Part shown: piece after piece, positions 1-34,978 of the stretch
Layout of the letters: each line of letters starts with the position of its first letter
Position numbering within the stretch: position 1 is the stretch's first letter
IMG/VR virus record: IMGVR_UViG_3300025138_013608
Coordinates: 1 to 34,978 of that record
Strand: one strand, 5' to 3'
DNA: 34,978 bases
DNA from: a virus
Translations under genes and position numbers: made by a program
The notes under the pieces: generated by a model
What the model saw: only the letters and a program-made list of their open reading frames with translations
Told to the model about the DNA's origin: nothing
Database searches by the model: none

Positions 1-618
1 CTAAAAAATAAGCTCAGCCTTAATAACCCTACCTAAAAGCCCTAGAGTCTTCAAAATATAGTGCGATTCAGTACTACCACCCTCAATATTAAATTCAGCA
101 TCTTTACGCTTTGCGTTATCAAACACAAGCCTAAGCTGTGCATCAGTTAACGCTAGCTTAGCTGCGAAGTAACAACCGGTCATTGGGTTTAGAAAGCCAT
201 ACATAGCATCAGGTGCCACGTTCTTGTTGCAGGTGTCAATGTATACGGTTGCATCCATAGGCACAGCAGTATGTGAAAGCTCACCAAGTTTCACTTGCAG
301 TAATTCACTGCTAGTTTTGTACTTAAGTGAATTATCAAAAACTTTGTTATCGGTTGAATTTACTGCGTTTAAAGAACTAATAGCTTTTTTAGCAGCTTCT
401 TCATTTGCTTTTGAATCATCCAGGCGTTTCTTAAGAATCTCAGTAAAAGGCACACCCACCACCTCTGCAAAATCAACCAAGTAATCAATTGGGGGATCTC
501 TATGGCCCTCATAATTTGACTGAGTATGTCTATGCACTCCAATGCGTTTAGCAACAGTGCCTATGTCCAGGGCTTTTTGTTCCCGTAACGATTTTAAATA
601 GTCGTTGAATGCAGCCAT
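1..618 (-). CDS. Phage repressor, XRE-type HTH (c-repressor role)
   Basis: This 205-residue protein is read leftward, divergent from the early operon, which is where Mu-like phages keep the lysogeny repressor. Residues about 7-62 form an XRE/Cro-type helix-turn-helix (VAKRIGVHRHTQSNYEG region). Residues 60-110 look like a charged linker. The C-terminal half (about 115-205) is probably for oligomerisation. I do not see a convincing S24/LexA Ser-Lys cleavage dyad, so SOS-type self-cleavage is not supported. The stop codon is the first three bases of the window, so the gene is complete. No strong Shine-Dalgarno precedes the ATG at 618. A candidate leftward promoter is noted in the control-region entry. 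HTH call firm; repressor role inferred from position. Confidence 0.85.
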   Translation of the reverse strand: MAAFNDYLKSLREQKALDIGTVAKRIGVHRHTQSNYEGHRDPPIDYLVDFAEVVGVPFTEILKKRLDDSKANEEAAKKAISSLNAVNSTDNKVFDNSLKYKTSSELLQVKLGELSHTAVPMDATVYIDTCNKNVAPDAMYGFLNPMTGCYFAAKLALTDAQLRLVFDNAKRKDAEFNIEGGSTESHYILKTLGLLGRVIKAELIF

Positions 619-900
619 TTATCAGCAAGTCTGTGTTCGGATGATTGATGTATATATATTTAAGCACACATGCGAGTGCATACAAAATAAAAAATTTACA
701 CAGTCTGTGTTATCAAGTGCGATCTTTCGCACTTTAAAGCGCGAACCGCGATCCCCCCTAATAAAAAATAAATAATATTAAATATCAAAAGCTTAACCTT
801 TCATGTATACGTTCGTATAAAAAATAGTTTGAATGTATATAAATGTATGTATATGCTTGTGTTCATGGATACAAACATATACAACAAAAAGGTGGCTTAA
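619..900. promoter_or_regulatory. Early control region (divergent promoters and operator-like repeats)
   Basis: This 282-bp gap separates the leftward repressor from the rightward ner gene. It is AT-rich and full of repeats. A 10-mer AGTCTGTGTT occurs twice (628-637, 702-711). A perfect 8-bp inverted repeat with a 4-base loop lies at 715-734 (AAGTGCGA...TCGCACTT). GTATATG/CATATAC arms lie at 849-855 and 876-882. A near-dyad GTATACGTTCGTATA lies at 805-819. A weak leftward promoter for the repressor can be drawn on the minus strand (-35 at 680-685, -10 at 657-662, spacer 17). By analogy with Mu this region holds the repressor and Ner operators and possibly the transpositional enhancer. Which protein binds which repeat cannot be read from sequence. 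Confidence 0.7.
793..821 (+). promoter_or_regulatory. Candidate rightward early promoter
   Basis: A sigma70-like pair is visible: TTAACC at 793-798 (4/6 to consensus) and TATAAA at 816-821 (5/6), with a 17-base spacer. The operator-like GTATACGTTCGTATA motif (805-819) overlaps the spacer and the -10, so a bound repressor or Ner would occlude it. It would drive ner, the transposase and the rest of the early operon. Inferred from consensus only. Confidence 0.5.
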
Positions 901-1167
901 ATGGATAGCATAGAATGTCCAGGTTGGACAAAAGCAGATATAAAAGCTGCGCTAGAGGATGAGGGTTGGTCATGCCGCCAGTTGTCTTTTAGTCGCGGCT
1001 ACACCTCAAATGCTGTGCAAACTGCATTACACAGACCCTACCCAGCTATAGAGCGAATCATTGCCGATGTAATCGGCGTAAGTGCCTGTGAAATATGGCC
1101 TGAGCGCTACGGTAAAGATGGCAAGCCAAATCGTAAGCTCGGACGTCGTAAGATGAACGGGGTGTAA
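901..1167 (+). CDS. ner: Ner-like DNA-binding regulator
   Basis: This 88-residue protein belongs to the Ner/Nlp (SfsB-like) HTH family. It opens with a WTKADIKAALEDEGWS segment, followed by the recognition helix region around residues 30-45. It then has the family's characteristic ending IIADVIGVSACEIWPERYG (about residues 53-71), which corresponds to the IWPSRY motif of Mu Ner. The tail is basic. Mu Ner turns down early and repressor transcription during lytic growth by binding between the divergent promoters, and the position here, first gene of the early operon, fits. An AAGGTGG Shine-Dalgarno precedes the ATG. The transposase gene starts three bases after the stop. Confidence 0.9.
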   Translation: MDSIECPGWTKADIKAALEDEGWSCRQLSFSRGYTSNAVQTALHRPYPAIERIIADVIGVSACEIWPERYGKDGKPNRKLGRRKMNGV

Positions 1168-1170
1168 ATT

Positions 1171-3378
1171 ATGGAACTCTACACAGCTAAACAACTTGCT
1201 GATTACTTACTATTTAGTAAGCGCAGCATTCAAATCAAAGCTAAAAACGAAAACTGGCCTTTTACAGAAGTACCTAGCCGTGGTGGCAAAGTACGAAAAT
1301 ACGCGCTTAGCGATTTGCCTGTATATGTTCGTATACAAGTGGAAGAGGCTATTATTAAATCAATGGATACACCAGCGTCTAAAAGCGGTGCATCTTACCT
1401 AGCAGTTAACGAAAAAGTGAACAGCCTAGACAAAGATTTAATTGATCACCAACGCCAATCAAACCTAAAAACCTTAGCTGGATTAGAAAAAATCGATCCA
1501 AAAGCAAGCGCCAAAGTGCAAATATTAAATGCAGCAGACGCATATATAAGTGCAAACAAACTAGGCAAAATTGTTGGCTTAAAACTTTTTAGCGAGCGCT
1601 ATAACCAAGGTTTAATTGAAGACGTATTAGAGTGTAAATCTGTTATACCGTCAGTGTCGCGTAATTCATTAATACGCTGGCAAAAAACCGTAGCTGAAAA
1701 AGGTATAGCAGGGCTTGCTTTAAAGCCTAAGCGTACCGGCAAATCAATCATCGACTCAGACAAAGAGCTAGCCGATTTTTGCATAGCCATGATCTACGAA
1801 TACCCACACGTAAAAGCCACCCAAATAAAAGAGGGCTTAATTGCTCGTTTTTATCAAGTAGGTAAATCGTTACCAGCAGAAACCACAATCCGCGATTGGC
1901 TAACACGTTGGAAGCGCGAAAACAGCGCACTTTATACCAAAATGGCAAACCCAGATGCTTGGAAAAACAAGTATATGAGCGCCATGGGTAAAATGGACGA
2001 AAACGTAAAACGTCTTAACCAATTATGGGAATTCGATTCAACCCCATCAGACGTAATGCTAACCGATGGCCGCCACTCACTAATCGGAATTATCGACGTA
2101 TTTAGCCGCCGTGCAAAAGTCGTTATTCACCCAACCAGTGACAGCACCGGTATCTGTTTAGTTATCCGTAAAGCAATACTCGATTGGGGCATACCCGAAA
2201 TAGCCCGCACCGATAACGGTAAAGACTACACCTCAATACAAATCAAGAGTGTGTTTGACGCGCTCGACATAAAGCACGAAACAACACGCCCGTTTTCAGG
2301 TGAAGAAAAGCCCTACATAGAGCGCTTTTTCAAAACGTTCTCGCACGACATAGCCGAGCTATTAACCGGTTACATAGGTCACAACGTGTCAGAACGCCAA
2401 GCAATAGAAGCGCGCAAAACCTTTGCACAGCGCCTATTAGCAAAGCAGGGCGGTGATAAATCAGCTATCGAAATCAACATGACCGCGCAGCAGCTGCAAG
2501 AGTTCGTAGATAACTGGATAGACAACCGTTACCACCACAAGCCGCACAGCAACATAGGCAACAAAACACCATTCGATTTATTCGCAGCAAGTCGCGACCA
2601 AATCAAAGTGATCAAAGACGAGCGTTTGCTAGATGTAATGCTACAGCCAATACCTTCAAATCGTGGTTTACGCATGGTAGGTAAAGAGGGCATTAAACTA
2701 AGTGGCGGGTTCTATATTGCCCCAGAACTTGGCGCAATCGTAGGCGATGAAGTGCTATGCAAATGGGACCCTAAAAACGTAGGCCGTATTTACGTATTTA
2801 ATCGCATGAATAACGAATTTATCTGTATCGCAGTAGACCACGAAATTCAATCAGCAGGCATGACACGTCAAGACGTAGCACACCATGCAAAACGCAGCCA
2901 ATCAGCCGAAACATCACGCAAGCTTAAAGAGCTTAAAAAGACCGCTAAAAGCGTCAACGTTTCAGACATAGCAAACGAAGTGCTAGGGCATTACACAACC
3001 CAAAACAAAGCGCTTGCAACACTGCCTAAACAGTCGGTTGATCACACCAACGTCATAACGCAGTCAGCTACAAAAGCGCTCGACAGCAAGCCAGCAGTCG
3101 GCTTTAGCGACGAGCAATTAAGCGAATTTGAAAAACGTCGTAAGCAGTTAGAAATTGAAACCGCCATAGCAAACGTCAACCCAACGCCGCTATTCGACAA
3201 CCCACAAAGCAAAGCCATGTTTCATAAAAAACAACGCCTAACAAATCAGTTAAGCGAAGTAGATGCAACCTGGTTAAACACATGGGAGCAAAACAATCGC
3301 GCATCATCAAAACGCCTAGACGACCTACTAAGCGACATGAACGCAGCACCCGCTGCACCAACTCAATTACATAAATAG
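1171..3378 (+). CDS. A: Mu-type DDE transposase (MuA-like)
   Basis: This 735-residue protein has the MuA domain order. An N-terminal Mu-type winged-helix domain (about 1-65, YTAKQLADYL) is followed by end-binding HTH domains (about 100-260). The RNase H-like catalytic core spans about 280-400, and a Mu-transposase C-terminal beta-barrel lies near 480-550. The catalytic triad is visible as D289 (WEFDSTP), D348 (RTDNGKDY) and E384 (KPYIERFF). The D-to-E spacing is 35 residues between the last two, shorter than in Mu itself. The charged C-terminal tail (about 560-735) is where MuA contacts MuB. It catalyses strand nicking and transfer for replicative transposition and integration. The ATP-binding partner follows 14 bases downstream. 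Bases 1321-1336 inside the gene repeat the upstream operator-like motif. Confidence 0.96.
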   Translation: MELYTAKQLADYLLFSKRSIQIKAKNENWPFTEVPSRGGKVRKYALSDLPVYVRIQVEEAIIKSMDTPASKSGASYLAVNEKVNSLDKDLIDHQRQSNLKTLAGLEKIDPKASAKVQILNAADAYISANKLGKIVGLKLFSERYNQGLIEDVLECKSVIPSVSRNSLIRWQKTVAEKGIAGLALKPKRTGKSIIDSDKELADFCIAMIYEYPHVKATQIKEGLIARFYQVGKSLPAETTIRDWLTRWKRENSALYTKMANPDAWKNKYMSAMGKMDENVKRLNQLWEFDSTPSDVMLTDGRHSLIGIIDVFSRRAKVVIHPTSDSTGICLVIRKAILDWGIPEIARTDNGKDYTSIQIKSVFDALDIKHETTRPFSGEEKPYIERFFKTFSHDIAELLTGYIGHNVSERQAIEARKTFAQRLLAKQGGDKSAIEINMTAQQLQEFVDNWIDNRYHHKPHSNIGNKTPFDLFAASRDQIKVIKDERLLDVMLQPIPSNRGLRMVGKEGIKLSGGFYIAPELGAIVGDEVLCKWDPKNVGRIYVFNRMNNEFICIAVDHEIQSAGMTRQDVAHHAKRSQSAETSRKLKELKKTAKSVNVSDIANEVLGHYTTQNKALATLPKQSVDHTNVITQSATKALDSKPAVGFSDEQLSEFEKRRKQLEIETAIANVNPTPLFDNPQSKAMFHKKQRLTNQLSEVDATWLNTWEQNNRASSKRLDDLLSDMNAAPAAPTQLHK
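1321..1336. repeat. Second copy of the operator-like motif, inside the transposase gene
   Basis: GTATATGTTCGTATAC at 1321-1336 matches the control-region motif at 805-819 at 14 of 15 positions and has GTATA/TATAC outer arms. It lies in codons for the N-terminal DNA-binding domain of the transposase. It may be an auxiliary repressor or Ner site, or chance within an AT-rich stretch. Confidence 0.4.
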
Positions 3379-3392
3379 TAAAAGGAAAAACC

Positions 3393-4100
3393 ATGAAAAC
3401 TAAAATAGCAATCGTAAGCAACGTAGTAGCAACACAAATGATGGTAGAAGCCCTAAACCAACGCGCGCATGGCGTACCAGGCATTGGCCTAATCTACGGC
3501 GATCCAGGTCTTGGCAAAACCACAGCAACAGCATGGTTGGTTAATCGTTGCGACGGCATCTACATACGTGCCACATCAGGCATGACATTAGCGCAGCTTT
3601 TACGCCAAATAGTTAAAGAGCTAAGCGGCCCAGACATTTACACCCGTGAAGCCATGCTTAACTACATCATAGAGCACATGGCAATACACAATCGCCCACT
3701 GTTTATAGATGAGGCTGACTACCTACTAAACGACAAAAACACACTCGAAATCGTGCGCGATATTCACGACCTAACTAACTGCCCAGTAGTACTTATTGGT
3801 ATGGAATCAGTGCGCCGCAAATTACAGCGTCACCGTCAATTTTATAACCGTATATCAGAATGGCTAGAGTTTCAGCCAACCCAACGCGAAGACCTGCAAA
3901 TTATCGTCAACGCAGTCATAGAGCCAACGCTCACAATACAAGACGACCTACTAAGCCAGCTGCTCAGCGACACCGACGGCGAAGTGCGTCGCATCATCAC
4001 AGGGCTATCAAAAATAGAAGCCTTTGCACTGGCAAACGGCCTAACCAGTATCGACCTACAGCAGTGGGGTTCTAAAGAATTTTTCCTTAAAAAAGCGTAA
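3393..4100 (+). CDS. B: AAA+ ATPase, transposition target selector (MuB-like)
   Basis: This is a 235-residue P-loop ATPase. Walker A is GDPGLGKT at residues 36-43 and Walker B is RPLFIDEADYLL with D106/E107. A sensor-like segment CPVVLIGMESV follows, and the C-terminal helical domain ends in a basic tail. MuB binds target DNA as ATP-dependent filaments, activates MuA strand transfer and gives target immunity. The gene directly follows the transposase with an AAAGGA Shine-Dalgarno, as in all Mu-like phages. It is shorter than Mu B (about 312 residues) because it lacks the long N-terminal HTH extension, as in many B3/D3112-type or AAA/Tn7-C-like versions. Family assignment is firm. Confidence 0.93.
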   Translation: MKTKIAIVSNVVATQMMVEALNQRAHGVPGIGLIYGDPGLGKTTATAWLVNRCDGIYIRATSGMTLAQLLRQIVKELSGPDIYTREAMLNYIIEHMAIHNRPLFIDEADYLLNDKNTLEIVRDIHDLTNCPVVLIGMESVRRKLQRHRQFYNRISEWLEFQPTQREDLQIIVNAVIEPTLTIQDDLLSQLLSDTDGEVRRIITGLSKIEAFALANGLTSIDLQQWGSKEFFLKKA

Positions 4101-4111
4101 GGAGAGATTCA

Positions 4112-4717
4112 GTGAGCCGCCCACAATTACAAGACGCATGGCAAGCAATGAGAATCCTAAAAACATTCTCATTGCAACAAGTGCGCGATGCCATAGAGCA
4201 CACAACACTCGACAGCTTAAAAGCCTTTGCAAAACGCCTAATAGCAGCAAAGGCCATAGCTGAAAATGTTGATTACGAACACATCACCTACACCGTTTTA
4301 AACGCCCAATACAAGCCGTTTAAACAACCAAAAAACAGTGATGCAAAACAAAAAAACTCAGGGAGACAGCGCATGTGGCAATCAATGCGAATCCTAAATG
4401 AATTTGACGCAGGGCAAGTAGCAAGCACCGCCGACATATCGGTAGCCTCTGCGCGTTCATATATCTCAATTTTAAAAAAAGCAGGGTACATATTTGTTGT
4501 CAAATCAGCCCCGCGCACAGGCTCAGTCATTGAGCGAGCAGGAGAGTCAACCATATACCGCATGCTTAAAAATACCGGTCCAAAGCGCCCCGTTCCAAAA
4601 GCAACAGGCGTATTCGACCCAAACACAAACGAGCTAGTTGAGTTTAACGCCGTGCAACGTAAAACCGTAAAAATAGCCCCCGTCACACTGGGAGAAGCGC
4701 ATGACTTCAATAGCTAA
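4112..4717 (+). CDS. Early-region protein with two winged-helix-like repeats
   Basis: The protein has 201 residues and starts with GTG at 4112, chosen because a GGAGAG Shine-Dalgarno sits five bases upstream. I do not recognise a named family. Two similar halves are visible. Residues about 8-50 (AWQAMRILKTF, then helices to AKRLIAAKAI) and about 87-130 (MWQSMRILNEF, then helices to ISILKKAGYI) both have the shape of a small winged-helix DNA-binding unit. The C-terminal 60 residues are basic and probably less ordered. It is probably an early-region DNA-binding regulator. The next gene overlaps its end by 17 bases, indicating translational coupling. Confidence 0.7.
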   Translation: MSRPQLQDAWQAMRILKTFSLQQVRDAIEHTTLDSLKAFAKRLIAAKAIAENVDYEHITYTVLNAQYKPFKQPKNSDAKQKNSGRQRMWQSMRILNEFDAGQVASTADISVASARSYISILKKAGYIFVVKSAPRTGSVIERAGESTIYRMLKNTGPKRPVPKATGVFDPNTNELVEFNAVQRKTVKIAPVTLGEAHDFNS

Positions 4718-5033
4718 CTGGCTACAGGTTTTAAAAGACGAAGTAGCAAAGCAAGGCATGCGCAGCGTTGCCGAAAAACTAGGCGTAAGTAAAGCCACAG
4801 TAAGCCAAGTGGTAAACGATAAATACAAAGCCTCTACACATGTAATACAGCAGCGTGTAGAGGGCGTATTTATGGCATCAACGGTAATTTGTCCAATCCT
4901 AGACGAAATACCGCTAAACCAATGCCTAGAACATCAATCAAGAAAGTTCGCAGCCACTAACCATGTACGCGTCGCGCTATATAAAGCGTGTCGCAATGGT
5001 TGCCCAAACTCAAAAATATGCGGGAGCAAATAA
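4701..5033 (+). CDS. HTH protein with Cys-rich C-terminus
   Basis: This 110-residue protein has an N-terminal LacI/XRE-like helix-turn-helix (about residues 20-45, VAEKLGVSKATVSQVVNDKY). Its C-terminal region has five cysteines at C64, C75, C97, C101 and C107 (CP...C...C-x3-C-x5-C). The second part, with IPLNQCLEHQ and FAATNHVRVALYKAC, matches from memory a small regulator common in Mu-like phages of Pseudomonas and related hosts. The cysteines suggest a metal or Fe-S site, not demonstrated. The start ATG has a GGAGA Shine-Dalgarno at 4691-4695 and overlaps the upstream gene. It probably acts as an early regulator. Confidence 0.75.
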   Translation: MTSIANWLQVLKDEVAKQGMRSVAEKLGVSKATVSQVVNDKYKASTHVIQQRVEGVFMASTVICPILDEIPLNQCLEHQSRKFAATNHVRVALYKACRNGCPNSKICGSK

Positions 5034-5035
5034 CC

Positions 5036-5242
5036 ATGCAACTACGCAACGTACTTAAAGAGCTACAAAAACAAGGGCTGCAAATTATCAGCTCACACAA
5101 AGGCTTTAGTCGCCATGTAATCGAAGTGGCAGGAAAAGCCCCAGCACATTTACCCGTGCTAACCGAAACCAAAAACGGGCAAACCCGCCAAGTTCGCCCA
5201 GCAAAATTACACGGCCAAATCATCATTTTTATAGAGAGGTAA
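5036..5242 (+). CDS. Small basic early protein, unknown
   Basis: This is a 68-residue protein. The frame is open further upstream from a GTG at 4988, but the ATG at 5036 has a GGGAG Shine-Dalgarno at 5022-5026 and lies just after the previous stop, so it is preferred. The sequence is basic, with an N-terminal helix (LKELQKQGLQII) followed by predicted strands ending HGQIIIFIER. I recognise no family. It is packed between the Cys-rich HTH gene and the DUF3164 gene, so it is part of the early operon. Confidence 0.65.
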   Translation: MQLRNVLKELQKQGLQIISSHKGFSRHVIEVAGKAPAHLPVLTETKNGQTRQVRPAKLHGQIIIFIER

Positions 5243-5247
5243 CCACC

Positions 5248-5850
5248 ATGTCACAAGAGTTTTTAAAAAATCACAAAGGCCACCAGGTGCCACTTAAAGC
5301 GATTCGCCCAGCCGACATAATTCGCCATGAGTTTGTGCAATCGGCCATAGCCAAAGCCAAAGAGCAAAGCAAAGCATTAGCCGCCTTTAAAAAAGAGCAA
5401 ATGAGCGAGTTTGACGCATTCATAGGCTTATTAGCACAAGAGTACGCAGTAGAACTGGGCGGCACAAAAGGCAACGTCACTTTACGCAGTTTTGATCACA
5501 AGCAAAAAGTAACCCTGCAAGTGCAAGAAAGCATAGAGCTGGGGCCAGAGCTAATAATAGCAAAAGACCTAATAGACGAATGCCTAAATGAATGGAGCGA
5601 GGGCGCAAACGAAAACCTAAAACTCATTATTGAGCAAACCTTTGCCACCGACAAAAAAGGCAAAGTTTCAGTGCAAAAAGTACTCGGCCTACGCCGCTTA
5701 AATATCACCGACGAAACCGGAAAATGGCAGCGCGCAATGGACATTATAGCCGACTCAATACTGGTAATGGACTCAACGCGCTTTATACGTTTTTACGAAA
5801 CCATAGGCGAGCAAGAACACGCCATATCACTAGACATAGCCAAGCTGTAA
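5248..5850 (+). CDS. DUF3164 family early protein
   Basis: This 200-residue protein matches the DUF3164 family of Mu-like phages by its start (GHQVPLKAIRPADIIRHEFV), a middle helical section, and the GKVSVQKVLGLRRLNITDETGKW region near residues 137-159. Databases sometimes label such proteins 'sulfate transporter', which has no basis here because there is no membrane segment. The biochemical role is unknown. The gene is an early-operon member near the transposition genes in Mu-like phages. An AGAGGT Shine-Dalgarno precedes the ATG, and the gene is five bases after its neighbour. Confidence 0.85.
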   Translation: MSQEFLKNHKGHQVPLKAIRPADIIRHEFVQSAIAKAKEQSKALAAFKKEQMSEFDAFIGLLAQEYAVELGGTKGNVTLRSFDHKQKVTLQVQESIELGPELIIAKDLIDECLNEWSEGANENLKLIIEQTFATDKKGKVSVQKVLGLRRLNITDETGKWQRAMDIIADSILVMDSTRFIRFYETIGEQEHAISLDIAKL

Positions 5851-5860
5851 GGAGCGCATC

Positions 5861-6046
5861 ATGGACGTTAAATCAACAATTCAAGTAAACGAACACAGCG
5901 ACCTACAAACAGTTTTAAACCTAGTGGCGCAAAGCAAAGAGCCAGTAAACATCAACTTTGTGTTTCAAAACATCAGCTTTGTAGTGCAAAGCCAGCTGGT
6001 AGGCATTAACCCGCCTAAGCAAAAAAGCGTAAACCACACCAGCTAA
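5861..6046 (+). CDS. Small early hypothetical protein
   Basis: This 61-residue protein starts at an ATG eight bases after a GGAG Shine-Dalgarno and ten bases after the previous stop. It shows an amphipathic N-terminal half and strand-like segments (VNINFVFQNISFVVQ), with no cysteine motif and no membrane segment. I do not recognise the family. The gene is the last before a terminator-like hairpin. Confidence 0.6.
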   Translation: MDVKSTIQVNEHSDLQTVLNLVAQSKEPVNINFVFQNISFVVQSQLVGINPPKQKSVNHTS

Positions 6047-6052
6047 ACCATT

Positions 6053-6079
6053 AAAAAGCGCGCACGGACGCGGCTTTTT
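6053..6079 (+). terminator. Intrinsic terminator-like hairpin in the early operon
   Basis: AAAAAGC at 6053-6059 pairs with GCTTTTT at 6073-6079, and the stem extends by GCG/CGC with one bulge. The 3' arm itself supplies five U residues. It probably punctuates the early transcript between the replication genes and the GemA/Mor pair. Confidence 0.6.
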
Positions 6080-6116
6080 ATCAAAGTGTTTTACCCAAAG
6101 CAAAAAGCACTTTGAT
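6080..6116. repeat. Inverted repeat following the hairpin
   Basis: ATCAAAGTG (6080-6088) and CACTTTGAT (6108-6116) are perfect 9-bp inverted arms around a 19-base loop that also has TTTT/AAAA complementarity. It directly follows the hairpin at 6053-6079. It may be an attenuator, a second terminator stem or an operator. No U-tract follows. Confidence 0.45.
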
Positions 6117-6143
6117 AAACAGCAAACAACAAAAGGAGGTCAC

Positions 6144-6323
6144 ATGGCCTATATCGTAAAACCAGAATTAGAGCTAAGACAGCTTGCTGCCCTAGTTAAG
6201 TTTTTAGAGTGCTCACACCAGTTATCAGTAGACACCCGCGTATTTACAGACCAAGAAGCCCAGCTAATAGGCCAAGGCTACTTAGCCCTACGCGCGCAGC
6301 TAGAAGAGTTTAAAAATGACTAA
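6144..6323 (+). CDS. Small early protein (59 aa), unknown
   Basis: This short gene has an excellent Shine-Dalgarno (AAAAGGAGG at 6131-6139) and an ATG at 6144. It encodes 59 residues starting MAYIVKPELELRQLAALVKF and ending AQLEEFKND. The protein looks all-helical and acidic at its end. It overlaps the GemA gene by eight bases (ATGACTAA), a coupling junction that recurs in this phage. I recognise no family. Codon use matches its neighbours, which with the ribosome site and overlap makes it a real gene. Confidence 0.75.
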   Translation: MAYIVKPELELRQLAALVKFLECSHQLSVDTRVFTDQEAQLIGQGYLALRAQLEEFKND

Positions 6324-6783
6324 AGCAAAGCTGATACAGCTCATTCACATAGCAAAAGGGCAACTAGGGCTAGACGACGACACCTACCGCGCCGCATTAC
6401 TTGGCTCAGCGGGTAAAACGTCATGCAGCCAAATGAGTCTGTCAGAGCTAAACAAAGTGTTAGAACACTTTGAAAAAGCAGGGTTTAAAGCCAAGGCTAA
6501 ACGCCGTTTAAGCCCTAAATCATCAGCAAAGCAGCTAGGCGAAATAAACAAAATACGCGCAATTTGGATCAGCATGCACAAACAAAACATTGTACGTGAT
6601 GGCTCAGAAACCGCCCTAGATGCCTACGTAAACCGCATGTTAAACCGCGCAAAAGTGGGGGCAAACGTAAGTTATCACACCCAGTTTTTAACTCAACAAC
6701 AAGCGCTTAAAGTACTGGAGTCACTTAAGCAGTGGCAAAAGCGTGAATCGAACAAAGAGCAACCCAGAGGTAATAATGACTAA
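6316..6783 (+). CDS. gemA: GemA-like regulatory protein (Mu gp16, DUF1018)
   Basis: This 155-residue protein matches the gp16/GemA family, with an N-terminal LIQLIHIAKGQLGLDDDTYRAALL segment. A basic centre (KAKAKRRLSPKS) follows, then the helix INKIRAIWISMHKQNIVRDGSETALDAYVNRML. Mu GemA modulates host gene expression and DNA topology, and many members sit immediately before mor, as here. It overlaps the small gene upstream by eight bases and the Mor-family gene downstream by eight bases, both as ATGACTAA, so the three are probably translated in a coupled fashion. Confidence 0.9.
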   Translation: MTKAKLIQLIHIAKGQLGLDDDTYRAALLGSAGKTSCSQMSLSELNKVLEHFEKAGFKAKAKRRLSPKSSAKQLGEINKIRAIWISMHKQNIVRDGSETALDAYVNRMLNRAKVGANVSYHTQFLTQQQALKVLESLKQWQKRESNKEQPRGNND

Positions 6784-7201
6784 TCAAAAAGAACTCCAAT
6801 CAGAGCTGTTTGGCGAAAGCGTAGAGCAGTTGCAAGACTGCCTGAGCAAGTTATCTACCGAGGATGCAGCCGAAGTACGTAAACGCTGGCCTAGCAACCT
6901 ACAATCGCTTGCACTACTTATTGAGTCTCAGTTAACTAAAGCCAGTGTAAACAATCCGCAAGGGGTAGGCGAGGCCATAACCCTAGCAATAGGTCATTAC
7001 TTTGGTGGGCGCGACGTATACATACCCACAGACCAACGTCTAAAAGCCGCGCTGCGCGACATACAAATATGGCAAGAATATAAAGGCAACAACATCGAGC
7101 AGCTTGCCAATAAATTTAAACTAACAGAGCGGCGTATAGCTGAAATAATCCAGCACCAGCGCATTGTAGAAACCGAGCGCCGCCAAAGGAGACTATTTTA
7201 A
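6776..7201 (+). CDS. mor: Mor/C-family transcription activator
   Basis: The preferred start is the ATG at 6776, after AGAGG at 6766-6770, giving 141 residues. An in-frame GTG at 6743 is less likely. The C-terminal two thirds fit the Mor transcription activator family. The dimerisation part contains GEAITLAIGHYFGGRDVYIP, the family's conserved glycine-rich beta segment. It is followed by a helix-turn-helix (EYKGNNIEQLANKFKLTERRIAEII). In Mu, Mor activates the middle promoter and the related C protein activates the late ones. Only one member of the family is seen here, so this protein may itself act on the paired late elements at 10508 and 20965. The next gene starts immediately after its stop. 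Confidence 0.9.
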   Translation: MTNQKELQSELFGESVEQLQDCLSKLSTEDAAEVRKRWPSNLQSLALLIESQLTKASVNNPQGVGEAITLAIGHYFGGRDVYIPTDQRLKAALRDIQIWQEYKGNNIEQLANKFKLTERRIAEIIQHQRIVETERRQRRLF

Positions 7202-7555
7202 ATGATTAACCCAGCCAAAAAAGCCCCAATGAGTGAAGCGGTTAACGTAGCCGCTGAGGCCGTAGAGTACGTCGATACGCTAATAGTCGATATGTTAGAG
7301 GGTAAGCACCCAAATAATTACGTACTACTGGGCACACTGCAAGAACAGCACACCGACATACAAATACAGCTGCATGTTATGCAAGACGAAAACAAATTTA
7401 TAGACGAAGTAGGCGCACCGCTCATAGCTAAAACGACCGCAGCGCTTGAAAAAACAACAGCACAAGACCTAGAGTTTATGCTTATACATCAGCCCAACCT
7501 GCTGCTAAAAGGCATTACTGAGTTACAGCAAAAGTTAAGGGATTTAACAGGTTAA
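7202..7555 (+). CDS. Hypothetical protein, end of early/middle operon
   Basis: This 117-residue, mostly helical, acidic protein begins at the base after the Mor-family stop codon. The AAGGAGA ribosome site lies inside the end of the mor gene (around 7187-7193). It has a helical N-terminal segment (AVNVAAEAVEYVDTLIVDML) and a C-terminal helix ending LQQKLRDLTG. No family is recognised. Codon use is like the early genes, and the composition becomes clearly more AT-rich just after its stop. Confidence 0.65.
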   Translation: MINPAKKAPMSEAVNVAAEAVEYVDTLIVDMLEGKHPNNYVLLGTLQEQHTDIQIQLHVMQDENKFIDEVGAPLIAKTTAALEKTTAQDLEFMLIHQPNLLLKGITELQQKLRDLTG

Positions 7556-7775
7556 ATTCATGTTTGCTGCTACCCGTACTTTTTCTGCAAGGATTTATAC
7601 AAAAGGTAACTTGATGGATAGAGCTTATAAAAAAGTTGATTATTTTTGCACTACTATCATTAAAAAGTTAAAAGTACACAGCATGGGTAAAAGCTAATCA
7701 GCTAAAGTTTATAAAATACTGTTTAAGTTCGTTTTTAATGTAGTAACCCTTGCTGTTATATTTTAGGAATTGGTA
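7556..7775. other. AT-rich gap after the Mor-family operon; possible promoter and tiny ORF
   Basis: This 220-bp stretch has no firm gene. A 45-codon ORF (7560-7697) has no clear ribosome site for its first ATG. A later in-frame ATG at 7614 follows AAAGGT, but the peptide is short and lysine-rich, so I do not call it. TG-T-TATATT at 7754-7762 resembles an extended -10 just upstream of the next gene. In Mu the Mor-activated middle promoter lies in this position. Confidence 0.4.
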
Positions 7776-7961
7776 ATGGATAACAAATTAAAAGAGCAGG
7801 CATTAAATGAGCTACACAACATTCAAGTCACCTTATCTTTATTTGCAGAGCTTGCAAGTCTCCCCAATAGTAATAATGTACCAATAGGCTTAAGTGATAT
7901 CGCTACGGTACTTGCAGATAATGCCCACCGGATGAAGCAAAATCTTAGTAATCTTGGTTAA
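7776..7961 (+). CDS. Small helical protein before accessory cassette 1
   Basis: The protein has 61 residues from the ATG at 7776, with AGGA at 7765-7768 as ribosome site. An in-frame TTG six bases earlier is also possible. The protein is helical (LKEQALNELHNIQVTLSLFAELASL, then IGLSDIATVLADNAHRMKQNL), of a type common in phages, but I cannot name the family. It stands alone, followed by a clear terminator at 7971. Base composition matches the AT-rich block rather than the early genes, so it may belong to the accessory segment. Confidence 0.6.
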   Translation: MDNKLKEQALNELHNIQVTLSLFAELASLPNSNNVPIGLSDIATVLADNAHRMKQNLSNLG

Positions 7962-7970
7962 TGAATTTAT

Positions 7971-7992
7971 AAGCCGCGCAATGCGGCTTTTT
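7971..7992 (+). terminator. Intrinsic terminator
   Basis: AAGCCGC (7971-7977) and GCGGCTT (7983-7989) form a GC-rich stem with a five-base loop, followed by further T residues to 7992. It ends rightward transcription after the small gene at 7776. It also lies downstream of the leftward membrane-protein gene, but a good U-tract exists only on the plus strand. Confidence 0.75.
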
Positions 7993-8007
7993 AAAATTTA
8001 AATAGCT

Positions 8008-8844
8008 TTAAACTAAACTAGGTAAATTAATATTATTGGTAAGGTCCATCTCTTCCGATATGACTTTGGCTCTCAGGTCTAAAATCTCTAATACTCCGTC
8101 GTCTAAAAGCTCTACGAACGTACCAGGATAATCATAGGCATCGTTATCACACTCAACTACTCCTCTGTATGTAAACTCTTTCAAGATTTCGACTAGAAGT
8201 TCTTTGCTTAAATTATCGTCTCTATTTAAGAGTTCTGCGATATTGAGAGTTTTGCCATCGGTATTGTAAAGTGCTACTAAAACATCCAATTTACATAATT
8301 CTTTACTATTTAAGTGTTTGTTTAATAGATTTCGAGGAATTTCAGTTTCAAGCATTAAAGGTGTAAACATATTAAAACGTTTTTTTAATCTATCTAACTC
8401 ATTATTAAAGTCAGTCTGTAAGGCGTTCAAAGCTTCTTTAGTATCATCCAATTCTTGGCTTATTTTTCCTACGGTTTCAATATCATTATCAGAATAGCTC
8501 TTGTTAAGTGCTTCAACAGCTTTCTTAAAACGAAAGTCAATTTTAAAGCTCCATAAATTCAATTGGTTTGTAAAAATTTTTAAATACAGAGCGATTAAAG
8601 GGAGCAATATCGTAAAAGCAAACGCGCAAAATATTGGGTAGCCGAAATTATGAGCTATATTTGTATGGGTTTCGTTAACCCACTTAAATTTATAAAGCAT
8701 ATTTTCATCACTAAAAACTACAAATAAAACTGCTTTCCAATTAAAAATAAACCAAAATATAATTAGGCTACCTAAGATTGGGTGAGACAATCTCTCGTGC
8801 ATGGCTGTTTTAGTTGAGTTATAAACTTCTGATATTGAAGACAT
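8008..8844 (-). CDS. Two-TM membrane protein with coiled coil and winged-helix-like C-terminus (accessory)
   Basis: This 278-residue protein is read leftward. Two hydrophobic helices lie at about 24-45 (ILGSLIIFWFIFNWKAVLFVVF) and 70-90. A long charged helix follows at about 105-157, consistent with a coiled coil. The C-terminal part (about 185-258, LVALYNTDGKTLNIAELLNR onward to VELLDDGVLEIL) has a winged-helix-like pattern and would be cytoplasmic. The N-terminal HERLSHP-ILGSLIIFWFIFNW pattern resembles a widespread uncharacterised membrane family, from memory. The gene is divergent from the KAP NTPase, with only 52 bases between the starts, so the two probably share a control region. AT-rich composition sets it apart from phage core genes. 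Proposed role: membrane partner of the NTPase, possibly in anti-phage defence or exclusion. Function unproven. Confidence 0.75.
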   Translation of the reverse strand: MSSISEVYNSTKTAMHERLSHPILGSLIIFWFIFNWKAVLFVVFSDENMLYKFKWVNETHTNIAHNFGYPIFCAFAFTILLPLIALYLKIFTNQLNLWSFKIDFRFKKAVEALNKSYSDNDIETVGKISQELDDTKEALNALQTDFNNELDRLKKRFNMFTPLMLETEIPRNLLNKHLNSKELCKLDVLVALYNTDGKTLNIAELLNRDDNLSKELLVEILKEFTYRGVVECDNDAYDYPGTFVELLDDGVLEILDLRAKVISEEMDLTNNINLPSLV

Positions 8845-8896
8845 CCTAATTCCTTTTGTTTATAGTTATGCATGATTACAATAAAAGGGATATTAC
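8845..8896. promoter_or_regulatory. Divergent promoter of accessory cassette 1
   Basis: Only 52 AT-rich bases separate the start codons of the membrane protein (minus) and the KAP NTPase (plus). Each side has its own ribosome site: AAAGG near 8885-8889 on the plus strand and AAAGGA around 8850-8857 on the minus strand. TATAGT- and TATAAA-like hexamers occur in both directions. Any promoters here must overlap, which suggests joint regulation of the pair independent of the phage operons. Confidence 0.5.
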
Positions 8897-10510
8897 ATGA
8901 GTCGATTTAACTGGGATAGTGAAATACCCTTCCTCAAAGAGAAATTACCACCGGATCTGCTTGATAGAGCAAAGCATGCAAGCTTTCTCACTAAAACGAT
9001 CAATAATGAGGTAAATCCAAAAAGAGGGGGCGACATTAACAGTATTAAAAGTCACGTTTTGAACTTAAATGCTGATTGGGGAGCTGGCAAAACTTATTTT
9101 TTGAAGCGGTGGGCTCACTCATTAAAGCAAGACCATCCAGTCGTTTATATTGATGCATGGTCAACTGATTATCTAGAATCTCCTTTAATTACCGTGCTAA
9201 CTGAGTTGCTAGAACAATTAAAAGAGCAAACATCACTAAAAGACACTCAGTCTGCAATCGATAAAGCAAGTGATGTACTTAAAAAAGCAGCACCTAAAGT
9301 TGCAAGTGCTGTAATGAAAAAGTTTCTAGGTTTTGATTTAAGTGTTTTTTCATCTGATAGTGAAGCTGAAACAACAGACCCTAAATGTGATGATGCTAGC
9401 AAGCCAAGTGATAGTAAAAAAAATGAAATTAATTTTGCTGCTGCTGGTGAAGCGATACTTAGTCAATTTTATAGCGAACACAAAAGCCACAAACAAAATG
9501 TAGAAGCATTGAGTAAATCTATAAAAGATTGGGTAAAACTAGTTAAAGAAAACCCTTCAGATAAAAGTCGGACGGCCATAATAGACTATCCCGCCTATAT
9601 TTTTATTGATGAGTTAGATAGGTGTAAGCCAACTTATGCAGTAGAAATGCTAGAAGCAATAAAGCATGTTTTTGATATACCAGGGCTTGTTTTCATAGTG
9701 GCAACGAACACCAAAGAACTACAACACACTGTAAAAGCAGTATATGGAGTTGGCTTTAACGCTGAGTCATATTTAAATCGGTTCTTTGATAGTAAGTACT
9801 TTATAAGAACAAGTTTATCTGTAGAAATGCTATTAACACATTGTGAAACAAAATTTTTAGAGTTTGACTATTTAGATGATAAAAATGTGGTGCTTTTTCC
9901 GTTTGTTGAAGACACTAAAGAAAAGCTTTTAAGTTTTGCTGTGTCGTTGTTCAATGCTTTTGAACTGGCGCCCAGAGAGGCAATAAAAATAATTAATCGC
10001 TTGAAATTTTCTATCTTATCACTTGTAAATGTAAAAGTTGATATCAGTGTATTGTTAGTAATGATAACTTTATTGAGTCATAGTAAAGAAAAGTACGATA
10101 CATTTCTCTATGAAATTATTAATAATCAATACACAAATATCAGATTCAATACGAATTTATCTGAGTTACAAAAAGCTTTATCGAATGTGAAAATTAATAT
10201 TAGTAATGAAGAGCAGGAGAGCGAAATAGCTGAAAAGTCGCATGATATGGGGAAAATAATTTCAGGGTACCTTAAGTCTACCATTAGTTTTAATTTCGCA
10301 CATTATTTATCAGCGATTAGGAATAGGCAATATGGACCTTTCGAAACGTTAATTAATAGTTTAATCAGTAATCAGGGGAAGACCATAGGAGGTTCAGAGC
10401 CTGATTACGATTTGATGATTCGAATATCAAAGTGCTTTAACAACGTTGAAATAAATATAGAGAAATATAAAGATGTTGTTGAGTTAGCAAATAATCTTGA
10501 TATGGCGTAA
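8897..10510 (+). CDS. KAP-family P-loop NTPase (accessory, candidate defence)
   Basis: This 537-residue protein has KAP NTPase hallmarks. Walker A is NADWGAGKTYFLKRW with K65/T66, and KAP-like YIDAWSTDY follows at about 84-92. Walker B is YIFIDELDRCKP with D238/E239, then an arginine/sensor region (GLVFIVATNTKELQHTVKAVYG). KAP ATPases often carry membrane helices between Walker A and B. Here the 170-residue insert is mostly charged and low-complexity (about 150-175), with at best one weakly hydrophobic stretch (about 134-150), while the divergent neighbour supplies two TM helices. Family members include PifA of plasmid F (phage T7 exclusion) and QatA of the Qat defence system. The gene is AT-rich, lies between the middle and late operons, and ends next to the late element at 10508. 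Role in defence is inference. Confidence 0.85.
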   Translation: MSRFNWDSEIPFLKEKLPPDLLDRAKHASFLTKTINNEVNPKRGGDINSIKSHVLNLNADWGAGKTYFLKRWAHSLKQDHPVVYIDAWSTDYLESPLITVLTELLEQLKEQTSLKDTQSAIDKASDVLKKAAPKVASAVMKKFLGFDLSVFSSDSEAETTDPKCDDASKPSDSKKNEINFAAAGEAILSQFYSEHKSHKQNVEALSKSIKDWVKLVKENPSDKSRTAIIDYPAYIFIDELDRCKPTYAVEMLEAIKHVFDIPGLVFIVATNTKELQHTVKAVYGVGFNAESYLNRFFDSKYFIRTSLSVEMLLTHCETKFLEFDYLDDKNVVLFPFVEDTKEKLLSFAVSLFNAFELAPREAIKIINRLKFSILSLVNVKVDISVLLVMITLLSHSKEKYDTFLYEIINNQYTNIRFNTNLSELQKALSNVKINISNEEQESEIAEKSHDMGKIISGYLKSTISFNFAHYLSAIRNRQYGPFETLINSLISNQGKTIGGSEPDYDLMIRISKCFNNVEINIEKYKDVVELANNLDMA

Positions 10511-10556
10511 TTCCCGAAATCCCGCACGGCCACTAATAAAGCCTAATTAACCACAA
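10508..10556 (+). promoter_or_regulatory. Late promoter element of the lysis/head operon (Plys-like)
   Basis: TAATTCCCGAAA, two variable bases, then CCGCACGGCCA occupies 10508-10532. It recurs with 23/25 identity at 20965-20989. A -10-like TAATTA sits at 10544-10549, 33 bases after the TTCCC start, versus TAAATC 35 bases after it in the other copy. There is no -35 consensus, as expected for activator-dependent Mu late promoters. In Mu, Plys precedes lys and is activated by C. Here the Mor/C-family protein is the obvious candidate activator. Confidence 0.7.
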
Positions 10557-10584
10557 TACCGAAAAACAACAAGGTTTTTCGGTA
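10557..10584 (+). repeat. Hairpin abutting the endolysin start codon
   Basis: TACCGAAAAAC (10557-10567) and GTTTTTCGGTA (10574-10584) are perfect 11-bp arms with a six-base loop. The last base is the A of the start codon. The AAGG ribosome site (10571-10574) lies in the loop and first stem base. It would be at or near the 5' end of the late mRNA, so it may protect the transcript or control access to the endolysin start. Confidence 0.6.
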
Positions 10585-11177
10585 TGTCTCCAACCCTCAA
10601 TCTAACTTACTTTAAACAATCCCCTGAAGTGCAAGCTGCACTGGCCCCGTACTCGCTTAAATTTGCCCAGTGCATATTACCTATCTTGTATTTGGAGGGA
10701 GGCTTGCGCAGCGATGGTGGGTTAAATAACGTAGCATCAGACCGTGGCGGCCTTACCAAATACGGCATAAGCCAGCGCGCTTACCCAACGGTAGATATTA
10801 AAAACCTAACGCTTGCTAAAGCGCTAAGCCTGTATCATCGTGATTATTGGCACGCCATGCACTGCGAGCAAAGCCCCGCAGGGGTTGACTTTATGCTGCT
10901 AGATGGCGCAGTACAGCACGGCGCACCCGCCATGACCCAATTAACCCAGCGATTAGTCAACTCAAAGCCCGATGGTCGCATGGGGCCAAAAACCCTAGCC
11001 GCTATCCTACAGCGTCAAGCCCTTAGCCTAACCGTATTGCTCAGCGTAAACCGTGGCCGAAAGTACGCCCGCATTTGTGCAAACGACTCAAGCCAAAAAC
11101 CAAACCTAGAGGGCTGGTATAACCGCTTAGCCCACGTAACCGAATTTGCAGTAAACCAGCTAAGCGGGGTGGCCTAA
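10584..11177 (+). CDS. lys: Endolysin, GH108-type N-acetylmuramidase
   Basis: This 197-residue protein matches the glycoside hydrolase 108 (ZliS-like) lysozyme family. The catalytic glutamate is E38 in LYLEGGLRSDGG, and the SDRGGLTKYGIS motif lies at about 52-63. A C-terminal peptidoglycan-binding type 3 domain follows (GPKTLAAILQ... to LEGWYNRLAHV). It degrades peptidoglycan at the end of the lytic cycle. No clear secretory signal is seen, so it should depend on the holin two genes downstream. It is the first gene of the late operon, behind the promoter element and hairpin, and its stop overlaps the next start (TAATG). Confidence 0.92.
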   Translation: MSPTLNLTYFKQSPEVQAALAPYSLKFAQCILPILYLEGGLRSDGGLNNVASDRGGLTKYGISQRAYPTVDIKNLTLAKALSLYHRDYWHAMHCEQSPAGVDFMLLDGAVQHGAPAMTQLTQRLVNSKPDGRMGPKTLAAILQRQALSLTVLLSVNRGRKYARICANDSSQKPNLEGWYNRLAHVTEFAVNQLSGVA

Positions 11178-11440
11178 TGGGTAAAAATTGGGATTGGTCA
11201 TATCTAAAAGGCCGCGAGAAACGCATGGAATTAGAAGTTGATGCGCGCATGCACAACATGCCATTCGACCCCCGCAAAATACCAATGCACAGCCATTGCG
11301 GCACTATGCAAAGCCACTTTAATAAAGGCTGGCAATCGGTTAGAGCCATCGACATACATCTGCGGGTAGACGGCCAGCAAAGCTACAAAAACGCCCGTGA
11401 AGCCCTTAAAAAACGCTTTGGAGAGTCTAATGGCAATTAA
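11177..11440 (+). CDS. RMF-like small protein in the lysis module
   Basis: This is an 87-residue protein. The middle section, FDPRKIPMHSHCGTMQSHFNK then GWQSVRAID (about 30-59), resembles the core of ribosome modulation factor, where a Cys and a GW pair are conserved. RMF dimerises 70S ribosomes into inactive 100S particles. The resemblance is short, and a plain phage-specific role is equally possible. It starts on the endolysin stop codon and ends 11 bases inside the holin gene. Confidence 0.6.
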   Translation: MGKNWDWSYLKGREKRMELEVDARMHNMPFDPRKIPMHSHCGTMQSHFNKGWQSVRAIDIHLRVDGQQSYKNAREALKKRFGESNGN

Positions 11441-11876
11441 AAACTGGTTTAACGTGGTCGAGCCAATCACCAATTTAATTGATGATCTCTTTACTAGCGA
11501 CGAAGAACGCCAAGCCGTTACCAACGAACTCAAGCGCATTGAAAACGCAGCTCAAAGCCAAGTGCTAGAGCTTGAGGGCAAAATTGTCGAGCTACAAGGC
11601 AAAGTGCTAGAGGCACAATCGCAAATTATTACCGCCGAAGCCAAAGGTGAAAGCTGGCTTCAACGTAACTGGCGGCCTATCACCATGCTTACGTTCTTAG
11701 TGTTGGTGTGCCTTGATTCATTCGGTCTATTAGCGTTTCGCTTATCAGAGCAAGCATGGGATTTATTGCAACTTGGTATAGGTGGTTATGTTATTGGCCG
11801 CTCAGTTGAAAAAGCCGCGCCAAGCGTTAAGCAAAGCATTAAAAACGTCATTGAAAAAGTAAGGAAACCGCAGTGA
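11430..11876 (+). CDS. Holin (3TM-type, Mu-like phage family)
   Basis: The start is taken as the ATG at 11430, ten bases after a GGAGAG site, giving 148 residues. A GTG at 11397 in the same frame lacks a ribosome site. An amphipathic N-terminal segment and a coiled coil (about 24-75) precede the membrane segments at about 85-105 (ITMLTFLVLVCLDSFGLLAF) and about 115-133, ending in a basic tail. This layout fits the GTA/Mu-type 3TM holin family (ESWLQRNWRP is its typical lead-in). It would permeabilise the inner membrane to release the endolysin. It overlaps both neighbours. Confidence 0.82.
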   Translation: MAIKNWFNVVEPITNLIDDLFTSDEERQAVTNELKRIENAAQSQVLELEGKIVELQGKVLEAQSQIITAEAKGESWLQRNWRPITMLTFLVLVCLDSFGLLAFRLSEQAWDLLQLGIGGYVIGRSVEKAAPSVKQSIKNVIEKVRKPQ

Positions 11877-12094
11877 GCAAATTAGACGACGCGCAAAAAA
11901 TAGAACAACACTTACTCGATGCCGCGCTATCAATTCAGCGCGAAAAAGCAAACACGTCCGGTGCAGCGTTTATGCACTGCCAAGAGTGTGGCATAGACAT
12001 ACCAAAACAACGCCGTGACGCGGTTAAAAACTGTAGTACCTGTGTAGATTGCCAATCGCTCATTGAAATACAACAACAGCACTATAGGCGCTAG
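11873..12094 (+). CDS. DksA/TraR-family zinc-finger protein
   Basis: This 73-residue protein begins with GTG at 11873 (AAGGA at 11861-11865) and overlaps the holin stop by four bases. An N-terminal helix is followed by the four-cysteine zinc finger CQECG...CSTCVDCQ, typical of short TraR/DksA-like phage proteins. TraR-type proteins bind the RNA polymerase secondary channel and alter promoter choice without ppGpp. The gene lies in the lysis module, as in many Mu-like phages. Confidence 0.85.
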   Translation: MSKLDDAQKIEQHLLDAALSIQREKANTSGAAFMHCQECGIDIPKQRRDAVKNCSTCVDCQSLIEIQQQHYRR

Positions 12095-12095
12095 C

Positions 12096-12422
12096 ATGGA
12101 TTTTATATTGGAATGGTGGAAAGCATTTTTAACCGTAGGTATTGCCATTATTGGGGCAAGCGCACTGGCATGGTTGCGCAGCACCTTTGTAACTAAAACA
12201 ACCCATGAGGTTGTATCTAAAGCGTTAGAAAGCCGTTTAAGTGCCGTAGAAAAAACAATAGAAGACTTGCCCAACGCCGACGACATACACGACCTAGACA
12301 AACGCCTATTAGAAGTAAGCGTAAAAATAGACGGCCTTAACCCACAGCTCACCGACATAAAACGCTTAACCGACTTACTAATGGAAAACGAACTCAGAGG
12401 CACGCGAAATGGCGATAGTTAA
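12096..12422 (+). CDS. DUF2730 (Mu gp25-like) membrane-anchored coiled-coil protein
   Basis: The preferred start is the ATG at 12096, one base after the previous gene's stop, giving 108 residues. An in-frame TTG further upstream is rejected. A single N-terminal membrane anchor (about 8-27, WKAFLTVGIAIIGASALAWL) precedes a long coiled coil (about 40-105). This matches the DUF2730 family of Mu-like phages. A spanin-like or lysis accessory role is possible from topology and position but unproven. Confidence 0.78.
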   Translation: MDFILEWWKAFLTVGIAIIGASALAWLRSTFVTKTTHEVVSKALESRLSAVEKTIEDLPNADDIHDLDKRLLEVSVKIDGLNPQLTDIKRLTDLLMENELRGTRNGDS

Positions 12423-12621
12423 CGACAAGTGCCAATGCGGTGCAAAAATCACCGTACTTACAGGCACAGATAAAACCGAGGCTTGTTATAAAAACATACA
12501 CGCTCAGGTTGTTACCACCAACGATTTTAATAAAGGCATAACCGATTACACGCTGTATTGCTGCATGAAATGCGGCGAACCAGTAGAAGAAGCCGTGCCA
12601 GCCCTTAAGCCCCACCCATAG
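12409..12621 (+). CDS. Small zinc-ribbon protein
   Basis: This 70-residue protein carries two cysteine pairs, CQC near residues 8-10 and CCMKC near 51-55, consistent with a small zinc ribbon. It overlaps the DUF2730 gene by 14 bases and lies 11 bases upstream of the gp26-like gene. No named family is recognised. The packing inside the operon and the shared codon use make it a real gene. Confidence 0.7.
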   Translation: MAIVNDKCQCGAKITVLTGTDKTEACYKNIHAQVVTTNDFNKGITDYTLYCCMKCGEPVEEAVPALKPHP

Positions 12622-12632
12622 GAAAAACCACC

Positions 12633-12932
12633 ATGGCAATGTTACAAGTTCAAGCCGAGCACCAACGAATTAGCATACTTATAACGCTAAAAGAATCCGC
12701 CGATTTTGGCGCTAACACCAGCATGCTAGCCGATGTATTACAACGCTATGCACTAGGTTGCAGTCGTGATCAGCTTAAAACCTTACTCAATTGGTTAGAG
12801 CAAAACGGCTATATAACACTCGATAAACTCACAGAAAACACATGGGTAGCCCGTATTACGCAATCAGGCATCGACGTAGCCGAGGGCATAAGTGTAGTAC
12901 CTGGCATTAAACGCCCTGGGCCACGAGGTTAA
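12633..12932 (+). CDS. VpaChn25_0724-type phage protein (Mu gp26-like), winged helix
   Basis: This 99-residue protein sits in the Mu gp26 slot between the gp25-like and small terminase genes. RISILITLKESADFGANTSMLADVLQRYALGCSRDQLKTLLNWLEQNGYI (in the first 60 residues) is a winged-helix pattern typical of the VpaChn25_0724 family. The C-terminal wing ends GIKRPGPRG. Possibly a DNA-binding packaging accessory protein. The function is not established. GGAAAAACC precedes the ATG. Confidence 0.8.
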   Translation: MAMLQVQAEHQRISILITLKESADFGANTSMLADVLQRYALGCSRDQLKTLLNWLEQNGYITLDKLTENTWVARITQSGIDVAEGISVVPGIKRPGPRG

Positions 12933-12934
12933 CT

Positions 12935-13531
12935 ATGAGCGAGTCAATCCGCAGAGGCCAACCCAGCAAGGTAGATCTGCTCCCAGAAGACATTAAAAAG
13001 CAGCTCGACTCAATGCTACGCGACAAACGCTTTAGCCAGGGCGAAATACTCGACGCCGTAAATACCCTTATTATTGAGTCAGGCTTAGACGAGGGCGCAA
13101 CCATTAGCCGCAGTGGCCTAAGCCGCCACGCACAAAAAACCGAAGCCATAGGCCAAAAGCTACGCGACCTGCGCGAGTCAACTAAAGAACTTACCGCAGA
13201 GCTTGGCGAAAAGCCGACAGGCGACACCACCAAGCTTATTTTAGAAATGGGCCGTTCTCAGCTGTTCCGCGCTATGCAGCAACAAATGATGAACCCCGAC
13301 GAAGACGCAGCGGTAGACATCGACACCATAAAAGACGCCATGCTAGCAGCTCAGCGACTAGAGCAAACCGCTATGGCCGCACACAAACGCCAGCAAGAAA
13401 TCGAAAAAGCTTATGCGCAAAAGCTCGCCAAAGACCTAGACCAAAAGGTTAAAAACGAAAACTTACCGCAAACCGCAGACGACATGCTGGCATTTTTCAA
13501 ACGTGACATATTAGGGCTAAAGCATGACTAG
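12935..13531 (+). CDS. Terminase small subunit, DUF3486 (Mu gp27)
   Basis: This 198-residue protein matches DUF3486. The N-terminal RRGQPSKVDLLPEDIKKQLDSML is the family opening, followed by an HTH (SQGEILDAVNTLI and ISRSGLSRHAQK) and a long helical C-terminal half. This is the DNA-recognition subunit of the headful packaging motor that starts packaging near the Mu left-end pac site. It overlaps the large subunit gene by eight bases (ATGACTAG). Confidence 0.9.
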   Translation: MSESIRRGQPSKVDLLPEDIKKQLDSMLRDKRFSQGEILDAVNTLIIESGLDEGATISRSGLSRHAQKTEAIGQKLRDLRESTKELTAELGEKPTGDTTKLILEMGRSQLFRAMQQQMMNPDEDAAVDIDTIKDAMLAAQRLEQTAMAAHKRQQEIEKAYAQKLAKDLDQKVKNENLPQTADDMLAFFKRDILGLKHD

Positions 13532-15128
13532 CACCGCGCAAAGCGTTACCCAAACCAACGAGCTACCGCTTAGCAAAGTGTCAGGTTCGTTAGCGGTTGC
13601 CATGGGCACCGACATACTTTTTGGCTATCAAAAAGCATGGATGGAAGACAAAGCAATAGTAAAAATTGCCGAAAAGTCACGCCGTACTGGGTTAACCTTT
13701 GCCGAAGCACTAGACGACGTACTAAGCGCAGCAGCAACCGCCAACGGCCAGAACACCTATTACCTTGGCTCAGACAAAGAAATGGCTAAGGAGTTTATAG
13801 ACGCCTGTGCATTTTGGGCGCAAAAGCTCAACATGGTAATGGGCGAAGTGGAAGAGGGCATATTTGAAGAAAAAGACCCAGACGGCACCAAGCGATCAAT
13901 CAACACCTTTGAAATTAAATTCCCAAATACCGGTAAAAAAATTGTCGCGCTCAGCTCTAATCCACGTAACTTGCGTGGCCGTCAAGGCAACGTAGTAATA
14001 GACGAAGCCGCATTCCACGACCGCCTAGACGAAGTACTAAAAGCCGCTATGGCCTTAACCATGTGGGGCGGTCGAGTACGTATTATTTCAACCCATAACG
14101 GCGTAGATAACCTATTTAACACTCTAATTACCCAAGCAAGGCGCGGCACTAAAAAGTATTCCGTGCATCATATCCCAATTGATAAAGCGCTAAAACATGG
14201 GCTATATAAACGCATTTGTTTGGTAAGTGGGCAAACGTGGACGCAAGCCAAAGAAGACGAATGGCTAGCTAATCAAGTTGATTTTTACCCCACTGCCGAT
14301 GCCGCAAACGAGGAGCTATACTGCGTACCAAGCCAAGGCGCAGGCCAATACCTGAGCCGCCGCCTGCGCGAACGTGCTCTAAGCGACGACTGCAAAGTAA
14401 TACGCTACGAAGCCCCCACCGACTTTGAAAGCTGGACAGAAGAGCAGCGAGTAAAAGACGTAGCCACATGGCTTGAACAAAATATAGATGATTTACTCAG
14501 TGGGTTAAATCCTGATCTAACCCATGCCTTTGGTGAGGATTTTGCCCGCAAAGGCGATTTAACCGTATTCAGTATTGGTGAAATAAACCAAGACACCAGC
14601 CTAACCGTGCCGTTTATGGTCGAGCTGCGCAACGTTACTTACGAGCAGCAAAAGCAAATCATGCTCTATATTTGTGACCGCATACCAAAACTACGTGGCC
14701 TAGCGTTTGACGCCACAGGTAACGGTGGTTTCTTAGCCGAAGCAGCAAGCCTTAAATACGGCACTGAGCTAGTAGATAGCGTGCATTTATCACAAGCCTG
14801 GTATCGCGAGTGGATGCCAAAACTAAAAGACTACTTTGAAACGAACAACATCACGCTACCAAAAGACCAAGACGTACTAGACGACCTAGGCCAAATTAAA
14901 CTTAAAAACGGTATTGCACAGGTAGATAAAGGTAAAAACACTGGCACCGATGGCAACAAACGCCACGGCGATAGCGCCGTATCAATAGCCATGCTAATAC
15001 GGGCAGCCGAAATGGACGGCAGCGCCATAGAATACACACCACTGCCAAGCAAAGCCCAGCAAGCTGCTAACAGCTTACGCCCCGACCACAGCGACGACCT
15101 TGCAAGTGATCGTAAGGCAGCCTGGTAA
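13524..15128 (+). CDS. Terminase large subunit (Mu gp28)
   Basis: This is a 534-residue packaging motor. The ATPase half has a degenerate Walker A (EKSRRTGLTF, about 50-59), typical of the gp28 family, and a clear Walker B (NVVIDEAAF, D160/E161). A coupling motif near IISTHNG (about 187-193) follows. The nuclease half, an RNase H fold, shows acidic residues in FGEDFARKGD (D339) and LAFDATGNGG (D396). It translocates DNA into the prohead and cuts host-flanked phage DNA after a headful. The stop codon overlaps the start of a small gene by one base. Confidence 0.94.
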   Translation: MTSTAQSVTQTNELPLSKVSGSLAVAMGTDILFGYQKAWMEDKAIVKIAEKSRRTGLTFAEALDDVLSAAATANGQNTYYLGSDKEMAKEFIDACAFWAQKLNMVMGEVEEGIFEEKDPDGTKRSINTFEIKFPNTGKKIVALSSNPRNLRGRQGNVVIDEAAFHDRLDEVLKAAMALTMWGGRVRIISTHNGVDNLFNTLITQARRGTKKYSVHHIPIDKALKHGLYKRICLVSGQTWTQAKEDEWLANQVDFYPTADAANEELYCVPSQGAGQYLSRRLRERALSDDCKVIRYEAPTDFESWTEEQRVKDVATWLEQNIDDLLSGLNPDLTHAFGEDFARKGDLTVFSIGEINQDTSLTVPFMVELRNVTYEQQKQIMLYICDRIPKLRGLAFDATGNGGFLAEAASLKYGTELVDSVHLSQAWYREWMPKLKDYFETNNITLPKDQDVLDDLGQIKLKNGIAQVDKGKNTGTDGNKRHGDSAVSIAMLIRAAEMDGSAIEYTPLPSKAQQAANSLRPDHSDDLASDRKAAW

Positions 15129-15283
15129 TGCCACGTTTTAGAATTGTTTACCAAGCGCTATTTACAGCCAAAGCAGAGCAGCTTGATATAACCGCCGCCA
15201 ATTTAGCCAAGGCCCACCAACACAGTAAAACGCTAGACGTATACGTGCTAAGCGTTAAGCCCATCATAAGAGTAACCGCATGA
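15128..15283 (+). CDS. Small protein between terminase and portal (51 aa)
   Basis: A 51-residue ORF starts in the TAATG at the terminase stop and ends in the ATGA at the portal start, so it fills the gap exactly with coupling on both sides. The protein begins MPRFRIVYQALFTAKAEQL and ends VLSVKPIIRVTA, with a beta-helix-beta look. No family is recognised. The double overlap and matching codon use argue that it is translated. Confidence 0.7.
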   Translation: MPRFRIVYQALFTAKAEQLDITAANLAKAHQHSKTLDVYVLSVKPIIRVTA

Positions 15284-16845
15284 ACCAAATAGTAGACATT
15301 CACGGCAACCCGCTAAACTCAACCGACTTTAAGCAAGCCCAAACCGAGCAAGATAGCCGCATTGGCATGCTAATGCGCCAATATGCTGAGCACCCAAGCG
15401 AAGCGCTTACCCCTGCTAAGTTGTCGCAACTATTAAAAGATGCCGATGCAGGTAACTTATCAGCCATGGCCGACCTAGCAAAAGACATGGAAGACAAAGA
15501 CGGCCACCTATTTAGCGAACTTACCAAACGCCGCAGAGGCTGGCTTAAGTACGACTGGTCAGTAGAGCCACCGCGCAACGCAACAGAGCAAGAAGAAAAA
15601 GACGCCGCAGCAATTCAAGAAATACTAGAAGATGCCACCTGGCTAGACGACCTACTATTTGATTGCAGCGACGCCATACTAAAATCGTTTTCATGTAATG
15701 AGCTTAACTGGGCGTTTGATAACGGCGAGCATATTATTACCGGTTACGAATTTCGCGATCAAAACCTATTTCAAACCCACCCAGATAACCGCAATCAGCT
15801 TATGCTGCGTGACAACAGCTACACAGGCCAAGCGCTAAACCCATTTGGTTGGTGTGCCCACGTTCACCGCAGTAAGTCAGGTTATATACACCGCACCGGT
15901 TTAACCTCAACCGTGGCATGGCCGTACTTATTTAAAAACTATTCAATACGCGACTTAGCCGAATTTTTAGAAATTTACGGCCTACCGCTACGCCTGGGTA
16001 AATACCCTAATGGTGCCAGCGAAGACGAAAAAGCCACCCTGTTACGTGCCGTGCTTAGCATCGGCCATAATGCAGGCGGTATAATCCCCAAAGGCATGGA
16101 AATCGACTTTCAAAACGCAGCCAACGGCCAAGCCGACCCATTTGAAGCCATGATCAAGTGGTGTGAAACCACCCAAAGTAAAGCCGTATTAGGCGCAACG
16201 CTCACCAGCCAAGCCGATGGCAAAACCAGCACAAACGCCCTAGGCAGCATTCACATGGACGTGCTAGACGACATAACCGAAAGCGATTTAAAGCAAGTAG
16301 CCAACACCATAACGCGCGATATTATTTACCCAATGCACGCGCTTAACTCTAAAAGCTACTCAGGCGCGCGCCGTATCCCGCGCTTTAAATTCGACACCAG
16401 CGAAGCCGACGACATAGCCGTACTCGCACCTGCGCTTAAAATACTCACCGAGGCCAACTACCCAGTACCGGTTAGCTGGGTAAGTGAAAAAACCCAAATA
16501 CCACTCCCAGAAAAGGGCGAGGCTATTTTAAGTCTTGCCCCAATAACTACACCAACAGAGCCAAGCGCCGCACTTAAGGGGTTTGCTGCACTTAAAAATA
16601 CACCGCAAAAAGATAACGCCGACCTAGTAGCCGAGCAGCTGGCCGCACAAGCACAAACTCACTTAAACAGCATGAGCGATGCCGTAACCGAGCTGGTTAA
16701 AAACGCCAGCAGTTTAGAAGAAATACGCGACGGCATACTAGAACTAGAGCCACAAATAAGCACAGAGGGCTTTAGCGAGCTAATGGCAAAGGCCATGGCA
16801 GCCAGCGAATTACTAGGCGCACTAGAAGTGGATGAGGGGCGTTAA
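15280..16845 (+). CDS. Portal protein, DUF935 (Mu gp29)
   Basis: This 521-residue protein matches the DUF935 Mu-type portal family. Landmarks are the LFSELTKRRRGWLKYDWSVEP region (about 72-92), a central segment with IYGLPLRLGKYPNGASEDEK (about 229-248), and a helical C-terminal domain. It would form the dodecameric ring at the head vertex through which DNA is packaged and the tail attaches. It lies in the standard order terminase, portal, MuF and ends exactly at the MuF start. Confidence 0.94.
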   Translation: MNQIVDIHGNPLNSTDFKQAQTEQDSRIGMLMRQYAEHPSEALTPAKLSQLLKDADAGNLSAMADLAKDMEDKDGHLFSELTKRRRGWLKYDWSVEPPRNATEQEEKDAAAIQEILEDATWLDDLLFDCSDAILKSFSCNELNWAFDNGEHIITGYEFRDQNLFQTHPDNRNQLMLRDNSYTGQALNPFGWCAHVHRSKSGYIHRTGLTSTVAWPYLFKNYSIRDLAEFLEIYGLPLRLGKYPNGASEDEKATLLRAVLSIGHNAGGIIPKGMEIDFQNAANGQADPFEAMIKWCETTQSKAVLGATLTSQADGKTSTNALGSIHMDVLDDITESDLKQVANTITRDIIYPMHALNSKSYSGARRIPRFKFDTSEADDIAVLAPALKILTEANYPVPVSWVSEKTQIPLPEKGEAILSLAPITTPTEPSAALKGFAALKNTPQKDNADLVAEQLAAQAQTHLNSMSDAVTELVKNASSLEEIRDGILELEPQISTEGFSELMAKAMAASELLGALEVDEGR

Positions 16846-18327
16846 ATGGCTGTTAGATACGGCTCATTACCGTTTGATGATGCCATACGCTTTTTTAGGC
16901 AAAAGCTAAACACACCCAGCACCAGCTGGGATGATGTATGGCAAAATGCCCATAACCGCGCATTTATGGTAGCAGGTGTAACCAAGGCCGACATGCTTAA
17001 CGACTTTTACACCTCAGTCGATAAAGCCATAAGCGAGGGTAAAAGCCTGGGCTGGTTTCAAAACGAATTTAATAACATCAAATCGCGTTACGGTTGGGAT
17101 CATAACGGGGAACCTGCATGGCGCAGCCAGTTAATATACGAAACCAATATACGCCAAGCCTACAACGCAGGGCGCGAGGGGCAAATACAAGCGCTAAAAG
17201 CCAGCCGCCCTTATGCACTATACAAACACGGCGATAGCGAAACCCCGCGCGTACTGCACTTAAAATGGAACAACCTAGTGCTACCGGTTGATCATCCATG
17301 GTGGGACACCCACAGCCCACAAAACGGCTGGGGCTGCAAATGTAAAAAGTTTAGCCTAAGCGAGCGTGAGCTAAAGCGCCGTGGCCTAACTGTAGGCACT
17401 GCACCCGATGAGGGTAACTACACCTGGACAAACAAAAAAACAGGCGAAGAGTTTGAACTACCACGCGGTATTGATCCGGGCTTTGACTACACCCCCAAAA
17501 ATACAGCGCAGTTAACAAGCCAGGCTAAAAAGCAAGTGGCCGACAAACCACCGCTTACAAAGCGTATAGCAGACTACCAAGCAAGCCGCATTGTGCCATC
17601 GGCTTACAGCACCGCTAAAAACGTCACAGCACTAAAGCTCGACCCATTGCTAGCCCAGCTCGATAGCGAAGTACTTAACGGCTTAAACAGCTTTTTAACC
17701 GCCAAGCAAACTAAAACCCTGTTTGTAAAAAGTAACGAAATGAGCGCAGGTTCTAAAGCAAACGCAGCCATACGCAGTGAGGTAGGCGAGTACTTAGATG
17801 TAGATGACTTTTACGCCCGTATGCAATACGCCACCCGAAGCCCTAAACGGGTAGGCGGGTTTACATCAGTGGGGTTTGAGCACGTAGTGGTAAAAGTAAA
17901 AGCCAGCCAAAACTTAGCCAAAGTAGACATGCAAGCCGTGCAAGACACCGCAGCGCTTACCGTAAGGCTTGCCGCTAACAACGCAGGTAAGTACAGTTTT
18001 AAGCACAATGGGCAAACCTTAAAACGCGATCACACAATATCAGATACACTTAACGCACTGGATAAAAACGAAGCCCACGCAGTGGTAGCCACATGGCTAC
18101 ACGAACTAGGGCACCAAGTGCATTACTACGCAGGCGCACCGGCCTTTTTAAAAAACGCCTTACCCGTAACCTATTACGGAGCCGCCAACAAATACGAAGA
18201 ATTTGCCGAGGCATTTACCGCCTGGGCGCTGGCTCGCAAAGAGCTTAAAAAATGGCAACCAGAGCTTGTAAGCTGGATAGACCAACTTGTAAAAGATGCC
18301 GCTAAATCACAGGAAAAAAGACGATGA
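16846..18327 (+). CDS. F: MuF head protein with C-terminal HExxH metallopeptidase-like domain
   Basis: The protein has 493 residues. The N-terminal part (about 1-215) is the MuF/SPP1 gp7 minor head domain, with NIRQAYNAGREGQ, WDTHSPQNGWGCKCKK and similar landmarks. Beyond a linker there is a second domain (about 250-493) with WLHELGHQVHYYAG. H419, E420 and H423 form an HExxH zinc site, and acidic residues downstream (E451/E452/E455 in YEEFAEAF) suit a gluzincin third ligand. MuF proteins in other phages and prophages carry variable C-terminal enzymatic or toxin domains that may be packaged in the head and ejected. Here that domain looks like a zinc peptidase. Activity is inferred. The next gene overlaps by four bases. 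Confidence 0.88.
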   Translation: MAVRYGSLPFDDAIRFFRQKLNTPSTSWDDVWQNAHNRAFMVAGVTKADMLNDFYTSVDKAISEGKSLGWFQNEFNNIKSRYGWDHNGEPAWRSQLIYETNIRQAYNAGREGQIQALKASRPYALYKHGDSETPRVLHLKWNNLVLPVDHPWWDTHSPQNGWGCKCKKFSLSERELKRRGLTVGTAPDEGNYTWTNKKTGEEFELPRGIDPGFDYTPKNTAQLTSQAKKQVADKPPLTKRIADYQASRIVPSAYSTAKNVTALKLDPLLAQLDSEVLNGLNSFLTAKQTKTLFVKSNEMSAGSKANAAIRSEVGEYLDVDDFYARMQYATRSPKRVGGFTSVGFEHVVVKVKASQNLAKVDMQAVQDTAALTVRLAANNAGKYSFKHNGQTLKRDHTISDTLNALDKNEAHAVVATWLHELGHQVHYYAGAPAFLKNALPVTYYGAANKYEEFAEAFTAWALARKELKKWQPELVSWIDQLVKDAAKSQEKRR

Positions 18328-18518
18328 CATTACTACAACAAGCGCAGCAGCTGCTAAAGCAAACCCCATACAGCATACAAACGTGCCGTGAGTTTGATTA
18401 CTTATATCAACATGCTAAAGGTGAAGAGGCCGACCAAATAGCCGACCTACTCCCTGCACTAATCGCAGGGCTAGACCAGCAAACACACGCCCAAGCCTTT
18501 GAAGAGGGGCTAGTGTAA
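18324..18518 (+). CDS. Small helical protein between MuF and gpG
   Basis: This 64-residue, all-helical, acidic protein starts at ATGA overlapping the MuF stop and ends at TAATG overlapping the gpG start. No membrane segment or cysteine motif is present, and I do not recognise the family. Its placement directly after a MuF-metallopeptidase raises the possibility of a chaperone or inhibitor for that domain, which is speculation from position only. Confidence 0.65.
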   Translation: MTLLQQAQQLLKQTPYSIQTCREFDYLYQHAKGEEADQIADLLPALIAGLDQQTHAQAFEEGLV

Positions 18519-18970
18519 TGGCTGGCGCTAAAATACAAATAAGCACTCAAGGCGCACAAGCAGTAAGCGATGTGCTCACCCAGCTGATTAAAAATGCCAA
18601 TAACTTAGCGCCCGCATTGGGTAACGTGGGCGAGCACTTAATGCTCACCCATCGCGATCACTTTGACGAGCAGCGCAGCCCCGACGGCACCCCATGGCAA
18701 GCACTTAGCCCCGACTACGCCAAGCGTAAAAAAAAGAACAAAGATAAAATACTCAGGCTAAACGACATACTGCGCGACACGCTCGCTTATAACATCGGGG
18801 ACGAATCACTAGAGTTTGGTACAAACATGGAATACGGCGCTATTCACCAATTTGGTGGTACAAGCGATATGCCACCCCGTTTAGCCGCCATACCAGCACG
18901 TCCATTTTTAGGATTATCAAGCGACGACGAAAAAGAAGTAATTGAGATATGTAGTAAATTTCTTATATAG
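18518..18970 (+). CDS. G: Phage virion morphogenesis protein (Mu gpG)
   Basis: This 150-residue protein matches the gpG/phage tail completion S family. Features are QRSPDGTPWQALSPDYAKRKKK (about 52-73), KILRLNDILRDTLAYNIGDESLEFGTNMEYGAIHQFGG (about 77-115) and IPARPFLGLSSDD. It helps head completion or head-tail joining. The last dozen codons are noticeably more AT-rich than the rest, and the composition change continues into the accessory gene 31 bases downstream. The 3' end may therefore have been rebuilt when cargo was acquired. Confidence 0.9.
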   Translation: MAGAKIQISTQGAQAVSDVLTQLIKNANNLAPALGNVGEHLMLTHRDHFDEQRSPDGTPWQALSPDYAKRKKKNKDKILRLNDILRDTLAYNIGDESLEFGTNMEYGAIHQFGGTSDMPPRLAAIPARPFLGLSSDDEKEVIEICSKFLI

Positions 18971-19001
18971 TCGCTATTAAAAATTAATATGCGGTGAACA
19001 A

Positions 19002-20306
19002 ATGGAAAAACTAAAGAATATAAACAGAAGATTGTCTAAACTTAGCGAATTCATCGAAAGAATTAATAAATCGAGTCTTAGGGAGTTAGATTTAGATGGC
19101 TTCGGTCGTTTTATCAAAAAATTGGAACGTTTATATGGTGATATGGATTTAGATGTAAATCAACATTTAATACCTTTTACACAAGATGGAGAGCTTGCTG
19201 ATACACCCGGTACAGAACAATTTAACAAGTACGTTATTGAGACTTATGAATCTAAGATAAAAGTAGTGAGTGATAAGTTAAAAGGCATGCAAAATGCCTG
19301 TAAGAACTTTAGTAAAGAATATAGAAATGCATTAGAACTTAACGCTGATTTATCCAACTCAGGCTTTAATATTTTAAATGATTTTTCAGGATATTTGAGT
19401 ACCTTAAGTGAGTGGGCAAACTCAGAATTGGAGCTAATAAGTTTGGCTGAGGATATAGGTTTAGCTGAATCAGAAGGTGAATACAGTCACTTACTAGAGC
19501 AATCCAATATAAGACAATTAGAAGTACTGAAAGAATTTAAACTTCTTTCGAGAAAAGAAATAGAACTATTTGCTGAGCATGGGCAAAAAAGCTTAGACAA
19601 GTTATTCAATAGAGCACAGGAAAGAACGGAAATCATAAATGCAAATACTTCTAAACAAGAAATTGAATTGCGAGAGTTAAATGATAAAGTTGAGACTCTA
19701 GAAAAAAAATACAATGAGCAAGTTGCTAGAGCCGATTCAATTTATCAAAATGGCCTAAAAGATGTAACTAGGAAAAAATCTGAAATTGAAGGCTTCTTGG
19801 GTGAAGCGAGTAATCGAATTATGGCTCAAGATTACGATACAAGTGCTTTAAGTGAAAAAGAAGCCGCTAATTGGTTAAGATATGGCTCACTTGCCTGTAT
19901 GGCTGTAATCATTATTATAGTTTGCTATTCATTTTATGATTCAACTCATTCAGGTTTTGATTGGGAAAGCTCAATCTTCAGAACAGTGCTAGTGTTTATT
20001 CTATCAATACCTGCAGCATACCTCTCAAGAGAGTCGACTAAACACCGCGAACAGCAATATAACTACCATCATACGGCATTAGATTTAAAAGCAATCACAC
20101 CTTATATTGCATCGCTTCCAGAAGCAGACCAAAATAGAATTAAAATTTCAATTGCTGAGCGTATTTTTGCTTCAAGGCAAACCAATGTAGCTCAACAAGA
20201 CAGTTTTCCTTTAAATACACAAGAATTGATGATGGAGCTTATAAAAAAGGTCGACTTTAAAAAAGAAGACAAAAAAAACACACAAGTTGAAAACGCGGGG
20301 AAGTAG
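19002..20306 (+). CDS. Coiled-coil two-TM protein (accessory cassette 2)
   Basis: This 434-residue protein is of no family I can name. Residues 1-290 are almost entirely helical and charged, with a strong coiled coil at about 200-265. Two membrane helices follow at about 293-312 (YGSLACMAVIIIIVCYSF) and about 325-343. The C-terminal cytoplasmic part contains YHHTALDLKAITPYIASLP, a helical segment that I recall from other uncharacterised membrane proteins near mobile elements. It interrupts the Mu order gpG-gpI, is AT-rich and lacks a good ribosome site (GGTG only). With gpG just upstream it could be read from the late transcript. Candidate superinfection-exclusion or defence protein, without direct evidence. 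Confidence 0.7.
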   Translation: MEKLKNINRRLSKLSEFIERINKSSLRELDLDGFGRFIKKLERLYGDMDLDVNQHLIPFTQDGELADTPGTEQFNKYVIETYESKIKVVSDKLKGMQNACKNFSKEYRNALELNADLSNSGFNILNDFSGYLSTLSEWANSELELISLAEDIGLAESEGEYSHLLEQSNIRQLEVLKEFKLLSRKEIELFAEHGQKSLDKLFNRAQERTEIINANTSKQEIELRELNDKVETLEKKYNEQVARADSIYQNGLKDVTRKKSEIEGFLGEASNRIMAQDYDTSALSEKEAANWLRYGSLACMAVIIIIVCYSFYDSTHSGFDWESSIFRTVLVFILSIPAAYLSRESTKHREQQYNYHHTALDLKAITPYIASLPEADQNRIKISIAERIFASRQTNVAQQDSFPLNTQELMMELIKKVDFKKEDKKNTQVENAGK

Positions 20307-20310
20307 TAAA

Positions 20311-20350
20311 ATTTGTATATTTGTATATTTGTATATTTGTATATTTATAT
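20311..20350. repeat. Tandem 8-bp repeat
   Basis: ATTTGTAT is repeated four times in perfect register (20311-20342), followed by a fifth imperfect unit (ATTTATAT). It starts four bases after the coiled-coil gene's stop. Such arrays vary by slippage and may change copy number between strains. Confidence 0.85.
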
Positions 20351-20395
20351 AACTAAATCGAATATGCACATAAAAACAATGTGTGTATAGTGACG

Positions 20396-20427
20396 AAGTG
20401 GTCATCACATATATGTGATGACCACTT
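20396..20427. terminator. Perfect 32-bp palindrome between convergent genes
   Basis: AAGTGGTCATCACATA (20396-20411) is followed immediately by its exact reverse complement (20412-20427). It lies between the stop of the rightward coiled-coil gene and the stop of the leftward 59-residue gene. The simplest reading is a bidirectional terminator hairpin, though no long U-tract follows on either strand. A dimeric protein site is the alternative. Confidence 0.6.
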
Positions 20428-20431
20428 AAGG

Positions 20432-20611
20432 TTAAAAGAAGTTATCCTTTATTAACATAGCCATCTGAGATAAGAACTCTCTGGTTATGGAAGTTAGAAT
20501 GATTTCTTTTGCATTTACAGGCTTAACATCTTTCTTAGTTTGGTCGCTAGTCGATGTTGAGTCTGTTTTATTTCTACCATTTAGGTTGGTAATACCTTTC
20601 TTTTTGGGCAT
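20432..20611 (-). CDS. Small basic protein (59 aa) on the minus strand of cassette 2
   Basis: Reading leftward from 20611, an ATG follows a textbook AGGAGG (complement of 20616-20621). It opens a 59-residue frame beginning MPKKKGITNLNGRNKTD and ending SQMAMLIKDNFF. The first half is basic and polar (Lys/Asn/Ser/Thr-rich), and the second half is a probable helix. The stop lies four bases from the 32-bp palindrome, which serves as its likely terminator. A 23-codon ORF (20574-20645, minus) with its own AGGAGGG overlaps its start and could be a leader. No family is recognised. It may be a small DNA-binding regulator or antitoxin-like partner of the facing gene. Confidence 0.65.
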   Translation of the reverse strand: MPKKKGITNLNGRNKTDSTSTSDQTKKDVKPVNAKEIILTSITREFLSQMAMLIKDNFF

Positions 20612-20964
20612 AAAGCCTCCTCTTAGTTACGAAAAATTTCTCCATATACCCTCCTATCTATATAAATTTAATCTCATATCATATCATGTTTTTTACTATC
20701 TAATGCGTGGTACTAAATAATGTTTTTACATCAACTAATTAGCACTAAATGCCTAACCCACCATTTTAAGAATCACAGCTGGCACGTTGTGAGGCACCTT
20801 GACCGCTTTTCCTTATGAAGCCCTACGGTATATCTAAAATATAAAGAAAAAGCCTTACGAGCGATTTTAAACATTGTTTAAACAGGGTTGTAATACTTAA
20901 GAGAGAACTATATCTTACTAATCACTATAGTTAATCGCTTTTTATATATTTAATTTGCACTTTT
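20612..20964. other. Gene-poor stretch upstream of the second late promoter
   Basis: About 350 AT-rich bases hold the upstream region of the minus-strand small gene and, at 20866-20883, a TTTAAAC-ATT-GTTTAAA dyad that recurs at 25347-25364. I see no convincing ORF, tRNA or insertion-sequence end here. The block ends at the 25-bp late element. Confidence 0.5.
20866..20883. repeat. TTTAAAC dyad, copy 1
   Basis: TTTAAAC and GTTTAAA arms around ATT, followed by C. It matches the site at 25347-25364 at 17 of 18 positions. It lies about 80 bases upstream of the gpI late element. It may be a protein-binding site; no hairpin with U-tract is formed. Confidence 0.5.
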
Positions 20965-21012
20965 TAATTCCCGAAACACCGCACGGCCAACCAATTCAAA
21001 TCTAAATCCATA
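20965..21012 (+). promoter_or_regulatory. Late promoter element of the gpI operon (PI-like)
   Basis: Second copy of the 25-bp element (20965-20989), differing from the copy at 10508 only at the two central positions. A -10-like TAAATC lies at 21003-21008, and the hairpin begins at 21013. Mu has its PI promoter at exactly this place in gene order, before gene I. Expected to be activated by the Mor/C-family protein. Confidence 0.7.
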
Positions 21013-21042
21013 CTGAGCACAGATTATTCAAACAGTGCTCAG
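21013..21042 (+). repeat. Hairpin before the gpI start codon
   Basis: CTGAGCAC (21013-21020) and GTGCTCAG (21035-21042) are perfect 8-bp arms with a 14-base loop, ending two bases before the gpI ATG. It occupies the same place relative to the late element as the hairpin at 10557-10584, although the sequence is different. Confidence 0.6.
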
Positions 21043-21044
21043 CC

Positions 21045-22217
21045 ATGAAAAAACCATTCCAAAGCTTACTTGAAACTACAACAGAACTAGCTGTTTTATC
21101 AGCAAACCAGCCGGCTGATTTAGGCTTTGCTGCGTGCCGCTTTGCCAGCGAAATAAACGAGCAAGGCATAAGCGAGCGCGTAATGGTGATGCCAGACGGC
21201 TATTTTAAATCGCACGATGGCCGCCCGTTCGACGTACCTGCTAATGCCTGGTTACTAGACCAAGACGCTTTTAAGCTGCTTAAAAGCACAGCCAGCACAC
21301 GCACCAACGACTACCACTTTGACTACGAGCACCAAACCTTACACGCCGAAGAAAACGGCAAGCCAGCCCCAGCAAGCGGTTGGTTTAACCCAAGCGACTT
21401 AGAGTATGTGCCAGGCGAGGGGCTTTATGCCCTTAATGTTCGCTGGACAGCCAGCGCCCGCGCACACCTAAAAAACGACGAATACCGCTTTATTAGCCCT
21501 GTTTTTCATTACGACAAACAAACAGGCCGCCCAACCAAATTACGCCACTTTGCCCTTACCAACGACCCAGCGGTAGACGGTATGGACAAAGTAGCGGTTT
21601 TAAAGGCTTCTAAAACCCATGTTAACAATGGAGATACACCCATGAATGCAGCTCAAAAATTGCTGAGCTTGCTAGGTATTACTGTGGATGGTGAGAAAAT
21701 CACCGATGCAGACTACACCCAAGCAACAACAGCGCTCACTGCTTTAAAGGCCAAGGCCGACGAAGCCGACTCGCTCACTACCCAGTTAAGTAACGCAAAC
21801 GATGCCGTTGCCGTACTAAAAGCTAATAGCCCAGATTCTGAGGTTAATTTAGCGAAGTACGTGCCGGTTGAAACCTACAACGCATTGCACACCGAAATGG
21901 TTGCGCTTAAAAGCACCACTGAAACCCAAACGGTTGAGCAGGAAATTAGCAAAGCTAAACAAGATGGCCGCATTATTGCCAGCGAAGTTGAATACTTAAC
22001 GAGCTTAGGTAATCAGCAAGGCGTTGTTGCATTAAAAGCTGTGTTAGATGCCCGTTCACCAATTGCAAGCTTAACGGCTCAGCAAACCACTCACGCACCT
22101 AAGCCAGAGCAAAATCAAGACGGCTTAGCAGCACTCACCGCAGAAGACAAGTATGCAGCAGACCAGCTAGGTCTTAGCCATGCTGCTTATGCCAAAGCTA
22201 AACAGGAGCAAAACTAA
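21045..22217 (+). CDS. I: Prohead protease with C-terminal scaffold (Mu gpI)
   Basis: This 390-residue protein matches the Mu-type I protein. The N-terminal protease domain (about 25-190) has VMVMPDGYFKSHDGRPFDVP, DYHFDYEHQTL and EYRFISPVFHY (S151 is a candidate active-site residue). The C-terminal half is helical and alanine/glutamine-rich, as a capsid scaffold should be. An internal ATG at residue 200 with its own ribosome site marks the separate scaffold product. The protease would cleave scaffold during prohead maturation. The stop overlaps the capsid gene start (TAATG). Confidence 0.92.
   Translation: MKKPFQSLLETTTELAVLSANQPADLGFAACRFASEINEQGISERVMVMPDGYFKSHDGRPFDVPANAWLLDQDAFKLLKSTASTRTNDYHFDYEHQTLHAEENGKPAPASGWFNPSDLEYVPGEGLYALNVRWTASARAHLKNDEYRFISPVFHYDKQTGRPTKLRHFALTNDPAVDGMDKVAVLKASKTHVNNGDTPMNAAQKLLSLLGITVDGEKITDADYTQATTALTALKAKADEADSLTTQLSNANDAVAVLKANSPDSEVNLAKYVPVETYNALHTEMVALKSTTETQTVEQEISKAKQDGRIIASEVEYLTSLGNQQGVVALKAVLDARSPIASLTAQQTTHAPKPEQNQDGLAALTAEDKYAADQLGLSHAAYAKAKQEQN
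21642..22217 (+). CDS. Z: Scaffold protein (Mu gpZ-like), nested in gpI
   Basis: Inside the gpI frame, an ATG at 21642 lies seven bases after a strong GGAGA (21630-21634) and opens the same-frame 191-residue C-terminal product beginning MNAAQKLLSLLG. Mu encodes its scaffold Z as an in-frame internal start in gene I. The separate ribosome site exactly between the protease and scaffold regions supports the same here. The product is helical and acidic, with an Ala/Gln-rich tail. Confidence 0.75.
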   Translation: MNAAQKLLSLLGITVDGEKITDADYTQATTALTALKAKADEADSLTTQLSNANDAVAVLKANSPDSEVNLAKYVPVETYNALHTEMVALKSTTETQTVEQEISKAKQDGRIIASEVEYLTSLGNQQGVVALKAVLDARSPIASLTAQQTTHAPKPEQNQDGLAALTAEDKYAADQLGLSHAAYAKAKQEQN

Positions 22218-23125
22218 TGGCTTTAGTGACCCCAGCACTTTTAACCGCATTGTTTACTGGTTTTAAAACCGAGTTTGAACAAGGTAAATCAGAAGCAGCA
22301 CCGCAATTTAATAAAATTGCCAGTGTAATTAAATCTACATCGGCCAGTAATACCTATGGCTGGTTGGGTAAGTTTCCAAGCCTGGCTAAATGGATTGGCG
22401 ATCGTAATATTCAAAGTATGAAATCGCAGGCGTACACCATTACCAACGACGATTACGAGTCAACGGTAGGCGTAGACCGCAACGACATTGAAGACGACAA
22501 CCTAGGCGTGTACTCACCTATTTTTAAAGAAATGGGTAACGCCGCAGCTATTCACCCAGACGAAATGATTTTCCCATTGCTGGCCGCTGGTTTTACAACC
22601 TTGTGCTACGACGGGCAAAACTATTTTGATGTTGATCATCCGGTTTATCCAAATGCCGACGGCACAGGTGTAGCGGTGTCGACTGCCAATATGGCCGAAG
22701 ATGTAGCCTACGAGGGCGAAGCCTGGTACGTACTCGATACCTCAAAAGCCCTTAAGCCGCTTATTTTTCAACAGCGCAAAACGCCTAACTTGCTGGCTAT
22801 GACAAAAATGGACGACGAAGCCGTATTCACTCGCAAAGAATACCGTTACGGCGTTGATTGCCGCGATGCCGCAGGCTTTGGTTTTTGGCAACTTGCCTTT
22901 GCTAACAAACGTGCATTAACGCCAGATAACTTATGGGAAAGCATCGAAAAAATGCGCAGCTTTAAAGCCGACGGTGGCCGTAAGTTGGGTATTAAGCCAA
23001 CCATGTTAGTTGTTCCTGCAAGCATGGAAAAGCTAGCCACTCGCATGTTAGAGCGTGAAATGGAATCAAACAGCTCAAACGAACTTAAAGGCCGCGTAGA
23101 GCTATTAGTAGCTGACTACCTTTAA
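22217..23125 (+). CDS. T: Major capsid protein (Mu gpT)
   Basis: This 302-residue protein matches the Mu-like gpT family. Landmarks are LLTALFTGFKTEFEQGKSEA at the N-terminus, WIGDRNIQSMKSQAYTITNDDYESTVGVDRNDIEDD (about 60-95), LCYDGQNYFDVDHP and LVVPASMEKLATRML. It forms the HK97-fold icosahedral shell. AGGAG at 22205-22209 gives efficient initiation. The gene is followed by a perfect 16-bp palindrome, perhaps to set the high capsid message level relative to downstream genes. Confidence 0.95.
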   Translation: MALVTPALLTALFTGFKTEFEQGKSEAAPQFNKIASVIKSTSASNTYGWLGKFPSLAKWIGDRNIQSMKSQAYTITNDDYESTVGVDRNDIEDDNLGVYSPIFKEMGNAAAIHPDEMIFPLLAAGFTTLCYDGQNYFDVDHPVYPNADGTGVAVSTANMAEDVAYEGEAWYVLDTSKALKPLIFQQRKTPNLLAMTKMDDEAVFTRKEYRYGVDCRDAAGFGFWQLAFANKRALTPDNLWESIEKMRSFKADGGRKLGIKPTMLVVPASMEKLATRMLEREMESNSSNELKGRVELLVADYL

Positions 23126-23137
23126 CCACACATAAAA

Positions 23138-23166
23138 CCCTATTAAGCACGGGGCTTTAAAGCCCC
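23138..23166 (+). terminator. Hairpin after the capsid gene
   Basis: GGGGCTTTAAAGCCCC (23151-23166) is a perfect palindrome flanked by CAC/CACG. It is preceded by CCCTATTAAGC (23138-23148), which recurs after the tail-tube gene. There is no U-tract, so it is better read as a 3'-end stabiliser or partial terminator than a full stop. Confidence 0.55.
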
Positions 23167-23193
23167 ACGCTTTAAACCAGGAGTAATAATGAA

Positions 23194-23694
23194 ATGGCTA
23201 AAAATCTTAAGCTTACTGCCCTTGCGGCTATCATTGTCCATTGCACGCAGCCTACGGGCTACCGTCGTGGCGGCATTAGTCTCACCAGCGGAAAGCAAAC
23301 ATTACCCGCAGATCAGCTTACTCAAAAGCAGCTTGAAGCAATTGAAAATGATCCACGCTTATCGGTGCAAGCTGTACCGCTCGATGCGAGTACTGCGCAG
23401 AACCCACAGCTGGACGCAAATAACGTGGGTGCAGATTTAGACCAAAAAACCGAGCTATACCAGCTTGTTGATTACACCCAAGCCCCACAAGAGCTACAAC
23501 CTATAATCGCGCTTATTATCGGTGCGCAAATGACCGAAAAGCCTAAGTGTGAACAAGTCACTTTTGAAGCACCAGGCGAAACCGAGGGCGAAGTGATTAG
23601 CGTTAAAGTATCAGCACAAGATCGTGATGCTGCATGGCAATGGTTGCTTGGTGCAGACGCCGAAGCTAAAGCCAAAGCAGGCGAGGGCGAGTAA
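23194..23694 (+). CDS. Mu gp35-like protein (FluMu N-terminal domain)
   Basis: The protein has 166 residues. YRRGGISLTSGKQTLPADQ and LTQKQLEAIENDPRLSV (about 23-58) fit the small FluMu N-terminal domain found in Mu gp35/HI1506 proteins, probably a head decoration or connector role. The C-terminal half is acidic with an alanine-rich tail. The ATG at 23194 follows AGGAG (23179-23183). Another ATG five bases earlier is in a different frame and leads only to a shadow ORF. Confidence 0.82.
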   Translation: MAKNLKLTALAAIIVHCTQPTGYRRGGISLTSGKQTLPADQLTQKQLEAIENDPRLSVQAVPLDASTAQNPQLDANNVGADLDQKTELYQLVDYTQAPQELQPIIALIIGAQMTEKPKCEQVTFEAPGETEGEVISVKVSAQDRDAAWQWLLGADAEAKAKAGEGE

Positions 23695-24123
23695 ATGGCC
23701 TACGCAACAATAGCCGCAATGCAAAAGCGCTTTGGTGAGCGCGAGCTTATTTATTTAAGTGAACGCGACGACGCCCCCGCTGATGTAATTAATACCGCAG
23801 TTATTGAGCAGGCCATTACCGATGCAAGCGACATGATTAACGGCTATTTAGCTGGGCGTTATGAATTGCCGCTTGTAACGGTGCCTAACCTACTTGAGCA
23901 ATTTTGTTGTGATATTGCCCGTTATAAATTAGGCACAAACGACACCCCAGAGCACATAGAAACGCGCTACAAGGAAGCAGTAAAGTTTTTAACCTCAGTG
24001 GCTAAAGGAGAACTAAGCATTGGGGTTAACGCACTAGGCGAAGACGCAAAAGTGCAAGACACCGCCACCATACAAAGCGCAGGTACTGTGTTTTCACGTG
24101 AAAAGTCAAAGGGGTTTATTTAA
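23695..24123 (+). CDS. Head-tail connector protein, DUF1320 (Mu gp36)
   Basis: This 142-residue protein opens MAYATIAAMQKRFGERELIYL, as DUF1320/gp36 proteins do. It continues with helical segments VIEQAITDASDMINGYLAGRYELPL and LEQFCCDIARYKL (about 42-85). It is a small helical connector of the gp6-like type, placed between capsid and tail genes. The start directly follows the previous stop, and its own stop overlaps the next ATG by one base. Confidence 0.9.
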   Translation: MAYATIAAMQKRFGERELIYLSERDDAPADVINTAVIEQAITDASDMINGYLAGRYELPLVTVPNLLEQFCCDIARYKLGTNDTPEHIETRYKEAVKFLTSVAKGELSIGVNALGEDAKVQDTATIQSAGTVFSREKSKGFI

Positions 24124-24542
24124 TGTTTGAAATTACTACCGACTATTTTGCCGCTCAAAACCCACTTAAACAGGCGCTTGAACAAGTACCAGGCATTAAG
24201 CGTGTTTACCTAAGCGACGAGCTAGCCAACGTAAAAGAAGACGTCCAAACAACCCCCAGCATTCACCTTATGTACTACGGCGATAACTTACCAGAGAGTA
24301 AAAACGCCGGCCATTTAATGCAGCTAACCCAAACATGGATTGTTGTACTGGTAGTACGTAAGCAAGACACAAACGCAGGTGAGCACATAACTAACATTAT
24401 TCGCGCTATGGCGGGCAAAGTGCTTAACGGCACGGGGCCATGGCTTAGAGTAAACACCCCAGCTAAACCCCAATTCACCAAAGGCCATGCGTATTACCCG
24501 CTGGCTTTTACTTGTCAAATGAGACTTAAAGGAGCGCTTTAA
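24123..24542 (+). CDS. Mu gp37-like protein, probable tail terminator
   Basis: The protein has 139 residues. The alternating beta and helix pattern with SIHLMYYGDNLPES, WIVVLVVRKQDTNAG and YYPLAFTCQMRL fits the DUF1834/Gp37 group that closes the tail tube at the head-proximal end. It sits between the gp36-like connector and the tail tube gene, the standard place for a terminator. The name is based on family resemblance plus position. Confidence 0.78.
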   Translation: MFEITTDYFAAQNPLKQALEQVPGIKRVYLSDELANVKEDVQTTPSIHLMYYGDNLPESKNAGHLMQLTQTWIVVLVVRKQDTNAGEHITNIIRAMAGKVLNGTGPWLRVNTPAKPQFTKGHAYYPLAFTCQMRLKGAL

Positions 24543-24543
24543 T

Positions 24544-25296
24544 ATGAGCGACGGTATTTTACTAGCGGGCAACATTTTTGTAGACCGCTTAAATGAGCAA
24601 GGCATAAGCACCGGCCAAATTTTTGGCCCAATTAACACCACAAAGCTAGGCATTAAAGCCGAAGCCGATTCGGTTGTACGTACATCAAATAAAAAAGCCA
24701 CTAAGGGGCAAACACTTGATGACGTAAAAATAAGCAAGCCAACCGTTATTACATGGGAGTTTGACGACCAGCCAGCCGAAATGATCGCACTTGCGCTTAT
24801 GGGTGATGTGGCCGCAATTAACGACGCAGCCGGAACATTAACCGACGAAGCCGTAACCATGCCTGCTAACCAATCATGGGTTTCAGTACCAGGGCAAAAC
24901 TTTACAAACGATGTAGTAGTAAAACAAGCCACCGAAACCTTAGTTGCGGGTGTTGATTACGAGTTTAACTTTGCGCTAGGCATGATACGCGCCATTAAAG
25001 GCGGTGCATTAGATGCTGGTGGCAGTATTACTATTAACGGTACTTACAACGCCCGCACTGGTAAACGCATTAACGGTGCAACAGTAAGCCAAACGCGCTT
25101 ACGTATTTTTGGCGAGGGCACAAACCTAGCCAATGGTAAGCAAGTTAACTTTGAAATTTACGACACCTCAATGATGCCAACCTCTGAGCTTGACTTAGCA
25201 AGCAGTGAGTTTGTAACCGCTGCGCTTGAGGGCACAGCTAAGCTGGTAGCAAACAAAAATGAGCCGTACTACATTGACGAGCTAGACGCTTCATAA
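24544..25296 (+). CDS. Major tail (tube) protein
   Basis: This 250-residue, beta-rich protein lies after the tail terminator and before the tape measure. LGIKAEADSVVRTSNKKATKGQTLDDVKISKPT and ITWEFDDQPAEMIALALMGDVAA are typical of siphovirus tail tube proteins of B3/D3112-like transposable phages. No sheath gene accompanies it, so the tail is expected to be non-contractile. An AAAGGAG ribosome site precedes the ATG. A hairpin follows the stop, like that after the capsid gene. Confidence 0.82.
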   Translation: MSDGILLAGNIFVDRLNEQGISTGQIFGPINTTKLGIKAEADSVVRTSNKKATKGQTLDDVKISKPTVITWEFDDQPAEMIALALMGDVAAINDAAGTLTDEAVTMPANQSWVSVPGQNFTNDVVVKQATETLVAGVDYEFNFALGMIRAIKGGALDAGGSITINGTYNARTGKRINGATVSQTRLRIFGEGTNLANGKQVNFEIYDTSMMPTSELDLASSEFVTAALEGTAKLVANKNEPYYIDELDAS

Positions 25297-25297
25297 G

Positions 25298-25340
25298 CCC
25301 TATTAAGCGTATTTATAAAGGGGCATTGTTTGCCCCTTTA
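25298..25340 (+). terminator. Hairpin after the tail tube gene
   Basis: AAAGGGGCA (25317-25325) pairs with TGCCCCTTT (25331-25339) around TTGTT, with one further T-A pair outside. It is preceded by CCCTATTAAGC at 25298-25308, identical to the stretch after the capsid gene. It probably reduces read-through into the tape measure or stabilises tail tube mRNA. Confidence 0.65.
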
Positions 25341-25346
25341 TCCCCA

Positions 25347-25364
25347 TTTAAACCTTGTTTAAAC
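25347..25364. repeat. TTTAAAC dyad, copy 2
   Basis: TTTAAAC and GTTTAAA arms around CTT, followed by C, 13 bases upstream of the tape measure ATG. Matches the copy at 20866-20883 at 17 of 18 positions. Confidence 0.5.
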
Positions 25365-25376
25365 TGAGTTAACACC

Positions 25377-28300
25377 ATGGCAGATAAAACCTTAGAATTA
25401 GCCCTGCGCATAGTTGCTGAGGCCACAGGCAAGCAAAATATTGAGCAACTGGTAACAGAGCTTAAAAATATTGAGCAAAGCGCCGATGCTGCTAATCCTG
25501 CCGCTGATAAGCTCAATGAGTCGTTAAACCAAACCGATACAAGTGCAAAACAAACCAGCCAAACAGCGGGTAAACTTGCCAACGAATTAGACGGATTAGC
25601 TAACCAAGCTGATCTAATACGTGCGTTTGAGCAGTCAAAGCAAAAATTAGAACAACAAGAAATTGCCACCGCAGCAGCTGCACGCGCATTAGAACAATTA
25701 CAAACCGAAGCCAAAAACACCGATAAGCCATTTGTGCAACTTGCGCGCTCACTCGACGCCGCAGAAAAAGACCTAACACAAATGCGCACCGAGCTTACCC
25801 AGCAAACAAGTAAGCACACCGCACTACAAAATGCCCTTAAAAAGTCAGACGTAAACACGAATAACTTACGTGCCGCAAAGCGCGATTTAGCAGCTCAGTT
25901 TGATAAAACAGGCCGCTCAGTCGATAAGTTTAGCAATGAGCTACGCCAAGGCACTACAGCGCAACGTGCCCAAGCACAAAGCCTAGACGGTGTAATAGGC
26001 AAAGTTACCGCATTGGCCGCCGCGTATGTTGGCCTTGATCGAGTAGCCCAAGCAGTAAGCCAAGTATTTAGCACCGGTGATAAGTTTGAAAAGCTAGGCG
26101 TACAAATGCAGGGGCTTATGGGCAGCATTGCCGCAGGTGATAAAGCCACTGCATGGGTAAAAGACTTTACGTTAAAAACCCCGTTACAAATGGACGAAGT
26201 AAGCCAGGCGTTTGTAAAACTTAAAGCGTTTGGCCTTGATCCAATGGATGGCACCTTGCAGTCTATTACCGACCAAGCATTAAAGCTGGGCGGTGGGTTC
26301 CAAGAGGTGCAAGGTGTAAGCCTGGCATTAGGCCAAGCATGGGCAAAACAAAAATTACAAGGCGAGGAAATACTTCAGCTGGTTGAACGTGGTATACCCG
26401 TATGGGATTTACTGCAAAAATCAACCGGCAAAAACGTACAAGAGTTACAGCAATTATCTACAGCAGGTAAGTTAGGCCGCGATGTAATTAAAGGCTTAAT
26501 TGATGAAATGGGGCGTAGTAGCGTTGGTTCAGCAGCTGCGCAAATGGCGTTATTTAGTGGGCAGGTATCTAACGCTAAAGACAACATGGCCCAGTTTTAT
26601 AACCTTATAGCGCAAAGTGGCGCTATGGAGTGGTTAAAAGGGCAAATAACCGCCCTTAATACCGAATTTGCAGCCATGGCGAAAGATGGCCGTTTAAAAG
26701 AATGGGCGCAGCAAATTAGTGACGCCATCGTAAGCACGGGTAAAGCAATACAAAACACCGTTACTACCATGTACGAATACCGCGAAGAAATAGCCACCGT
26801 AGCCAAAGTATGGTTAGCCCTTAAAGTAGGTACCTATTTTAGTAGTGTGATCAGCGGCGCTACTACGGCCATTGCATCGCTAAGAACCTACCAAGCAGCT
26901 ATAGGCGCTACCACCGTAGCCACTAATGCCGCAGGCATTGCAGCGGGTAAGTGGGGCATGGCCTTAAAAGCCGTGGGCAAAGCCGGCTTATACACCTGGT
27001 TAATTACCGAGTTAATAGACGTAGGTTTACTATACAAAGACCTGCTAGTAGCAGAAGAAGCGCTGCGCAAATCTAAGCAGCAATCAGCCCAACAAGCCCA
27101 GTTACTTGCTGACGAGCTAAAGTATTTATCTAATTCTACTGGTTTAGTTATTACCAACATGACCGAGTTAGACGCGCTAATAGAAGCCGGCACACTTATT
27201 TGGGATGAGGCAAACCAGCAGTATATAAATGTTGAGTACCAGCAACAAAAGCTAGCCGAGGCCACCGCTAAAACCCTAGAAGCTGAAAAGCAGCGCCAGG
27301 CGTTTTTAAGCTTATCGCTACCCGAAGCCCTTAAAACCATAGCGTCATTAGAGCAACAAGCAACAGCCATGGACGGTGTAACCGTTGGGGTTGATGGCTT
27401 TATTCAAAGCATTGAGTCTGCCCGTGTGGCAATACAAGGCGCGGGTGAGCAGTACCAAGGCCAGTTGGCTATTTTAGATGCCCTACAAATTAAATTCGAA
27501 GAGCACGGCGCAATGCTTGAGCGCCAAAAGGTATTTGCTGGCGATGTTGAAAAAGCCTACAAAGAGCTTGGTTTAACCTCAACCAAAGCCCTAGACGATA
27601 CAGCTAATAAGCTGCGCGCTGCTTACGAGCTAATGCAGCAATCCGAGCAGCCGTTAGGCATACAACGCCAGGCATATTTAAAATGGGCAGAGGCTGCTAT
27701 AGCTGCCGCAGATGCAACAGATAAAACTATACCCGCGAGCATTCAAGCCGCAGCAGCTGCATTGGGCCTAACTAAAGAGCTAGATAAGCTCATTGAAAAA
27801 GCTAATGCCCTTAAGCCTGTTACTGACACAAACAGCGACGCGGTTAATCGCTTTGCCCGTGAGCTTGATCAAACCCGTGCGGCAATCATTACTAATCAGC
27901 AAGTAATGGCAAGCAGCACGGCCACCGCAGAACAAAAAGCCCAAGCCCAAGCCGCGCTTACTATTCAGCAGCAACGCTTAACCGACCAAACCACCGACTT
28001 AAACCGTGTTCAGCAGTTAGAACTGGCAAGCCTAGGACAATTACAAAGAGAGCACAGCCGGCTAACAGATGAATTAGCCCGCTTAAACGATCGTTACTCA
28101 GCAGGTACGTTAACAGCCCAAGAATACAACTATCAAAAAGAGCGTTTGGGCGATGTATTAGCCGTTGTAAATAACTTATTGGGCGATTTTAAAGGCGCTC
28201 AAGATGCGGCCACAGCATCTACCCGCGCAGCTACGCAAGCCACTAACGACCAAGTAAAAGCTAACGAATTTGCAACTAAAAGCCTACGTGAGCAGCGCGA

Positions 28301-28952
28301 CGAGTTAGACCGTGTATCACGTTCAGCAAGCACAGCCGCTACTAGTGTAGGGCGTTATAACTCAGAACAGCGAGCCAGTGTAAGCGATGTTGTAGACTAC
28401 CAAGAAAAAAACGGCACAGGCGCATACGACCTAGACACCAAGGCCATACGTGACGAAAAAGCGAAACGTGCTAATGAGGGTTTTTCTAATAGCCAGTTTG
28501 GTAAATTTAGCAGCCAAATAGATAACGCCAGCACCAGCGCCGCCCTTAGCGATTTATACAATAAAATTAATAAGCAACTTACGTATTTAACACGTGAGCA
28601 AAAAAGCACATTAAATGCGGCCATTAACGCACAGCGAAACGCGCTAAAAGCGCAACAAACAGCTCAAAAAGCGGTGCAGCAATATGTACCACCAACGTAC
28701 AGCAGCACCCCAAGCTATTCGCCAGCGAGCAATAACACGCCTAGTTACAGTCCCTCTAACACTCAGTTAAACAGCCTTACTAACGCCGTTAACCAGCTTG
28801 TTGCGCTACTTAAAAAGCAGCAACCAAGTACGAGTAACGCTAAAACAGTGCGCTTAGAACTTGCTTTACCAGGTGGGCAAACAGCCAGTATTTTAGCCGA
28901 TTTTGAAGAGCAGTTTTTACAACGCCTAGAACAGTTGAGTAACACCCAATGA
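25377..28952 (+). CDS. Tail tape measure protein
   Basis: The 1191-residue length and repetitive helical, Gln/Ala-rich composition mark a tape measure. The N-terminal 200 residues are coiled coil. Residues about 225-420 (FEKLGVQMQGLMGSIAAGDK through VSLALGQAWAKQKLQGEE) are the conserved tape-measure N-terminal domain. Hydrophobic stretches follow near 470-500 and 520-550. The C-terminal part has long coiled coils and a Ser/Pro/Tyr/Asn-rich linker (about 1100-1125). It sets tail length and is ejected with DNA. The gp13-14 type chaperone genes usual before a tape measure are not seen in the 80-base gap. Confidence 0.95.
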   Translation: MADKTLELALRIVAEATGKQNIEQLVTELKNIEQSADAANPAADKLNESLNQTDTSAKQTSQTAGKLANELDGLANQADLIRAFEQSKQKLEQQEIATAAAARALEQLQTEAKNTDKPFVQLARSLDAAEKDLTQMRTELTQQTSKHTALQNALKKSDVNTNNLRAAKRDLAAQFDKTGRSVDKFSNELRQGTTAQRAQAQSLDGVIGKVTALAAAYVGLDRVAQAVSQVFSTGDKFEKLGVQMQGLMGSIAAGDKATAWVKDFTLKTPLQMDEVSQAFVKLKAFGLDPMDGTLQSITDQALKLGGGFQEVQGVSLALGQAWAKQKLQGEEILQLVERGIPVWDLLQKSTGKNVQELQQLSTAGKLGRDVIKGLIDEMGRSSVGSAAAQMALFSGQVSNAKDNMAQFYNLIAQSGAMEWLKGQITALNTEFAAMAKDGRLKEWAQQISDAIVSTGKAIQNTVTTMYEYREEIATVAKVWLALKVGTYFSSVISGATTAIASLRTYQAAIGATTVATNAAGIAAGKWGMALKAVGKAGLYTWLITELIDVGLLYKDLLVAEEALRKSKQQSAQQAQLLADELKYLSNSTGLVITNMTELDALIEAGTLIWDEANQQYINVEYQQQKLAEATAKTLEAEKQRQAFLSLSLPEALKTIASLEQQATAMDGVTVGVDGFIQSIESARVAIQGAGEQYQGQLAILDALQIKFEEHGAMLERQKVFAGDVEKAYKELGLTSTKALDDTANKLRAAYELMQQSEQPLGIQRQAYLKWAEAAIAAADATDKTIPASIQAAAAALGLTKELDKLIEKANALKPVTDTNSDAVNRFARELDQTRAAIITNQQVMASSTATAEQKAQAQAALTIQQQRLTDQTTDLNRVQQLELASLGQLQREHSRLTDELARLNDRYSAGTLTAQEYNYQKERLGDVLAVVNNLLGDFKGAQDAATASTRAATQATNDQVKANEFATKSLREQRDELDRVSRSASTAATSVGRYNSEQRASVSDVVDYQEKNGTGAYDLDTKAIRDEKAKRANEGFSNSQFGKFSSQIDNASTSAALSDLYNKINKQLTYLTREQKSTLNAAINAQRNALKAQQTAQKAVQQYVPPTYSSTPSYSPASNNTPSYSPSNTQLNSLTNAVNQLVALLKKQQPSTSNAKTVRLELALPGGQTASILADFEEQFLQRLEQLSNTQ

Positions 28953-29311
28953 TTATTATTAACGCACAGCAATTAGATAATTTCACATGGCTTGATGAAA
29001 TCGACTATATACCGGTTGCCGAGCAAGCAGAGCGCGCATTAAACGGCGCGCAGCACATAGAAAAAACCCTTATACCACTAGGCCGCCCAATTAATTTATA
29101 CAGCGATTTTGAACAGGCAAGCGTAGTTAATCCATTACTTGAGCATGCAAAAACCACGCTTGATGCCTTTGAAATAACTATACGCGGCACGGTATTTAAT
29201 GTTGTTTGGGACCACACCCAAAAAGCAGTAGAAGCCACGCCACATACCTACTTTTCAGACGCAGCACCAACCCATTACCAAAACGTAAACCTACGTTTAA
29301 AAACCGTTTAA
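28949..29311 (+). CDS. Tail protein downstream of the tape measure
   Basis: This 120-residue protein overlaps the tape measure stop by four bases (ATGA). Beta-type segments (INLYSDFEQASVVNPLLEH, FEITIRGTVFNVVWDH) suggest a tail-tip component. In B3/D3112-like phages a small protein occupies this position. No named domain is recognised, and the assignment to the distal tail rests on gene order. Confidence 0.7.
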   Translation: MIIINAQQLDNFTWLDEIDYIPVAEQAERALNGAQHIEKTLIPLGRPINLYSDFEQASVVNPLLEHAKTTLDAFEITIRGTVFNVVWDHTQKAVEATPHTYFSDAAPTHYQNVNLRLKTV

Positions 29312-29321
29312 AGGCCAAATA

Positions 29322-31433
29322 ATGCTTAGAACCGATTTAAAAATATTTAAACCACAGCGCATTGGTAACGAGCTATACGCTGGTGGCCACCGTACCAGCA
29401 ATGCAATAGTGAGCGGTAAACTTAACGATGTGTTTAGCTCAATTAGTGACATTGATCATGCGCGTTCATCGTTTGATTTAGTAAAGCTGTACCCAGCCCT
29501 TAGCACAGACGATGCAAGCCGCTTGCAAGATGCACATATATTCTTAAGTGACCAACCAGACGATGCACTTGTAAACGTACTGCTAGTAGAAGCACAAGAG
29601 CTAAAAGACACTGACACCGTAGCCGACATGCTGCCTTTACTTTCAGCAGAAACAACCAAATACCACGGCACGAGCTTATTAACCGCCCAAGTTGCTGCAC
29701 AAGGCCAATCGCTTACCGTTGAGTCTGTTAGCCGCTCGTTAACGCCAAGCATTAAAACTGTTAGCTCTAAAATTGGCCTGCGTCCTCAAGCCGATGAGTT
29801 AGCCATTTACAGAACTAAGCGACTTTTAAGCTATGGCAAAATATCAGAAGTAAATATTGAGGTGCCCGATTTACTCACTCAAAGCCCTAATTTTTATGCT
29901 GAATATCAGTATCAAGCCTACACAGGGCAGGGTTCAATTGGCGGGAATAGGCTAGTAACAATAACTAAAAAGCTTACTCAAGAAGAGTTAACCCGTGTGG
30001 GTAATTCAATATCAGCCACGCTTAACCCAGCTGTTACCAAAGACCAGTATTTTACGCTCTTTTATATGTCTACTCAGGACTTACGTTTTCACTCATTTAC
30101 GACTAGCCAAACTATTACGCTAGGCGCGGGTGAGCGTGTTTTAAAAGGCCATGTGCGCCTTAAAAAAGCCACCGAAGAAACCATATACACAGATGATGGT
30201 CAAGGGCGCTTTATTTCAGCCGGTTACGTATTTGCGACCATTAATTATGATACAGGCGTTATTACTGAAATTGACCCTGTAGACTACAGCGGCACAATTA
30301 CCGAAAACCTCGGCGCGATTATAGAAAAAGGTGATCGTACCATCAGCGCTAAACAATGGCAGTTACCCGACAGCAGCTTTGCGCGCGACTCGCTTTATAT
30401 CACTTACGAGAGTGCAACCGGCACTACGTTCTCAGCATCAAGCGATTTAAGCGGCAATATTACCGGCACTAATTGCACCGGCACAGTAAGCGAAACGGGC
30501 TATGTTGATATTGAGTTTAGCCAAGGGGTAAAGCCAGCATCTATTACTTACGACTACAACCAAGTGGAAGTAACCACTGTACCCTCACCACCAGGCGGCT
30601 TTGATACCTCAACGCTACCAAATAACGGTAATGTGCGTATTTTCCACGAATTTACACCGGTGAGTGTGCAAAATCGTTCACGGTCAAACGCTGCAACACT
30701 AACGAGCGGCCAAGTATTAAACGTATTGGCCGATGCCGACTTTATCGACATTGTAGATAGCACAGGCGCAAGCCTTTGGTCTGTAACCGATGATAACTAC
30801 AGCTACGATAGCGCCACAGGCGAGCTAACCATAAATGCTGGTATTAGCGCTTTTACAGCCCCTTACATAGTAACGGCTATTCAATCAGAGCTTGCATTGA
30901 TTGACGCAATACAAGGCAATCAAATAAGCCTACTAACACCCCTTAGCCGAGCTTATCCAGCTGGTGCAACACTTAGCGGCGTACAGGTTTTAGGTGACTT
31001 TCAAGCCCAAACAAAAGACGAGCGCACACTAGCTGCATGGCAAAATAACTTTGCTGATTTTGGCGCGGGTGCATCAAGTGCAATTAACACCACTCAATAC
31101 CCAATCGAGGTTACAAACATCGGTGTAATAGCCCAGCGCTGGGCAATCGTGTTTACCTCAACAACCGCTTATAACGTAATCGGTGAGTTTGTTGGCAACA
31201 TTTACAGCGGTGACATTTTAAACGACTGCACACCTATCAACAGCTTTGCAGGCGCACCGTATTTCATATTACGCAAAGCGGCATTTGGTGCCGGATTAAA
31301 CCCTGGTGAAGCGTTTTTGTTTGAAACCATCGCAGCAAGTAAACCAACTATGGTTACACGATCAGTATCACCCGGGCACTCTGAAATAGTGCGTGACAAT
31401 TCAACGTTAAGTTTTCGTGGAAATAAGGATTAA
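29322..31433 (+). CDS. Large distal tail protein (siphovirus Mu-like)
   Basis: This 703-residue protein is probably a structural component of the tail tip in B3/D3112-like phages, by size and position. The N-terminal 200 residues are mixed helix and strand. Residues about 200-560 are rich in Thr/Ser/Gly beta segments (YSGTITENLGAIIEKGDRTI, GTVSETGYVDIEF). The C-terminal 100 residues contain QRWAIVFTSTTAYNVIGEF and end with a probable receptor- or baseplate-facing region. There is no signal peptide or transmembrane helix. An AGG-containing leader after the previous stop serves initiation. The exact role (distal tail versus tail-associated lysozyme carrier) cannot be told. Confidence 0.72.
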   Translation: MLRTDLKIFKPQRIGNELYAGGHRTSNAIVSGKLNDVFSSISDIDHARSSFDLVKLYPALSTDDASRLQDAHIFLSDQPDDALVNVLLVEAQELKDTDTVADMLPLLSAETTKYHGTSLLTAQVAAQGQSLTVESVSRSLTPSIKTVSSKIGLRPQADELAIYRTKRLLSYGKISEVNIEVPDLLTQSPNFYAEYQYQAYTGQGSIGGNRLVTITKKLTQEELTRVGNSISATLNPAVTKDQYFTLFYMSTQDLRFHSFTTSQTITLGAGERVLKGHVRLKKATEETIYTDDGQGRFISAGYVFATINYDTGVITEIDPVDYSGTITENLGAIIEKGDRTISAKQWQLPDSSFARDSLYITYESATGTTFSASSDLSGNITGTNCTGTVSETGYVDIEFSQGVKPASITYDYNQVEVTTVPSPPGGFDTSTLPNNGNVRIFHEFTPVSVQNRSRSNAATLTSGQVLNVLADADFIDIVDSTGASLWSVTDDNYSYDSATGELTINAGISAFTAPYIVTAIQSELALIDAIQGNQISLLTPLSRAYPAGATLSGVQVLGDFQAQTKDERTLAAWQNNFADFGAGASSAINTTQYPIEVTNIGVIAQRWAIVFTSTTAYNVIGEFVGNIYSGDILNDCTPINSFAGAPYFILRKAAFGAGLNPGEAFLFETIAASKPTMVTRSVSPGHSEIVRDNSTLSFRGNKD

Positions 31434-31437
31434 AACA

Positions 31438-32400
31438 ATGCCTCAAACACCTACTATTTACAGATGGGATGACCCCGGCGCACCACAAGCAGGTAATTGC
31501 ACTTATAGCGAATTAGTTAACATTTTAGATAAGTGTTTAGTAACTGGGTATGGCTCGAAATTACCATTAGGCTGGATTAAAGAGTTAAACGAATCACTTG
31601 CTTGCTCATATAAAAATCTTGGCTCAGGCCATTCTGTTGTGTTTAGCAGTTCAACAGGACTAGACGATGATAAAGGTGTGCGAGTTCAATCAGCTCGCAA
31701 TGTAATTGACGCTGATAATTTAGAAAATACAGGCTGGAAACAAGCTTTTAAAGTATTTAAAGATAAAAACATAGCGTGGGTAGTTGTTGGAACAGATAAA
31801 GCGTTTTATTGCTTTTTTTGTGACGTAGGTAGTTACGATATGCCGGGAACAAATCACCAAAGCGGTTTTTTTGTAGGGGATTTAGCAAACGCAAACACAG
31901 GTGATTCAGCTAAGTTTGTAGCTATTTGCTCGTTTATATCTGAAAACAGCTCTTTAGAAGGCACATCGGCAACATCAGCTTATGGAACAAATATTATGTT
32001 TCTGAATTATGCAGAGCAGACTGCGCTTAAGGGCATAAAAATTTATGATGCAGATGGAGGTACAGAGTTTTCCCTTTATGTCCCCCATGAGCTTCCATTT
32101 AGAACCGCCATCCCAATACCAACAACAAACATAATTCCATCAAATACCCTTAGTAAGGTGCACCTATTTCATAAAGATTATAGCAGTGCGATTGATATAA
32201 ATGGTACTCCTATTATAGAGAGCGCCATTACGCCAGCGGTTAGAGGTTCGCTACCGGGCCTAAACAGCACACTGGTTGGCCATCCGGAGAATATGGTTTG
32301 GCCTGCTACAGTAAATTATGGTGATAACTACCTATTACTTAAAGCAGTAAGCAATATCCCTAACAGGTTAGTTTTAAATATTGAGGTGTGGGATGACTAA
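31438..32400 (+). CDS. Tail-associated protein, variable region
   Basis: The start is the ATG at 31438, with AAGGA eight bases upstream, giving 320 residues. An in-frame GTG at 31417 is less likely. The protein is beta-rich with small-residue loops, has no membrane segment, and resembles no family I can name. Base composition is more AT-rich than the preceding tail genes. Its place in the distal tail module suggests a virion or receptor-contact protein. It overlaps the next gene by eight bases (ATGACTAA). Confidence 0.65.
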   Translation: MPQTPTIYRWDDPGAPQAGNCTYSELVNILDKCLVTGYGSKLPLGWIKELNESLACSYKNLGSGHSVVFSSSTGLDDDKGVRVQSARNVIDADNLENTGWKQAFKVFKDKNIAWVVVGTDKAFYCFFCDVGSYDMPGTNHQSGFFVGDLANANTGDSAKFVAICSFISENSSLEGTSATSAYGTNIMFLNYAEQTALKGIKIYDADGGTEFSLYVPHELPFRTAIPIPTTNIIPSNTLSKVHLFHKDYSSAIDINGTPIIESAITPAVRGSLPGLNSTLVGHPENMVWPATVNYGDNYLLLKAVSNIPNRLVLNIEVWDD

Positions 32401-33034
32401 TTTATTTGTAGGTGATTTTTCACCAGATGGTTATATTTTTTATGATGGAAGTGGCACCGGGTATACGGAAACTCCCGGCGCAAAAACCAGCTTACCAATT
32501 GAAGTTACACCAGGGCGTTTATATAAATTTTACCCCGTTGGAGGTTCTTCTTCACGCTGCCGTTGTGTTGAAATACTAAATAACGGCGCACGAAGAGATT
32601 ATCAGGCTTACCCTGATGGTAACTGGACTGAGCGTGATTATTCACCGTCTCAAGATGTTTCAGCAATACAAATATATTATAAAAATGCAACGGATACAGT
32701 GACGGGTCTAAACTTTATTGATGTAACAATTGATAGATTTATTGCTGAAAATATACTTCAAACCACAACTATAAAAACAGGATTAACAGCCACGCCTGCG
32801 TCTAAGTTAAACATAGATTTAGATCCAGATGCGGAGCGCTTAATTATTCTTGATAGAGAGAGCGCTAAACGTCTTTATTACTGCAAAGTAAGCGCACCCT
32901 TTATTGAAATTATACTGCCAGCAAAATATGGCGTTAACCCATTACTAACCTGCATAATTCTTGATGATAACTTAGCTTATACAGGCGGTATTTTAGATGG
33001 AGTAATTGCAGAAATAACAGACTTATCACAATGA
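32393..33034 (+). CDS. Tail-associated beta-rich protein, variable region
   Basis: The ATG at 32393, preceded by GAGGTG, gives 213 residues. A TTG start at 32381 is possible but unneeded. The N-terminal 110 residues look like a small beta-sandwich (FSPDGYIFYDGSGTGYTETPG, LPIEVTPGRLYKFYPVGG), the kind of fold used in carbohydrate-binding or virion decoration modules. The second half is another beta domain. No catalytic motif is visible. It overlaps both neighbours and shares the AT-rich composition of the upstream gene. Confidence 0.65.
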   Translation: MTNLFVGDFSPDGYIFYDGSGTGYTETPGAKTSLPIEVTPGRLYKFYPVGGSSSRCRCVEILNNGARRDYQAYPDGNWTERDYSPSQDVSAIQIYYKNATDTVTGLNFIDVTIDRFIAENILQTTTIKTGLTATPASKLNIDLDPDAERLIILDRESAKRLYYCKVSAPFIEIILPAKYGVNPLLTCIILDDNLAYTGGILDGVIAEITDLSQ

Positions 33035-34761
33035 TTGAAATTAGGTTTAAGCAACGTTACTCGCAAGAAATAACGACATCACCAATCAAACTTAGTTTTA
33101 CCATTGATGTTATTGAGCCAGCATTAACACCTATCGGTATTGATTTTGTAGCTAGCTGGGTAACTAACGAAGTAATACAAACAGAAGTCAACAACGTTTG
33201 GTCTTCAATAAACATTACGAATACTGTAGTTATGCCATGGCTTCATGGTGATACAAATAAACAGGAATTTACAGCATTATGGTCTATCAGCTTGCCAGTA
33301 GTTAATGATGTGTTGTTGTCATTTAAAACGAACACCAAAATAGAACATAATGAAGCGAGTTCAGATTGGCTAACGAAACTACTTAGAGAAAGCCAGACTA
33401 CTTCAACATATTGGCTAACATTTTTGGATAGCGAGTTACAAGAGACCTCTCTACACTGGAATTACAGGCCAATAATAGAAGCAAAGCATACCTTTAAATG
33501 GTCATCAAACCCAAATTTGAACTCCCAACAACTTGTAATACACTACGGCGAAACTGACAAGCAATACATTTGTTACTGGCGAAATCATCCATTTAAAGGC
33601 TACGTAAATTTAGAGTTTTCAGAGCCTGCACAATTGCACAATGGCCGCTTAGTTATGCGTTTTAATAACCCCGATAAAATATGCTACTGGGGCTTACCCG
33701 GTGGCCTAGTGCGGGGTGATGACGATGTACCAACCATAGATAGAAAAATACCCATTGAACCTCAGATTAGGAATACATACATTATGCAGCCAACTATCGA
33801 TTGTGTGCGTGTATCAGACGACTTAAAAATACTAATTAGCAGCGTTAGTTATTCTATTTCACGCGGTCAATTTAGCGCCACATGTAACATTAAATTCTGT
33901 TCGCGTATCGACTTTGATCGTGCCCTGGGCCAAGAGCTTAAAATCTCAATAAATGGCTACGATTTTTATGTAATTTGCGAGCAGCCAAGCACCAGTAATA
34001 GCTTTGCAAATGCAAGTTATAGCGCAAGCTGCCGTAGTCGTTTTGCCTTACTATCAGCGCCATATGCCCGCGCTACCAATTACGCTAACCCAACGGCTAA
34101 AACACTTGCGGGGATCATGTCTGATATTTTAATAAATACGGGCTGGTCACTCGACAATCAAATGATTGATTACGCAATACCAACAGGGGCATTTAGCTAT
34201 ACAAATTTAACCCCAGCGGCAGCATTATTAAGCGTGGCTAAATCGGTAGGCGCAATGCTTGATATAGATAACGCAAACAAAACGGTATCTATTGTGCCGC
34301 TTTGGCCTGTAATGCCATGGGACACTGACAACGCTATTTGTGATGTAATACTAAACGACTCAATCATACTTGAGCACAATACAACCCAAACCATTAACCA
34401 AGAGCATAACGCAGTATTTGTAAGGGGCGAGCAGCAAGGTGTAGCCTGTAAAATAAAGCGTGCAGGTACGCTAGGCGATAAGTTTGCAAGTGATGTGGTA
34501 GACAGCCTAATAACAGATAACCAAGCAGCAAGGCAGCGCGGCACGTGTGAGTTAGCAAACAGTGGTAACAAGCAGCAAGCGACAATGCGTACTAAAATAA
34601 AAGCTGACCTGCCACCCATTCGCCCAGGCATGTTAGTAGGTGTTACCTATAGCAATTCTACATATAAAGCCACCTGCGACAGCCTAACCATAAACGCCTC
34701 TATTAACGCACAAGGCGCTATAACGGTAAGCCAAACTATTAAGGTGACCAGCAATGTCTAA
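33031..34761 (+). CDS. Tail hub/baseplate protein with a divergent N-terminal half
   Basis: The protein has 576 residues. The C-terminal 350 resemble tail hub proteins (gp27-like domains), with YSISRGQFSATCNIKF, LAGIMSDILINTGWSLDNQ and TPAAALLSVAKSVGAMLDIDNANKTVSIVPLW (about 390-430). The N-terminal 200 residues are different: they hold repeated beta units with WSS, HYGETDKQYICYW and RFNNPDKICYW, and their DNA is more AT-rich. The protein looks like a mosaic whose front was exchanged together with the two preceding genes. It overlaps the upstream gene by four bases and the downstream gene by eight. Confidence 0.75.
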   Translation: MIEIRFKQRYSQEITTSPIKLSFTIDVIEPALTPIGIDFVASWVTNEVIQTEVNNVWSSINITNTVVMPWLHGDTNKQEFTALWSISLPVVNDVLLSFKTNTKIEHNEASSDWLTKLLRESQTTSTYWLTFLDSELQETSLHWNYRPIIEAKHTFKWSSNPNLNSQQLVIHYGETDKQYICYWRNHPFKGYVNLEFSEPAQLHNGRLVMRFNNPDKICYWGLPGGLVRGDDDVPTIDRKIPIEPQIRNTYIMQPTIDCVRVSDDLKILISSVSYSISRGQFSATCNIKFCSRIDFDRALGQELKISINGYDFYVICEQPSTSNSFANASYSASCRSRFALLSAPYARATNYANPTAKTLAGIMSDILINTGWSLDNQMIDYAIPTGAFSYTNLTPAAALLSVAKSVGAMLDIDNANKTVSIVPLWPVMPWDTDNAICDVILNDSIILEHNTTQTINQEHNAVFVRGEQQGVACKIKRAGTLGDKFASDVVDSLITDNQAARQRGTCELANSGNKQQATMRTKIKADLPPIRPGMLVGVTYSNSTYKATCDSLTINASINAQGAITVSQTIKVTSNV

Positions 34762-34978
34762 TACACTAAACCGCCTAGGCTCAGTACTCGATAAAACACA
34801 ACGCACAATAGCAACCATAGTTACACTCAACCCAAATGGCACCACACTCGTTGAGTATAGTGATAGCAGTCAAAGTGTAGTATTAGGCGACAGCGTTCAA
34901 GAGGGAGCCGTATATGTTGAAAATGGACGTGTTGTTGGTTCTGCTCCAACATTACCTTTCACAGAGATTGAAGTTTAA
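34754..34978 (+). CDS. Small tail-module protein (74 aa)
   Basis: This 74-residue protein starts inside the hub gene end (ATGTCTAA overlap) and its stop codon is the last three bases of the window, so it is complete. A basic N-terminal segment is followed by short beta strands (TIVTLNPNGTTLVEYSDSSQSVVLGDSV), compatible with a tail-tip accessory. Small proteins follow the hub in B3-like phages. No family name is justified. Confidence 0.6.
   Translation: MSNTLNRLGSVLDKTQRTIATIVTLNPNGTTLVEYSDSSQSVVLGDSVQEGAVYVENGRVVGSAPTLPFTEIEV

Follow-up and report, generated by a model that had tools for sequence, protein, structure and literature searches.

The window analysed here, a single IMG/VR virus record (IMGVR_UViG_3300025138_013608) taken at its whole length of 34,978 bases, displays a Mu-type gene order: repressor, MuA-like transposase, MuB-like ATPase, Mor activator, endolysin, terminase, portal, and head and tail genes. 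Close relatives of this phage sit in the genomes of Pseudoalteromonas prydzensis and P. shioyasakiensis; hence, its host is very probably a marine Pseudoalteromonas. The Mor-like protein is encoded at 6743-7201. A variable slot between the genes for Mor and the endolysin is occupied by two divergently transcribed genes with 52 bases between them: one of 278 aa on the minus strand (8008-8844) and one of 537 aa on the plus strand (8897-10510). These genes, and their AT-richness (GC of 31.7% and 33.6% respectively, against 43.7% for the whole window), are as given in a preliminary description of this DNA. We use "TM2" as a working name for the membrane protein encoded at 8008-8844 and for its family, and "KAP" for the NTPase encoded at 8897-10510. 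The features of the locus, together with a related site further downstream, are as follows:

8008-8844, minus strand: TM2 gene, 278 aa, with a predicted two-TM hairpin, coiled coil and winged helix (ORF list, family comparison, AlphaFold2 and fold matches)
8050-8307, minus strand: predicted C-terminal winged helix of TM2, residues about 180-265 (AlphaFold2; MarR/PadR fold matches)
8602-8658, minus strand: second TM helix of TM2, residues 63-81 (Kyte-Doolittle 1.55; helix in the AlphaFold2 model)
8713-8769, minus strand: first TM helix of TM2, residues 26-44 (Kyte-Doolittle 2.08; helix in the AlphaFold2 model)
8845-8896, no strand: 52-bp intergenic stretch, largely conserved in four phages; each gene has an RBS-like site here, and the core, TTTATAGTTATG, is AT-rich
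8897-10510, plus strand: KAP-family NTPase of the PDC-S20 type, 537 aa (Pfam 4.6e-37; PDC-S20 1.2e-74; phrog_8614 5.9e-62; RdrA-like fold)
9089-9091, plus strand: Walker A lysine K65 (invariant in 31 aligned sequences)
9608-9613, plus strand: Walker B D238/E239 (invariant in 31 aligned sequences)
9812-10507, plus strand: hypervariable C-terminal part of KAP, residues 306-537 (identity comparison with L029/L026 and L046)
10511-10532, plus strand: conserved 22-bp motif, TTCCCGAAAtCCCGCACGGCCA, at the right edge of the slot and abutting the KAP stop codon; found upstream of the endolysin in nearly all close relatives
10556-10585, plus strand: perfect 12-bp inverted repeat running into the endolysin start codon; conserved in relatives
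20968-20989, plus strand: second copy of the 22-bp motif, preceding the gene of the head maturation protease and closing a second cargo slot on its right (motif search; conservation)

The KAP protein scores 128.3 bits against the Pfam KAP_NTPase model (PF07693; gathering cut-off 20). Its best PADLOC profile is PDC-S20 (residues 20-429), the next family, PifA, following at 2.8e-13; by profile match it is thus a member of PDC-S20, a candidate defence family of PADLOC. The Walker A (W61-G62..G64-K65) and Walker B motifs are unvarying across the aligned KAP sequences, and the catalytic motifs that the preliminary description had taken to be intact are indeed so. Likewise, its account of the insert between them as charged and devoid of a convincing TM pair holds: the top 19-residue Kyte-Doolittle mean in the insert is 1.01, with no TM segment, residues 100-230 are 32% charged, and the AlphaFold2 model places long soluble helices at 114-144 and 180-218, with a disordered stretch at 146-191. 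A membrane anchor formed by an amphipathic helix at 114-144 was considered and set aside as unconvincing (moment 0.57 but mean hydrophobicity -0.2).

Certain bacterial KAP members and, as far as is known, all animal ones have TM helices within the NTPase domain, but such helices are not required. A KAP profile scan of IMG/VR recovered 312 relatives, of which 80 were kept, and 91 non-redundant KAPs were analysed for TM segments: a single one has at least two within the first 290 residues and the other 90 do not. Most KAP-family proteins examined are without a membrane-protein neighbour, and, as far as their sequences indicate, KAPs of the PDC-S20 type are soluble and solitary as a rule. A general pairing of PDC-S20 with an upstream membrane protein was tried and rejected: 11 of 69 neighbours have at least two TM segments against a background of 8.4%, but four of these represent one repeated transporter neighbourhood. 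Among the downstream neighbours none of 71 has two or more TM segments.

Comparison of the KAP model with solved folds gave as the best match RdrA of RADAR (VIA Z 18.4 over 316 residues, rmsd 7.1, 14% identity), with further matches to BrxC of BREX (Z about 13) and ORC/Cdc6 (Z 12-13); the KAP profile found no match at 0.01 among solved sequences. Within the lineage the two parts of the protein evolve differently: residues 1-305 are 93% identical between the window and L026/L029, whereas residues 306-537 are only 45-47% identical, DNA identity falling likewise across the C-terminal part, and the last dozen or so residues are conserved again in most lineage members. Between the window and L046 the C-terminal part is 78% and the NTPase part 86% identical. 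This pattern suggests a constant motor joined to a fast-changing C-terminal part that might serve in recognition.

For TM2, the two TM helices, coiled coil and winged-helix-like domain previously ascribed to this gene were all recovered by Kyte-Doolittle analysis, AlphaFold2 and fold matches. The model displays long helices at residues 63-117 and 124-166, followed by a winged helix at 180-265 (mean pLDDT 82), which matches MarR/PadR winged helices with a best Z of about 11 (e.g. 4b8x, 91 residues, rmsd 3.9). Accordingly modelled, the C-terminal domain, taken as model residues 170-265, is predicted to be of the MarR/PadR-type winged-helix fold, with DNA binding a putative activity. In charge counts the C-terminal side is positive, and therefore the coiled coil and winged helix are probably cytoplasmic. 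The most conserved region is the N-terminal hairpin, with the motif P..G.FI.SW..FNW and with P22, W31, N35, W36 and P70 invariant in 21 members; in the lineage comparison variation is greater outside the hairpin than within it. The C-terminal part differs by member: many enterobacterial phage members have only the coiled coil, several Bacteroidota members also have the winged helix (by sequence reading), and members of about 430-450 residues have a long, different C-terminal domain.

No Pfam or PADLOC family was found for TM2 when 21 members were compared with Pfam and 20 with PADLOC: these comparisons, made also with a view to known superinfection-exclusion proteins such as SieB, returned coiled-coil noise only, as did a search of solved sequences with TM2. 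PADLOC matches to LmuB, JetC, DruC and PbeC, together with the Pfam matches, were discarded as weak and scattered coiled-coil matches. In PHROGs TM2 is split over several families of unknown function. The family extends over at least three phyla, with members in Pseudomonadota, Bacteroidota and Leptospira. Phages of Klebsiella and of the E. coli type have it as a single gene, placed against or facing the late operon and next to the terminase or near cI. Among its genomic neighbours are AbiEi/AbiEii and a Fic protein; judged by sequence reading, recombinases and proteins of AbiH-like, TIR-like and HNH type are found there too. One E. coli member (L006, 2104-2922) has a close relative in 55 of 5,426 complete E. 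coli genomes (~1%), where it is annotated as 'hypothetical protein' and often adjoins the terminase.

The divergent pair, with TM2 on the minus and KAP on the plus strand, is present in six phages of the lineage: the window, L026 (the same phage as L002), L029 (the same as L003, with the same sequence in P. prydzensis at L045), L027, L032 and L046 (which has a broken contig end). All six have the same orientation and a short spacing (roughly 50-90 bp) despite strong divergence. Because it recurs in six phages, among which identity to the window proteins drops to 23% for TM2 and 40% for KAP, the pair is a genuine unit of cargo that recurs, and not a chance arrangement. In a survey of 20 slots TM2 and KAP occur together six times and each alone once (Fisher p 0.0012, which overstates the evidence, these phages being kin), so that six of the seven KAP slots also have TM2. 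The slot with KAP alone belongs to L019, whose KAP is of the same subfamily and whose 34.7-kb record has no TM2 anywhere; in L025 (4270-6957) TM2 has the same place and orientation and is divergent from a PDC-S49 NTPase (PDC-S49 profile E 2.3e-22), i.e. the NTPase has been exchanged with TM2 kept. Both genes exchange independently, as seen in L019, L025 and L026. In the first clade of the lineage the variable parts of KAP and TM2 do not vary together (rho -0.09 over only 6 pairs); a correlation of 0.71 over all 15 pairs was rejected, for it reflects the two clades.

Outside this lineage, among the 91 non-redundant KAPs, adjacency of TM2 and KAP was seen only twice: in L194, where they are co-directional and 144 bp apart, and in G064, another Pseudoalteromonas genome, where TM2 precedes KAP in an operon with 4-bp spacing. 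This adjacency has thus arisen in at least three layouts. The G064 operon (L274, 5946-10677 of contig 54) adjoins the paired genes AbiEi/AbiEii, and a Fic gene lies upstream, the whole forming a small defence island. Across 108 Pseudoalteromonas genomes KAP is present in 30 and TM2 in nine, and the two are adjacent in three. In 395 order-level and 369 class-level genomes we found 25 TM2 genomes besides the known one; a KAP lies within about 1.5 kb of TM2 at none of these 25 sampled loci, a few of which are short or partial. PDC-S49 is likewise beside TM2 in none of nine other Pseudoalteromonas genomes; elsewhere in this genus (L275, 316-3225) a PDC-S49-like NTPase has, by sequence reading, a SLATT-looking membrane protein downstream. 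Each family is mostly solitary, and each occurs alone in many genomes. A co-occurrence search, which the preliminary description had named as a check on the pairing, gave a divided answer: the divergent pair recurs in the lineage and in two further adjacencies, and no KAP stands beside the sampled TM2 loci. Since L019, L025 and the wider surveys show each gene without the other, neither needs the other to be kept.

The pair had also been described as interrupting a conserved phage gene order. The flanking Mor and endolysin genes are conserved, but because nearly all related phages have some cargo between them (unlike cargos occupy the slot in L028, L030, L017 and L037), the slot is a hotspot and not a unique interruption. 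Its right edge carries the 22-bp motif, which occurs at exactly two places in the window against none expected in shuffles. Each copy is followed, about 75 bp downstream, by a late gene (that of the endolysin or of the head maturation protease) and marks the right-hand end of a low-GC cargo region; in relatives both positions retain the motif. The late promoters of phage Mu, Plys and PI, precede lys and gene I; by this analogy the motif is most simply understood as a putative late-activator site, and we consider it probably to be the site of a late-promoter activator. In the intergenic stretch a promoter-like AAGACA-17-TATAGT is directed towards KAP (8838-8866), its -35-like hexamer AAGACA overlapping the TM2 start codon. 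A consensus promoter scan gave 15 sites against 13.2 expected in shuffles, with no excess, and it is therefore conservation that points to promoter function here. Morons have their own promoters (PMC4378225), and the cargo, being placed just outside the late units, would similarly need its own.

Several known systems share elements with this pair. PDC-S20 is listed in PADLOC as a single-gene candidate; the KAP reported here matches the profile of this soluble type, which is borne on phages and plasmids, but has a divergent membrane-protein neighbour. In RADAR the ring NTPase RdrA is accompanied by an optional, exchangeable small membrane protein, SLATT or Csx27 (PMC11676413). The likeness lies in the RdrA-like NTPase fold of the KAP model, a similarity of fold only: KAP is much shorter than RdrA, with the low identity noted above, it has no RdrB adenosine deaminase next to it (the neighbours being Mor, small genes and the endolysin), and TM2 has no SLATT match. 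RADAR is thus the closest working analogy, as an NTPase with an optional membrane protein, and KAP/TM2 is not RADAR. Tmn, a single-gene defence, is a KAP NTPase that itself carries two TM segments (PMC11846954); the KAP family is common to both, but the NTPase here is without a TM segment. With QatA (of qatABCD; PMC13279940) and PifA of plasmid F the KAP domain is shared, with weak profile matches of 1e-12 to 1e-13; for QatA the score is 52.3 bits against an equivalog cut-off of 600, and the neighbours are TM2 and phage genes in place of QatB, QatC and QatD. By the tests applied KAP is not QatA, PifA or Tmn. A further two-gene prophage pair is RexAB, of which we know no NTPase component, and with which we claim a likeness in layout and no sequence relation. 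RexAB-type prophage exclusion combines a cytoplasmic sensor with a membrane protein (PMC12894663).

The preliminary description had interpreted the two genes as a split membrane-tethered NTPase, the neighbour supplying the TM helices missing from the insert. What stands of this is the recurring cargo pair, the membership of KAP in a defence-candidate family and the TM2-KAP operon beside AbiEi/AbiEii; the argument from the missing helices fails, because nearly the whole KAP subfamily is without a TM segment. Were TM2 and KAP nonetheless to form a two-protein complex, with TM2 as its membrane subunit in place of a Tmn-like TM insert (PMC11846954) and both genes needed, the divergent pair of the six phages and the co-directional adjacencies of L194 and G064 would be accounted for; the KAP without TM2 in L019, the normally soluble and solitary state of KAPs, the 25 TM2 loci without a neighbouring KAP and the finding that the variable parts do not co-vary within the lineage speak against it, and we consider it unlikely. 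At the other extreme, two functionally unlinked cargo genes might simply have gathered in one hotspot, as the many other cargos of the slot and the independent exchange of both genes would allow; since the shared orientation and spacing of all six pairs, the presence of TM2 in most KAP slots and the tight operon of G064 oppose it, we likewise regard this as a doubtful explanation.

It is also conceivable that TM2 is a membrane-anchored transcription regulator whose MarR-like winged helix binds the divergent promoter region and frees KAP expression upon disturbance of the membrane by infection. The winged helix fold, the probably cytoplasmic C-terminal side and the layout around a conserved short promoter region are compatible with this, but in many members of the family the C-terminal part is another one or the coiled coil only, many have no divergent partner, and L025 retains the TM2 side with another NTPase, making such a role quite improbable. 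As the genes are paired in this lineage and usually apart elsewhere, they probably help the prophage exclude rival phages, as opposed to being two halves of one machine. The best explanation, to which we give about an even chance, is a lysogenic-conversion ('moron') cassette, in which two anti-phage genes, each mobile on its own, share an accessory slot of Mu-like Pseudoalteromonas phages. The membership of KAP in PDC-S20, its RdrA-like fold, the AbiE and Fic neighbours of TM2, the low GC and the ending of the slot at a conserved motif all favour it. Against it, the retention of the divergent layout over deep divergence and the 4-bp-spaced operon elsewhere suggest more than mere co-residence.

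From the observed genes, family relations, slot and recurrence of the pair, we infer that a moron cassette of this kind might act as follows. In the lysogen both proteins would be made from their own short divergent promoter region, possibly with co-expression. KAP would form an RdrA-like AAA+ ring, in which the hypervariable C-terminal part may recognise something from the incoming phage and the constant NTPase part respond. TM2 would be an inner-membrane protein whose coiled coil and winged helix face the cytoplasm, and would act at that site, probably by blocking or aborting superinfection. The two would be co-kept because they protect the same prophage, and cooperation between them is possible, although neither would depend on the other for retention. 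More tentatively, as a possibility that we lean against, TM2 may represent an unrecognised, widespread exclusion family borne on prophages and islands of Pseudomonadota, Bacteroidota and Leptospira, with an exchangeable C-terminal module, working alone or attached to one or another defence NTPase (PDC-S20, in two layouts, and PDC-S49).

Phage exclusion repeatedly involves KAP NTPases, as with PifA, Tmn and QatA, and how they sense phages and whether they need the membrane are questions on which this lineage bears: it is a natural swap series, in which one slot carries KAP with TM2, KAP without TM2, or TM2 with another NTPase. Similarly, KAPs with a 93% identical NTPase part but strongly diverged C-terminal parts bear on which part sets phage specificity. 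This swap series, for a defence NTPase that is poorly understood, and the unnamed membrane family TM2 together make a modest find, but a useful one.

Other cargos of these phages are also of note. A second low-GC cargo gene of the window (19002-20306, 434 aa) is flanked by a tail-completion gene and by that of the head maturation protease; its product has two TM segments, around 290-340, and a weak SLATT match. In related phages its C-terminal half is about 75% identical and its N-terminal half diverges. Its position is that in which anti-CRISPR loci sit in Mu-like Pseudomonas phages. A relationship to the 434-aa membrane protein beside KAP in L144 was considered and dropped, the two having no similarity. 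In the slot between Mor and the endolysin, L028 (4565-6924) and L030 (4736-6916) have other three-gene cargos with no clear Pfam or PADLOC match, which are candidates for new anti-phage systems. A two-gene cargo also recurs in this slot, encoding a protein of 89 aa and a coiled-coil protein of 175-191 aa (L023, 2993-3834; L037, 5422-6263; L019, 4483-5276); the coiled-coil protein has one TM segment in L019, and the cargo is once upstream of a KAP.
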